Assembly: GCF_964204645.1 (NCBI RefSeq)
Contig: NC_134026.1
Location: forward strand, 310,001 to 374,000
Reading direction: 5' to 3'
DNA length: 64,000 bases
Source of the DNA: Tubulanus polymorphus
Lineage: Eukaryota; Nemertea; Palaeonemertea; Tubulaniformes; Tubulanidae
Shown: positions 1 to 64,000 of the stretch, one piece after another
Position numbering within the stretch: position 1 is the first letter of the stretch
How the letters are laid out: the number at the start of each line of letters is the position of its first letter
Program-made: the position numbers and the translations under genes
The notes under the pieces: generated by a model
Database searches by the model: none
Told to the model about the DNA's origin: nothing
The model's input: only the letters and a program-made list of their open reading frames with translations

Positions 1-86
1 ATTTATTTCATGGATGGATTTGACTTAGCTGATTCCTTGGAAAAAGTACCCATATTAAAACAGGATTTAAAATCCCCCGTAGGCAC

Positions 87-134
87 GTCGTGCCTTCGGC
101 ACTCGTATTGCACATCTCGTGCCTTCGGCACTCG
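87..134. repeat. Two copies of a small GC-rich hairpin motif
   Basis: The 13-base palindromic motif GTGCCTTCGGCAC (5-bp stem, TTC loop) occurs at 90-102 and again at 119-131, each followed by TCG. It lies 3' of the last recognised exon of the minus-strand MAM-like gene. Nothing else between 1 and 362 could be assigned. No hydrophobic exon matching the transmembrane exon of the paralogue is visible there, so the 3' end of that gene is probably outside the window. Confidence 0.45.
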
Positions 135-362
135 GTTGCCGAAAATGCGGTAGTCATATTATGCTTCTGGATCCACCACTGCATGGTGGCGTCGCAAGTC
201 AACCCACACCCGCCCTCTATACATGAATACATGGTGACTGTACTGTAAGGGTTAACGATAATTCCTGCATCCCGCGGATTTCGACAGTTAATTTATGACG
301 ATGAACAAAACGGATGTAAAATATATAGTCGCATGCGATGGTTGTACTTAATGGTAACTCAC

Positions 363-2479
363 CGATGCCACTACAGGGGGCGTTGCGAATATGAATCTCA
401 TCGAGACCTAAACCATATCTATTATACTTTTTGTATATCTGTCTAAGTTCGAACACAATCTGAAATATTAAATTGAAATCAACATTATATTTCAGTCTCT
501 GAATAGTTACATTGACAAAATGTTGTGAAATACTGATGAAAAATAACTTAGTAAAGTTAAGACCCTCGAAAATGTTTCTACAAAACACACTTTTGATATT
601 AGTTTATCGCTTGTTCGTGACGATAGAAAATATAAGTTTCCAAGAATTAGTTACCAGGAATTGATAAGCGGACGGTACAAAGCTGACAGAAACTTTAATC
701 CAACGTGAATCACTGGAAGGTATTTTCCAATTTGTAAGAAATTTCAGCGACATTTTATCCGCATCATCGCCTCGTGAACCTTCATAGACGCTTAACTTAG
801 TCATCTGATTTCGAATATTCGCATTCGTGAACCAAAAATCTAAACATTTCCAGCCTTTATCCCACGTACGGATGATCGGTGTACTGATGACAATTTCTCG
901 GGGATAGGGACCCATCGTTAACAAATAATGACCCATCTTAGTACCATCTGTAAAATAACAAAACGAACATTAATCTTTTGGACGATTAACTATTTCTTAA
1001 GCCGGTAAATTCAACAAATATAGTTTCAGACTTTTTAGAGATTATGATCTATTTACATTAAGAGTGAACAAGGAAGTGGTTAGATTACGGTATGTCCTAT
1101 ATTTTCTTCATTATTTAAATCATGATTTCAAAAATGCTCTCTATCACGGGACTTTCCATATTTCCTTTATTATTTACATCATGATTTCAAAAATGCTCGC
1201 AATAGAATCGATTTCCTTTTGTAATTCATCTGAATGAATCATGATGCGTGTAGAGCATGGACGATAGATTCATGGTCAAAGCGAACTTACATTTCGTGAC
1301 GTCCTCATTTGGAGAGGAGTACTTTGCCAGCACTACCCGGGTGATATTAGCATGCTCGTAGTAATCCACATTACAGGAGCCCTTTTCAAATCCACAATAA
1401 AATAGATCTATATGAAGTAAAAGAAAAAACAGAATTAAAGAATACACACGTGGATATATAGAAGAACACAGCATGGAATCTTCAGACGTTAGGCCTCCTA
1501 TTACCTGAGTTAGAATAGGGTCACAACGAAATATACCTGTTTGCATACAATAAAAATGTTAAGATTGATAATAGATTTCATTCACAACAACGTTTCAGGC
1601 TACTAGCTAGGGGGTAGTCTTAAAACGGAGAGAATGCAACTGATTTTCAAAATATGATCTATATATTTTTTCCATTTCATTGGTTCGGTGCCAATGCTCA
1701 GGACCTCAAGATCAAATTCTAAATCACGTGTTCTCTTTACATTTGGAGTAAAGTTTAATATATATGAACACACGTATATGTGCACAGATCTATTTCAAAC
1801 AGATTTTTATTGACAATGTAATCGATGTCACACGCGCCCCTAGTTAAATGTAAACCTCGTGGTAGCCTGGTAAATATACCGAAATGTCATCTCTGTAAAT
1901 ACGATCGTATGTGACAAGGCGTGGCACATGTCCAACATGTGTGTACTGGTAGTACATATCCATCACCTCTATCAATGCAGCTGCAATGAATATTTGAAAG
2001 AAATGTGACTAAAATCATTAGTTATATAGTCAGGTAGCAGAGTTTTGGCGGGGGATCAGGGCGGAGGTCTAACCAAAAGTCCAAGATGCCGTTTGAGTAA
2101 GACAGACATTTGGGCCGCGATACAGTAATGGTAAATGTAGACATATTTCCAGGCTTAGTGAAATATACCTAAACGTTTTTGATACTAGATAATACTAGAT
2201 ATAGGACATTAACCATCTGGTTTGAGAATCTGTTTTCCAAGCGCGATCGTGTCGTTATAATGAGTATTCCCAACCACAGTTGTGGGTAACATCGATAGAA
2301 CGATACAAAAAGCGAACCGGAGAGATGTATATACTACAGATACGGTATAGTCGATAGGACAAAAAACCACCATCGATTCTATCCTTACCTTTCACGAGAC
2401 TCTGGGACGGCTCCGATATTTGCAGCACTAAAAGTAACGTGATTACACCACAGGTCACATAACCACAACCTCGAATCAT
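363..2479 (-). CDS. MAM-like domain membrane/secreted protein, 3' end missing
   Basis: Spliced minus-strand gene; coding exons 2479-2389, 1407-1291, 947-655 and 459-363. Junction phases are 1, 1, 0, 1 and every boundary has GT/AG. The start at 2479 opens a signal peptide (MIRGCGYV, then a Leu/Val-rich core). The ectodomain shows MAM-like landmarks: a Cys-x-Phe-Glu start (YCGFEKGSC), a KCLDFWF strand, a Trp-containing strand and a closing LDEI...C motif at the end of exon 4. The Asp-Trp motif of standard MAM domains is not obvious, so this is a divergent member. The exon that should carry the transmembrane segment is not found before position 1. The gene is the head-to-head paralogue of the plus-strand gene starting at 3442. 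MAM domains mediate cell-surface adhesion or receptor pairing; the exact role here is unknown. Confidence 0.72.
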
Positions 2480-3441
2480 CGGTAGGAAAACTGCATGGTC
2501 TAGTGTCACCACAACTGCGGGATGCTTACAGGTCACTGTGATGTTATTACACAACAAGCTGTTTCATAGAGAATCTCATGTGTATTACTATACTGGCGTA
2601 CGCGTACGTGTTTCACCAGTACGACACTACAACGGCTGCAAACGAATAAATACGCGGCGTCACAATATATCGAGTGTATGCAAGGTAGCAGGCACTGTCT
2701 TGGCGCGATGTCAACAAATTCAGCCCTTTTAAATTTGAATCACTTCTCGCTTTGTTGTGGTTCCAATGAGGAAATTAAAAGTATGTTAAGTCCCAATGCG
2801 TATGGATTTTATATTTGATTGTAGATTTTGTAAATAGTCATGAAATTAGACGCCCAACAGTTAGAACGTCTTCGTCGTTTTAAAGGAGTTTAATGACCAC
2901 CAAACAAACACGACGAATCACTATATCGTTCTTGACCTATAAGCACATTGTGTGTGATGTCTTGTATATAAAGAAATGTAAATTCACAAATGCACAACGT
3001 AATAAAATACACAAAACACATTACATAATGTATGCGCCATTGATCTAAAATTGAAATTAGGGTTATTATTGGCAGTCGTATCGCAGAATCTAAAATAAAG
3101 CTTCAATCGGCGCAATTCTTTCTTCTTCAACTGCTATTAAACAATATGGCCGACCTGATGTTATAATGTCACAGTCACTGTTCTCTGTTTTTCAATTATC
3201 CTATTCCCTTGTGTTTAATAGAAATCGAATCAGGATTTTTGTTTCATTTCTCCATCATTGGCCGTCATCGTACAATATTCATCAAGCCGTAATTGCGTTT
3301 CCATGGAAACTGCATCCCTGACGGCTGCACAGGAGCGTGTGTTATTAGTGAACGGCAGTCCGCGGTTGATGTACTGCTAGAAGAGACATCGAGTTTATCG
3401 ACGACAACGAAATAAAATGGCGTTTACTGCCTCGTAGCAAA
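2480..3441. promoter_or_regulatory. Divergent promoter region between the MAM-like paralogues
   Basis: About 960 bases separate the two start codons. The region contains a perfect palindrome GTTTCCATGGAAAC at 3297-3310, fitting the RFX X-box pattern (two half sites around an AT spacer), 132 bases upstream of the plus-strand start codon. No TATA box is evident. X-boxes are classically bound by RFX factors, often in ciliary gene promoters; use here is an inference. Confidence 0.45.
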
Positions 3442-6255
3442 ATGCGAGGATTATTCGAATATTTGTCTATTTTTGTTTTACTTAACATCCATGAATGTGA
3501 GTATTTCGTTGTAATTATAATAAGCTAAATATGACGTATAGATTCTGTCTCTATAACTACGTGTTGAACCTAAGTGTCTGATGTACCACAGGTTGGTACA
3601 CTAGGATCGTAGAGCAACGTAGATCACTGCGGAGACAACCTGCCAGGACTTGGTGAAGTAAAATTCTGTGATATAATGAATATTGTATCTATCTACACCT
3701 TTGATTTTCACATGAAGCGGAATATTTGATAAGAATGTAACTGATTTTTACAGTTTAAAAACCGTGGTCCCGTCGTGAGGTTAAACGAACGATCATATAA
3801 ATATGGTTAGGCTTGGGAAACCCAGATCAAAACGACGTAAATAAAGTTGAATGATCATAGCCAAAACTTATGTCTAACAATGAAATGAAAATCACATTTC
3901 AAAGGTTTGAAAAATTGAATCATACAGTTTATATAGTTCTACGCTCGCCTATAAAAATACGTTATATCTAAATAGAACCGATTTTATCGGAGTACTTCCT
4001 GGTAAAAACCATTAATGCATTAACGATTTTTAACGCCGTAAAAACCGTTACAATTATATATACATTGATACCTTAAAAATGCGTTATTCAAGGGGCTCTG
4101 TATGAGTCGATGTTCACTACGTCATCAATATTCGCGTTTCAAAATAACAATTACAAATGTGAATTTTGGCGTTTGAGTTTATAATTAAATGTATTTCATT
4201 TTTGATGAATTTTAATAATAATTTTGAGAGGATGTGCATTACGTCATCGCTCTATCGGGGATAGACTGGTTGCCGGGCAATTCAATTCAATTATCGATAT
4301 ATTCAAATCAAAATAACGATATATGTTTTATTTTTCAAGGGGTCAATAAAGTTTCTTGTTTTTCGATCGAACAGGTTTCGGGGATATCGCGTGGAGATGC
4401 GACTTCGAAAAACCGGGAGAATGTGGACTGACACATAATAAATACTGCGCAGCACGACACGTCAAAGAGTTGAATTATTACAGTAAGATTGCAATACATA
4501 TATGTATATATTGTCACACCACATTTAAGATACTGAAAAAGAAATCATTTTAGTCGTCGTCGGGTTCGTTATAAACACCTCACTGCGCCCAAAGTCTCGC
4601 CGATATTGATATGCATAACGATATTTTCATCAGTTTTGAAAGAATATCAAAGATCTCAAAATTTATATATTTTGAAATTTAATTTATCATGAATTTCTTC
4701 GAATTAGTACGTTTGTCTCACTTAGGAATATCTCAAATAGAAACGTATATGATCTATCAGATTACTATTGTCTATGCCGAAGATCGTTCACATTCGTACT
4801 GGGCACAAATTGCTTGTAAATTACGTTATACCATGGACGTATAATCTAGTTTATACGTCCATGGTTATACACACTAATGGATGACCCAGCGTAATGGATG
4901 TATAAAAATGCATATAAAAGATACCAAAATGTATAGAAGAATTTATTGGGTGTTTCAGTAAAAACCGGCGATGTTGGACCTCGGGGATTCGATCATATAA
5001 TGGAATGTGTGGTAGAGGTACCTATAGACCTAACTATGGACCCGAAAAAATCTGAATCTGCCAGTTCCGTCAAACTACGAAAAGGCAATAAATGTCTGCA
5101 GTTTTGGTACGCGAAATTCGGTCCATCGATGACATACACGTTGACTTTTACGACGAACTACTCGTCAGAATCTCCGGCTAAAAATTGGAAATTCGTCATC
5201 GCGACGCCTTCCGATAATTACGATGGAATGTGGCTGAAAATGACCAAAGAGTTCACGATTCCTGACGATACAAATCTCGCTGCTTTAAAGGTAAATTTGG
5301 GATATGTTTAAGGTGGGATAAGTTGCACACACGTTAACCAGCGGATGAATATGATTGTACTAATCACCATGTCAGTTATCCGCTAGTTTACTCGGGAGTA
5401 GTTTACCCCCGGTTTATGGCTCTGATTCTAAACGATCGTTTTGCAGTTTAAACTACGACCTTCGGTTCGAGGAGTTTCATACACGATATTGCTGGACGAT
5501 TTGGAAATATCAGATTCTTGTAACGACATCGGTATGTATCAATAACATTGAAACATTAGAAAATAAACTATAGTCGACGATGATCTCTAGGATGAGATCG
5601 AAACGTCGTGTATTTTATATATTTTAGATTTTTCGGATAAATAAATTCTTGGTTTTTAAAATTCTTTTAATTTCTAATAGTTGGTTTTTTTATCTTATAA
5701 ACTATAGTCGATTTTTAAGTGCAATCTTACATATACATCGTTATAAATATATTGATTTTATGTTAATTTTCCGATAAACATATAATACTGTGATTAACCG
5801 ATGAGAAAGGATTGTTACAAGTGGAAAACCTAAACTTTGCGCTGCTTTATTTGATAAACTAGAGATTTTTAATGTTCACGTTATATTTTAAATCGTGTCT
5901 CGTTACAGATGAAGAAACTCATGGATCAATTAATTCTTTGATAAGAGATAACACATTCGGCGCGATAATCGGAGCAGTCGTTGGGGTGATGATACTTATA
6001 TCGGCCATTTTTATCGTGAATCATTTTTATCGCCTTAAACCGACCGAAGCGGGCGCGTTGGAAAGTCTGAGAAGGGTTAACGAAGACGTGAATTCCCGTC
6101 GCGGTTCATCTAAGAGGAGATCTTACCGGCGAATTCTCGGATTTAAAGCGGCATTGCCTCAGTATCACGCCGCAAATACAATCAATTCTCAATACAAGTC
6201 GCAGTTTTCATCTAGTAGAAAATTGTACCACGATTTCGGCCCAGAAGACGTCTAA
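3442..6255 (+). CDS. MAM-like single-pass membrane protein, complete (308 aa)
   Basis: Coding exons 3442-3496, 4375-4482, 4959-5290, 5447-5531 and 5909-6255; phases 1, 1, 0, 1; 927 nt in total. Residues 1-18 form a short signal peptide (MRGLFEYLSIFVLLNIHE). The ectodomain (about 19-205) has MAM-type marks: RCDFEKPGECG near residue 26, KCLQFWYAKFG in exon 3, a W-rich strand, and LLDDLEISDSC closing the domain. A Gly/Val/Ile-rich transmembrane helix lies at about 210-231. It is followed by a 77-residue cytoplasmic tail with a basic patch (RRGSSKRRSYRR) and the C-terminus GPEDV, which fits a class III PDZ ligand. A likely poly(A) signal AATAAA is at 6618-6623, with a second at 6711-6716. It probably acts as a type I cell-surface adhesion or receptor protein; no enzyme domain is present. 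Confidence 0.8.
3764..3830 (+). mobile_element. SINE core fragment in intron 1 of the MAM-like gene
   Basis: The stretch GTGGTCCCGTCGTGAGGTTA plus a GCTTGGGAAACCC block about 40 bases later is repeated at 24026-24096, where it follows a tRNA-like head. This copy lacks the head and is a truncated fragment. The shared core is seen directly; the family name is not determined. Confidence 0.5.
4830..4865. repeat. Perfect 14-bp inverted repeat, intronic
   Basis: ACCATGGACGTATA (4830-4843) and its exact reverse complement (4852-4865) flank an 8-base loop in intron 2 of the MAM-like gene. It could be a tiny foldback remnant. The stem is too short for a typical animal pre-miRNA. Confidence 0.5.
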
Positions 6256-6617
6256 CATCGAAATACTTCACGCATAATGTGGATTACTGCTTCTTCGCGA
6301 CGACATGGGCAGAATAGTACACAGCAAACACTGCAAAACTCTCAGCAAAACTCTCAGCAAAATCCTAATATTTTCTACAATATGTAAAAAGACGCTTCGA
6401 AAAAAATAGAAGTTATTTAAATATGGCGTATTTTCTGGATTAATTCAAAGATTGATAAACTGAAAATATTCTCTCATCCAGATTCATGTGTATATATTAT
6501 TATATATGTTCGTTCTTTTATATTCCGAATGTGCTTCAAATAACATTTCTTGATTTTTCTAAATGACGTGACTATAGTTTACGAGTATAGTTCATTTGTA
6601 TAGATTCTGATCGATAG

Positions 6618-6623
6618 AATAAA
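6618..6623 (+). terminator. Poly(A) signal of the plus-strand MAM-like gene
   Basis: Canonical AATAAA about 360 bases after the stop codon at 6253-6255, with another at 6711-6716. Either could direct 3' end formation. Confidence 0.45.
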
Positions 6624-6987
6624 ATGAAGAATTTCAGATTTTCAGGTTGTTTTTTTATTGAGGAAGATGATATGAATGCTGTTCATTATGAGATATCCTC
6701 CTAGAATCTCAATAAATGGCCAGCCAGGCGTGACGTCATTGCATAGCTTGTATACACCTCGGATTAATGAGCAATTATCTCGTATTTCTCTCGTTGCCCG
6801 GTTACAAGATGGGAAATAATGCCGCGCTCAAAAAGACGACAGAATGAATATCGTGCTGGTGTAATACATGATCAGTACGATAGAGGTCGCCTGAGTAACA
6901 GGAACAGACTAAAGTACGACAGCGAGATTACCAGGTTATCGTATAACCATGACTCGTCTTTAGTGTAGAAATGGGACGCATCTGTAA

Positions 6988-7678
6988 CTGAGGTGCTGGG
7001 TTGAGGACACTAGCCACTGAGGTGCTGGGTCGAGGACACTAGCCACTGAGGTGCTGGGTCGAGGACACTAGCCACTGAGGTGCTGGGTCGAGGACACTAG
7101 CCACTGAGGTGCTGGGTCGAGGACACTAGCCACTGAGGTGCTGGGTCGAGGACACTAGCCACTGAGGTGCTGGGTCGTGGACACTAGCCACTGAGGTGCT
7201 GGGTCGAGGACACTAGCCACTGAGGTGCTGGGTCGAGGACACTAGCCACTGAGGTGCTGGGTCGAGGACACTAGCCACTGAGGTGCTGGGTTGAGGACAC
7301 TAGCCACTGAGGTGCTGGGTCGAGGACACTAGCCACTGAGGTGCTGGGTCGTGGACACTAGCCACTGAGGTGCTGGGTCGAGGACACTAGCCACTGAGGT
7401 GCTGGGTCGTGGACACTAGCCACTGAGGTGCCAGGTCGAGGACACTAGCCACTGAGGTGCTGGGTCGAGGACACTAGCCACTGAGGTGCTGGGTCGAGGA
7501 CACTAGCCACTGAGGTGCTGGGTCGAGGACACTAGCCACTGAGGTGCTGGGTCGAGGACACTAGCCACTGAGGTGCTGGGTCGAGGACACTAGCCACTGA
7601 GGTGCTGGGTCGAGGACACTAGCCACTGAGGTGCTGGGTCGAGGACACTAGCCACTGAGGTGCTGGGTCGAGGACACT
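6988..7678. repeat. 29-bp minisatellite, about 24 copies
   Basis: The unit begins ACTGAGGTGCTGGGTCGAGG and continues ACACTAGCC. Copies are almost identical, differing mainly at one position (TCGAGG, TTGAGG or TCGTGG), with one copy reading CCAGGTCG. Units are directly adjacent, with no spacers, so this is not a CRISPR array. The flanks 6256-6987 and 7679-10,265 hold no gene I can support. Confidence 0.95.
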
Positions 7679-9186
7679 TCACCTCTGTTTAAATGGTACA
7701 AATACGTCTTGTGACTGGTCGCATCTGTAATTATTCCCAAGTTACTGGCTAAATGTAACGAATGTACTTAGGATGGAAGAGAGAGATCCAATATGTGTGT
7801 GCGCGCATTTATGAATTTGATTAATGATCCAGTGCGAGGATTAATATCGATGAACAGCAGCATCTACGTATCTAAACCACAGATTCCCTATAAACCACAG
7901 CGCGGCGGAATCCAGTTTATGGATCGATGCCAAAATTTGATCATCGATGACCCGTGATTTTGTAGTGCACTGTGAGCGTCGTGTGGTGAACCACGTTGAG
8001 AAACTCAGGCAAATTTCAGCAGTTCTAATCGGAGTAAAGTGTTAAAAATCCGCCACTTGAGCGGCGCAGCTCGACGAGTACCACGAATTTAGTTTACATT
8101 CCGTGGAATTTGAAACTCTATCAATGCCTAATTAGTATAAGCTTACAGCAACAAAAAACCAGAAATGTTAATCACCTAAACGAATATATCGTAATAGACT
8201 TTGATCTCATGTTTTGAGTTACGCAAACAATGACTGTGTTCAATATTTGCTTACTCCAAAAAATACTGTTTCCAATTTTGCTTTTTGCGTGATGTGCGCC
8301 ATGTATGATCGTACGCCTACACATATTAATCCTATGATAGAATAGCCACACTCTCAAAGATTGAGAATATGATGATAGATGGGGTCGTTACGATGACAGC
8401 ACGAAACGTTGTGTATTTTTATCTTTGAATCAATAAATAGATTTCGTTTCAATCTTTTGACTTTGTAAATAGTTTTATTCTCCGATTCCTCGATGATAAG
8501 ACATTGCGTCACAGCATCCCATTTTGAATTCCTAATTCGACCACCGAGGCGCGCACCTGTTATCATCGTTTTTTGCAGACGATATCAGCAGAACCTAAGG
8601 TTAATTCAGTTCAATTCCGAGAAAGTTACGAAGATCTTTTCTTGGACGATGTTGGTCACAAAACCAAAAATTACGCTAATGCGTGGTTATGCCAAACGGA
8701 GGATTACAGGGGATGAGACTCTTACAACGAGTAGCGATAAAAACTGCATAAAATTCCACGATCATCTCTGCAATTACAACCAGGGATTCCTGCAACTAGT
8801 TTAGTTATCTGATCCTCGTGAGAATGCAGATTTCTACAAACATTAAGACTTTCATCTCGAGAATTGTCTGAATATGGTTTATTTTCAAAACTATAAAGAA
8901 GCCTATTTCGATCATTTTAATGAAATATGTTTTATAAATTCAAAGACACATTTTCACAGTTAAGAACGAACAGATTTACTTAGGTTTCATTAGAAATATG
9001 AGCTTTCGCTTCTAGTGCATAGAGTATATTAGCTTCATTGTACATGAGTCATTTACTTATTTTTCAATTACATTTAACTTCAAATTCATCCCCTTAACTA
9101 AAGAACTGGGTTCCGATATGGCCTATCGTTCTTTATTTGGATTAAATCTAGGAGTGGGCTCTACGGACAATAGAGGGAAGTCTTCG

Positions 9187-9222
9187 TGACGTCAGCCGAC
9201 CGGGATATTATGTGTGACGTCA
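9187..9222. promoter_or_regulatory. Pair of perfect CRE palindromes
   Basis: TGACGTCA occurs at 9187-9194 and again at 9215-9222, 28 bases apart. It is about 1.05 kb upstream of the TATA box of the helical-cytokine-like gene, so it could be an enhancer of that gene. A third CRE is at 6731-6738. CREB/ATF binding is the known property of the motif; function here is inferred. Confidence 0.35.
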
Positions 9223-10265
9223 ACATCTTTTAACTGGTACAATGACCCGCATAGTTATAGTAACAAGTCCGTGTACCACATTCAAAGCGGGATACTCATT
9301 ATTGGTGTCGATTTATGTTCTAATTGTTTGTATATAGGGGAAATGAGATGAATGACACAAATTGTTGGAGGCTGCCGAAGGGACGGACTGCATAGATTTG
9401 TGAACTTTATCGTGTCGAGATTATCAACAAGTGACTATCCAATTCAGTTGAAGAATAAAGCCCACAATCAAAGAATAACTATATGAAAAATTTGTCGTAT
9501 CAAAACTCAAATGCTATGAGCCATTATCGTAAATGGCTCGTAGTGTATGAGTCGAATTGACGATTGTTACTAATTTTAGTGGTCAGATCGGAATTAGTCT
9601 TGTTAATCGAGTTGGCCACTTTTTAAAATCCCAGCACCACGTCCCCGGCCTGTATATTACAGTTCGTAAGCGTTTTACCAACATTATTAGAGTCTTTTGT
9701 CAACAATTCATTAATGATAAATAACATGAGTAACAAATTTCATTCATCAGTTATTTACGAGACTAATTTCTGAAGGAGTGGCTTTCTTGTGGTTGGGTAA
9801 TTGTGGCCCACCGATTGAAGGGGCTTAACCGCATTTTTCAACAACATTTCACTTCGGAAATTCCGAAAAGACACTGAATCGTTACCGCTAGGAAGGAAAA
9901 TAGAGTATGATTCGTCAAGTGGGTTATACGCAATTTTAGAATTCTTCGATTCATTCTTTTTTCATGACACACATTATCCAGGCTGGTGTTATATTTAAAT
10001 TTTGATTTAAAGGTAGATTAGATAATGAAATTTAATTCCGTCGTTCATGATAAATCGGCCTAAGAGGTTTTCAGAGTTACTGGGATTTGACTCTTTTAGG
10101 ATTATAGCTTACATATTCTAAATTCAAACTTCCATATGAAAATATTAAACAAACAAAAAATCAATTTTCCGCTTTACTGAATTCTTTCGCCTTACAACGC
10201 GGTAACGTTTGTTACGTTACGCAGATCATGTTTTTGGTAGCGCGCGACTGATGTATTTACTAAGG

Positions 10266-10595
10266 TATAAAACCGCACAAATGATGTTCGTAGCTTTTAA
10301 TAAAATGTGGTTAATGAATATATAGCCCTGTAGCACTCTCCGATAGCCACATTTAACTATCGCGTTATGTTTCAACCATATATAGCGCGAGGATTCCCCG
10401 TTGGCCTAAATTCTCGGAATCGTAACGTCACGATAGAGGATATCGGTATAAAACATGATGGTTCCATCAAGGCTCAGCATCAGTTTATCAGAGTGCTAAA
10501 ACTAAACAACTCTAATAGATTAGACTCGTACAACGAGACAACACGAAGCACTGGTTGTGGTAATAAATCGTACACATAAACTCAGTAAATAAAAG
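10266..10595 (+). promoter_or_regulatory. TATA promoter and 5' untranslated exon of the cytokine-like gene
   Basis: TATAAAA at 10266-10272 predicts a start site near 10,296. The following exon ends in a consensus donor (AAAAG|GTAAGT, exon end 10595), and an acceptor TTTACAG ends at 11007, just before the coding exon. The untranslated exon contains an open frame with its own ATG (10367-10579, 70 codons). If the model is right this is a long upstream ORF that could restrain translation of the main protein. Confidence 0.45.
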
Positions 10596-11034
10596 GTAAG
10601 TGCTAATAGTATTACATAAGGCAATTGTTTTAAATTAAAACCAAAAATGCGTGGGAGGTTTTGAACTAGATATGAAGTGTTGAATATTGCATCATTGAGT
10701 TGTCGCACGAACGTCGAGTCGTGCGACCAATCTGATAATGAATATCCATTAATTTCCCGATAGTAAAAAATTCTAACGGGCTGTGCAAATATTAGTTTCA
10801 ATTCGTTATGCATCGGTAAATAGTATATCTGATGCGAATTTTCGCCATATAAGGAAATGTGACGTCTGATTTCACGCATGTTTTGAGGGATTTAAAACCG
10901 TTTGGATTTTATTTCTTTTGAATATTTTCGCAACAAGACTCAACTGGAGCGAATCGTCGCTGGAGTCCGTGAACAAATTCACAGAATTGCTTATTATCTA
11001 TTTACAGCGTGTACAGAATACTAAACCCGAAACG

Positions 11035-12713
11035 ATGTATTATCTCACAAGTGAAGCAATAATCTTTGCGATGTTGGCGGTGATGATTCTAGTTCAAAGA
11101 AGCGCCGCATTTTCAGTGCGAAGAAGAACTTTTGCGTCATCGCCGGCGTCGGATAGCCAGCTGCGCAGTTTAGGATTTAGTAACAACCTCGTAAATAAAG
11201 ATTATTTTGAAGGCGGATTATCCTCGGCACGCGGTCGACGCGTGATACAAACAGCAAGAAGGAGTAGGAGAAATGCAGTAACAGTTGAAGACGCTATCAT
11301 TCGTAATATAGTCACTCATTCGTGGGATCTACGTAAATTCGCCATCGAAGCTTACGATTTTTATGTAAGTCATAGCTTCGAAATATTTTTGACTCGTAAT
11401 TCATGATTTGCGCTCTGTGTATTTCGAGTGTTTCAGATTCCTTACATTCCCAAACAGACACGAGTCTCATCTATCTAGAGTCTTACCTAGCCGTCATATC
11501 GTCTTATCTCTGTCAGATATTCATATTAGATTTGTTTTCATTTTCAGTGTAGTATAATGAAAGATAATATTCCTAGCGAGATCTATTCGAGCTGCAAACA
11601 ATTATCGATGTCTTACGTGAATGCGGAAGAGTTGAATATACCGAAATTATACGTTTACAAAGTGAATACACTCGGTAGTAAAGCTGAGGACATGGATCGT
11701 TTGGTGAGTTGTTTATACTTACAAAATACTATAATTTCTATATAGAAAATTACTATGCATAATCTGCTTCGTTAACAACGAAAGATAATCGCATCGTTTA
11801 AACCACATCATCCCTATTAACATAACATTTCATCAATTGGTTAATTACAAAAATTACTTCCTTAATTTTCATTGACGCGAAATAACATACATATATTGCT
11901 TATGCAGATAAATCAATGTCAATGTAATTTGTTGTAGTTAGTTGAAGCGTTTGAAACGCTGTCAAAAATGAAATTCGTAGTGGCGAATATAACAACAATG
12001 GAAGAAGATGTAACTTGTCAGAAGAGAGTAAGTGTTGGACTTCCGTGTAAACAATGTCAAGGATCTAGCAAACATTTCTGGTGTTATCTGATGAACGTAG
12101 AAAAACGACTGAACGCTTTAAACGAACATTTACGGCTGAATGTAAGTATCCCCTTGTTCTAGTCACTGCTAAACTTGTTTTAATATTTGATTTGTGTCGC
12201 GCAAACGAGTGATTATAGTTACATCAGTTCACAGGAGCTGAGTACAGACACATAAAACATGATACCAAATGACAAAAATGTCTAGACGAAAGTCAACAAT
12301 TCAATGATTGTAGTTAATCTTAGTCTAAAAGTTATTTTCAATGCTACGAACTAGAAGGCTGATTATTGATGATTGCGTCTGTTTCTAATGTACAAATTTG
12401 GTGTAAAATTTGGTCCAAGTAATTCGTGAGATTATTTTCGAAAAAGTGACCGTTTCGTGGTATCAGAAAGTAACGGTTTACCGATTCTATTGTTGTATAC
12501 TAGAAACGACTGTCAGACTGTTGACTAATCTATTCGATATTATATATCTTTCAGTCTCCGCGATTGTTTCACAAATCTGGACCGACGATCAACATCGACA
12601 ATCCGTCATTGACTGAATCGATGCGGATGGTTTATAACTTCGCAGCTTTACACCGGATAGTCGAGCAGTCCGATCAGACCTACCGAGCATTTCACTTCCT
12701 ATTAAATCTATAA
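11035..12713 (+). CDS. Secreted four-helix cytokine-like protein (282 aa), candidate class I/IL-6-LIF type
   Basis: Coding exons 11035-11364, 11548-11703, 11938-12141 and 12555-12713; all three introns are phase 0 with GT/AG ends. Residues 1-26 are a signal peptide (core AIIFAMLAVMILV). A furin site RSRR at residues 76-79 would release about 203 residues. The mature part reads as four amphipathic helices: A about 83-116 (VEDAIIRNIV... into CSIMKDN), a Pro-containing AB loop, B about 158-186, C about 208-230 (FWCYLMNVEKRLNALNEHL) and D about 252-281 (MRMVYNFAALHRIV...), ending right after helix D. Six cysteines (111, 126, 189, 199, 202, 211) and an N-glycosylation site NIT at 179 fit a secreted ligand. 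Exon-to-helix layout (signal+A | AB loop | B+C | D, phase 0) matches vertebrate class I cytokine genes. There is no recognised close homologue; alternatives are another helical hormone or a lineage-specific secreted protein. Confidence 0.75.
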
Positions 12714-12728
12714 CTAACCACAACGCTA

Positions 12729-12730
<2 letters not shown>

Positions 12731-12759
<29 letters not shown>
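12731..12759. repeat. (TA)n microsatellite in the 3' UTR
   Basis: About 14 TA dinucleotides start 18 bases after the stop codon of the cytokine-like gene. Confidence 0.9.
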
Positions 12760-13579
12760 CGGGGAGAGTTCATATCGAGAAAGACTAAATGTTATATTTT
12801 TTCATATCGTAATTCGCTTACATAAAACGGATCTACAAATAACTCTACGCAAGTTTACAGGGTTTTCGCGAGTTTTTTTATGATTACAATACGTACAATT
12901 TTACTTTATTTATTCATCCGTCTAACTGTGATATAAAATGCGTTCATCATATTATAACATATAAACATGTATTAATTGTTACATTCCGAGATGTAAAACT
13001 GCTAATTATGTTTTTTTATTTCTAATGCCGGTGATGTATGTTAACATAAGGCGGTAATCATTTTTGATGCCCTAGACAATTTTAAATGTGTATTTTATTC
13101 GTTTATTTAATGCATTAGTCCGTTTTGGTCTTAATCTCATAATTTCATGATCTCTAATGTGTAGGGATCGCGGGTTTTATTTTTCGATGAAAGTTCCGGG
13201 TTTATTTTAGCGCATTTTTGCAGGAAGCTTTTTCTATTCAAAAATGCGACATTTATTACGAGCATGTACGAGTGTTTCTAATAACAATGTTATCAGGTGA
13301 TTCTTATTCTAACAGTATGAAATGAGTTATCGAAGAATAATTCACATAATTATCATAGCTTTGATCAATAATCTACTGCCAAATATTAGATGATTTATTG
13401 CGAATAATTCATATAATTAATCATTAATTTATTGTATTTTTATTGAACTAACTCGATGCGTATCAATGTCATTATCACTAGTTTACTTATATTTCGATGT
13501 AAACAGCAATATTTATATTATGTATTTATTTGTACTGAACTGAATTTATTTTTTGCAATGTGTTATTTTTACATAGATA

Positions 13580-13585
13580 AATAAA
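13580..13585 (+). terminator. Candidate poly(A) signal of the cytokine-like gene
   Basis: AATAAA about 870 bases after the stop codon. The region 12,714-15,388 is otherwise AT-rich and shows no gene, apart from the short repeat at 14,690. Confidence 0.3.
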
Positions 13586-14689
13586 ATCGCCACTGCCAAG
13601 AAAACGATTCCTCCATTTTTACTAATCATGGATTTCAGCAATCGTGATTCGTCGAGGAGAGTTTTTCAATGTTTGAGAAACACTAACAAGATCTATGTAT
13701 TGCTTATAAGATGATGTCTGTTTATTCGATACTAACAAAAAATGCGCGATACTTTAAACTGCAACCGGTTAATATTTCAAATGAACACTTATAATACGGC
13801 TCGAGATAGCTACAACCAACAAACTGTCACTCCAACAGCTTTCAATTGTTTCCCTCTTATTATTGGATTTTCAGCCCAGTTGACGAGAGAATATCCGCAT
13901 AGATACAATCAACGTATAAAAGAGCAATCAGTTTGACGTGTTTCTAATCTTACCGGTCCAGATACCAACAGCCGATCTGTAGGGTTACCCCTAGAACGGA
14001 CTGCAGTGAACCTTCAAACTATCGCCGTCAACCCACTTATTAATAAATAAGAACGAAACAAATAGCTATGTTAAGCATTGGTATCAGATTTCTGGCTTCC
14101 GGCCTTGTCGCGGTACACTCACTCTCATACCATATAACGAGATAAATCCCACAATAAATTCAGCAAAAAATGAAAAGTTCTAGAGTAAAATGATTCATTT
14201 TTTAATTTATTGTGGGATTTCTCTAGTTATTCATCATACACGGATATTGTGATTTCATTATTATACCATATATTGATATGAAAACAGCCCATTTTCATTG
14301 ATTTCCGGTTTTTATCCTGTATCAATAATTCAATATAGCATATATTGGATTCCGTATGATATCAAATCGAGTAATAATGTATCACAATCAGTGAATAGCG
14401 TGTGGGCGATTTCGTTCCGGCATCGTGTGACTAAATCTATAAACTCGAAAGTTCTGAGCTGAATCGATGAATTCAATGTCATTTCGATTATAAAATGCCG
14501 TTTCGATTCTGCCCGTCACTTCTCATAAATATAGATCATTATGACCGTTTAAAGTAGATCAGTGATTATTTAATCGGGCGACTGACATGTGACATCATTA
14601 ATAAAAAGAAACGACACAGAATTTATATTTTGTGATGTACAGCGGTAGAATCACGTGAACACCGGGAACCGCCATTTAACTCACATCAC

Positions 14690-14771
14690 CCGAATCCCCT
14701 CCGAGGTAACCGAATCCCCTCCGAGATACCCGAATCCCCTCCGAGGTAACCGAGTCCCCTCCGAGGTACCC
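14690..14771. repeat. 20-bp tandem repeat, four copies
   Basis: The unit CCGAATCCCCTCCGAGGTAA recurs four times with single-base changes. The unit length is not a multiple of three, so the open frame through it is unlikely to be coding. Confidence 0.85.
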
Positions 14772-15388
14772 AAATTCCGAGGCAGTCGGAGCGAGGATGG
14801 GTGCAGTAGGCGATCAGAGCACGACTATAGTTTCACGATGATTCAGTCGGATATTTTTCCTCAAGTCTCCAATCACGATGTATCATAGCTGCAGCGATTT
14901 CTCCTCTCGACAAGTTGTCAACGTGTATTTTTGCTATCGGTGATATATCAAATGTTATATTTCCTGTAAACGTCACGTCTTGTTTTACGGTAAATCTAAG
15001 CGCGCATTCTGATCACTTCCTTCCATTATATCAAAACGTAGAAAATAATTCTTATACATTTCGCTGTGAGTATCGATGATGCTGATAGAACCGATCACTG
15101 CTTCATTCTTAAAACGAGTATTTCAGTAATGAAGCTAGTGTATATTATATGTACAGTCACGTTTTGTTGCTAATCGTATGCAGAAAATAAAGCCTTATTT
15201 AAAGTGCGTTGTCTAGTAATTAACATCGCAAAATAGAATGTGCAAATATAATGTTTCTAACGTTACATTATTAAGAGGCGGAATTTTTCAATTTACAGAA
15301 ATAATCGTGATAAAGAAAACCATTTATCATACACTAAAAAGAATGGACAGATTTTGAATTGTTTTCCTCATGTTTTTGACGCGATGAT

Positions 15389-16784
15389 TCAGGGCACATA
15401 AGTCGGGTTTTTGAAAGTTTGAACCTCAGTTCGAGTTTCAGTTTCGCTTGATGTCACTGGTTGTTCGATGGATTTGATTTCGGTCCGTTCGATTTTTTCG
15501 CAAACCGTTTCAATCACCGCCGCCGTTTCTTCGTCTTTTTGATTCTTCTTGAAACATGGAATCAGTGTTTTTTCGACAGTCGCGTACGTGCAGTAGAAAC
15601 AAACTATAGCTAATGGAATCGATATCGAAGTTCCGATGATAATCTTCAGTTTGAAATTGGACGGATATTCGTAATATTTACCGCGAGCTCGATACGTATT
15701 CTGGGCTATTACTTTCTTTATAGGTGGCGCTGTGGTGGAACCTGTGGTCATATTAACTGGCGATTCGGTAGAAGTGTTTCTCATTGTTAGAATTCGTCGG
15801 CTTCGTCGTTTGAATATAGGTGGCGCCTTCTGACCCCATGTATACATTCCTTGTTTGGTCGTCCCATTTTCACGTATGATAAGATGGTTGCGAAATTCTT
15901 TACTGACAGTCGCCCCAGCTTCGGTCGCGCGCACCAAATGTACCCCTAAATAAACAAAGGAGAAAACTCAAATTACGCAAACCTCGCATTCAAATCTTTA
16001 ATCAAATAATTTAGAATTACAATTAACCACAAATTATCTTTTTAAATTGAAACAGTACTAAATTTGTAAGTGTCACGATATTCAGTGATAGACGAATTTG
16101 ATATATGAATTTCTGGAGAAATAGAGAAATAAAAAGCTAACAATTAACTGTATTTTGATGATGAGGATTCATCAGATTTTATAGAGTATTCTATTTAATT
16201 AAATTCGTTCCTGATATTAATGAATACATTCCAAAGTTGTGGTGGTTCATGGATGGATCAATACGCCTCGAATCGAGAACTAGACGATGCTGTAGTGTGT
16301 AAAACAGTATCGTAAAAAAAAGTATCGAAATCGGCGAACTTTAAATGTATATGTACGTTATGTTTAAATGCTATCGAATATTGATAATCACTTAAAATGC
16401 ACTGCAGCGCGTTACATATATATATAGACCCAGGGGAAATAGACTGAATTCTGGAATCAAATCCAACCGTACATGTACAGTACTGTGGAATATATTGCAT
16501 CCGGTTGCCAAAATTAAGTTAAATTTTTGTAAACTGGTTTCCATATTCAACCGTTGTATCCAATTGTTTTTGGTATAGACTATGTGTGTAATGAAAATTG
16601 TTCACATCAATGAAAACCTTTTTTAAGAAAATATCAATTTTGTTGTTGTAAATTTTTTGGTTAATATTTTTTGTAACGAACAATTTCATACGTGTATATT
16701 CTAAACCGATTTGCGACACTCACCTACAAATACAAATATCCATAACGATATTCCAGTAACTGACGAGCTGAACGGTTCATTCAT
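15389..16784 (-). CDS. Single-pass type I membrane protein of unknown family (205 aa)
   Basis: Two coding exons, 16784-16724 and 15945-15389; phase 1 junction G|GG with GTGAGT donor and TTTAG acceptor; 618 nt. The start ATG opens a signal peptide (hydrophobic ISLWIFVFVGVHLV). A short ectodomain follows (about residues 27-121) with three N-glycosylation sequons (47, 77, 85) and a basic RRSRR cluster at 67-71 that could be a furin-type cleavage site. The transmembrane helix is at about 122-144 and has two cysteines. The acidic cytoplasmic tail ends in NPTY (residues 200-203), an NPxY motif known to bind PTB domains or clathrin adaptors. No conserved ectodomain is recognised. It is unrelated in sequence to its neighbours. 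A receptor-like or adhesion role is a guess. Confidence 0.65.
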
Positions 16785-17611
16785 TTCATAATTGATTCAA
16801 ACTAACATGCGAAACATATATCCTTTATAGAAAACCTCTTCTAAATGTACCGTACTATTTCTTGACATCAAGTACACTTCATTGTAATAATTAGATGGGA
16901 TCCTCGTCAGTAGTTTAAATGGACGACGCTTCAATCACTGAACTATATGATATATATATATATACGTTACGATCGGTTGCTAGTGATTCCACGCGATACT
17001 GCCATAATAATTCATCAAGTTCTATGTTTTGTTGATGCTGCGCCACTTGAATCATTTAGATTACTAAATCATTTATGATCGTTTTAATATCGAACTTAAA
17101 AGCGGCGTACTGTCCGCTTTTCATTTAGCTAATTAATTCTATGTAAGCCGTGCGTTGTTTTGGTATCTAGGCATACAATGTATGTTGTTGCTATTGTTTT
17201 TTTGTATTTTGTTTAAAAGATGTTTTGATAATGGAAATCAACTTATCAAATACCAAGAAAGTTGGCAAGACTCGTGGTAAAAACACTCGAGAAATAATCG
17301 AGATATGTTTGAATCACAGTTTTATTCGTATTTTAGAAATCGTTTTGTATACAAACAAATCTTAATCAATATTGCATGAAAAATAAAACACAAATACATT
17401 TCATTTTACCCGAACACAAGATTAATGAGTATAAAATAAGTTAACATTGTCAATTCAATACTCATTTAAATCCTAAAGAAGTCGTTGATTATTTTTTAGC
17501 ACAATTTGTATTTCCAATTCAATCGACTAAGAGTAAATCATCATTTGGATAACACAATCATCAAGTTTTATATTTATTTCACAGTTGATAAATCTCTATT
17601 ATCACAATCAT
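16785..17611. other. Intergenic, no gene seen
   Basis: AT-rich spacer with a short TA microsatellite near 16,950. TTTATT (reverse AATAAA) at 17321-17326 and 17573-17578 are candidate poly(A) signals for SEPSECS on the minus strand. Confidence 0.4.
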
Positions 17612-20600
17612 TCAATCATTTAATGATTTCTCATCATCCTGAGGTTTATTCTTATCGGTGTCATCATCAATCTGTTGAATCATCACCGATTGATCGAGAA
17701 ATTGAGATTTCCATTTCGATAAAACTTTGTCTAATCGTTTAATGAAATCGTCCACTTCGTTGATAGTCATTCCTATAGCAGCAGCAGCGGTTAAATACAC
17801 ACAGGGATATCGACTACTATGAGCTCCAAAACCGTCAAATTTAAATCCACTAATCTCTTTAACTTCCCCATGTGCGACAACCCTAGAAAACAAAATACAC
17901 ATATCCTATAATTCATGATGGTTGGTTAGAAACAGTTCTTGTCAACATAAGCGGTTACTGATCACAATCTGGAAAGATCTGAGCTCCACATTATTTGGCT
18001 TTAAAGGGATTATAATGCCAGACACTTTTCTTGAATTTTTCACAATTTTTTTAACAATTTTAGCAAACATTCACATATTTGACACCCGTGAAATTATGGC
18101 CAAGGAATCTTCATTGATTTGTTCATATGCGAGACTCTCTGACGAGGAGGAAGGTATTTTACCTAGTGCCGGAAACATTGCGTTTGAAGAGCATCGAACC
18201 AAACTGAGTCGCAGCAATAGAATCATCAACAGTTCCCACAGGTATCGTTAGACTCATACCTATTCATTAAAACATCAATTAGTTAATACATCATGTCTAA
18301 AGTTTTAAAACATCGTTTATACTCGATCAATAATGGACCATATTACATTTATCTACATCCTGGAAACAAAATACGTTTCCAATAAATTCAATTAGAAAAT
18401 AAATTTATGATGAAATAATTTTTAAGTCAATCTACAGTATTTAAAACGAAATGTCATCTCTTACCTAATGATATAGTATTACTGGGCGTATGAAGGACTC
18501 TTTCGCCGTGTTTGGCAGCACATTCTGATAATTGCTGTTTCAGATAGGTAAAAACTTCCTTCCTCTGTTTCAGCAAAGCTTTGTAACCGTTAGCGCCGAG
18601 CGATAGTAACGTGATGAATATATCTAGACTAGGTGTCCCTGACGCACGACCTCATTAAATATAAACAACTTAATTAAAACACTTTTTTATCTCTGTTTCT
18701 GATGATAAAACCTAAATTAAATTTCCTGTAAAATTTTTATGTATCTGCGGGGTTCTTAGATCAGCAAATCCAAACTTCCCTCAATTTCCTGACCCTTGAC
18801 GAAAGTTCCCTGATTTTAATTATAAGTCACACTCAGTGAGGACTAGTTCTCACCAAGAGGTTCCTTGTGCCACTCGTCACCAGCAAGAATGACAAGACAC
18901 CAAAAATTCAAATTCCCTATAATATTCTCTAGTTTTCGAGAAAAATATTCAAAATTCCCTGATTTTCCTGATCTGCAGGAACCCCGATCTTTTCGTTTAC
19001 CTGGATAAAATTTTCCAATCTCATCGATAAATTTACTATCGAATCCAGCTATCACAGCACCTCCAACCGGCACTAGAAAGTTCTTATCAGTGCTCTGTAT
19101 AAATGCATCTACACGTCCACATTTATGAGCCTGAAAGATAACAATATATCACAACTCAACTGTAAAATAGCCTCTATGAGTGATCTTAAAAACAGAGTTA
19201 AATACTCCTAAAGTTTCTAAATGTCTTGTCGCTTCATACCTGTTGTATAAGATGCATACATTTAGAGGATTGAATACCATAAGCGTTATTGACTAGGTGT
19301 GGAATGTCATGTGTACTGCATAATCTGCTAATCTCCTCTAACCTGAAATAAACAATCCATAAAAATAAATATTCAAACAAGATAGCCAGAAATATAGCAT
19401 CATCGTCGAACAACACTTTCTTACTTATCAGGCCCCCTCGGAGCAAAACAGCTAGTTGTGGAAAGAATACAAACTATATTTTCTGGACCGAGCTCCGTAA
19501 TTTTTGACTTCAAGTCTTCAACGTGCGTTCTTAATTCATCTCCTTGTAAATCGTTTTCAAGGACGATTGGCACGAAACCTATAGCAAAACATAAGCATCA
19601 TCAAATCTGTAAATAACAGCAATTCAGCGTTTATGATATTTCTATGAACCTGGTCATTTTAACATCATTTTCATGACTTTCCAGGTCTGGAATTTAACAT
19701 TTCAGTGAACAGCAAAAGCAAGATAAAATATTTTTCATACCCGCAGAAATTATAGCCTTGAAACATGATTTTTGGTCGATTCGAGGCCAAATGACGTATT
19801 TCGCTTTTGGTCGTCTAGGACGCAGAGCTAATAAACATAATACCATTGTCATCCCTGTTGCCATGGGGACTATAAAACCAGCCGTTACTGACTGCACACC
19901 TACGTAGAAAATAAAATTCAAAGATTGTGAATTCACAGCAGACACTGAACTAGCGGCATTTAAATACATGCCTGCTAATTTGATAATATCGATAGTTTTA
20001 AATACGTGCCTGCTAATTTGATAATATCGATAGTTTGAAATACATGCCTGCTAATTTGATAATATCGATAGTTTGAAATACATGCCTGCTAATTTGATAA
20101 TATCGAGCACCATTGCATTAGCGAGTTTCATAATTAGACTAGAACCAGCAGCTTTAGGTTGAACAGCTGTTATATCTCCAGAACGACCAATTCCATGACC
20201 TAACCTGAAAATATAACACACCGATCGGTTAATAGATCAATCTCATAGTTTCATTTAACAGGTTCCAAGAACAGCTAACTATCATAACTTGCTATTGATA
20301 TTTCTGATTGGGAAAATATCAAAAAGCACCAAAATCCATTCATAATTTATCAGATACTTAATCTTAAATCCGGCTAGTCTAATTTCTAATATGTTCCTCA
20401 AACAATGGTTGTAGGGGACCGTAACAACGTCTGGTATTCAGACTGGAATCAGGCTTATACCAAGCTCAAACTCTCACTTTCAGTTAAAGATGTTAAAACT
20501 GTTCAAATACCTGAAATGTCTTCTAGCCACTAATTGTGATACAATGCGAGCCTCACGTTCTCCAGCTCCGCAGTTATTCGGGAAATTATTACTGTCCATT

Positions 20601-21215
20601 AGAGATAAATCTTGTAACAACATTTCAATAGTTTCATCATCCCATCCTTCATTTGGTAGTTTTCTCTGAAACAAAAATTTTCAAAATCCCAGTGTGTAGA
20701 TTTGTAAGTACCGGAGTACCACAAAGGTTAAGCTACGGACCCGTGGGGCATTGTCTCGACAAATTATTGACGGAAAACCCGACAATTACATACCTAACTT
20801 ATATGAGTATTCCAGGACTCACTAATCTTACAACAAAAGTCGTAATTACTGTGATTGAAGAGATCACAGACACAAACTGGAGCACAGGGGCTCGTATTTG
20901 AATGAATAATTGAAGTTTGGGGTGAATTGTAGCTTAGATCATCCACAGTAGTACCAGGGTCCAGTTTCACAAAAAAGATTATTGGAGGACCTAAACTACA
21001 GTCCACCCCCAAACTTCAATCAAGTTAACAGTGGTTAAGTACGAGCCCTGGCCTGTGGTGGATGGAGAGTAAGTCGAATGATTATGAACTGAAGGACTTA
21101 CATGTTGCAGAAACACTTTCACGCGATTCTCTCTCGTTTTTAAAGCCTGACTCGCTTGTTCCACGTACGATGAAGGAATTATTTTTTCACACAGAGCAAA
21201 GTTGTTATCATTCAT
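17612..21215 (-). CDS. SEPSECS: O-phosphoseryl-tRNA(Sec) selenium transferase (SepSecS)
   Basis: PLP enzyme that converts O-phosphoseryl-tRNA(Sec) to selenocysteinyl-tRNA(Sec) with selenophosphate, the last step of Sec synthesis, in the cytosol. Ten coding exons on the minus strand: 21215-21102, 20665-20511, 20204-20086, 19899-19741, 19578-19425, 19342-19240, 19130-19001, 18650-18465, 18259-18163, 17882-17612. They total 1488 nt, 495 aa, against 501 aa in human. Diagnostic stretches include [90 protein letters not shown] and [16 protein letters not shown], where Lys284 falls at the number of the human PLP lysine. All junction phases agree. Exon 3 ends at a GC donor (AGCAG|GCATGT) whose surroundings are tandemly quadruplicated. 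Presence of the gene implies the animal makes selenoproteins. Confidence 0.97.
19971..20107 (-). repeat. 38-bp tandem quadruplication of the SEPSECS exon 3/intron 3 boundary
   Basis: Four 38-bp units run across the boundary. The unit nearest exon 3 contains the real exon end. Each unit carries the last 19 exonic bases (GATATTATCAAATTAGCAG) plus the GC donor. Using any later copy as donor keeps an in-frame TAG, giving a truncated protein, so the first is the productive one. Confidence 0.9.
20885..21050. mobile_element. hAT-like MITE in SEPSECS intron 1
   Basis: The two ends are imperfect inverted repeats: CAGGGGCTCGTATTTGAATG and, on the other strand, CAGGGCTCGTACTTAACCAC. Both are followed by a well-matched inner arm (TTGAAGTTTGGGG...TGTAG.TTAG.TC). 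Length is about 166 bp, with no transposase. The CAGGG terminus suggests hAT, but no clear 8-bp target duplication is seen. Confidence 0.6.
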
Positions 21216-21926
21216 TTCAATTTCATCGGTGAAAAACCAAGCAAATCGAAAAATATATTATTCCATATCAGGCGCAACGACCTTGACTTGAAGTGGATAT
21301 CACTAAAATCCGAATAAGAAATTGGATATTGTGAAAACAAGGAGCTAACCTAACCCTAATTTTCGCTAGGTGACCGTACGGTGCTGCCACCAAGTTTGGG
21401 CTGATGAATAGTGCGATTGAGTCGGTGTATCGTTTACTTCCGGGTTCGGAAAAAATCGGAAGCGAAGCCCGAAAAGTCGATTCATCAAGTAACGAAATAA
21501 AATATAGACTCAATATTTACCACAGATAGACAACTAACTGAGGATTATCAGTATTAGTGATTAAAGGTAAGATAAGTTTTCATGAACTTGTTCAAATCTA
21601 GAGGTTTCATTTCCTCGCTGTACTATTTACCAACAGAAACCGATGTCTGTCCTTCGCACTACACGTTATTGAGTGTCTAGTTTGGAACCCAAATTATCTA
21701 AAGCCCGAATCTGAAGTCATAAACGGTGAAATTTTGGCATCTATTTCAGTATTTCAACCTGGGCTTGGTTTTTTCAGTCACAGACTCACCCTCCTGCTGG
21801 ATTACAACCAATGTCCCATTGAAAGATTTCCCCAGTTCTACAATTTGCCTGAAATCATGAAACCCTGCCCCGTGGGTCGTATTTGGTAGGAAATAACCAA
21901 TTTGTATTGGTCTCCTTTATTTTCAG
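21216..21926. promoter_or_regulatory. Shared head-to-head promoter of SEPSECS and TTC1
   Basis: The start codons of SEPSECS (21215, minus) and TTC1 (21941, plus) are 725 bases apart. A consensus donor ATTAAAG|GTAAGA at 21566/21567 and an acceptor TTTTCAG ending at 21926 suggest a 5' untranslated TTC1 exon and a 360-base intron. A 16-base copy of the terminus of the 178-bp foldback element (ACCGTACGGTGCTGCC) is at 21373-21388. Confidence 0.5.
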
Positions 21927-21940
21927 GATATACATTGAAC

Positions 21941-23653
21941 ATGGCTGATGAGTCGTCTTGTAGCACAGTGGATCAACAAACAGTGATTCAAATGATGGAT
22001 AAATTAGAAAATAAATTAGAAATAGTTGAAGATGAGGAATCAGAATTAGAATCCGAGGATTCATTGATGGACGATGATTTTCACGATGCTATCGATAATT
22101 TAGAAATCAAGTCTTCCGATGATCCGTGGCCTGAGGATAAATCTAATGAAACCATTCCTCAGAATTCAGACAATTTAAAAACTCCTGAAAAGTGTTCCGC
22201 TGAGGAATCGAAAAATGTGGATAATTGTGATAAAGACAACTCGAATACGGAATCGAATAAACAATCTTCGATTCCTACTGATACAGACAATCCTAGCGGT
22301 GCTGATGGTTGCGATGAGGCGGTGAAAGAAGCTTTACAAGATTCAGAGCAAGATTCTGAAACCGAGGAAGATGAAGATGGATTAAAGGAGCTGAAACTTC
22401 TCGAAGAAACATTGTCTGAACAAGAAAAAGAGGTAGGCGTGGCCTAAAGCCGAACTCCCATTTTTAATCCCAATTTGTATTTGCAATTCAATATCTGATT
22501 TTTTTTTTCAGGAAAGAAAAGAAAAGGCTCAAGAATTAAAAGCGCATGGAAATGAATTGTTTAAAGACACTCAGATTAACGAGGCTAAAGAAGAATACAC
22601 GAAAGCCTTGAAACTTTGCCCTCTGTGTTTTAAAAAGGAGAGATCAGTGATGTATTCTAATAGAGCAGCTTGTCATATGAGACTCGTAAGTTTGAACTTT
22701 CACATTTTACAGTTTTAGTCATAATGAATACATTGCAAAGGTCCTAAATTTTAAGGAGTCCCTCAGAATATCAGCTTAAATGGTAATAATGTACTGGCAA
22801 TCTTTTACCCAGAAGCCCAGAGAATTTCTTAGCTTGTGCCAAAGTTACATAATCTCCTGGGAAACATCCCGTAACATTCACACATTATACAGGCTCAACA
22901 CAGGCCGTTTTTAAATCAACCACTCGATGCGGAGCTCCCGCGTCGTATTTTCCTGGATGCGACCTTGCTTTACATCACCTGTATTTCTACCTATAGGAAA
23001 ATACCGATACTGCTATCAGCGATTGTTCTAAAGCAATTGAGCTAAATCCTCGTTACACTAAATGCGTCCTGCGTCGAGCGGAACTTTACGACAAAACCGA
23101 CAAATTAGACGAAGCTCTGAAAGATTTCGAAAAAGTCATCGAATTAGAACCGACTAATCAAACGGTTCGGATCGCTTGCATGGTAAGCATTCGTCATTAC
23201 GTGAATCAATTTCTGATATTCTACTTTTAATTTCATGAATATTTTTACAGCAACTTCCAGAGAGGATCAAAGAACGAAATGAAAAAATGAAAGAGGAAAT
23301 GTTAGGTAAGGTTTTGTAACTTTTCTTTGGTAAACTTTCGTCTTCTATTTGATCGTGAGGTCATTTGTAATGTACTTCTCATAATTAAGATTGTTTACAT
23401 GGAGTTTGAAAGGCAACAGTATGCAACCCAGCCGCTGAATTTTAAATCTTCCAAGTTGAAATACGTTTTAAAACATGTTTGGATTCTTTAATCTCGTTAT
23501 TGATGAATGAATACCATTTGTTTTAAAGGCAAACTGAAAGATCTCGGCAATATGATATTGAAACCATTCGGTTTATCAACGAACAACTTCAACCTGCAAC
23601 AAGATCCAAATTCTGGAGGATATTCTGTATCATTCAATAACAACGGAAAATGA
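21941..23653 (+). CDS. TTC1: Tetratricopeptide repeat protein 1
   Basis: Coding exons 21941-22432, 22512-22685, 22997-23182, 23251-23305 and 23529-23653; phases 0, 0, 0, 1; 343 aa. Residues 1-164 are an acidic, low-complexity N-terminal region (many Glu, Asp and Ser), longer than in the 292-aa human protein. Three TPR units follow: [20 protein letters not shown], the [11 protein letters not shown]...[13 protein letters not shown] unit, and the [20 protein letters not shown] unit. The C-terminus ([20 protein letters not shown]) is the TTC1 signature. TTC1 family members are cytosolic adaptors reported to bind Hsp90/Hsp70 and Ras or G-alpha proteins. A poly(A) signal AATAAA lies at 23827-23832. 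Confidence 0.96.
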
Positions 23654-23826
23654 CGCAATTCAAACTCATTCATTTCATGTGTTGGTGCATAAATATTTGA
23701 CTAGTGGCGGAACGGAGGATTTTGTTTTTCTATCAGTGACTAGAAATAACGCATTTTCGCCAGGAAATCTTGTGCAAAGTGATCATAGGTTCAGCAGATA
23801 CAATGTATAGGTGTTATTTATTTCAT

Positions 23827-23832
23827 AATAAA
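23827..23832 (+). terminator. Poly(A) signal of TTC1
   Basis: AATAAA about 175 bases after the TTC1 stop codon. Confidence 0.6.
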
Positions 23833-23919
23833 TTATTTTATCATCGATCAATGATTAAATGTGTTGTTTATAGTTTGATGATGCAGTAATCTTTTCATGA
23901 GGTCAAACACACATTGAGC

Positions 23920-24130
23920 GGTCTTGGTAGCTCAGTGAGATATGGCGTGATGCTGTTGCGTTCACTATCAGTGCTGGTCCGAGTCCTGCTGGCTGCTTAC
24001 AGTGTGCGGGCAACACTTCAGAGGCTGTGGTCCCGTCATGAGGTTAAATGAATAATCCAATAGGTTTAGTCTTGGGAAACCACGATCCAAGCAACATAAA
24101 AGCCACACAAAATGTATAGAATATAGGACC
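23920..24130 (+). mobile_element. tRNA-derived SINE
   Basis: A Pol III A-box-like stretch TGGTAGCTCAGTGAGA (23925-23940) and a B-box-like GGTCCGAGTCC (23976-23986) lie at tRNA-like spacing. They are followed by the core GTGGTCCCGTCATGAGGTTA and CTTGGGAAACCACGATCC, also present at 3764-3830. A further partial, reverse-oriented copy of the tail may lie near 29,702-29,760. A tRNA-like A-box also appears on the minus strand at 24238-24213. Confidence 0.65.
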
Positions 24131-24511
24131 ATCAAGTAAATATTTGGGCATCCGAGAGACAAAGTACCAGCAAAACCAGTTCACGGACTCTGAATAGCAG
24201 ACACATCTGAAACGGGAATTCTAACCACTAGACCATAGATCTGTGGTAATCACTCGTGTGTGTAAGTTTGTCTCGTATGTGATTTTGTATGTGTTCAGTT
24301 TGCTTAAAATCGATTTTCAGAATGCATCTTAAACAGTTTGTCAAACAGATTAAGTTAAACAGATAACTGGGGTAAACTGAGGACACATCAGTGTGGATAA
24401 TAATTGAATTTGCGTGCATTCGAACCAAATGGAATTTTTTGTGGCGTTGATCAGGTTCGAATCCCATCAGATAATTATTTCTTAAACTTGGCGGTAATAT
24501 TGGTACTTTTC

Positions 24512-24594
24512 ATTGGTCAGGATCAGTGACGTCACACTGTCAGTATAAAAACTCAGGTCAGCTGATCCCTCTTTCCAGTTCGGCCATTTCTCAG
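24512..24594 (+). promoter_or_regulatory. Compact CCAAT/CRE/TATA promoter with first untranslated exon
   Basis: Inverted CCAAT box ATTGG (24512-24516), perfect CRE TGACGTCA (24527-24534) and TATAAAAA (24544-24551) are spaced like a classical Pol II core promoter, predicting a start near 24,574. The short exon ends at 24594 in CTCAG|GTAAGC; the intron ends at the acceptor TTGCAG at 25212. Confidence 0.65.
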
Positions 24595-25338
24595 GTAAGC
24601 AAACGTCATCCATTTTATTTAATTCTTTCGACCAAATTTATTTATCAATCTTACTTGTAAATTTTATACATATAGACCTTAGGTTTCGCATACGGCTTTA
24701 TGTAAGACAATTTCAAGAGTTCCGAAAGTTCGGATTATATTATATAGGTGTTTAATTATGACATTTCCATTTTGACGTTCCTTTTGCCATAAATTGTCCA
24801 AATGGTGTTTTTAACATTTAGAAACAAGTTGCAACATTTGATTTGCAATTTCGCTCTCGTAATAATGAAGACGTTATTGTGATTTTATTGAGGAAATTTA
24901 TTAATTTTATTTATGAAATTTTCGGAAGCAGTTTTACTGCTGTTCAGATCTACGCGCTAAAGCGGCTAGTTGACATGCCTAGGTGTAATACACAGACAGC
25001 TCAGTCTATTCAACCATGACTCAAATCCATAGAAACCTTTCATTCGAATCGTCGTTCAACTTAATTCTTGTGGCTTCTATATTTAATATCTAGAAAATAA
25101 TAATGCCCAATAATTTAATTATTATTATTTGATATAAACTCGAGCTAGCTATTTCTTAGAATCAATAATTTTCGAATTTCTTGATTTTAATAACATTTGT
25201 TTTACATTGCAGTAACAGCAGCAGTTAATATAACCAGCGGCAGCAGCAAGACAACATCACCGATTGAACATTCCAACTACCAAACTACGAATACCACAAC
25301 TACAACTATATATATATATTACAACTCAACAGGACACC

Positions 25339-28300
25339 ATGTCAACAAACATTTTCTTGGGAGTTCTAAAATTAGTACGCGCCGAGGTCCTGACCCTGGA
25401 CGCTAAATCCCTCGGCGCGTTTTTTGATTTGAGTAAGTACAAACTCTTCTTCATCAAATTCTCGGTTATTTTTGACAAGCATCTCAAATTATTTGATTTC
25501 CAACATCTAAAATATTTGATCTCTAATTCAAAGTTATTTCATCTCAAATCTCCGCATTGTTGGATTTCCTAAATTTCAAAACTCTATTTCGGGAACATCA
25601 ATTTATGTCTCACACTGATTTAATTTATTTTGAAAATATAATTTTATGTTTCTAGTCTCTTATTCTATTTCAAATTTCAAATGTTCGAGTATAAATTTTT
25701 CATTTTGACGAATGATGAAATTTTGTCACCACTCTTAAACTCGATTGAATTTGTTAACATATCTAATGGTGAATAAATTTTGAATTGAATTGTGAGTAGA
25801 GGCTCTGGTGGATGTGAATAAACTTGAGGGAGTAACTTCATTTCCTCATTTCCTGGTTTCTGGTTTCGGTTTCAAATATCATCGAAATTGTGATATATTC
25901 ATCATGTTATTCATGTGAATGCTGTGTCCAGTCAATAGAGATAAGTTACGACATAATTAGTTAAAACTGTCTAGGCCTTCAGACCAATGCACTTCATAGA
26001 AAATCCGGATTTATGTTTGATCGGTTCAGTCCATTTAGTCAGTAAGCAAACTGGAGTTTAATCCATATTTTAATCAGTAACTAGCCCATAGTTTAGCCAA
26101 TAACTGGACTGCAGTTTAGCTGATAGTTTAGTCAAAAACTGGACAGCTGTTTAATCCGTATCCAGATACCTGTCACATAATGGGACCAACTTTTTAGATA
26201 CCGCTGAAAAGTAGCACTAGTACTTTACGGTACTTTCTTTTTTCTCTTTGACTCCAGGATCCGAAAACATGTGATTTTCTTTTTATTAATCATTCATCAA
26301 TCGTCAGGAAATTCAGGATCACTATTTTTGATTTATTTTTCATTCTTCGTATCTGTAGGTAGTTGCTCACAACAGTTTGAGATCCCGAGATTATGGCGGG
26401 AAGGAGGTATATCTCACGACTGCTATCATGAGCTTATCTGTGAACTAGTCTCAAGCCACACCCACTCAATGTTTATACTAGATCTAAACTAGGATATTAT
26501 GTTTGATGAGAATAGCTCGGCTCATAGTCGGAACCTTCATCGTCTAATTTGGTGGCGAATCCTAGATATTGCGGCCTTGCGGTGAATACAGTTTATACAC
26601 GATTTATTTCTAACGGATTCATTATTACGGTCAATGGTTAGCGCCTCGTACTGAGTCACTCTAGTTGTGACCTTCCGCAGGACGTGGTTCTTACTTTAGC
26701 TGAGCAGATCATCCCGTCTGTGCCTACATTTGTTGCCATAATAACGCCCAGCTGCCATAGAATTCTTCAATGATGTATCTGTGAGCTTTTACTAACACCC
26801 AAGATTCCTTGGCGGACGGGTAGTTTGCTAGTAAAATATAAGAGTGCTGCCACTTGACCTATTTATCTAACTTCATATGTCTATGGCGATGAGTAAACAC
26901 AGCACTATCGCACATTGGTGTGGCAACTCTTGTGCTTAGTGTTTTTCAGCCTCTTACATCCTCAATTAAGGCAAACTAATTGACTAATCAGTGAATTAAA
27001 TTATCTCGGGTTATTGGGCGAGCTTTTAGAATTACAGAGGCAAATTGGGATTCTAAATTGCTGATGGTCTTTAGTAAAATGAAATGCTTTTGCTCCAGGT
27101 CTGATTTTTCCAATTTTGAGGCCTGCATTAACTGACACTTATTCATCGATGAATCGTCTACAACATCATTGTTCAGTTTCAATCATCCTTATGTGCGGTC
27201 GTTTGATTGAAGTTTCGGATTGACTATTTCGTCATTTTCATTGTTCTTGTACGGAAGTAGATTGATTTCTGTCCTCAACAGTTGCAGACTGAAGTTCTCA
27301 GTAATTTCTTGTACAAGTTGAAGTTTTCTGCATCGATCATGCAGCAGGTGTCCATTGGCAGATGTCCGTTGGCAGGTGTCTGTTGGCAGGTGTCCATTGG
27401 CAGATGTCCGTTTGCAGTTTCTGCGTGAAATCATTAGACATCTCTTCATTTACTTATAGGAGGTTTACATGTTTGTTATCAGTCAGCATCCCACATTTTT
27501 AATATCTCGGACCAGTTATCCGGTCCAAATCGATGAATTTCACCAACGGCACCCCCTAGAAAGAATTTATGCAATATTTTCAGCTGTTTTGAGGTAATTC
27601 CAATCAGAAACATTTGTTAACGCTTTTATCTTTTCCACTCTATTGTGTACGAATGTTTTCAATATTTGTCGACCAATATTTGTCTATCCAGTGTTTTTAG
27701 TAAGAAATTAAGAAGCCAGGTCCCAAAACAGGAGGATCCCATAATGTCACAGTCCCTGAAACGAAAGTCGGTTTGAAAAAACAGGTGGGTCCTTAAAAAA
27801 CGACAGACGGGTCTGAGACCCGAGACCTGGCTGTTATTGAAAACACTGCTATTGTCCATCGCTATTTCGTTACTACGTTCGAAGGAATTTCTGATTTCGT
27901 CCATTCGCCCGTTTTGACTCTTCATCCCTTTCAATGTTCTCTGTCCATTGCTTAATCATAAGGGCTTTCATGGTGCAACGATCCTGCTAAGCTCCAAAGG
28001 ATCAAATATCGATGATCATTTTGACAGAACGTTTCCTTTCGTTACTTTGTCCTCAATCGACATATCTTTTTTACATGGTGTGTGAATCATGATGTTACTT
28101 TCCATTTCTTTTTGATAGGTTCAGCATCCTTTTGATCGATAAATCAAGTAGCACTGTTCTTGTGGTGGTTCGGTGGTCGACAAATTCTGTCGATTCTTTT
28201 TTATAATCCTCATCGCTTGCGGATTCTAGACTAAAGTTGCTTCAATTCTCTCGATTATCACTAAAATTTTCTTGTACGTTTCTTTAGATTCCTCCAGCAA

Positions 28301-31300
28301 CGATTCGAGAACTGTAACTTGTTTTTCGTCGATATCTTCTTTGAGGAGTGCTCCATTTTTCTCAACATTTTTTTAGATATCGATGATAAACATTGTTGTT
28401 GTTGTTTCTTCAGTTCTGCCCGAATGGCTTCACCTTCAGAGGGCTCACCCATCCATGAAAATAATACTACTGTTGATTGTGACAAGGAATGAAGTTTTGC
28501 AGAGAGCTGACGAAGTGACGATGTGCAATCCATTGATTCTTTACTAAACTGAATTGCTGCTTTATTTCTTTATTAAAAACTACACAAATATCAGCTTATC
28601 ATCTCATGGACGGTGTGCGATCGGACGGTGTGAGTGGAAGTTGCGATTAGCACAGATGTTGCCACTGGATCGGATAAGTGCCAGTAACACTCTAATCTCT
28701 GTACTGAAGGAATCATTAACAAAATCGCTATTTTTGATTTATACTTCCTCTTTTTGTCAGAACGTCAACATTCACTTTATCTTTTAACTTTCCTCTTTAT
28801 ATTCGTCTGATTTTAATTAGGTCGCACCAACTTTGTGTAGGAAAATCAACATGAAATATACCATAAGTACTATATATACAGATCGATCTATCCAAAATTC
28901 TGAAATATTCAATCAAAATAAATATAGCGAAAATCTGAAAAAAATATAGCTACTTTTCAGCTGCATGAAAGCATACGGTCCCATACAGTGGTTTAGTCAG
29001 TATCCAGACCACAGTTTATTCATTACCCGGACCACTGTTTTATCAGTAACTGTGTGATTCATTTGGTTCTGAGAACAGATTTTATCAAATTTACTCTAGC
29101 TGTTCTTCAGATAGGCCTACCCTTTGACTAAATGTTTTATTTTCAGAATTCTTTTATTCTCTTAAAACCATAAAAAGTATTTCCTCTACCGTTATCCAGG
29201 CCTAACATTTATCTAGGTCTATCCTGTTTTACACCTTACAAGTTCAACGTGGACATTCCATATTGTTTTTCTGTAAACCGTTGCAGCTGTATTTATAGTG
29301 AATTATTCCACTGAATGATTCTATATTTGAAGGGTAAGTTGTGACTTATTTGAAATACTTAATAAATTCATGTGAAATAGGCCTAAATTCTAAATATCGT
29401 TTATTGTTCGCTGTTTAATGATGTTTGATTTTTATAGATAAAAATCTTATTATAATTTGTAGTGAATCGATTTAATTGTATGAAGTTGCAGCTGTGGACT
29501 GTGTCGTGTGAAATGGTTTTTACACCTGGTGGTTGTTTCTTAAATTAAAAGTTTTTTGATTGATGATGAAAATACAGAAAATAAAGAAGAAATTTGAATG
29601 AAATTTTTTGTGTCGTTTTTCTGTTTGTCATGAAATGAAAATGAATTAGACTTACTTAGCAGAATCCATAGGGAAATGTGCAGAACTCGAAGGAAATATC
29701 ACCATTTTGGAACTAAAATTTGAACTAAGGTTCGAATCCATGACGACGTGGTTTCCCAGAATGCTTCCCATATCCCGTAAATGTTGACTTCATTTCCGTT
29801 TATTCTCTGCCTGAACCGGTAAACTGTAATGGCTGTTCGCCTATATTATAGAATACATGTATGTACTATCAACCTTCTATCTCTGTTAGCAAAAATACAT
29901 AAAAACATGAGAACATCTTTATTTTTGCTGTTAGTGATTAGGCCTTATGTTCTATTAATGCACACGCATGACTTAAATTGGTCATAATTTCCATTACTCA
30001 AAGAGGACATCACAAATGAACTGAATTGTAGGAAATTGTTGCGGGATAAAGAAACATGAAATGTCCAGTCTATTGAAGGACTTGTGTCTAGTATATTATC
30101 TCTTTCAGTGCCCATGTGTAATAAGAGAAAAACCCTCAGAGTGCCCATCATTGTTACCTAAAAAGTAGGAAAATCAATAGAAACTTTGGAGCTCCGTAGA
30201 GTGAAAACTGTAAGAGATAAAGCTTTATGGTAATTGAAAAGTTTGTAGGGTATGAATGACCCTTGGATAATTTTGGTGGTAATTTTTCTTACTGAAAGTG
30301 ACGTCCTATGCAAATGAGCTAATTTGCATGAATTATAATCGGTGACCTATTTATTTGATAACCCCCTAAATTTCATGTATCAAAATGAACAAATTGGGTA
30401 TGTAGCCTCAGCTAAAAGCTGACAATGGAATATTCTATGTCTACGGTCACAAATATATATTTTATGGGTAATTATAATTAGTAAATGAGCTAATAATTAA
30501 ATCACGTGACCTCCGGATAAGTACCCGCTACTTTCAAACGCAAAAAACTCAAATATTTTGAATAGCAACACCACAAAAACGCAGCATAAAAACTTACTAA
30601 CATTTAATCAAGCCATCTAGCGGCAGGTTTCTCCGCTGAATTCTATGCGACTAAACTGCTATAAGAAATGTCGATAAAAGTCGACAGGGCACTGTACGAC
30701 CTGAAATAATCTGTAGACGAAAGTCGACTGGGCACTGAAAAAGTTAGAGAATCAATTTGGGGATTCACTACATGGTCAGATTGTATACAATACAAAGAAA
30801 TTGATCATTTTGACCGCTATTAGGTTCAAAAAATCTTTTCATCAATTGATTTTTGCAATTCTTAAAAACCGGTAACTGCCTAATTAGGTATGAAAATAAA
30901 GGTGCCAAACTGTAGCGGATTAGGCAGAGTCTACTGCATAATGAATACCACTTTAAAATGGCTGTGCATGGAATTTTGTTGATCTGAATAAATCAATCGT
31001 TGGTGTAAGATGAATTATACATTCTAGGTAAGTTATGCAATGAATATGTGGAGTACCGATAGGCCTATTGCTGACAATGAATGAATTACAGCCATTTGTG
31101 TTGATAGCTAAATATTGTTCTTCAAAATGAATGTATTATATTTGTAGTGAGTGTTGTTTCTGAAGGTGCAGTAGTGGGCAGTGTTGTGTGAAATGGTTTT
31201 TACTGGTTTTAGATTCAGCGAAGTGAAATTATTTATGTCGTTTTTCTGTTTTAATTCATGCTGTAAATAGTTTAAACAATAAAATATTAAAAAATCAGTC

Positions 31301-33163
31301 ATAATTTTATCTTCATTTTTGACAAAATATAATATGTTATACACACTTGCCTCATGTTCAGGGGAAATAAAATGCAAATTCTCCCACTTATCGTGGATGG
31401 AGTGTGGCCCTGTATGCAATCAAAAAGTGTTCTACAAAATGATTGAATAGATTTCTGAAGTGTGGACAAATTTTTCACTCATCCAATTGAAAAGTAATTA
31501 CTGAATAAAAGGGATTATCGATCAATTTTTTGTTTACAGCGTGACATCTGTTTTAAATTAGATCTTTTATCGTTGCAAAGTTTCCATTTCAATCGGTTGA
31601 CAAATGAAAAGTTATCATGCGTGTTATTCCAAAGAGGTTCCCAGATTTTGAAAACAAGGGTCATGGGTAACAATTCCATTGATTATTCATTATAATGTAC
31701 AGTTTTTGTCACCTGGAACCTGGTACGTCATCACCCCCCAGACAAATCAAGTGTATTTTTGATTCATGATTTGCTACCAAAATTGATTGTCGGTAATTGT
31801 AGGATGTAATTTATTACAATCAGTAGTTCCAGTTATGAATTAACAAAAGTGTTAGTCGCCAGCAACTAGCAAAGTACCCGTCCACATACAGCGTTGGTTC
31901 TGAAACATATAAGTATATAAGACATAAAAATACCATTATTAAAAATTGTGTTGAAAGATTCAATTATCAGCTGATGATATACTGTCGACTTATCGTTATT
32001 ATGTAATGGATGATGCAAATTATGAGAGCGGTAAAAAGTGAAGTTACAACAGCGTTAGTCGTACAACCATATCGTACAACCAGTGACATGATCACTTCTC
32101 ACAAAATAAGCTTACGATTGCTTCCAAACATTCAAATGACCCTTCTTACCCAACTTTGTTCGTTCTTCCATCACGTCACATTCACCTATTGGATAACTGC
32201 ATCATTTTATAGGTTAATATCTAGAAATACGATAATTATATGCAAGCATGTCATTTATGTGTAATATGCATGATCCTTAATGTTTTTTTTTTCATTCCAG
32301 ATTTAGACATCATAGACTCTATCAACCACGACCAGTCTGAAGCAGCCCGCAGAGCACTTCAAGAATTTAAAGACATTTATACAAGGTGTGTATCTCTCTG
32401 CGGGCCTAAGGAACCAACTCCTCCAGAAATCATTCCACCTTTTGAGTTGGTTCCTTTGCAGGAGGTGGACCCTGCTTCTCCCGTAAATGTGGAGCAGGAG
32501 GTCGCCCCTGCAGTGGTGACCCCGACAGAGGCGCCACAGCTTCAGACGCCTTCACTGCGTCGGTCGCCCCGTCGAAAGACAAAAGAAATAAATTACTCAA
32601 TAGGTTCGGGGCGTCCGAAACCAAAAAACAAAGGCAAGCGTGCAGCTCGTCCTCCCCCACCTCCGCAACCAAATTTTGAGGAGGCGAGCAGTGATGAGGA
32701 GGAATTCGCCACTCCTGGAGCAACACCACCAGGGCCCGCAACACCACCAACTCGCGATACTCCACCACGACCACCACGACGACCACGACAACCACCTACT
32801 ACTACTACTAATTCTACTACTACTACCACTACTAGCACTACTAAGAAAAGACGACCACGACCACCTACTTCAACTGCGACTAGTACTACTACAACAACTA
32901 GATCAAATAATACAAGAAATAGAAAAAGAAGACTTGAAGATGAAGAAAGTGATGATGATTACGAAAATAATAATACGCCCGCCCAGGCATCGACATCGGG
33001 CGCTCCAGCGGGGCCACCAGCTTCCCCCGCTGTCGAGCTCATCGCGCGCGGCCCTGGTTGGTCACGAAACATCGAATATAAAGATCCTATTAGAATGCTC
33101 CGCGATGTTGAAGGGGCCTTTAAAGGAAAATATCAATTAGTAAAACGTCGGCGAACACAATAG
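25339..33163 (+). CDS. Unrecognised basic, Thr/Pro-rich, probably nuclear protein (318 aa)
   Basis: Two coding exons, 25339-25432 and 32301-33163; phase 1 junction (TTG A|AT TTA) with GTAAGT donor and TTCCAG acceptor; 957 nt. The N-terminal 65 residues look folded and helical (MSTNIFLGVLKLVRAEVLTL, then QSEAARRALQEFKDIYTRC). A Pro/Glu-rich stretch follows, then basic clusters (SLRRSPRRKTK; KKRRPRPP; NRKRRLEDEESDDDYENN) that look like nuclear localisation signals, acidic patches (EEASSDEEE), threonine runs coded by ACT/ACC triplets, and a conserved-looking tail GPGWSRNIEYKDPIRMLRD...LVKRRRTQ. No known domain is recognised. It is driven by the promoter at 24.5 kb through an untranslated first exon. 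AATAAA at about 33,357 and 33,429 could end the transcript. The 6.9-kb intron model relies on phase and splice-site match only. Confidence 0.6.
25433..32300 (+). other. 6.9-kb intron with decayed repeats
   Basis: Intron of the 318-aa gene. It contains degraded approximately 30-bp repeats with ACTGGAC..CAGTTTAG..TAGTCA motifs (26,030-26,160 and again 28,985-29,060), a 15/16-bp GCAGGTGTCCATTG-type repeat (27,344-27,417), BEL/Pao remnants on the minus strand, a doubled GTCGATAAAAGTCGAC motif (30,667-30,740) and related segments near 29,450 and 31,140 sharing TGTGTGAAATGGTTTTTAC. No further exon was recognised. Confidence 0.4.
26988..28540 (-). pseudogene. Decayed BEL/Pao-like retrotransposon remnant
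   Basis: On the minus strand near 28,036-27,970 a frame reads GNVLSK, stop, SSIFDPLELSRIVAP. This resembles the Pao-type LS..S.IFDPLGLL.P motif of the pol region, and a KQWT follows shortly after. Upstream (28,540-28,230) is a frameshifted coiled-coil segment (ESMDCTSSLRQLSAKLHSLS; later LESLLEESKETYKKILVIIE) that could be gag, and more coiled-coil fragments lie at 27,449-26,988. Stops and frameshifts show it is dead. No LTRs were found. Confidence 0.35.
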
Positions 33164-33650
33164 TATAATATCAGCCCCTTCACTCGCCATCACCCGGGCA
33201 ACAACATCAGCCCAGCACGTCTGCAGATCGGCACTTCTTGAAACTCCGCTTTCCTTACTCCTTCGTCGATCTGCAGTTCGCGCAGTGTCAAATATCTGTC
33301 AACACTCCTTGAACCAGTGGGCGTGCAGTCCTCCCTTACTTTTATAAAAAAATATAAAAATAAAAAACCAGACCTTTATATAATCATTGCTTTTATGGAG
33401 TTTTTACGGTTTCTCCAAAAAAATTTAAAAAATAAAATAAAAAAAATTCATTATCATTTCATCCCTTTATTTATTTTTTGGACAAAAAAAAATTTTTGTC
33501 CATCATCCCATTCATTAACTTTTTAAATCATTTTATTTTTTTTGACTGTACGTCCCACTGTGTTCCACTCTATTTTCCCCATTTTTGCATTAACTCTTAC
33601 CATACCTTATTAACTAAGGTTCATTGTGCTTCTCACAATGCTGAAGCATC
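33164..33650. other. 3' flank of the 318-aa gene
   Basis: Contains a GTCTGCAGATCGGC / CGTCGATCTGCAG inverted pair (33,219-33,284) and A-rich stretches with AATAAA near 33,357 and 33,429 suitable as poly(A) signals. No coding evidence. Confidence 0.35.
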
Positions 33651-33652
33651 AA

Positions 33653-33970
33653 CCATTCTTGCCGCTACTTTGCAGCAGTAACCATCTATACCACCTGATT
33701 GTGGCAGTAGCCTTCTTAGGAGTCATCAATTCTAATACCATGGTCGGCCTTTTCAAATGTCTTTCGGGATATAAACCATCCTTGCAACTACTTTGCAGCA
33801 GTAACCATCTATACCACCTGATTGTGGCAGTAGCCTTCTTAGGAGTCATCAATTCTAATACCATGGTCGGCCTTTTCAAATGTCTTTCGGGATATAAACC
33901 ATCCTTGCCACTACTTTGCAGCAGTAACCATCCATACCACCTGATTGTGGCAGTAGCCTTCTTAGGAGAC
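33653..33970. repeat. 123-bp tandem repeat, about 2.6 copies
   Basis: Units begin at about 33,659, 33,782 and 33,905 (TTGCAACTACTTTGCAGCAG...). Because 123 is divisible by three, a 139-codon frame runs through (33,626-34,045), but it has no splice or family support. Confidence 0.9.
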
Positions 33971-34070
33971 AGGGAATCGATTTCTACAATAACTCCTACG
34001 GAGTTTGAAAAAGTGGATTTTTCAAATCAAAAGGAACTGCATTGATTCACATAATGTGATTCCTTATCAA

Positions 34071-34200
34071 ACTATCGGAACATGGAGAAGGAATAGCTAT
34101 GTTTCACACATAATGCGTTTCCTTATGAAGCTGAAAATAACATGGAGAAGGAACAGCTATGTTTCACATAATGCGATTCCTTAGGAAACTACATTGAAAC
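34071..34200. repeat. About 61-bp direct repeat
   Basis: ACATGGAGAAGGAATAGCTA...TTTCACA.AATGCG.TTCCTTA occurs twice with a partial third copy. The following 34,200-36,000 shows a GAGAGAGGAG-rich purine stretch (34,840-34,970) and nothing coding. Confidence 0.7.
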
Positions 34201-36029
34201 ATTGTTCAATGTTCCATGTTGCCCCCTCCCCCCAAATACTATGACGTTTATACGTCAAGTGTAAAACTATTATATCATTATTAACATACTTGTTTTTCTA
34301 ATTACAGAATTAAAGATTAATTTAATATGATGTGAAAACTTGAATGATTGAAATGTTAATATCTAATGCTCAACAACGGAGGGAAATCCTTCACATGTGA
34401 TCGGAAGGATTTAAAATGTTTACTCATAAGGAAAAGGAATATATATTTATATACATGAGATTGCCTGGATTAAAAATTGCACAAGAAAGGAAACCACAGC
34501 AAAGACTACGGTAATCAATTTCATTACATTTCTTGTGTGTGAAACCATCACCATCTGGATCGGTGATCAATGCATGAATTTATGAGTTCATAATTGAACA
34601 TAGGATAGAATAGAAAAATGCAAAAATCTGCAAAAATGCAATGATTAAGAATCTCTGATAAAGAAAGTATAAAATAAAGATCTTGGATTGGAAAGTTTGT
34701 TGTTATCACATCAGTGATTGGCTTTTATAGATTGATATTGATCTCTACTGATTCTAAGGATCACCAGGATCAAGGGTTGAGTTCAAAATTCTTGTTATTA
34801 ATTAGTCTTAATTAATCTCTTGTTGAAATCAATAAGGCATATGAGAGAGGAGATTCAGGGAGGTATGAGAGAGGAGGTTCAGGGAATATGAGAGAGGAGT
34901 TTATGGAGATATGATAGAGGAGTTTAGAGAGATATGAGAGAGAGAGGAGTTTAGAGAGATATGATAGAGGAGATGGTCTAAAAGGAAAATTGTTAAGTTC
35001 ATAACAATCGATCAACTCAGTAATAGACACCGCTCTGATAAAGTAACTCCTAATTGCAGGAATTGCGTTTAGCCATTGAAATATGGTTGATACAGCGTGG
35101 AATTGTTTCCATGTAGGCGAGCAATGCATAAAACACACGTCAGATTAAGGCTGTTGAGAGTGAATTATCAATAGATTTAAGAAATCGAGGATGAAGTTGT
35201 TTTCAAGAGGTCGATCATTCATATGGTTGTTAATCAGATCAGGTTCTCAGGTGCTTCCTTCGTCCCCAAAAACTGCATAAGTTGTATCAAAGTATGTGAT
35301 ATAACCTACTAATTGATTATATGAAAAGAGGCTATTTGTAGTTTCTCAGCCATTTTGCAATTATTGTTGTGAAGAGGTCACAAAATCCAAACTAAAACCA
35401 GCATCATCAATAGATTTCTACTGACTGAGACCCGGTCATACTGCTCATGTCGAACAGTTTGTTGTATTTTTGTGGTACCAGTTTCTCACGTTCCAAGATA
35501 GAACAAAGTTCCTAAATTTTGAGTCCTTCAGTGCTGAAATTCCAATTTACTACAAACTTCCTAATCTTAACTTTCCAAAAGTTTGAATTTTTCCTAATAT
35601 ATCTCTTGTTGAAGATTTCATTCCAGTTCTCAAAATTAATTACGGTTTTTGAATATCTGCGAAATATCATTAATTATTTTCCTGGTTTCATTTTTACTAT
35701 TGCCCAAAATCATATTTTATGTGAATTATTATCGCTATTATTGGATTCTTTCAATGATGTTTTGGTTTGATATTATGATTGATCAAGATCCATCTAAATC
35801 TATTTCATTGGTATGAATTATGAAATATTCATATCTGCAAACATTTCATTGATACTTCTAAACTAGTAATTCTGAAAACACTCTAAAAACTATTTTACCC
35901 GTATTTTTAGGACAATTGTAGAAAGTATTTTAAATTATCTCAATTTTAAAGTATCTATAATATGTAAAACTATTTTATCTCAATTTTAAAAAGATTGAAG
36001 AGACTATTTTATATCTGAATTTTAAAACA

Positions 36030-36450
36030 CCTGTGATATCTAAAAAATATTTTATCTGAATTTTAATCTATTAAAGAAACTATTTTATATCTGAATTTTA
36101 AAACACCTGTGATATCTAAAAACTATTTTATCTGTATTTTAATCTATTAAAGAAACTATTTTTATATCTGAATTTTAAAACACCTGTGATATCTTAAAAC
36201 TATTTTATCTGTATTTTAATCTATTAAAGAAACTATTTTATATCTGAATTTTAAAATACCTATGATATCTAAAAACTATTTTATCTGAATTTTATACTAT
36301 TTCATTTGTATGTATTTTATCTCAAAGTATCTTTTTAAACTATTTTATTTGTATATATTTAAAAAACTATTTTTTTGTTTATATTTGAAAACTATTTTAT
36401 TTTTTATATTTAAAAACTATTTTATTTTTTATATTTAAAAACTATTTTAT
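36030..36450. repeat. AT-rich tandem repeats, about 65 bp, degrading into shorter units
   Basis: AAACTATTTTATATCTGAAT...ACACCTGTGATATCTAAAA recurs at least four times, then breaks into shorter TTTAAAAACTATTTTATTT units up to about 36,450. Confidence 0.8.
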
Positions 36451-36861
36451 TTGTATATATTCCTTTTAGAACAATGATTTATTTGTATTTCAATACTAAC
36501 TAAAAGATCAATTTAATGAAATATTTTATATTTGACTATCACTGTGTATATTCGAACCCCAGTGATTTCATGAGAATGGAATAACTGAAGGTCCAGGTTT
36601 TATCACCGAATACTCTTTGACACAATTACGTGGTCCACAACACAGATATAAATAGTGGTTATATAAAAGGCCCATGCTGTATATAGTGCACGCATAAAGA
36701 GCTTTTACTCGTAGTTGATATAGGCTTAGTAAATATGAAATGTGATTGAGAACGTTTTCTCATACTTTCTTTACCTTTTTTCTTGTAGTTTTTTTCAATT
36801 TTTATTAATTCAGTGAATTATCTACTCATTTTCAGTTGGTGTTTCACTATCATGGAATGCG

Positions 36862-37013
36862 ATGAATAAAAAACAGTCTGAGTGTATTTTTCATATGATA
36901 TTTTCAGCGTCCCGTCGTATGAAATTTTTAATTTTTAATTTGATGTCATATCATGAAAATGTATGACTGAAAACATCATATGAAAAATACACTCAGATTG
37001 TTTTTCATTTATC
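36862..37013. mobile_element. Foldback/MITE-like hairpin with about 45-bp arms
   Basis: AACAGTCTGAGTGTATTTTT, then CATATGATATTTTCAG, on the left pairs with the reverse complement of CTGAAAACATCATATGAAAA and ATACACTCAGATTG on the right, with about 60 bases between. There is no coding capacity. Confidence 0.7.
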
Positions 37014-37487
37014 TCGTTCCATACAATACAGGACTCAGTTCCACAGATTGATTTGGATACAAGAATTTAAATACATATTTGTTGCATAACTGTGGAACTG
37101 GGACTTGTTAAATTGTGAGCATGATGTTTATGATTAATCACTAGTGCGTTTTGAACTAGATATTAAAACTTTGGTTTCAAGTTAACCTTAGTTTAGATTA
37201 GTTGGTTTTTGTTTAGTTATTTTAGTAATTTTCGCTGTTTATGAATTTGATTCGTTCCAGTTGATTTAAGTCTAATTTAGTTAAAGTTTTAGTTCATTTA
37301 GGTCAAGTTGATTAAGTTTTAACTATAGCTGTTAACTTAAATAAAGTGTAAACCTCTGATAAACTGAGGGTCAATTTATCTTATGATAAGTTACACTCGG
37401 GTATATTAATCAATAATCCCGTTTAAGATCTCCTTTTTTTATGTGGTTCGGAGATTTTCACTGAATAAAATAGTAACATCTTCTTAG

Positions 37488-38095
37488 AATGTGATGAACT
37501 GAGGGTAAATTCATCATTGTTGAAATTACTCTCAGGATCATCATTAAAACAATGAATGAACTGAGGGTATATTTCATCATTGTTGAAATTACTCTCAGGA
37601 TCATCATTAACACAATGAATGAACTGAGGGTAAATTCATCATTGTTGAAATAAGTCTCAGGATCATCATTAAAACAATGAATGAACTGAGGGTAAATTCA
37701 TCATTGTTGAAATTACTCTCAGGATCATCATTAAAACAATGAATGAACTGAGGGTGAATTCATCATTGTTGAAATCACTCTCAGGATCATCATTAAAACA
37801 ATGAATGAACTGAGGGTAAATTCATCATTGTTGAAATCACTCTCAGGATCATCATTAAACAATGAATGAACTGAGGGTAAATTCATCATTGTTGAAATCA
37901 CTCTCAGGATCAGCATTAAAACAATGAATGAACTGAGGGTAAATTCACCATTGTTGAAATTACTCTCAGGATCATCATTAAAACAATGAATGAACTGAGG
38001 GTAAATTCATCATTGTTGAAATCACTCTCAGGATCATCATTAAAACAATGAATGAACTGAGGGTAAATTCATCATTGTTGAAATCACTCTCAGTT
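37488..38095. repeat. 62-bp tandem repeat, about 10 copies
   Basis: The unit is AATGAATGAACTGAGGGTAA, then ATTCATCATTGTTGAAATCA and CTCTCAGGATCATCATTAAA with AC. Copies are nearly identical apart from TCACT/TTACT and single-base indels. Confidence 0.95.
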
Positions 38096-38883
38096 CATTG
38101 AGGATATTTTAGCGTTAACACCAGTTTTAATTACCCCACTGTTTTCTTGTTATTGAAAGTAACATCACTAGTTGTAGAATAGATGATTAGGTTTTTTATT
38201 GTTCGATGAACTTGCAGTTAATTAGATTGATTAATAATACAATACTCTCAGGTCATTGAAACATAATCTTTAATGTTATCTTAATTTTAGGGATCTAGGG
38301 TTTTACGCTGAAATAGATTATAAATGAATGAAACAATGGAATTTTAAATCAGTATTTTTTCGTTACTGTCAGAGAACTTTTATTTAATTTTTAGGCTTTT
38401 CACTTTTTGGTGTCTCTAGATTCTAGTTTTTTTCTAAAATATTGTTGAAATTTTGTTGTGTTTTTTAATCGATTTTAAGCTTAAGTCCCAGCAGGCTAGT
38501 GTATTCGCTTTTTATCCGTTATTCGACTGGCAGAATAGTATTAAGATGGCTGACTGGTAGCTATTCTTGTTCGGCACTTTTACACAGTTTAGAAGTTTTT
38601 AAGGGAGGTTTCAAAGATTTCTCCAACATTTGATGTTTGATACCGATATTTATCCCCATCATTATTAGAAATATTGGGTTGCTTTAACTTAGTCATGATG
38701 TTTGATAATTGTTAGCATTGTCATAGGACACCACTTACATGGAATCATTCTTACCCCATTTTCTATTCTTCTCATCAGAGGTATTGAATTCATACAATTT
38801 TTCCATTAGTTTAATTATTGGTATTTATGCATATAACCGCAATCAATTGCATATTTGTAGCATTGGTTTTTGTTATGTTTACC

Positions 38884-38898
38884 GGGGGGGGGGGGGGG
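38884..38898. repeat. Poly(G) run
   Basis: An uninterrupted run of about 15 G, a simple-sequence tract. The flanking 38,100-39,050 has no gene; the 169-codon frame crossing the run is not supported. Confidence 0.9.
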
Positions 38899-39051
38899 GC
38901 ATTAAATATCTAAATTGTCAGATTGTCAAGCATTTCACCGAGTGGGCAAGGTGTCCCTGCACCTCTAGTTTATATCTTATTTCACTGCTTTCAAGGTTCT
39001 CGTACACATTTCATATTTACATGCAGCTTTTTCATTCAATATATATCAATG

Positions 39052-39402
39052 CCATCCTCACTTGCCAGGTTTTAATTGTCGTCTGCCGAAGCTCATGCCA
39101 AGACAAACCCCGGTCGCAAACTCTTCATTGGTCTATTACGTTGTTCAAGATTGCTTGGGTAGTCAGGTTGCCACTGAGAGGCCACCAGTCTATATATCTA
39201 GCCAATCAGATGCATTGTTTTTCGCCGGCAGATTTGCTACACATCTGATTGACTAGATGTAAAGACTAGTGGCTGCTTAGCATCAACCCGTCAACCGAAG
39301 ATATCTTGGACAACGTAAGATACCAATTAAGGGTTTGCCACCAGGGTTTGTTTAAGCGTGAAATTCGGTGGGCGACAATAAAACCCTGGTGATTGAGGAT
39401 GT
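39052..39402. mobile_element. Long foldback element, about 350 bp
   Basis: The left half (CATCCTCACTTGCCAGGTTT; CAAGACAAACCCCGGTCGCA; ATTACGTTGTTCAAGAT; ATCTAGCCAATCAGATG) is repeated in inverted form on the right as CATCCTCAATCACCAGGGTT, TAAACAAACCCTGGTGGCAA, CTTACGTTGTCCAAGAT and ATCTAGTCAATCAGATG. Arms are about 150 bp with a small loop near 39,220. There is no transposase, so it is non-autonomous. Confidence 0.75.
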
Positions 39403-40494
39403 ACATATGAACACACAAGAAGCCAAACTTAATAGGCAGCATTATTATTGGGAGGTGCACCTGGCCTAATATATCGCGCGGTAAAAACCACTCTATCCGT
39501 GGTTGTGTAGTACCAGTAATTGATGATCATCGAGTGAGTGATTGGCCTGGCCCAGTTATTCCATTCTGAAATCACTTGGGTTCCGATTATGATTAACAAA
39601 TAATATAAAATATTTCATCAAATTGATCGACACATTTTATCCGTGCTTGTACATGTTGTAAATTTATGAATAGCTTTTTATTTGTATATATTATTATTTG
39701 TATATATTATATTTCTTTTATATTATATTTTTTTTATTGATTTTGATTTCTACTTGTAAATATTTTTAGATATCTTTTTAACTTAAGATTTTAATGATTA
39801 TTTAAACATTTCAAATATAATCTTAAATTTTTAATTTTCTAAACTTCATAATATCTATACATCAAATCTATTTTAGTGCAAATTTTGATAAAGATTTAAT
39901 TGATAATTAATATTTTTAATTCTATTGAATAATTTTAATATTCAAAACAACAGAATGAATGCATTCAATCTTAGTTTAATACTGATATCACTTGTTGCCT
40001 CTATTGTTTTAACGAGATTTTAACCTATAAGTTTGGAGCATTGATATTATTTCATTGCATTAGTCCCGCCTCCTCATTTATGGCTGATGGTTGATTTCAG
40101 ATTTTCAGCTTCTGATAACATTAATATTAATTCAATGCTACGTTATGTTTTGTTGTTTTATTTCTTACGAACGTTTTCAAAGATGACTTTTTGTCGAATT
40201 GATATTTGGTAGTGCAGAGGTTGAGATAATTATACAATTTTATAGAATTGTCTAAAATACTGTACCTAGTAACATATAAGTAGTATTGCTAGTTTACCTC
40301 TATTTTCAAGTTGTCCTGTGGTACGACGTTAAACTGCCTCATTTTAACAATACGTTTTATCCATACATTTTATCAGTGATTTTTATCTATTTGTCCTGTG
40401 GTATGACGTTAAACTGCCTCTTTTTAACCGTTTTTATCCATATGTTTTATTGTTTTTACCCATATGTTTTATTGTTTTTATCGCCCCTTCTTTT

Positions 40495-40800
40495 TCTACC
40501 TTTCTCTATCCTTTCCCTCTCTGTCTCTATCCTTTCCCTCTCTGTCTCTATCCTTTCCCTCTCTCTATCCTTTCCCTCTCTCTCTCTAACCCACTAACTC
40601 TCTTCCTCTTTCTCTAACCCACTAACTCTCTCCCTCTTTCTCTAACCCACTAACTCTCTCTTCCTCTTTCTTTAACCCACTAACTCTCTCATCTCTCTCC
40701 TTTCTTCCTCTCACCCCTCTCCTTCATCCTTCCTCCTCTCTCCCTCCTCTCTCTCTCTCCTCACTCTCCTCTCTCTCTTTCGCTCTCTTTCTCTCTATCT
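40495..40800. repeat. Pyrimidine-rich tract with short tandem units
   Basis: Nearly pure C/T on the plus strand, including repeats of CTATCCTTTCCCTCTCTGT and TCTAACCCACTAACTCTCT. The polypurine/polypyrimidine character could favour triplex DNA. The region 39,403-40,494 before it shows no gene. Confidence 0.85.
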
Positions 40801-40975
40801 TGTAAATATTGTAAATTTGTAAATAGTAGTTTTTATTTCTCTTGTAAATATTGTAAATTTGTAAATAGTAGTTTTTATTTCTCTTGTAAATATTGTAAAT
40901 TTGTAAATAGTCGTTTTTATTTCTCTTTTTAATTTTCTTGTAGATATTGTAAATTTGTAGATAGTAGTTTGTTTT
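40800..40975. repeat. 42-bp tandem repeat, about 4 copies
   Basis: TCTTGTAAATATTGTAAATT and TGTAAATAGTAGTTTTTATT recur with slight changes. Confidence 0.85.
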
Positions 40976-41379
40976 TTTCTTTTTTCATAATTTTCATCGG
41001 ATCTCACTTTATTCAATACAACAGAATGAATGCATTCAATCTTGGTTTCAAACTATTACTTGTCACATGCATTCGTAGCATTGATACCATTACGTTAGAT
41101 AAGTCCCTCCTCCTTTTGAATTAATATTTGAGAGAAGACTCGTTAAGCATGTAGTAATAAGCGTATTACATCGAAGACATTTTGTCACAGGTTGAAGAGC
41201 ATTTTATATCATATGTCAAGAAATAAGGATTGGATTGACGTTGCTTCCTGTGATCTCTGATCTGTAAGCTTGCAAATCTATTTAACCATCACTTGTTTGT
41301 AAAGGATTGAGTGTACTTTACCATTACTGGTTTGCAATATGCTTTACCATCATTGGTTGCAGTTGTGAAAAATCATCTC

Positions 41380-42235
41380 ATTGATTGTGCATACTTCCCC
41401 CTCACTGGTTGTCACTTCATTGGTTGCAGCTGAACAATCATCTCAATGATTGAGCTAATTTCCCCTCACTGGTTTGAAATATAATTCCCCCTCACTGGTT
41501 GCAGTTCTCTCCATTGGTTGCAGCTATGAACAATCATCTCATCGATTGTGCATACTTCCCCCTCACTGGTTGTCACTTCATTGGTTGCAGCTGAACAATC
41601 ATCTCAATGATTGAGCTAATTTCCCCTCACTGGTTTGAAATATAATTCCCCCTCACTGGTTGCAGTTCTCTCCATTGGTTGCAGCTATGAACAATCGTCT
41701 CATTGATTGTGCATACTTCCTCTCACTGGTTGCAGTTCACTCCATTGGTTGCAACTATGAACAATCATCTCATTGATTGTGCATACTTTCCCCTCACTGG
41801 TTGCAGTTCACTTGATTGGTTGCAGCTATGAACAATCATCTCATTGATTGTGCATACTTTCCTCTCACTGGTTGCAGTTCACTTGATCGGTTGCAGCTAT
41901 GAACAATCATCTCATCGATTGTGCATACTTTCCCCTCACTGGTTGCAGTTCACTTGATCGGTTGCAGCTATGAACAATCATCTCATTGATTGTGCATACT
42001 TTCCCCTCACTGGTTGCAGTTCACTCCATTGGTTGCAGCTATGAACAATCATCTCATTGATTGTGCATACTTTCCTCTCACTGGTTGCAGTTCACTCCAT
42101 TGGTTGCAGCTATGAACAATCATCTCATTGATTGTGCATACTTTCCCCTCACTGGTTGCAGTTCACTCCATTGGTTGCAGCTATGAACAATCATCTCATC
42201 GATTGTGCATACTTCCTCTCACTGCTGGTTTGCAG
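41380..42235. repeat. About 71-bp tandem repeat array
   Basis: The unit contains CACTGGTTGCAGTTCACTCC, ATTGGTTGCAGCTATGAACA and ATCATCTCATTGATTGTGCA. An internal inverted pair CAATCA/TGATTG gives each unit a small hairpin. The first part (41,400-41,700) has longer variants. Confidence 0.9.
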
Positions 42236-43224
42236 TTTTCAGTTTACATGATGTGTTTGATGATGATAAATGCTGGTTTTATCATTGGCTCTACGCGAAC
42301 AGTTATCAAAATGTTTGAAGCCTTTGCCAGACGTTTTGTGGGTTCGATCTCTCTAAGAAAAAGCTAAAAGGGATAAGGGTTTCAATTTGGAATACAGTTT
42401 GTCTCCTCCAGCAACAAACGTCCATAGTCTAGAATAAACTGATTTGCATTTGTAAAAAGCTTTGATAGGTGTATCGCTGCATTTCCTACTAGACTCCTCT
42501 CTCTCATCACGAAATATGAATTACTGCCAAATCAATTGGTGGTAATGAAAGTAAATTGTTACAAAACACTGCAAGTGGGTGTCTTGAAACAATGATACAT
42601 GTAATGAAACATTGATAGATGTACTGATCTTGCGGTTTGTTCTACCTCCTTCCTCTGCTACGAGGTGATATATCGTGCCATTTTTATATACAATATCAAA
42701 ATCATAGACAATTAAAATCGTGTGGTGGCATGGCTTCTCCTTTTGTTCTCTATAACCCCCGGTAATGGCCTTGCTATGACATCAAACGAGTATCAAATAC
42801 AGAAGATACTCCGTTATTCTCCTTTAAAAATGGAAAATACTGTTGTTTGCTACTACGGCAAATACTGTTGTTTGCTACTGCATGTTGCTCATTCCACTCT
42901 GTTCTAGGGGTGATATTGAGTTTTGGGGTCTCTTCTCCTTCCCTTGCCTTCTTGAATTGTTAAATAGTTGTGATTTACAATACTGATTACTTCCTTATTT
43001 GAAAACTACATGTTGCTGATGCTTGCTATCATTCAACTCTGTTTTGGTTGTGATATTGAGTTTTAAACGTTGTGTTAGGTGTACATGCCTCCTCTCCTCT
43101 CTCTCCTCTCTCATCAACAATTAAATAAGACACTCCTTGTTTATATACATTTAGTTCTTTGCTGTGGTTTCCTGAATAGAAAAGTTTGAAATTGCTCATT
43201 GATTGCAGCGCATTTCAAACTATG

Positions 43225-43425
43225 GATCAATTACTGCTAAATCAATTGATGGTGATGAAAGTTAAGTGTTACAAAACACTGTGGGTAAATTACTGGTAAA
43301 TCAATCGGTAGTGATGAAAGTTGGGTGTTACAAAACACTGAGGGTGAATTACTGGTAAATCAATCGGTAGTGATGAAAGTTAAGTGTTACAAAACACTGT
43401 GGGTAAATTACTGCTAAATCATAAC
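43225..43425. repeat. About 59-bp tandem repeat, 3-4 copies
   Basis: TACTGGTAAATCAATCGGTA, then GTGATGAAAGT and TGTTACAAAACACTG, repeats. Single relatives of it occur at 42,530-42,570 and 50,240-50,300, at both edges of the large block that follows. Confidence 0.8.
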
Positions 43426-46400
43426 TGATGGGCTCCTTTAATACTGCTGCTTGCTGCTGGGTGTTAATTGATACACTCTGTTTTGGGGTGATATTGAGTG
43501 CAGGAGTCTCCTCCTTCCTGCTTCAGCTGTCATGTAGAAACGTGACAAACAAACTGAATTGTCAGTGCGTTACAACACTGATGGGCTCCTTTAATACTGC
43601 TGCTTGCTGCCGGGTGTTAATTGATACACTCTGTTTTGGGGTGATATTGAGTGCAGGAGTCTCCTCCTTCCTGCTTCAGCTGTCATGTAGAAACGTGACA
43701 AACGAACTGAATTGTCAGTGCGTTACAACACTGATGACCTCCTTTAATACTGCTGCTTGCTGCTGGGTGTTAATTCTTACCACCTTTCATGAACTTCTTG
43801 AATTATTACATTAAACATTATTACAATAAGAATTATTACATTAAACATTATAACATCATGAATCATCCTCCTTAAATACTGCTGCTTGCTGCTGGCTCTG
43901 TTTTGGGGTGATATTGATCGCAGGAGTCTTCTCCTCCCTTCTTCAACTGTCATGTGGAAACGTGACAAACGAACTGAATTGTCAGTGCGTTACAACACTG
44001 ATGACCTCCTTTAATACTGCTGCTTGCTGCTGCGTGTTAATTAATACATTCTGTTTTGGGGTGATATTGAGTTCAGGAGTCTCCTCCTTCCTTCTTCAAC
44101 TGTCATGTAGAAACGTGACTAACAAACTGAATTGTCAGTGTGTTACAACACTGATGACCTCCCTTAATACTGCTGCTTGCTGCTGGGTGTTAATAAATAC
44201 ACTCTGTTCAGGGGTGATATTGAGTGCAGGAGTCTCCTCCTTCCTTCTTCAACTGTCATGTAGAAATGTGACAAACAAACTGAATTTTTAGTGTGGTACA
44301 ACACTGATGACCTCCTTAAATACTGCTGCTTGCTGCTGCGTGTTAATTAATACACTCTGTTATGGGGTGATATTGAGTTTTGGCGAGTTTTGCTCCCTGA
44401 TTATCTTTATTGCGACTTTACATTTTAAATGTATAAATATTCACAGCAGCTATCCATCGATAGCTTTGTGGTGGTTGAATCATTGAAATGTTACTGGTGT
44501 TGGTACATTGTATATATTGTAATATATGTCGGTGAAATGGGATTGATTATGTTTCCTGATCGTCCTTATTGCGACTTTACGTTTTAAATGTATAATATTC
44601 AAAACAGCTATCCATCGATAGCTTTGTGGTGGTTGAATCATTGAAATGTTACTGGTGTTGGTACATTGTATATATTGTAATATATGTCGGTGAAATGGGA
44701 TTGATCATGTTTCCTGATCATCCTTATTGCGACTTTACGTTTTAAATGTATAAATATTCAAAACAGCTATCCATCGATAGCTTTGTGGTGGTTGAATCTT
44801 TGAAATGTCGCTGGTGTTGGTACATTGTATAGATTGTAATATATGTCGGTGAAATGGGATTGATCATGTTTTGTGATCATCCTTATTGCGACTTAACGTT
44901 TTAAATGTATAAATATTCAAAACAGCTATCCATCGATAGCTTTGTGGTGGTTGAATCTTTGAAATGTCGCTGGTGTTGGTACATTGTATAGATTGTAATA
45001 TATGTCGGTGAAATTGGATTGATCATGTTTTGTGATCGTCCTTTTTGCGACTTTACGTTTTAAATGTATAAATATTCAAAACAGCTATCCATCGATAGCT
45101 TTGTGGTGGTTGAATCATTGAAATAATGCTGGTGTTGATTCTCTGTGTATACTGTATCAGCAAATATTATCACATAACGCATTTTAAAAGTGTTATACTC
45201 AAAGATGCTATATTTTGATAGCTTCACTTTGCTTCCTTGCACCTGAAGGTTGTTAACTGTCATATAGAAACGTGACAAACAAACTGAATTGTCAGAGTGT
45301 TACAAGACTGATGACCTCCTTTAATACTGCTGCTTGCTGCTGCGTGTTAATTAATACACTCTGTTTTGGGGTGATATTGAGTTCAAGAGTCTCCTCTTTC
45401 CTTCTTCAACTGTCATGTAGAAACGTGACAAAGGAACTGAATTGTCAGTGTGTTACATCACTGATGGCCTCCTTTAATACTGCTGCTTGCTGGTGGTGTT
45501 AATTCTTACCACCTTCCATGAACTTCTTGAATTATTATATTAAACATTATTACAATAAGAATTATTACATTAAACATTATAACATCATGAATCATCCTCC
45601 TTAAATACTGCTGCTTGCTGCTGGCTCTGTTTTGGGGTGATATTGATCGCAGGAGTCTTCTCCTTCCTTCTTCAACTGTCATGTAGAAACGTGACTAACA
45701 AACTGAATTTTCAGTGCGTTACAACACTGATGGGCTCCTTTAATACTGCTGCTTGCTGCTGGGTGTTAATTCTTACCACCTTCCATGAACTTCTTGAATT
45801 ATTACATTAAACATTATTACAATAAGAATTATTACATTAAACATTATAACATCATGAATCATCCTCCTTAAATACCGCTGCTTGCTGCTGGCTCTGTTTT
45901 GGGGTGATATTGAGTTCAGGAGTCTCCTCCTTCCTTCTTCAACTGTCATGTGGAAACGTGACAAACGAACTGAATTGTCAGTGCGTTACAACACTGATGA
46001 CCTCCTTTAATACTGCTGCTTGGTGCTGGGTGTTAATAAATACACTCTGTTCAGGGGGTGATATTGAGTGCAGGAGTCTCCTCCTTCCTTCTTCAACTGT
46101 CATGTAGAAACGTGACTAACAAACTGAATTGTCAGTGTGTTACAGCACTGATGACCTCCTTTAATACTGCTGCTTGCTGCTGGGTGTTAATAAATACACT
46201 CTGTTCAGGGGGTGATATTGAGTGCAGGAGTCTCCTCCTTCCTTCTTCAACTGTCATGTAGAAACGTGACTAACAAACTGAATTGTCAGTGTGTTACAGC
46301 ACTGATGACCTCCTTTAATACTGCTGCTTGCTGCTGGGTGTTAATAAATACACTCTGTTCAGGGGGTGATATTGAGTGCAGGAGTCTCCTCCTTCCTTCT

Positions 46401-49400
46401 TCAACTGTCATGTAGAAACGTGACAAACAAACTGAATTTTCAGTGTGGTACAACACTGATGACCTCCTTAAATACTGCTGCTTGCTGCTGCGTGTTAATT
46501 AATACACTCTGTTATGGGGTGATATTGAGTTTTGGTGAGTTTTGCTCCCTGATCATCTTTATTGCGACTTTACATTTTAAATGTATGAATATTCAAAACA
46601 GCTATCCATCGATAGCTTTGTGGTGGTTGAATCATTGAAATTTTACTGGTGTTGGTACATTGTATATATTGTAATATATGTCGGTGAAATGGGATTGATC
46701 ATGTTTCCTGATCATCCGTATTGCGACTTTACGTTTTAAATGTATAAATATTCAAAATAGCTATCCATCGATAGCTTTGTGGTGGTTGAATCATTGAAAT
46801 GTTACTGGTGTTGGTACATTGTATATATTGTAATATATGTCGGTGAAATGGGATTGATCATGTTTCCTGATCATCCTTATTGCGACTTTACGTTTTAAAT
46901 GTATAAATATTCAAAATAGCTATCCATCGATAGCTTTGTGGTGGTTGAATCATTGAAATGTTACTGGTGTTGGTACATTGTATATATTGTAATATATGTC
47001 GGTGAAATGGGATTGATCATGTTTCCTGATCGTCCTTATGCGACTTTACGTTTTAAATGTATAAATATTCAAAACAGCTATCCATCGATAGCTTTGTGGT
47101 GGTTGAATCATTGAAATGTTACTGGTGTTGGTACATTGTATATATTGTAATATATGTCGGTGAAATGGGATTGATCATGTTTTGTGATCATCCTTATTGC
47201 GACTTAACGTTTTAAATGTATAAATATTCAAAACAGCTATCCATCGATAGCTTTGTGGTGGTTGAATCTTTGAAATGTCGCTGGTGTTGGTACATTGTAT
47301 AGATTGTAATATATGTCGGTGAAATGGGATTGATCATGTTTTGTGATCATCCTTATTGCGACTTAACTTTTTAAATGTATAAATATTCAAAACAGCTATC
47401 CATCGATAGCTTTGTGGTGGTTGAATCTTTGAAATGTCGCTGGTGTTGGTACATTGTATAGATTGTAATATATGTCAGTGAAATGGGATTGATCATGTTT
47501 TGTGATCATCCTTATTGCGACTTTACGTTTTAAATGTATAAATATTCAAAACAGCTATCCATCGATAGCTTTGTGGTGGTTGAATCATTGAAATAATGCT
47601 GGTGTTGGTTCTGTGTATATATTTTGTAATATATGTCGGTGAAATGGGATTGATCATGTTTCCTGATCGTCCTTATGCGACTTTACGTTTTAAATGTATA
47701 AATATTCAAAACAGCTATCCATCGATAGCTTTGTGGTGGTTGAATCATTGAAATGTTACTGGTGTTGGTACATTGTATATATTGTAATATATGTCGGTGA
47801 AATGGGATTGATCATGTTTTGTGATCATCCTTATTGCGACTTAACGTTTTAAATGTATAAATATTCAAAACAGCTATCCATCGATAGCTTTGTGGTGGTT
47901 GAATCTTTGAAATGTCGCTGGTGTTGGTACATTGTATAGATTGTAATATATGTCGGTGAAATGGGATTGATCATGTTTTGTGATCATCCTTATTGCGACT
48001 TAACTTTTTAAATGTATAAATATTCAAAACAGCTATCCATCGATAGCTTTGTGGTGGTTGAATCTTTGAAATGTCGCTGGTGTTGGTACATTGTATAGAT
48101 TGTAATATATGTCAGTGAAATGGGATTGATCATGTTTTGTGATCATCCTTATTGCGACTTTACGTTTTAAATGTATAAATATTCAAAACAGCTATCCATC
48201 GATAGCTTTGTGGTGGTTGAATCATTGAAATAATGCTGGTGTTGGTTCTCTGTGTATACTGTATCAGCAAATATTATCACATTACGCATTTTAAAAGTGT
48301 TATACTCAAAGATGCTATTGTTTGATTGCTTCACTTTGGTTCCTTGCACCTGAAGGTTGTTAACTGTCATATAGAAACGTGACAAACAAACTGATTTGTC
48401 AGTGTGTTACAAGACTGATGACCTCCTTTAATACTGCTGCTTGCTGCTGCGTGTTAATTAATACACTCTGTTTTGGGGTGATATTAAGTTCAGGAGTCTC
48501 CTCTTTCCTTCTTCAACTGTCATGTAGAAACGTGACAAACAAACTGAATTGTCAGTGTGTTACATCACTGATGGCCTCCTTTAATACTGCTGCTTGCTGC
48601 TGGGTGTTAATTCTTACCACCTTCCATGAACTTCTTGAATTATTACATTAAACATTATTACAATAAGAATTATTACATTAAACATTATAACATCATGAAT
48701 CATCCTCCTTAAATACTGCTGCTTGCTGCTGGCTCTGTATTGAGGTGATATTGATCACAGGAGTCTTCTCCTTCCTTCTTCAACTGTCATGTGGAAACGT
48801 GACAAATGAACTGAATTGTCAGTGCGTTACAACACTGATGACCTCCTTTAATACTGCTGCTTGCTGCTGGGTGTAAATTCTTACCACCTTCCATGAACTT
48901 CTTGAATTATTACATCAAACATTATTACAATAAGAATTATTACATTAAACATTATAACATCATGAATCATCCTCCTCAAATACTGCTGCTTGCTGCTGGC
49001 TCTGTTTTGGGGTGATATTGAGTTCAGGAGTCTCCTCCTTCCTTCTTCAACTGTCATGTAGAAACATGACAAACGAACTGAATTGTCAGTGTGTTACAAC
49101 ACTGATGGACTCCTTTAATACTGCTGCTTGCTGCTGGGTGTAAATTCTTACCACCTTCCATGAACTTCTTGAATTATTACATCAAACATTATTACAATAA
49201 GAATTATTACATTAAACATTATAACATCATGAATCATCCTCCTCAAATACTGCTGCTTGCTGCTGGCTCTGTTTTGGGGTGATATTGAGTTCAGGAGTCT
49301 CCTCCTTCCTTCTTCAACTGTCATGTAGAAATGTGACTAACAATCTGAATTTTCAGTGTGGTACAACACTGATGACCTCCTTAAATACTGCTGCTTGGTG

Positions 49401-50225
49401 CTGGGTGTTAATTAATACACTCTGTTATGGGGTGATATTGAGTTTTGGCGAGTTTGCTCCCTGATCGTCCTTATTGCGACTTTACGTTTTAAATGTATAA
49501 ATATTCAAAACAGCTATCCATCGATAGCTTTGTGGTGGTTGAATCTTTGAAATTTCGCTGGTGTTGGTACATTGTATATATTGTAATATATGTCGGTGAA
49601 ATGGGATTGATCATGTTTCCTGATCGTCCTTATTGCGACTTAACGTTTTAAATGTATAAATATTCAAAGCAGCTATCCATCGATAGCTTTGTGGTTTTTG
49701 AATCTTTGAAATGTCGCTGGTGTTGGTTCTGTGTATATATTGTAATATATGCCGGTGAATTGGGATTGATTATGTTTCCTGATCGTCCTTATTGCGACTT
49801 ATTACGTTTTAAATGTATAAATATTCAAAACAGCTATCCATCGATAGCTTTGTGGTGGTTGAATCATTGAAATGCTACTGGTGTTGGTACATTGTATATA
49901 TTGTAATATATGTCGGTGAAATGGGATTGATCATGTTTCCTGATCATCCTTATTGCGACTTTACGTTTTAAATGTATAAATATTCAAAACAGCTATCCAT
50001 CGATAGCTTTGTGGTGGTTGAATCATTGAAATAATGCTGGTGTGGTTCTCTGTATATATTGTATCAGCAAATTATTATCACATTACTCATTTTAAAAGTG
50101 TTATACTCAAAGATGCTATTGTTTGATAGCTTCACTTTGGTTCCTTGCACCTGAAGGTTGTTATCTGTCATATAGAAACGTGACTAATGAACACAATTGT
50201 CAGTGTGTTACAACACTGATGACCT
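43425..50225. repeat. Two-component higher-order repeat (unit A 153/154 bp, unit B about 158 bp)
   Basis: Unit A (CTCCTTTAATACTGCTGCTT ... GGGGTGATATTGAG ... CATGTAGAAACGTGAC) makes runs at about 43,425-44,390, 45,260-46,545 and 48,370-49,455. Unit B (TTATTGCGACTTTACGTTTT ... AGCTATCCATCGATAGCT ... ATATGTCGGTGAAATGGGAT) makes runs at about 44,391-45,130, 46,546-48,240 and 49,456-50,040. A shared junction segment (GTATCAGCAAATATTATCAC ... CCTTGCACCTGAAGGTTGTT) ends each A-B cycle at about 45,140-45,275, 48,240-48,380 and 50,045-50,180. Some A copies carry a TTATTACATTAAACATTATT insertion. Cysteine-rich open frames here are repeats of non-coding DNA. Confidence 0.92.
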
Positions 50226-50639
50226 CCTTCAATAGGTGTTGATGGAAGTTACATGTTACAAAACACTGTCGGTAAATCACTGCTAAACAATTGTTTGTGA
50301 TAAAATTGAAATTTAGTGATCCCTCCCCCTCTTGAATTGTCAAGTTAATTGTGACATAAACTGAATTGTAAGTGACTTAAGGCTGGGGTGATATTGAGGT
50401 TTAATGCCTTCCCCTCCTTTCCCTTCTTGAATTGACAAGACTGAATTGTTAGTGACTTGATCATATTACTCCACTTAAGGAGTGATAAAATTGTGGGCGT
50501 CTTAACTCTGATGATGAGGTAAACCAGTTTCTAAATCTGTGAGCCGACAGTGTAAAAAACTGTTAGAATTCAAATTGCTTTAAACATCTTCAGAAAGATG
50601 GTTGATCATCGTAAACACTGGTGAAAACAATTTACATCC

Positions 50640-50765
50640 CAATTTGCACCTGACGTCCCAATTTACACTTGACATCCCATTTTGCACTTGACGTCCCACT
50701 TTGCATTTGACGTCCAAATTTGCACTTGACGTCCCACTTTGCACTTGACGTCCCACTTTGCAGTT
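50640..50765. repeat. 19-bp tandem repeat with GACGTC in most units
   Basis: TTGACGTCCCACTTTGCAC-type units repeat about 6-7 times. Most copies hold GACGTC, a CRE-like core. The minus-strand frames through it are repeat artefacts. Confidence 0.85.
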
Positions 50766-51489
50766 GCACCGACGCATCGATTGCACTAAACACTGGCACA
50801 CCCGCGGGTCCATGCGCATGGTTAACAAATTGATCAGCATGCAGCATGCCATCTTTGTGTGTGGAAATAATTTACAAACAGCTGTGAGTTTAAAATTAAA
50901 GAAGGTATGTTTGTGTCATTTCTTGTACAATCTCCAACAACGATGATGTAAAGAAAAACATAATGTCCATTTTATTATGTTGTAAAAATGAAAAGTGTTG
51001 CATAGTTAAATATTAATGAGTAAAATGAGAGAAAAGAGGAAGAAAGAGAGTCCCAGAGAGAGAAGCGTTGAATTGGTGTCTGTTGTCAGCAGAGATCGTA
51101 GGAAATCTCCACCCCTCAAACAGAAAGTTCAAGATGATACCGAAAGTTTCTGAGGTTCTGAGAAATTTCGCTAAGTCAAGACTATAAATCAGGTAAAATA
51201 TATATTGCTATAAATTGTTTTGTAGATAAGAATTGAAATTTCTTTTTTTAAGAATTATTCATTTTTTGTGTACATTATAGTATTGAGCTTGTGGTTGGCT
51301 GTACAATATCAGATGACGGGAAGATCAGATCAGAGATGCTGAACAATTTCTTCTTTCAGTGTTTGTCTGTAGAAATCGAAGGTATCTGAGGAATCTCCAC
51401 ATCAAACAGAAAGTTCAAGAATTACTAAAAGTTGCTGGAGTTCTGAGCACTTTCTTTTTTAAGTCATAAGTCTGAATTGACTATAATCA

Positions 51490-51930
51490 GGTATAATTGA
51501 ACTTGATATGAATTTCATTGTAGGAACAGCAGACTTAATGAAGCTGGTTACTTTTATTCTATGTATTTCTGTTGTAGCCAGTGGTTTGTCTGTTTGTTGG
51601 TTGTTGGTAGAGAGGAAAGGAACACATCGGAGTTCACAAAGCGTTCAGCAAATTTCTCAAGGTCCAAGTCATGAGTCTGAATTGACTATAAATCAGGTAT
51701 AATTAAACCCGATATGAATTTCATGGTAGGAACAGCAGACTCAATGAAGCTGGTTACTTTTATTTCATGTATTTCTGTTGTAGCCAGTGGTTTGTCTGTT
51801 TGTTGTGGTCGTTGTTGGTAAAGACATGTAATACTAGAGGAAAGGGAAACATCAAAGTTCTGGAAGTGTTGAGCAAATTTCTCCAGGTCGATGTCGTGAC
51901 TCTGAATTGACTATAAATCAGGTATAGTTG
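51490..51930. repeat. About 207-bp direct duplication
   Basis: GATATGAATTTCATTGTAGG ... ATGAAGCTGGTTACTTTTAT ... GTAGCCAGTGGTTTGTCTGT occurs at about 51,507 and again at about 51,712. Related ACATCAAACAGAAAGTTCAA segments lie at 51,110 and 51,395, and a TATTGAGCTTGTGGTTGGCT segment at 51,282 and 52,000. Confidence 0.8.
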
Positions 51931-52074
51931 AAATTTATCTTTGGTGAAGAGTCTTAAAAATGATATCATTATTCATATTTTGTGTTTTGTCATTGTAGTA
52001 TTGAGCTTGTGGTTGGCTGTAGAACATCAAACGGCAGGAAAAGATCAGATCAGAGATGCCGACCAATATCTCCA

Positions 52075-52350
52075 TCAATTCGGGACTTTCAGTGATTGTT
52101 ACCCTCGAGTTAGCGCAGTTCCGTAGATGCTGACCAGTTTCTCCGTCAAATTTGGACTTTCAGTGTTTGTTACCGCTAGTTATCGTAGTTCCAGAGATGC
52201 CGACCAATTTCTCCGCCAAATTGGGACTTTCAGTGTTTGTTACCACGAGTTATCATAGTTCCAGAAATGCCGAACAATGTCTCCGTCAAATCAGGACTTT
52301 CAGTGTTTGTTACTGCGAGTTAGCCTAGTTCCAGAGATGCCAAACAATTT
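52075..52350. repeat. About 81-bp tandem repeat, about 3.5 copies
   Basis: GGACTTTCAGTGTTTGTTAC, then GAGTTA.C.TAGTTCC and AGATGCCGACCAATTTCTCC recur. No coding support. The following 52,350-52,935 shows no gene. Confidence 0.8.
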
Positions 52351-52937
52351 CTCTGAGGCTGATGGCTTCAGGGATAGGTTGAATGTAAATACACATTGTA
52401 CATCTATTGGAAAATAAATATGAACTGATGGTTTGATTGGCTGGTTTGTTGTTGAATCTGATTGTGGGTTATTAATTACTGATGTGCTGCGACTTAGCGT
52501 TTTATATGCATACATTTCAAAGGGCTTCTCTTGTTTTTGTTGTGCTGGTTAAATTATTTTGTAAATGATAATTGAGGATGTCAAACTTTGGTTTAGAGTT
52601 TTGTTACAGTGATGAATGAATGCACTGTATATGTGGAGATTATGTACTTGTGACTGCGTTTGTTTTTGTAAATACATTTATTTTTTTTTAAATGATTGTT
52701 TTTATGTTGCATCTCATTCTGAGGATGTTAAACTCTTAACTCAAGATACTCGGTTTGCTCTGGACTTTGATTATTATATTGATGAATACATTGATTTTAT
52801 GGTGTTTGATTATCTGTTGAACTATTGTTTATGAATACCATTTGAACTACTAACCACTAGTTGTTTTAACATCAGTATCATTAATGGTCAGTTGTTCTCT
52901 ACAAATTATATGTGTTATTATTTCTTTATATAATGTA

Positions 52938-53314
52938 CGGTGGACTCTCTTAACTAGAATCATTTCAAGTCCAGTCACTTGGAGTAATGATTTTCCAAGC
53001 TTACATCAACTTGGACATAAAGACATTGAACTATTGCATTGAAATTCTTTTATCTGCAGGTGACAATTATCACCTTGTCTTTATTGATTCGAGTTAGTCA
53101 AGTCTATTGTACATGGATTCTTTTTTCTCTGGAAGTGAATTAAATGAAACGAGACGACAGTTGAACCCCATTAGTACGATTGTGTTTAGGACGAAAACCG
53201 TTTATTACGATCAGATTTTCGGCATGTCCCGGCTAATTTACATCGATCCATATTTTGATAATACGACAATTTCACTTTCAACAATAAGATTTGTATTTAA
53301 CTAAGGATCCACTG
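52938..53314. mobile_element. Pogo/Tigger-like non-autonomous DNA transposon, 377 bp
   Basis: Ends are CGGTGGACTCTCTTAACTAG and, on the other strand, CAGTGGATCCTTAGTTAA, flanked on both sides by TA (52936-52937 and 53315-53316), the expected target duplication of the Tc1/mariner-pogo group. There is no transposase frame. Its right end touches the start of the 9-kb satellite. Confidence 0.65.
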
Positions 53315-53316
53315 TA

Positions 53317-56300
53317 AAACTGGAGTATCCCGGGTTCAAACCCATCAATTGCTGTGATTCAGAGTGGTCCTGATGGATAAAGGATGAACAGGGGTATCCC
53401 GGGTTCAAACCCATCAATTGCTGTGATTCAGAGTGGTCCTGATGGATAAAGGGTGAACAGGGGTATCCCGGGTTCAAACCCATCAATTGCTGTGATTCAG
53501 AGTGGTCCTGATGGATAAAGGATGAACAGGGGTGTACCGACCGTACAGTGCTGCCGCTATGCTCATCGTTAGCGGGATTTCCATACACTAACTAAAGTCA
53601 ACTCTGGCAATCGACGTACTGTCCAGTTGTACTCCGTGACCTTAGCTTGCCAGAGTTGACTAACGTTAGTGTATAAAAATTCCGCTAACGATGAGCATAG
53701 AGGCAGCACCGTACGGTAAAATGTTGATATCTTAACAAAAGTAATTACTGATACTGATTCAGAGAGGTCCTGATGCTGAATAGAGGATGTACAGGGGTGT
53801 CTCGATTTTTAACCCATCAATTGCTGTGATTCAGAGTGGTCCTGATGCTGAATAGAGGATGTACGGGGGTGTCTCGATTTTTAACACATCAATTGCTGTG
53901 ATTCAGAGTGGTCCTGATGCTGAATAGAGGATGTGCAGGGGTATCCCGGGTTCAAACCCATCAATTGCTGTGATTCAGAGTGGTCCTGAGGCTGAATAGA
54001 GGATGTACAGGGGTATCCCGGGTTCAAACCCATCAATTGCTGTGATTCAGAGTGGTCCTGATGAATAAAGGATGAACAGGGGTGTACCGACCGTACAGTG
54101 CTGCCGCTATGCTGATCGTTAGCGGGATTTTCATACACTAACTAAAGTCAACTTTGGCAATCGACGTGCTGTCCAGTTATACTCCGTGACCTTAGCTTGC
54201 CAGAGTTGACTAACGTAAGTGTATAAAAATTCCGCTAACGATGAGCATAGAGGCAGCACCGTACGGTAAAATGTTGATGTCTTAACAAAAGTAATTACTG
54301 ATACTGATTCAGAGCGGTCCTGATGCTGAATAGAGGATGTACAGGGGTGTCTCGATTTCTAACCCATCAATTGCTGTGATTCAGAGTGGTCCTGGTGGAT
54401 AACGGATGTACAGGGGTATCCCGGGTTCAAACCCATCAATTGCTGTGATTCAGAGTGGTCCTGATGCTGAATAGAGGATGAACAGGGGTATCGCGTGTTC
54501 AAACCCATCAATTGCTGTGATTCAGAGTGGTCCTGGTGGATAAAAGATGTACAGGGGTGTCCCGGGTTCAAACCCATCAATTGCTATGATTCAGAGTGGT
54601 CCTGATGCTGAATAGAGGATGTACGGGGGTGTCTCGGGTTCAAACCCAGTAATTACTGATACTGATTCAGAGTGGTCCTGATGCTGAATAGAGGATGAAC
54701 AGGGGTGTCTCGATTTCTAACCCATCAATTGCTATGATTCAGAGTGGTCCTGGTTGATAACGGATGTGCAAGGGTATCCCGTGTTCAAACCCATAAATTG
54801 CTGTGATTCAGAGTTGTCCTGATGGATAAAGGATGTACAGGGGTATCCCGGGTTCAAACCCATCAATTGCTGTGATTCAGAGTGGTCTTGATGGATAAAG
54901 GATGAATAGGGGTGTACCGACCGTACAGTGCTGCCGCTATGCTCATCGTTAGCGGGATTTTCATACACTAACTAAAGTCAACTCTTGCAATCGACGTGCT
55001 GCCGAGTTGTACTCCGTGACCTTAGCTTGCCAGGGTTGACTAACGTTAGTGTATAAAAATTCCGCTAACGATGAGTATAGAGGCAGCACCGTACGGTAAA
55101 ATGTTGATAACTGATTCAGAGCGGTACTGATGCTGAATAGAGGATGTACAGGGGTGTCCCGTGTTCAAACCCATCAATTGCTGTGATTCAGAGTGGTCCT
55201 GATGGATAGAGGATGTACAGGGTTATCCCGGGTTCAAACCCATCAATCGCTGTGATTAAGAGTGGTCCTGATGGATAAAGGATTAACAGGGGTATCCCAG
55301 GTTCAAACCCATCAATTGCTGTGATTCAGAGTGGTCCTGATGCTGAATAGAGGATGTACGGGGGTATCCCGGGTTCAAACCCATCAATTGCTGTGATTCA
55401 GAGTTGTCCTGATGGATAAAGGATGTACAGGGTTATCATGGGTTCAAACCCATCAATTGATGTGATTCAGAGTGGTCCTGATGCTGAATAGAGGATGTAC
55501 GGGGGTATCCCGGGTTCAAACTCATCAATTGATGTGATTCAGAGTGGTCCTGATGCTGAATAGAGGATGTACGGGGGTATCCCGGGTTCAAACCCATCAA
55601 TGGCTGTGATTCAGAGTGGTCCTGATGGATAAGGGTTTAACAGGGGTATCCCAGGTTCAAACCCATCAATTGCTGTGATTCAGAGTGGTCCTGATGCTGA
55701 ATAGAGGATGTACGGGGGTATCCCGGGTTCAAACCCATCAATTGCTGTGATTCAGAGTTGTCCTGATGGATAAAGGATGTACAGGGGTATCTCGGGTTCA
55801 AACCCATCAATTTCTGTGATTCAGAGTGGTCCTGATGCTGAATAGAGGATGAACAGGGGTATCCCGGGTTCAAACCCATCAATTGCTGTGATTCAGAGTG
55901 GTCCTGAGGCTGAATAGAGGATGTGCAGGGGTATCCCGTGTTCAAACCCATCAATTGCTGTGATTCAGAGTTGTCCTGATGGATAAAGGATGAACAGGGG
56001 TGTACCGACCGTACAGTGCTGCCGCTATGCTCATCGTTAGCGGGATTTTCATACACTGACTAAAGTCAACTCTGGCAATCGACGTGCTGTCCAGTTATAC
56101 TTCCGTGACCTTAGCTTGCCAGAGTTGACTAACGTTAGTGTATAAAAATTCCTCTAACGATGAGCATAGAGGCAGCACCATACGGTAAAATGTTGATAAC
56201 TGATTCAGAGTGGTCCTGATGCTGAATAGAGGATGTACGGGGGTGTCTCTGGTTCAAACCCTTCAATTGCTGTGATTCAGAGTGGACCTGATGCTGAATA

Positions 56301-59300
56301 GAGGATGTACGGGGGTGTCTCGGGTTCAAACCCATCAATTGCTGTGATTCAGAGTGGTCCTGATGGATAAAGGATGTACAGGGGTGTCCCGACCGTACAG
56401 TGCTGCCGCTATGCTCATCGTTAGCGGGATTTTCATACACTAACTAAAGTCAACTCTTGCAATCGACGTGCTGCCGAGTTGTACTCCGTGACCTTAGCTT
56501 GCCAGGGTTGACTAACGTTAGTGTATAAAAATTCCGCTAACGATGAGTATAGAGGCAGCACCGTACGGTAAAATGTTGATAACTGATTCAGAGCGGTACT
56601 GATGCTGAATAGAGGATGTACAGGGGTGTCCCGTGTTCAAACCCATCAATTGCTGTGATTCAGAGTGGTCCTGATGGATAGAGGATGTACGAGGGTGTCC
56701 CGTGTTCAAACCCATCAATTGCTATGATTCAGAGTGGTCCTGATGCTGAATAGAGGATGTACAGGGGTGTCTCGGGTTTAAACCCAGTAATTACTGATAC
56801 TGATTCAGAGAGGTCCTGATGTTGAATAGAGGATGTACAGGGTTATCCCGGGTTCAAACCCATCAATTGCTGTGATTCAGAGTGGTCCTGATGCTGAATA
56901 GAGGATGTACGGGGGTATCCCGGGTTCAAACCCATCAATTGCTGTGATTCAGAGTTGTCCTGATGGATAAAGGATGTACAGGGGGTATCTCGGGTTCAAA
57001 CCCATCAATTGCTGTGATTCAGAGTGGTCCTGATGCTGAATAGAGGATGTACGGGGGTGTCCCGGGTTCAAACCCATCAATTGCTTTGATTCAGAGTTGT
57101 CCTGATGGATAAAGGATGTACAGGGGTATCCCGGGTTCAAACCCATCAATTTCTGTGATTCAGAGTGGTCCTGATGCTGAATAGAGGATGAACAGGGGTA
57201 TCCCGGGTTCAAACCCATCAATTGCTGTGATTCAGAGTGGTCCTGAGGCTGAATAGAGGATGTGCAGGGGTATCCCGTGTTCAAACCCATCAATTGCTGT
57301 GATTTAGAGTGGTCCTGATGGATAAAGGATGAACAGGGGTGTACCGACCGTACAGTGCTGCCGCTATGCTCATCGTTAGCGGGATTTCCATACACTAACT
57401 AAAGTCAACTCTGGCAATCGACGTGCTGTCCAGTTGTACTCCGTGACCTTAGCTTGCCAGAGTTGACTAACGTTAGTGTATAAAAATTCCTCTAACGATG
57501 AGCATAGAGGCAGCACCGTACGGTAAAATGTTGATAACTGATTCAGAGCGGTACTGATGCTGAATAGAGGATGTACAGGGGTATCCCGTGTTCAAACCCA
57601 TCAATTGCTGTGATTCAGAGTGGTCCTGATGCTGAATAGAGGATGTACAGGGGTATCCCGGGTTCAAACCCATCAATTTCTGTGATTCAGAGTGGTCCTG
57701 ATGCTGAATAGAGGATGAACAGGGGTATCCCGGGTTCAAACCCATCAATTGCTGTGATTCAGAGTGGTCCTGAGGCTGAATAGAGGATGTGCAGGGGTAT
57801 CCCGTGTTCAAACCCATCAATTGCTGTGATTTAGAGTGGTCCTGATGGATAAAGGATGAACAGGGGTGTACCGACCGTACAGTGCTGCCGCTATGCTCAT
57901 CGTTAGCGGGATTTCCATACACTAACTAAAGTCAACTCTGGCAATCGACGTGCTGTCCAGTTGTACTCCGTGACCTTAGCTTGCCAGAGTTGACTAACGT
58001 TAGTGTATAAAAATTCCTCTAACGATGAGCATAGAGGCAGCACCGTACGGTAAAATGTTGATAACTGATTCAGAGCGGTACTGATGCTGAATAGAGGATG
58101 TACAGGGGTATCCCGTGTTCAAACCCATCAATTGCTGTGATTCAGAGTGGTCCTGATGCTGAATAGAGGATGTACAGGGGTATCCCGGGTTCAAACCCAT
58201 CAATTGCTGTGATTCAGAGTGGTCCTGATGGATAAAGGATTAACAGGGGTATCCCAGGTTCAAACCCATCAATTGCTGTGATTCAGAGTGGTCCTGATGC
58301 TGAATAGAGGATGTACGGGGGTATCCCGGGTTCAAACCCATCAATTGCTGTGATTCAGAGTGGTCCTGATGGATAAAGGATTAACAGGGGTATCCCAGGT
58401 TCAAACCCATCAATTGCTGTGATTCAGAGTGGTTCTGATGCTGAATAGAGGATGAACAGGGGTATCCCGGGTTCAAACCCATCAATTGCTGTGATTTAGA
58501 GTGGTCCTGATGGATAAAGGATGAACAGGGGTGTACCGACCGTACAGTGCTGCCGCTATGCTCATCGTTAGCGGGATTTCCATACACTAACTAAAGTCAA
58601 CTCTGGCAATCGACGTGCTGTCCAGTTGTACTCCGTGACCTTAGCTTGCCAGAGTTGACTAACGTTAGTGTATAAAAATTCCTCTAACGATGAGCATAGA
58701 GGCAGCACCGTACGGTAAAATGTTGATAACTGATTCAGAGCGGTACTGATGCTGAATAGAGGATGTACAGGGGTATCCCGTGTTCAAACCCATCAATTGC
58801 TGTGATTCAGAGTGGTCCTGATGCTGAATAGAGGATGTACAGGGGTATCCCGGGTTCAAACCCATCAATTGCTGTGATTCAGAGTGGTCCTGGTGCTGAA
58901 TAGAGGATGTACAGGGGTGTCCCGTGTTCAAACCCATCAATTGCTGTGATTCAGATTGGTCCTGATGGATAGAGGATGTACGGGGGTGTCCCGTGTTCAA
59001 ACCCATCAATTGCTGTGATTCAGAGTGGACCTGATGCTGAATAGAGGATGTACGGGGGTGTCTCGGGTTCAAACCTATCAATTGCTGTGATTCAGAGTGG
59101 TCCTGATGGATAAAGGATGTACAGGGGTTTCCCGACCGTACAGTGCTGCCGCTATGCTCATCGTTAGCGGGATTTTCATACACTAACTAAAGTCAACTCT
59201 TGCAATCGACGTGCTGCCGAGTTGTACTCCGTGACCTTAGCTTGCCAGGGTTGACTAACGTTAGTGTATAAAAATTCCGCTAACGATGAGTATAGAGGCA

Positions 59301-62300
59301 GCACCGTACGGTAAAATGTTAATAACTGATTCAGAGCGGTACTGATGCTGAATAGAGGATGTACAGGGGTGTCCCGTGTTCAAACCCATCAATTGCTGTG
59401 ATTCAGAGTGGTCCTGATGGATAAAGGATGAACAGGGGTGTACCGACCGTACAGTGCTGCCGCAATGCTCATCGTTAGCGGGATTTTCATACACTAACTA
59501 AAGTCAACTCTGGCAATCGACGTGCTGTCCAGTTATACTCCGTGACCTTTGCTTGCCAGAGTTGACTAACGTTAGTGTATAAAAATTCCTCTAACGATGA
59601 GTTTAGAGGCAGCACCATACGGTAAAATGTTGATAACTGATTCAGAGTGGTCCTGATGCTGAATAGAGGATGTACGGGATGTCTCTGGTTCAAACCCTTC
59701 AATTGCTGTGATTCAGAGTGGACCTGATGCTGAATAGAGGATGTACGGGGGTGTCTCGGGTTCAAACCCATCAATTGCTGTGATTCAGAGTGGTCCTGAT
59801 GGATAAAGGATGTACAGGGGTGTCCCGACCGTACAGTGCTGCCGCTATGCTCATCGTTAGCGGGATTTTCATACACTAACTAAAGTCAACTCTGGCAATC
59901 GACGTGCTGCCGAGTTGTACTCCGTGACCTTAGCTTGCCAGGGTTGACTAACGTTAGTGTATAAAAATTCCGCTAACGATGAGTATAGAGGCAGCACCGT
60001 ACGGTAAAATGTTGATAACTGATTCAGAGTGGTCCTGATGCTGAATAGAGGATGTACAGGGGTGTCCCGTGTTCAAACCCATCAATTGCTATGATTCAGA
60101 GTGGTCCTGATGCTGAATAGAGGATGTACAGGGGTGTCTCGGGTTTAAACCCAGTAATTACTGATACTGATTCAGAGTCGTCCTGATGCTGAATAGAGGA
60201 TGAACAGGGGTGTCTCGGGTTTAAACCCAGTAATTACTGATACTGATTCAGAGTGGTCCTGATGCTGAATAGAGGATGTACAGGGTTATCCCGGGTTCAA
60301 ACCCATCAATTGCTGTGATTCAGAGTGGTCCTGATGGATAAAGGATTAACAGGGGTATCCCAGGTTCAAACCCATCAATTGCTGTGATTCAGAGTGGTCC
60401 TGATGCTGAATAGAGGATGTACGGGGGTATCCCGGGTTCAAACCCATCAATTGCTGTGATTCAGAGTGGTCCTGATGGATAAAGGATTAACAGGGGTATC
60501 CCAGGTTCAAACCCATCAATTGCTGTGATTCAGAGTGGTCCTGATGGATAAAGGATGAACAGGGGTATCCCGGGTTCAAACCCATCAATTGCTGTGATTC
60601 AGAGTGGTCCTGATGGATAAAGGATGAACAGGGGTGTACCGACCGTACAGTGCTGCCGCTATGCTGATCGTTAGCGGGATTTTCATACACTAACTAAAGT
60701 CAACTCTGGCAATCGACGTGCTGTCCAGTTGTACTCCGTGACCTTAGCTTGCCAGAGTTGACAAACGTTAGTGTATAAAAATTCCTCTAACGATGAGCAT
60801 AGAGGCAGCACCGTACGGTAAAATGTTGATAACTGATTCAGAGCGGTACTGATGCTGAATAGAGGATGTACAGGCGTATCCCGTGTTCAAATCCATCAAT
60901 TGCTGTGATTCAGAGTGGTCCTGATGCTGAATAGAGGATGAACAGGGGTATCCCGGGTTCAAACCCATCAATTGCTGTGATTTAGAGTGGTCCTGATGGA
61001 TAAAGGATGAACAGGGGTGTACCGACCGTACAGTGCTGCCGCTATGCTCATCGTTAGCGGGATTTCCATACACTAACTAAAGTCAACTCTGGCAATCGAC
61101 GTGCTGTCCAGTTGTACTCCGTGACCTTAGCTTGCCAGAGTTGACTAACGTTAGTGTATAAAAATTCCTCTAACGATGAGCATAGAGGCAGCACCGTACG
61201 GTAAAATGTTGATAACTGATTCAGAGCGGTACTGATGCTGAATAGAGGATGTACAGGGGTATCCCGTGTTCAAACCCATCAATTGCTGTGATTCAGAGTG
61301 GTCCTGATGCTGAATAGAGGATGTACAGGGGTATCCCGGGTTCAAACCCATCAATTGCTGTGATTCAGAGTGGTCCTGATGGATAAAGGATTAACAGGGG
61401 TATCCCAGGTTCAAACCCATCAATTGCTGTGATTCAGAGTGGTCCTGATGCTGAATAGAGGATGTACGGGGGTATCCCGGGTTCAAACCCATCAATTGCT
61501 GTGATTCAGAGTGGTCCTGATGGATAAAGGATTAACAGGGGTATCCCAGGTTCAAACCCATCAATTGCTGTGATTCAGAGTGGTCCTGATGGATAAAGGA
61601 TGAACAGGGGTATCCCGGGTTCAAACCCATCAATTGCTGTGATTCAGAGTGGTCCTGATGGATAAAGGATGAACAGGGGTGTACCGACCGTACAGTGCTG
61701 CCGCTATGCTGATCGTTAGCGGGATTTTCATACACTAACTAAAGTCAACTCTGGCAATCGACGTGCTGTCCAGTTGTACTCCGTGACCTTAGCTTGCCAG
61801 AGTTGACAAACGTTAGTGTATAAAAATTCCTCTAACGATGAGCATAGAGGCAGCACCGTACGGTAAAATGTTGATAACTGATTCAGAGCGGTACTGATGC
61901 TGAATAGAGGATGTACAGGCGTATCCCGTGTTCAAATCCATCAATTGCTGTGATTCAGAGTGGTCCTGATGCTGAATAGAGGATGTACGGGGGTATCCCG
62001 GGTTCAAACCCATCAATTGCTGTGATTCAGAGTGGTCCTGAGGCTGAATAGAGGATGTGCAGGGGTATCCCGTGTTCAAACCCATCAATTGCTGTGATTC
62101 CGAGTTGTCCTGATGGATAAAGGATGTACAGGGGTGTCCCGGGTTCAAACCCATCAATTGCTGTGATTCAGAGTGGTCCTGAGGCTGAATAGAGGATGTG
62201 CAGGGGTATCCCGGGTTCAAACCCATCAATTGCTGTGATTCAGAGTGGTCCTGATGGATAAAGGATGAACAGGGGTGTACCGACCGTACAGTGCTGCCGC

Positions 62301-62354
62301 TATGCTCATCGTTAGCGGGATTTTCATACACTAACTAAAGTCAACTCTGGCAAC
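53317..62354. repeat. 9-kb satellite of 69/72-bp B-box-bearing monomers with embedded foldback elements
   Basis: The monomer is GGGTATCCCGGGTTCAAACC, then CATCAATTGCTGTGATTCAG and AGTGGTCCTGATG, closed by either GATAAAGGATGAACAG (69 bp) or CTGAATAGAGGATGTACAG (72 bp). I estimate 80-90 monomers. Most hold GGTTCAAACCC, matching the Pol III B-box pattern GGTTCRANNCC. At irregular intervals a 178-bp foldback element interrupts them (15 left arms, 14 right arms). Long minus-strand frames exist only because the lengths are multiples of three. The array ends abruptly in the middle of a foldback element at about 62,354. Confidence 0.95.
53540..53717. mobile_element. 178-bp foldback/MITE unit, first of 15 in the satellite
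   Basis: The left arm ACCGTACAGTGCTGCCGCTA, TGCTCATCGTTAGCGGGATT, T.CATACACTAACTAAAGTC, AACTCTGGCAA pairs with the reverse complement of the right arm, which ends GAGGCAGCACCGTACGGT. Arms are about 70 bp with about 40 bases between. Further copies begin near 54,080, 54,910, 56,000, 56,390, 57,345, 57,870, 58,535, 59,135, 59,445, 59,825, 60,640, 61,025, 61,685 and 62,280 (the last lacks its right arm). The terminus also occurs alone at 21373-21388. Confidence 0.85.
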
Positions 62355-62467
62355 TTCCAATAAAATACTATCTGAGAAGAGCAACAGAATTCCATTATTG
62401 AATTTTGAATTTTTTTATTATTCATTTAAGAAATGATAAGTGACTAATATAGTCACATACACACTGA

Positions 62468-62621
<154 letters not shown>

Positions 62622-62958
62622 CTTTCCAAATCCACGAAGATTGATAGAGAAAATGACTATTGAAATAAGATCTTTTACAACGACGACAAATGCTTCATTC
62701 TTACTAACAAGAATTATGAATATATCTATCCCTCTTTCTCATTTACATAAATATACTAAATTATACAGTGTAGCATATACATAGATTGAAGCTTTCAGAT
62801 TCCACATATGTATATACTTAACTGTTGTTTTCAGATCATTCCAGCATTTACTTAAACATCAACAATAATTCAATTGATTTCCCTATTTTGAACCATCCAA
62901 TATGAAAACTATGATATGCATTATAATCTACAGAACTGTACTTGCATTTTTGATAATA

Positions 62959-63117
62959 CAGTTAACCTCGCCTTACTCAGATTTTCCAAGAACTCGCAAA
63001 AAATGAAATCATTTTTCTGACCTACGAACGCATTTCCTATCCTTAACTTGAACTTTTGCTAAGCTCGGACAAATTTTGCTGGTCCCAGTTCGTCCCGAGT
63101 TAGGGCGAGGTTTACTG
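62959..63117. mobile_element. Pogo/Tigger-like MITE, 159 bp
   Basis: Terminal inverted repeats CAGTTAACCTCGCCTTA and, reversed, CAGTAAACCTCGCCCTAA. TA flanks the left end; the right flank is CA, which could be a mutated TA. Internal sequence is non-coding. Confidence 0.65.
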
Positions 63118-63426
63118 CATCTCTAAAACGATTTGGCTCGGTGATTTGGAATTTCATTCAATTCGTGGGACCTGAATTAGTTCATTTGAATCAGATTCAT
63201 TAAACGGAACTGGCCTCAGAATATGTCAATAATCCCTCTTTCTATGTGGGTCGATAAGAACACGAAGGCCAATCCTTGGATGATGTAGAGTTTCGAGAAA
63301 AAGGTGAAATCAAGAAAATATACATTTGAATTTGGATGCACTTTTTTTAGAGAAATATTGTCAATATCGCTGATTGCTGATCCACTGTCTAGAGCGACCT
63401 CAATGGGATAGCAGAGATCCAAACTA

Positions 63427-63447
63427 CCCCCCCCCCCCCCCCCCCCC
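63427..63447. repeat. Poly(C) run
   Basis: About 21 consecutive C. A simple tract of uncertain length. Confidence 0.9.
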
Positions 63448-63494
63448 GCCCTCCCTGACTATCAACTGGTACAGATATTATCAATTTAACAGTA

Positions 63495-63609
63495 CAGTAG
63501 ACTCTGCTTGCTTCAGATCTTGTAGGTGTAAATTCCAAGGCAGTCTGAACAGGGATGGAGGGTTAAGAAAATCTGTAGTATATTGTCCGGGGCTAAACAG
63601 AGTCTACTG
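63495..63609. mobile_element. Pogo/Tigger-like MITE, 115 bp
   Basis: Perfect terminal inverted repeats CAGTAGACTCTG / CAGAGTCTACTG flanked by TA at 63493-63494 and 63610-63611. A GCAGAGTCTACTGCA stretch near 30,921-30,935 is a possible half copy. The rest, 63,612-64,000, shows no gene. Confidence 0.75.
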
Positions 63610-64000
63610 TAGTAGCTATTTTACTCCTATTACATCAACCCATCACACATCGATGAACTGTATTTTTCTCATACATGCATTTATATAGAAACTATCACTT
63701 CACTAAACAACAGTAAAGATTTGAGCTTCCATAAACAACATTCAATTATACAACACATTATCATATTACACATTTACTGACAATTTATAAGACAACATTT
63801 TCACAACACTAAACTCTTTACTCCATGCACGCACATGATACAAACGTATTTCTAAATTTAAATGGACAGAATCTGATTTTTACATTTTCGCCATCGTGAA
63901 ATTTTACTGTAAAAATATTGCGAAATATGCGAAGTATCTATGACTACAACAAACGAACGATGGATGAACCTCCGATCCTGCTACAACTATAATACATTCA

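Follow-up and report, generated by a model that had tools for sequence, protein, structure and literature searches.

A four-exon gene in a 64,000-nucleotide stretch of Tubulanus polymorphus DNA (hereafter the window) raises the question of whether this nemertean possesses helical cytokines of the class I kind. JAK and STAT have been reported from invertebrates, and class I receptors from some phyla, yet the list of ligands is short: insect Upd, a shrimp lectin and a GH-like hormone of amphioxus. The insect Unpaired (Upd) proteins, which one account places among the known invertebrate helical cytokines (PMC7378365), are ligands of Domeless, and Upd2 has been modelled as a four-helix bundle (PMC5385356). 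According to one study, amphioxus has the GH-like hormone and several further type I helical cytokine genes, and no type I helical cytokine was detected in sea squirts and acorn worms (PMC9010856). A putative helical cytokine has been described from Drosophila (PMC2248247), a class II-like protein has been claimed for the oyster (PMC9756803), and a 2026 survey describes IL-6-like ligands as unfound in most invertebrates (PMC13203501). Among the matches listed from the open-licence literature we found no published report of a cytokine-like family such as the one described here.

Gene structure and predicted precursor

Translated singly and joined, the exons at positions 11035-12713 on the forward strand yield a precursor of 282 residues with three introns, all GT-AG and phase 0. 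The gene claimed by an earlier, sequence-only reading is thus borne out as an exon model predicted from genomic DNA, with the following features:

11035..11364, + strand: coding exon 1, with signal-like start, pro-segment, furin-type site and predicted helix A; ends ...EAYDFY, donor gtaagt
11260..11271, + strand: RSRR, furin-type site at residues 76-79, with cleavage predicted from the sequence
11365..11547, + strand: intron 1, phase 0, GT-AG
11548..11703, + strand: coding exon 2, with a conserved Cys as first codon, AB loop and start of predicted helix B
11704..11937, + strand: intron 2, phase 0, GT-AG
11938..12141, + strand: coding exon 3, with the bulk of predicted helix B, a conserved Cys in the BC loop, and predicted helix C
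12142..12554, + strand: intron 3, phase 0, GT-AG
12555..12713, + strand: coding exon 4, with CD loop, predicted helix D (MVYNFAALHRIVEQS...) and a stop codon whose last base is at 12713
13580..13585, + strand: AATAAA, candidate poly(A) signal of a putative transcript 3' end

The N-terminal Met is followed by a hydrophobic stretch that, judged by eye, is signal-like. Translation likewise confirms the proposed furin site and the mature part of about 203 residues, there being 203 residues C-terminal to RSRR. In the AB loop encoded by exon 2, Cys codons lie at 11548-11550 and 11593-11595, together with an IP motif. The six Cys of the window protein are spaced 14-62-9-2-8, and we know of no cytokine with such a spacing. 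The motif earlier noted in helix B, L.E.....L..M.F....NIT, is present as a pattern, with two of its spacings each given one residue too long; it reads L.E....L..M.F...NIT.

The 3' region of the window gene contains 8 copies of ATTTA, an mRNA instability motif, and those of the paralogs described below contain 1-2 each. At least 8 copies were reached by 20.9% of 1000 shuffles of this region, by 0.9% of 1228 other stretches and by 1.5% of 67 AT-matched ones. With statistics this mixed, we set these motifs aside as evidence.

A family of at least four genes

Searches of the genome (268 Mb, 77 contigs) with the window protein gave nine matches at E <= 10. Four were its own exons, and four were exons of three other genes with a like exon plan, here termed P10 (E 7.2e-7 and 0.022), P11 (0.013) and P12 (0.43); the ninth, on C6 (E 1.3), was taken as noise. 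With a consensus sequence for exons 3 and 4 as query, eight matches were recovered, all of them exons 3 or 4 of these four genes, at E-values from 6.9e-24 to 7.7e-7 that are inflated, the consensus having been typed from the same genes. Eight matches were also obtained with P12 as query, and those listed fall in the four family genes only. At least four intact genes of one family, sharing a four-exon plan, are accordingly present on C1 and C2; more distant copies may exist in the genome, because the search scores the best candidates only. The paralogs are:

C2, 1,215,303-1,218,545, + strand: P10
C1, 3,136,386-3,137,798, + strand: P11
C2, 31,062,465-31,055,258, - strand: P12

Exons 1 and 2 of all three paralogs were read from the upstream DNA, where the splice sites fit. 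A comparison of the four copies revealed that: 1) their mature parts, of 199-214 residues, are 26-31% identical to one another, with 23 of 225 alignment columns invariant. 2) The same six Cys, and no others, occur in every copy, and Cys is the first codon of exon 2 in all four. 3) An RxRR motif directly precedes helix A in three copies (RVRR and RTRR in the paralogs), with a KK pair in P11. 4) Introns 1 (after a Tyr) and 3 each fall in a single alignment column in all four copies; intron 2 occupies a common column in the three paralogs and is offset by two columns in the window gene. 5) All three paralogs have a phase 1 acceptor site ahead of the hydrophobic stretch; P12 has an in-frame Met, and P10 and P11 have no start Met before that stretch. 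A small extra upstream exon with the start codon is likely in P10 and P11, given the missing Met together with the phase 1 acceptor, and such an exon is possible in P12. This putative exon recalls the IL-6 and GH genes, in which the first intron is in phase 1.

The exon joins are predicted here from genomic DNA, which would also be compatible with a non-functional gene composed of chance open frames or with a decayed copy. That explanation is hardly credible, however, since three diverged paralogs retain frames, splice sites and six Cys at 26-31% identity, which requires selection. As far as sequence comparison can establish it, the window gene and its paralog family are shown to be real and not a chance pattern.

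Predicted helices and exon layout

We averaged the hydrophobic moment (100 degrees) over the four aligned proteins in 18-residue windows, with 500 shuffles each; the p-values are uncorrected for the many windows, and helix boundaries were set by eye. Four segments on the + strand with raised moments, all with good helix propensity, were obtained:

11278..11364, + strand, mature residues ~3-32: predicted helix A (best window p ~0.04, uncorrected)
Mature residues ~75-110, + strand: predicted helix B (p 0.002)
Mature residues ~129-155, + strand: predicted helix C (p 0.03)
Mature residues ~171-203, + strand: predicted helix D (p <=0.002 in the second half; first half not significant)

The claim of four long amphipathic helices stands in so far as four are predicted, with modest support for A and C. 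The moment is also significant in the AB loop (mature residues ~39-61, p 0.004), where helix propensity is poor. Across the four copies the AB link is long, with 45-51 residues from its first Cys to the invariant Leu of helix B; the BC link measures 21-27 residues from outer Cys to outer Cys, and the CD link, counted from where exon 4 begins to an invariant Ser, 21-26 residues. Since the CD link does not exceed the BC link in length, there is no clear sign here of the long CD crossover typical of many class I cytokines. All six Cys fall either within the AB and BC links or at the ends of helices. AlphaFold2, applied to exon 3 alone and without relatives, returned a helix-loop-helix with helices at 2-18, 25-32 and 44-67 (mean pLDDT 73.8 and pTM 0.56 in the best model; pLDDT 57.8-66.8 in the other four), a model that fits predicted helices B and C and is silent on the whole fold.

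With helices assigned to exons by this hydrophobic-moment prediction, the gene is laid out as signal plus helix A / AB loop / helices B and C / CD loop plus helix D, divided by three phase 0 introns. The same A / AB / B+C / D plan with phase 0 introns is described for IL-2 (PMC6070626) and IL-4 (PMC4905449). The window family is thus like these short-chain class I cytokines of vertebrates in exon plan and intron phase, and differs from them in its greater length (199-214 mature residues), its furin-type pro-segment, its different Cys and its lack of profile similarity in hhalign comparisons.

Sequence and profile comparisons

How much weight a missing sequence match deserves can be gauged from known cytokines. 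Human LIF searched against the PDB gave nine matches (seven LIF chains and two unrelated), and human CNTF gave five (two CNTF and three unrelated), such that the two miss each other. Hence an absent match means little, sequence search alone cannot settle cytokine identity, and for such fast-changing proteins we give gene layout more weight than sequence.

The window protein and the alignment of all four members, searched against Pfam and the PDB, returned chance matches or none, and the Pfam models for LIF_OSM, IL6 and their relatives matched neither query. A LIF_OSM profile run over the whole genome also gave no match, a result of little weight as no control genome was matched either. The profile comparison with IL-6/LIF/CNTF-type cytokines envisaged in the sequence-only reading was run with hhalign on 15 helical cytokines, with 4 unrelated helical proteins for comparison and 30 shuffles each. 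The best probability among the cytokines was 1.89% (IL-11), which amounts to no support, and 13 of the 15 scored below the negative control apoE. IL-11, CNTF and apoE beat all 30 shuffles; the remaining 16 proteins did not.

These results bear directly on the label of IL-6/LIF/CNTF-like cytokine under which the gene had been proposed. Direct membership in this gp130-ligand family would accord with several features: the mature protein is similar in size to the long-chain members IL-6, LIF, CNTF, OSM and CLCF1 (~180-200 residues), with which it shares an AB loop containing Pro and Cys and a presumed JAK/STAT output; helix A ends in Tyr-Tyr in both LIF and P12, followed by a Pro/Cys loop; and hhalign pairs the helix A end and AB-loop Cys with those of LIF, at an insignificant score. 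Against this, hhalign probabilities are 0.45% for LIF and 0.1% for IL-6 (<=1.9% for any gp130 cytokine), and helix A and the residues before it are free of Cys, leaving no place for N-terminal disulfides of the LIF/OSM type. Ligands of the gp130 family are marked at helix D by FXXK or a Trp that serves site 3 (PMC10022904). Neither is present where helix D begins in any of the four copies, Trp is absent from every helix D, and the only FXXK within one is FYEK near the C-terminus of P10. Furthermore, in a survey covering 18 metazoan phyla or subphyla, IL-6 family ligands are reported from vertebrates only, while insects have Upd and a crustacean has a lectin ligand (PMC13203501). We therefore do not retain the IL-6/LIF/CNTF-like identity, and regard direct membership in that family as very unlikely.

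A class II (interferon/IL-10-like) affinity is, in our estimate, extremely unlikely. Phase 0 introns occur in class II genes as well, but class II proteins possess six helices with a different exon split, while here four main helices are predicted, two of them in exon 3. Nor do hhalign probabilities of 0.09% for IL-10 and 0.1% for IFN-alpha2 favor it, even though a class II-like molecule, the oyster IFN-like protein, has been reported from a mollusc (PMC9756803).

JAK, STAT and receptor searches

The genome contains at least one STAT locus, with three matches above the Pfam cut-off at one place on C6; for comparison, seven STATs are given for vertebrates (PMC13203501). This single locus, as a lower bound, and the genome size of 268 Mb point indirectly to an invertebrate. 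Marker searches with COX1 (8 of 14 controls matched), mollusc haemocyanin and annelid haemoglobin linker (no controls matched for either of the latter) yielded no match in this genome. A JAK-type FERM frame lies on C2 near 7.425 Mb, with FERM_F1 at 33.6 bits against a cut-off of 26.1 and a neighboring FERM_F2 match below cut-off.

Profile and gp130-segment searches for the gp130-like receptor that the sequence-only reading had proposed to look for identified none. The IL6Ra-bind profile matched nothing in the genome, nor in any control, and the best match of EpoR_lig-bind had E 0.56, with two prokaryote controls matched below cut-off. A typed segment of human gp130 gave 61 matches, of which 38 cluster within a single 88-kb stretch of C1; the 15 inspected were fn3 matches or noise, with no class I receptor among them. 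By way of comparison, two class I receptors are described for the sea squirt (PMC1963337).

In the course of these searches, a WSLWS motif was observed in an fn3-type frame at positions 749-1024 of the locus L050 (near C1:24.04 Mb). This frame adjoins a long fn3 array that we take to be usherin-like, and is probably not a cytokine receptor.

A candidate family of class I cytokine-like ligands

Taken at the level of the superfamily, the proposal of a class I cytokine gene finds support in the layout, the predicted helices, the JAK-type FERM and the STAT, and it is the IL-6/LIF label that falls away. Based on layout, helices and pathway, we consider that the window gene and its paralogs probably form a new family of furin-processed, class I helical cytokine-like ligands in a non-vertebrate.

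The main competing explanation is an unrelated family of secreted, all-helical, disulfide-bonded proteins, such as a growth factor, a hormone precursor, or a structural or defence protein, with a merely coincidental likeness to the class I exon plan. It would be in keeping with the missing profile similarity to cytokines in Pfam and hhalign, the six-Cys spacing that matches no cytokine known to us, the CD link (21-26) no longer than the BC link (21-27) and the receptor searches that identified none in the genome. However, the missing profile match loses force in view of LIF and CNTF missing each other in the PDB, Pfam names no other family either, and the coincidence would have to extend at once to helix order, three phase 0 introns in class I positions and a size of ~200 residues. 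On balance we judge this explanation unlikely. Saposin-like and odorant-binding proteins, which are helical with six Cys, were considered separately and set aside, there being no Pfam match and their Cys spacing differing from that of the window family.

Returning to a class I cytokine-like family, a more specific version is close to an even call, and we advance it tentatively: that this is an undescribed, furin-activated, three-disulfide class I cytokine family of a non-vertebrate that has kept the class I layout and supplies ligands to the invertebrate receptor-JAK-STAT system. On the class I cytokine-like reading judged probable above, the product of the window gene would be a secreted precursor with a pro-segment, cut by furin-type proteases at RSRR to release a mature protein of ~203 residues. 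This mature protein would fold, as class I cytokines do, into an up-up-down-down four-helix bundle, with the six Cys paired in three disulfides. As an extracellular ligand it might bridge class I receptor chains of the Domeless, gp130 or CRLF3 kind, and the bridged chains would in turn activate the JAK and STAT of this genome. The four copies may then serve as ligands in parallel, each with its own receptor preference or its own timing and site of expression.

Among invertebrate proteins, the family can be likened by description alone to Upd, an invertebrate JAK/STAT ligand (PMC5385356). A similar likeness, again by description, is to the GH-like hormone of amphioxus, characterized as an invertebrate helical cytokine of low identity to vertebrate members (PMC9010856). 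If the identification is true and the layout inherited, a cytokine gene of the A / AB / BC / D type would predate vertebrates. The exon plan, Cys signature and helix D core of the four-member family provide a handle for searches in other phyla, and its four members are candidates for receptor pairing.

Neighboring features in the window

Several further features were observed in the window, as follows:

604-969, - strand, and 4937-5311, + strand: a pair of open frames whose MAM-domain matches are weak and fall short of the cut-off
5863-6255: transmembrane-like frame, after the MAM-like frame at 4937-5311 (+)
15389-15967, - strand: frame of 192 aa, containing RRSRR and a segment of membrane-like character, at a distance of ~3 kb from the cytokine-like gene; Pfam gives no match worth naming
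17600-20700, - strand: exons of what we take to be a SEPSECS-type (selenocysteine synthase) gene
21900-23230, + strand: exons resembling TTC1 (tetratricopeptide protein 1)
55637-62334, - strand: six long frames in which a single unit (HSESQQLMGLN.GYPCTSSIQ-like) recurs in a near-identical array
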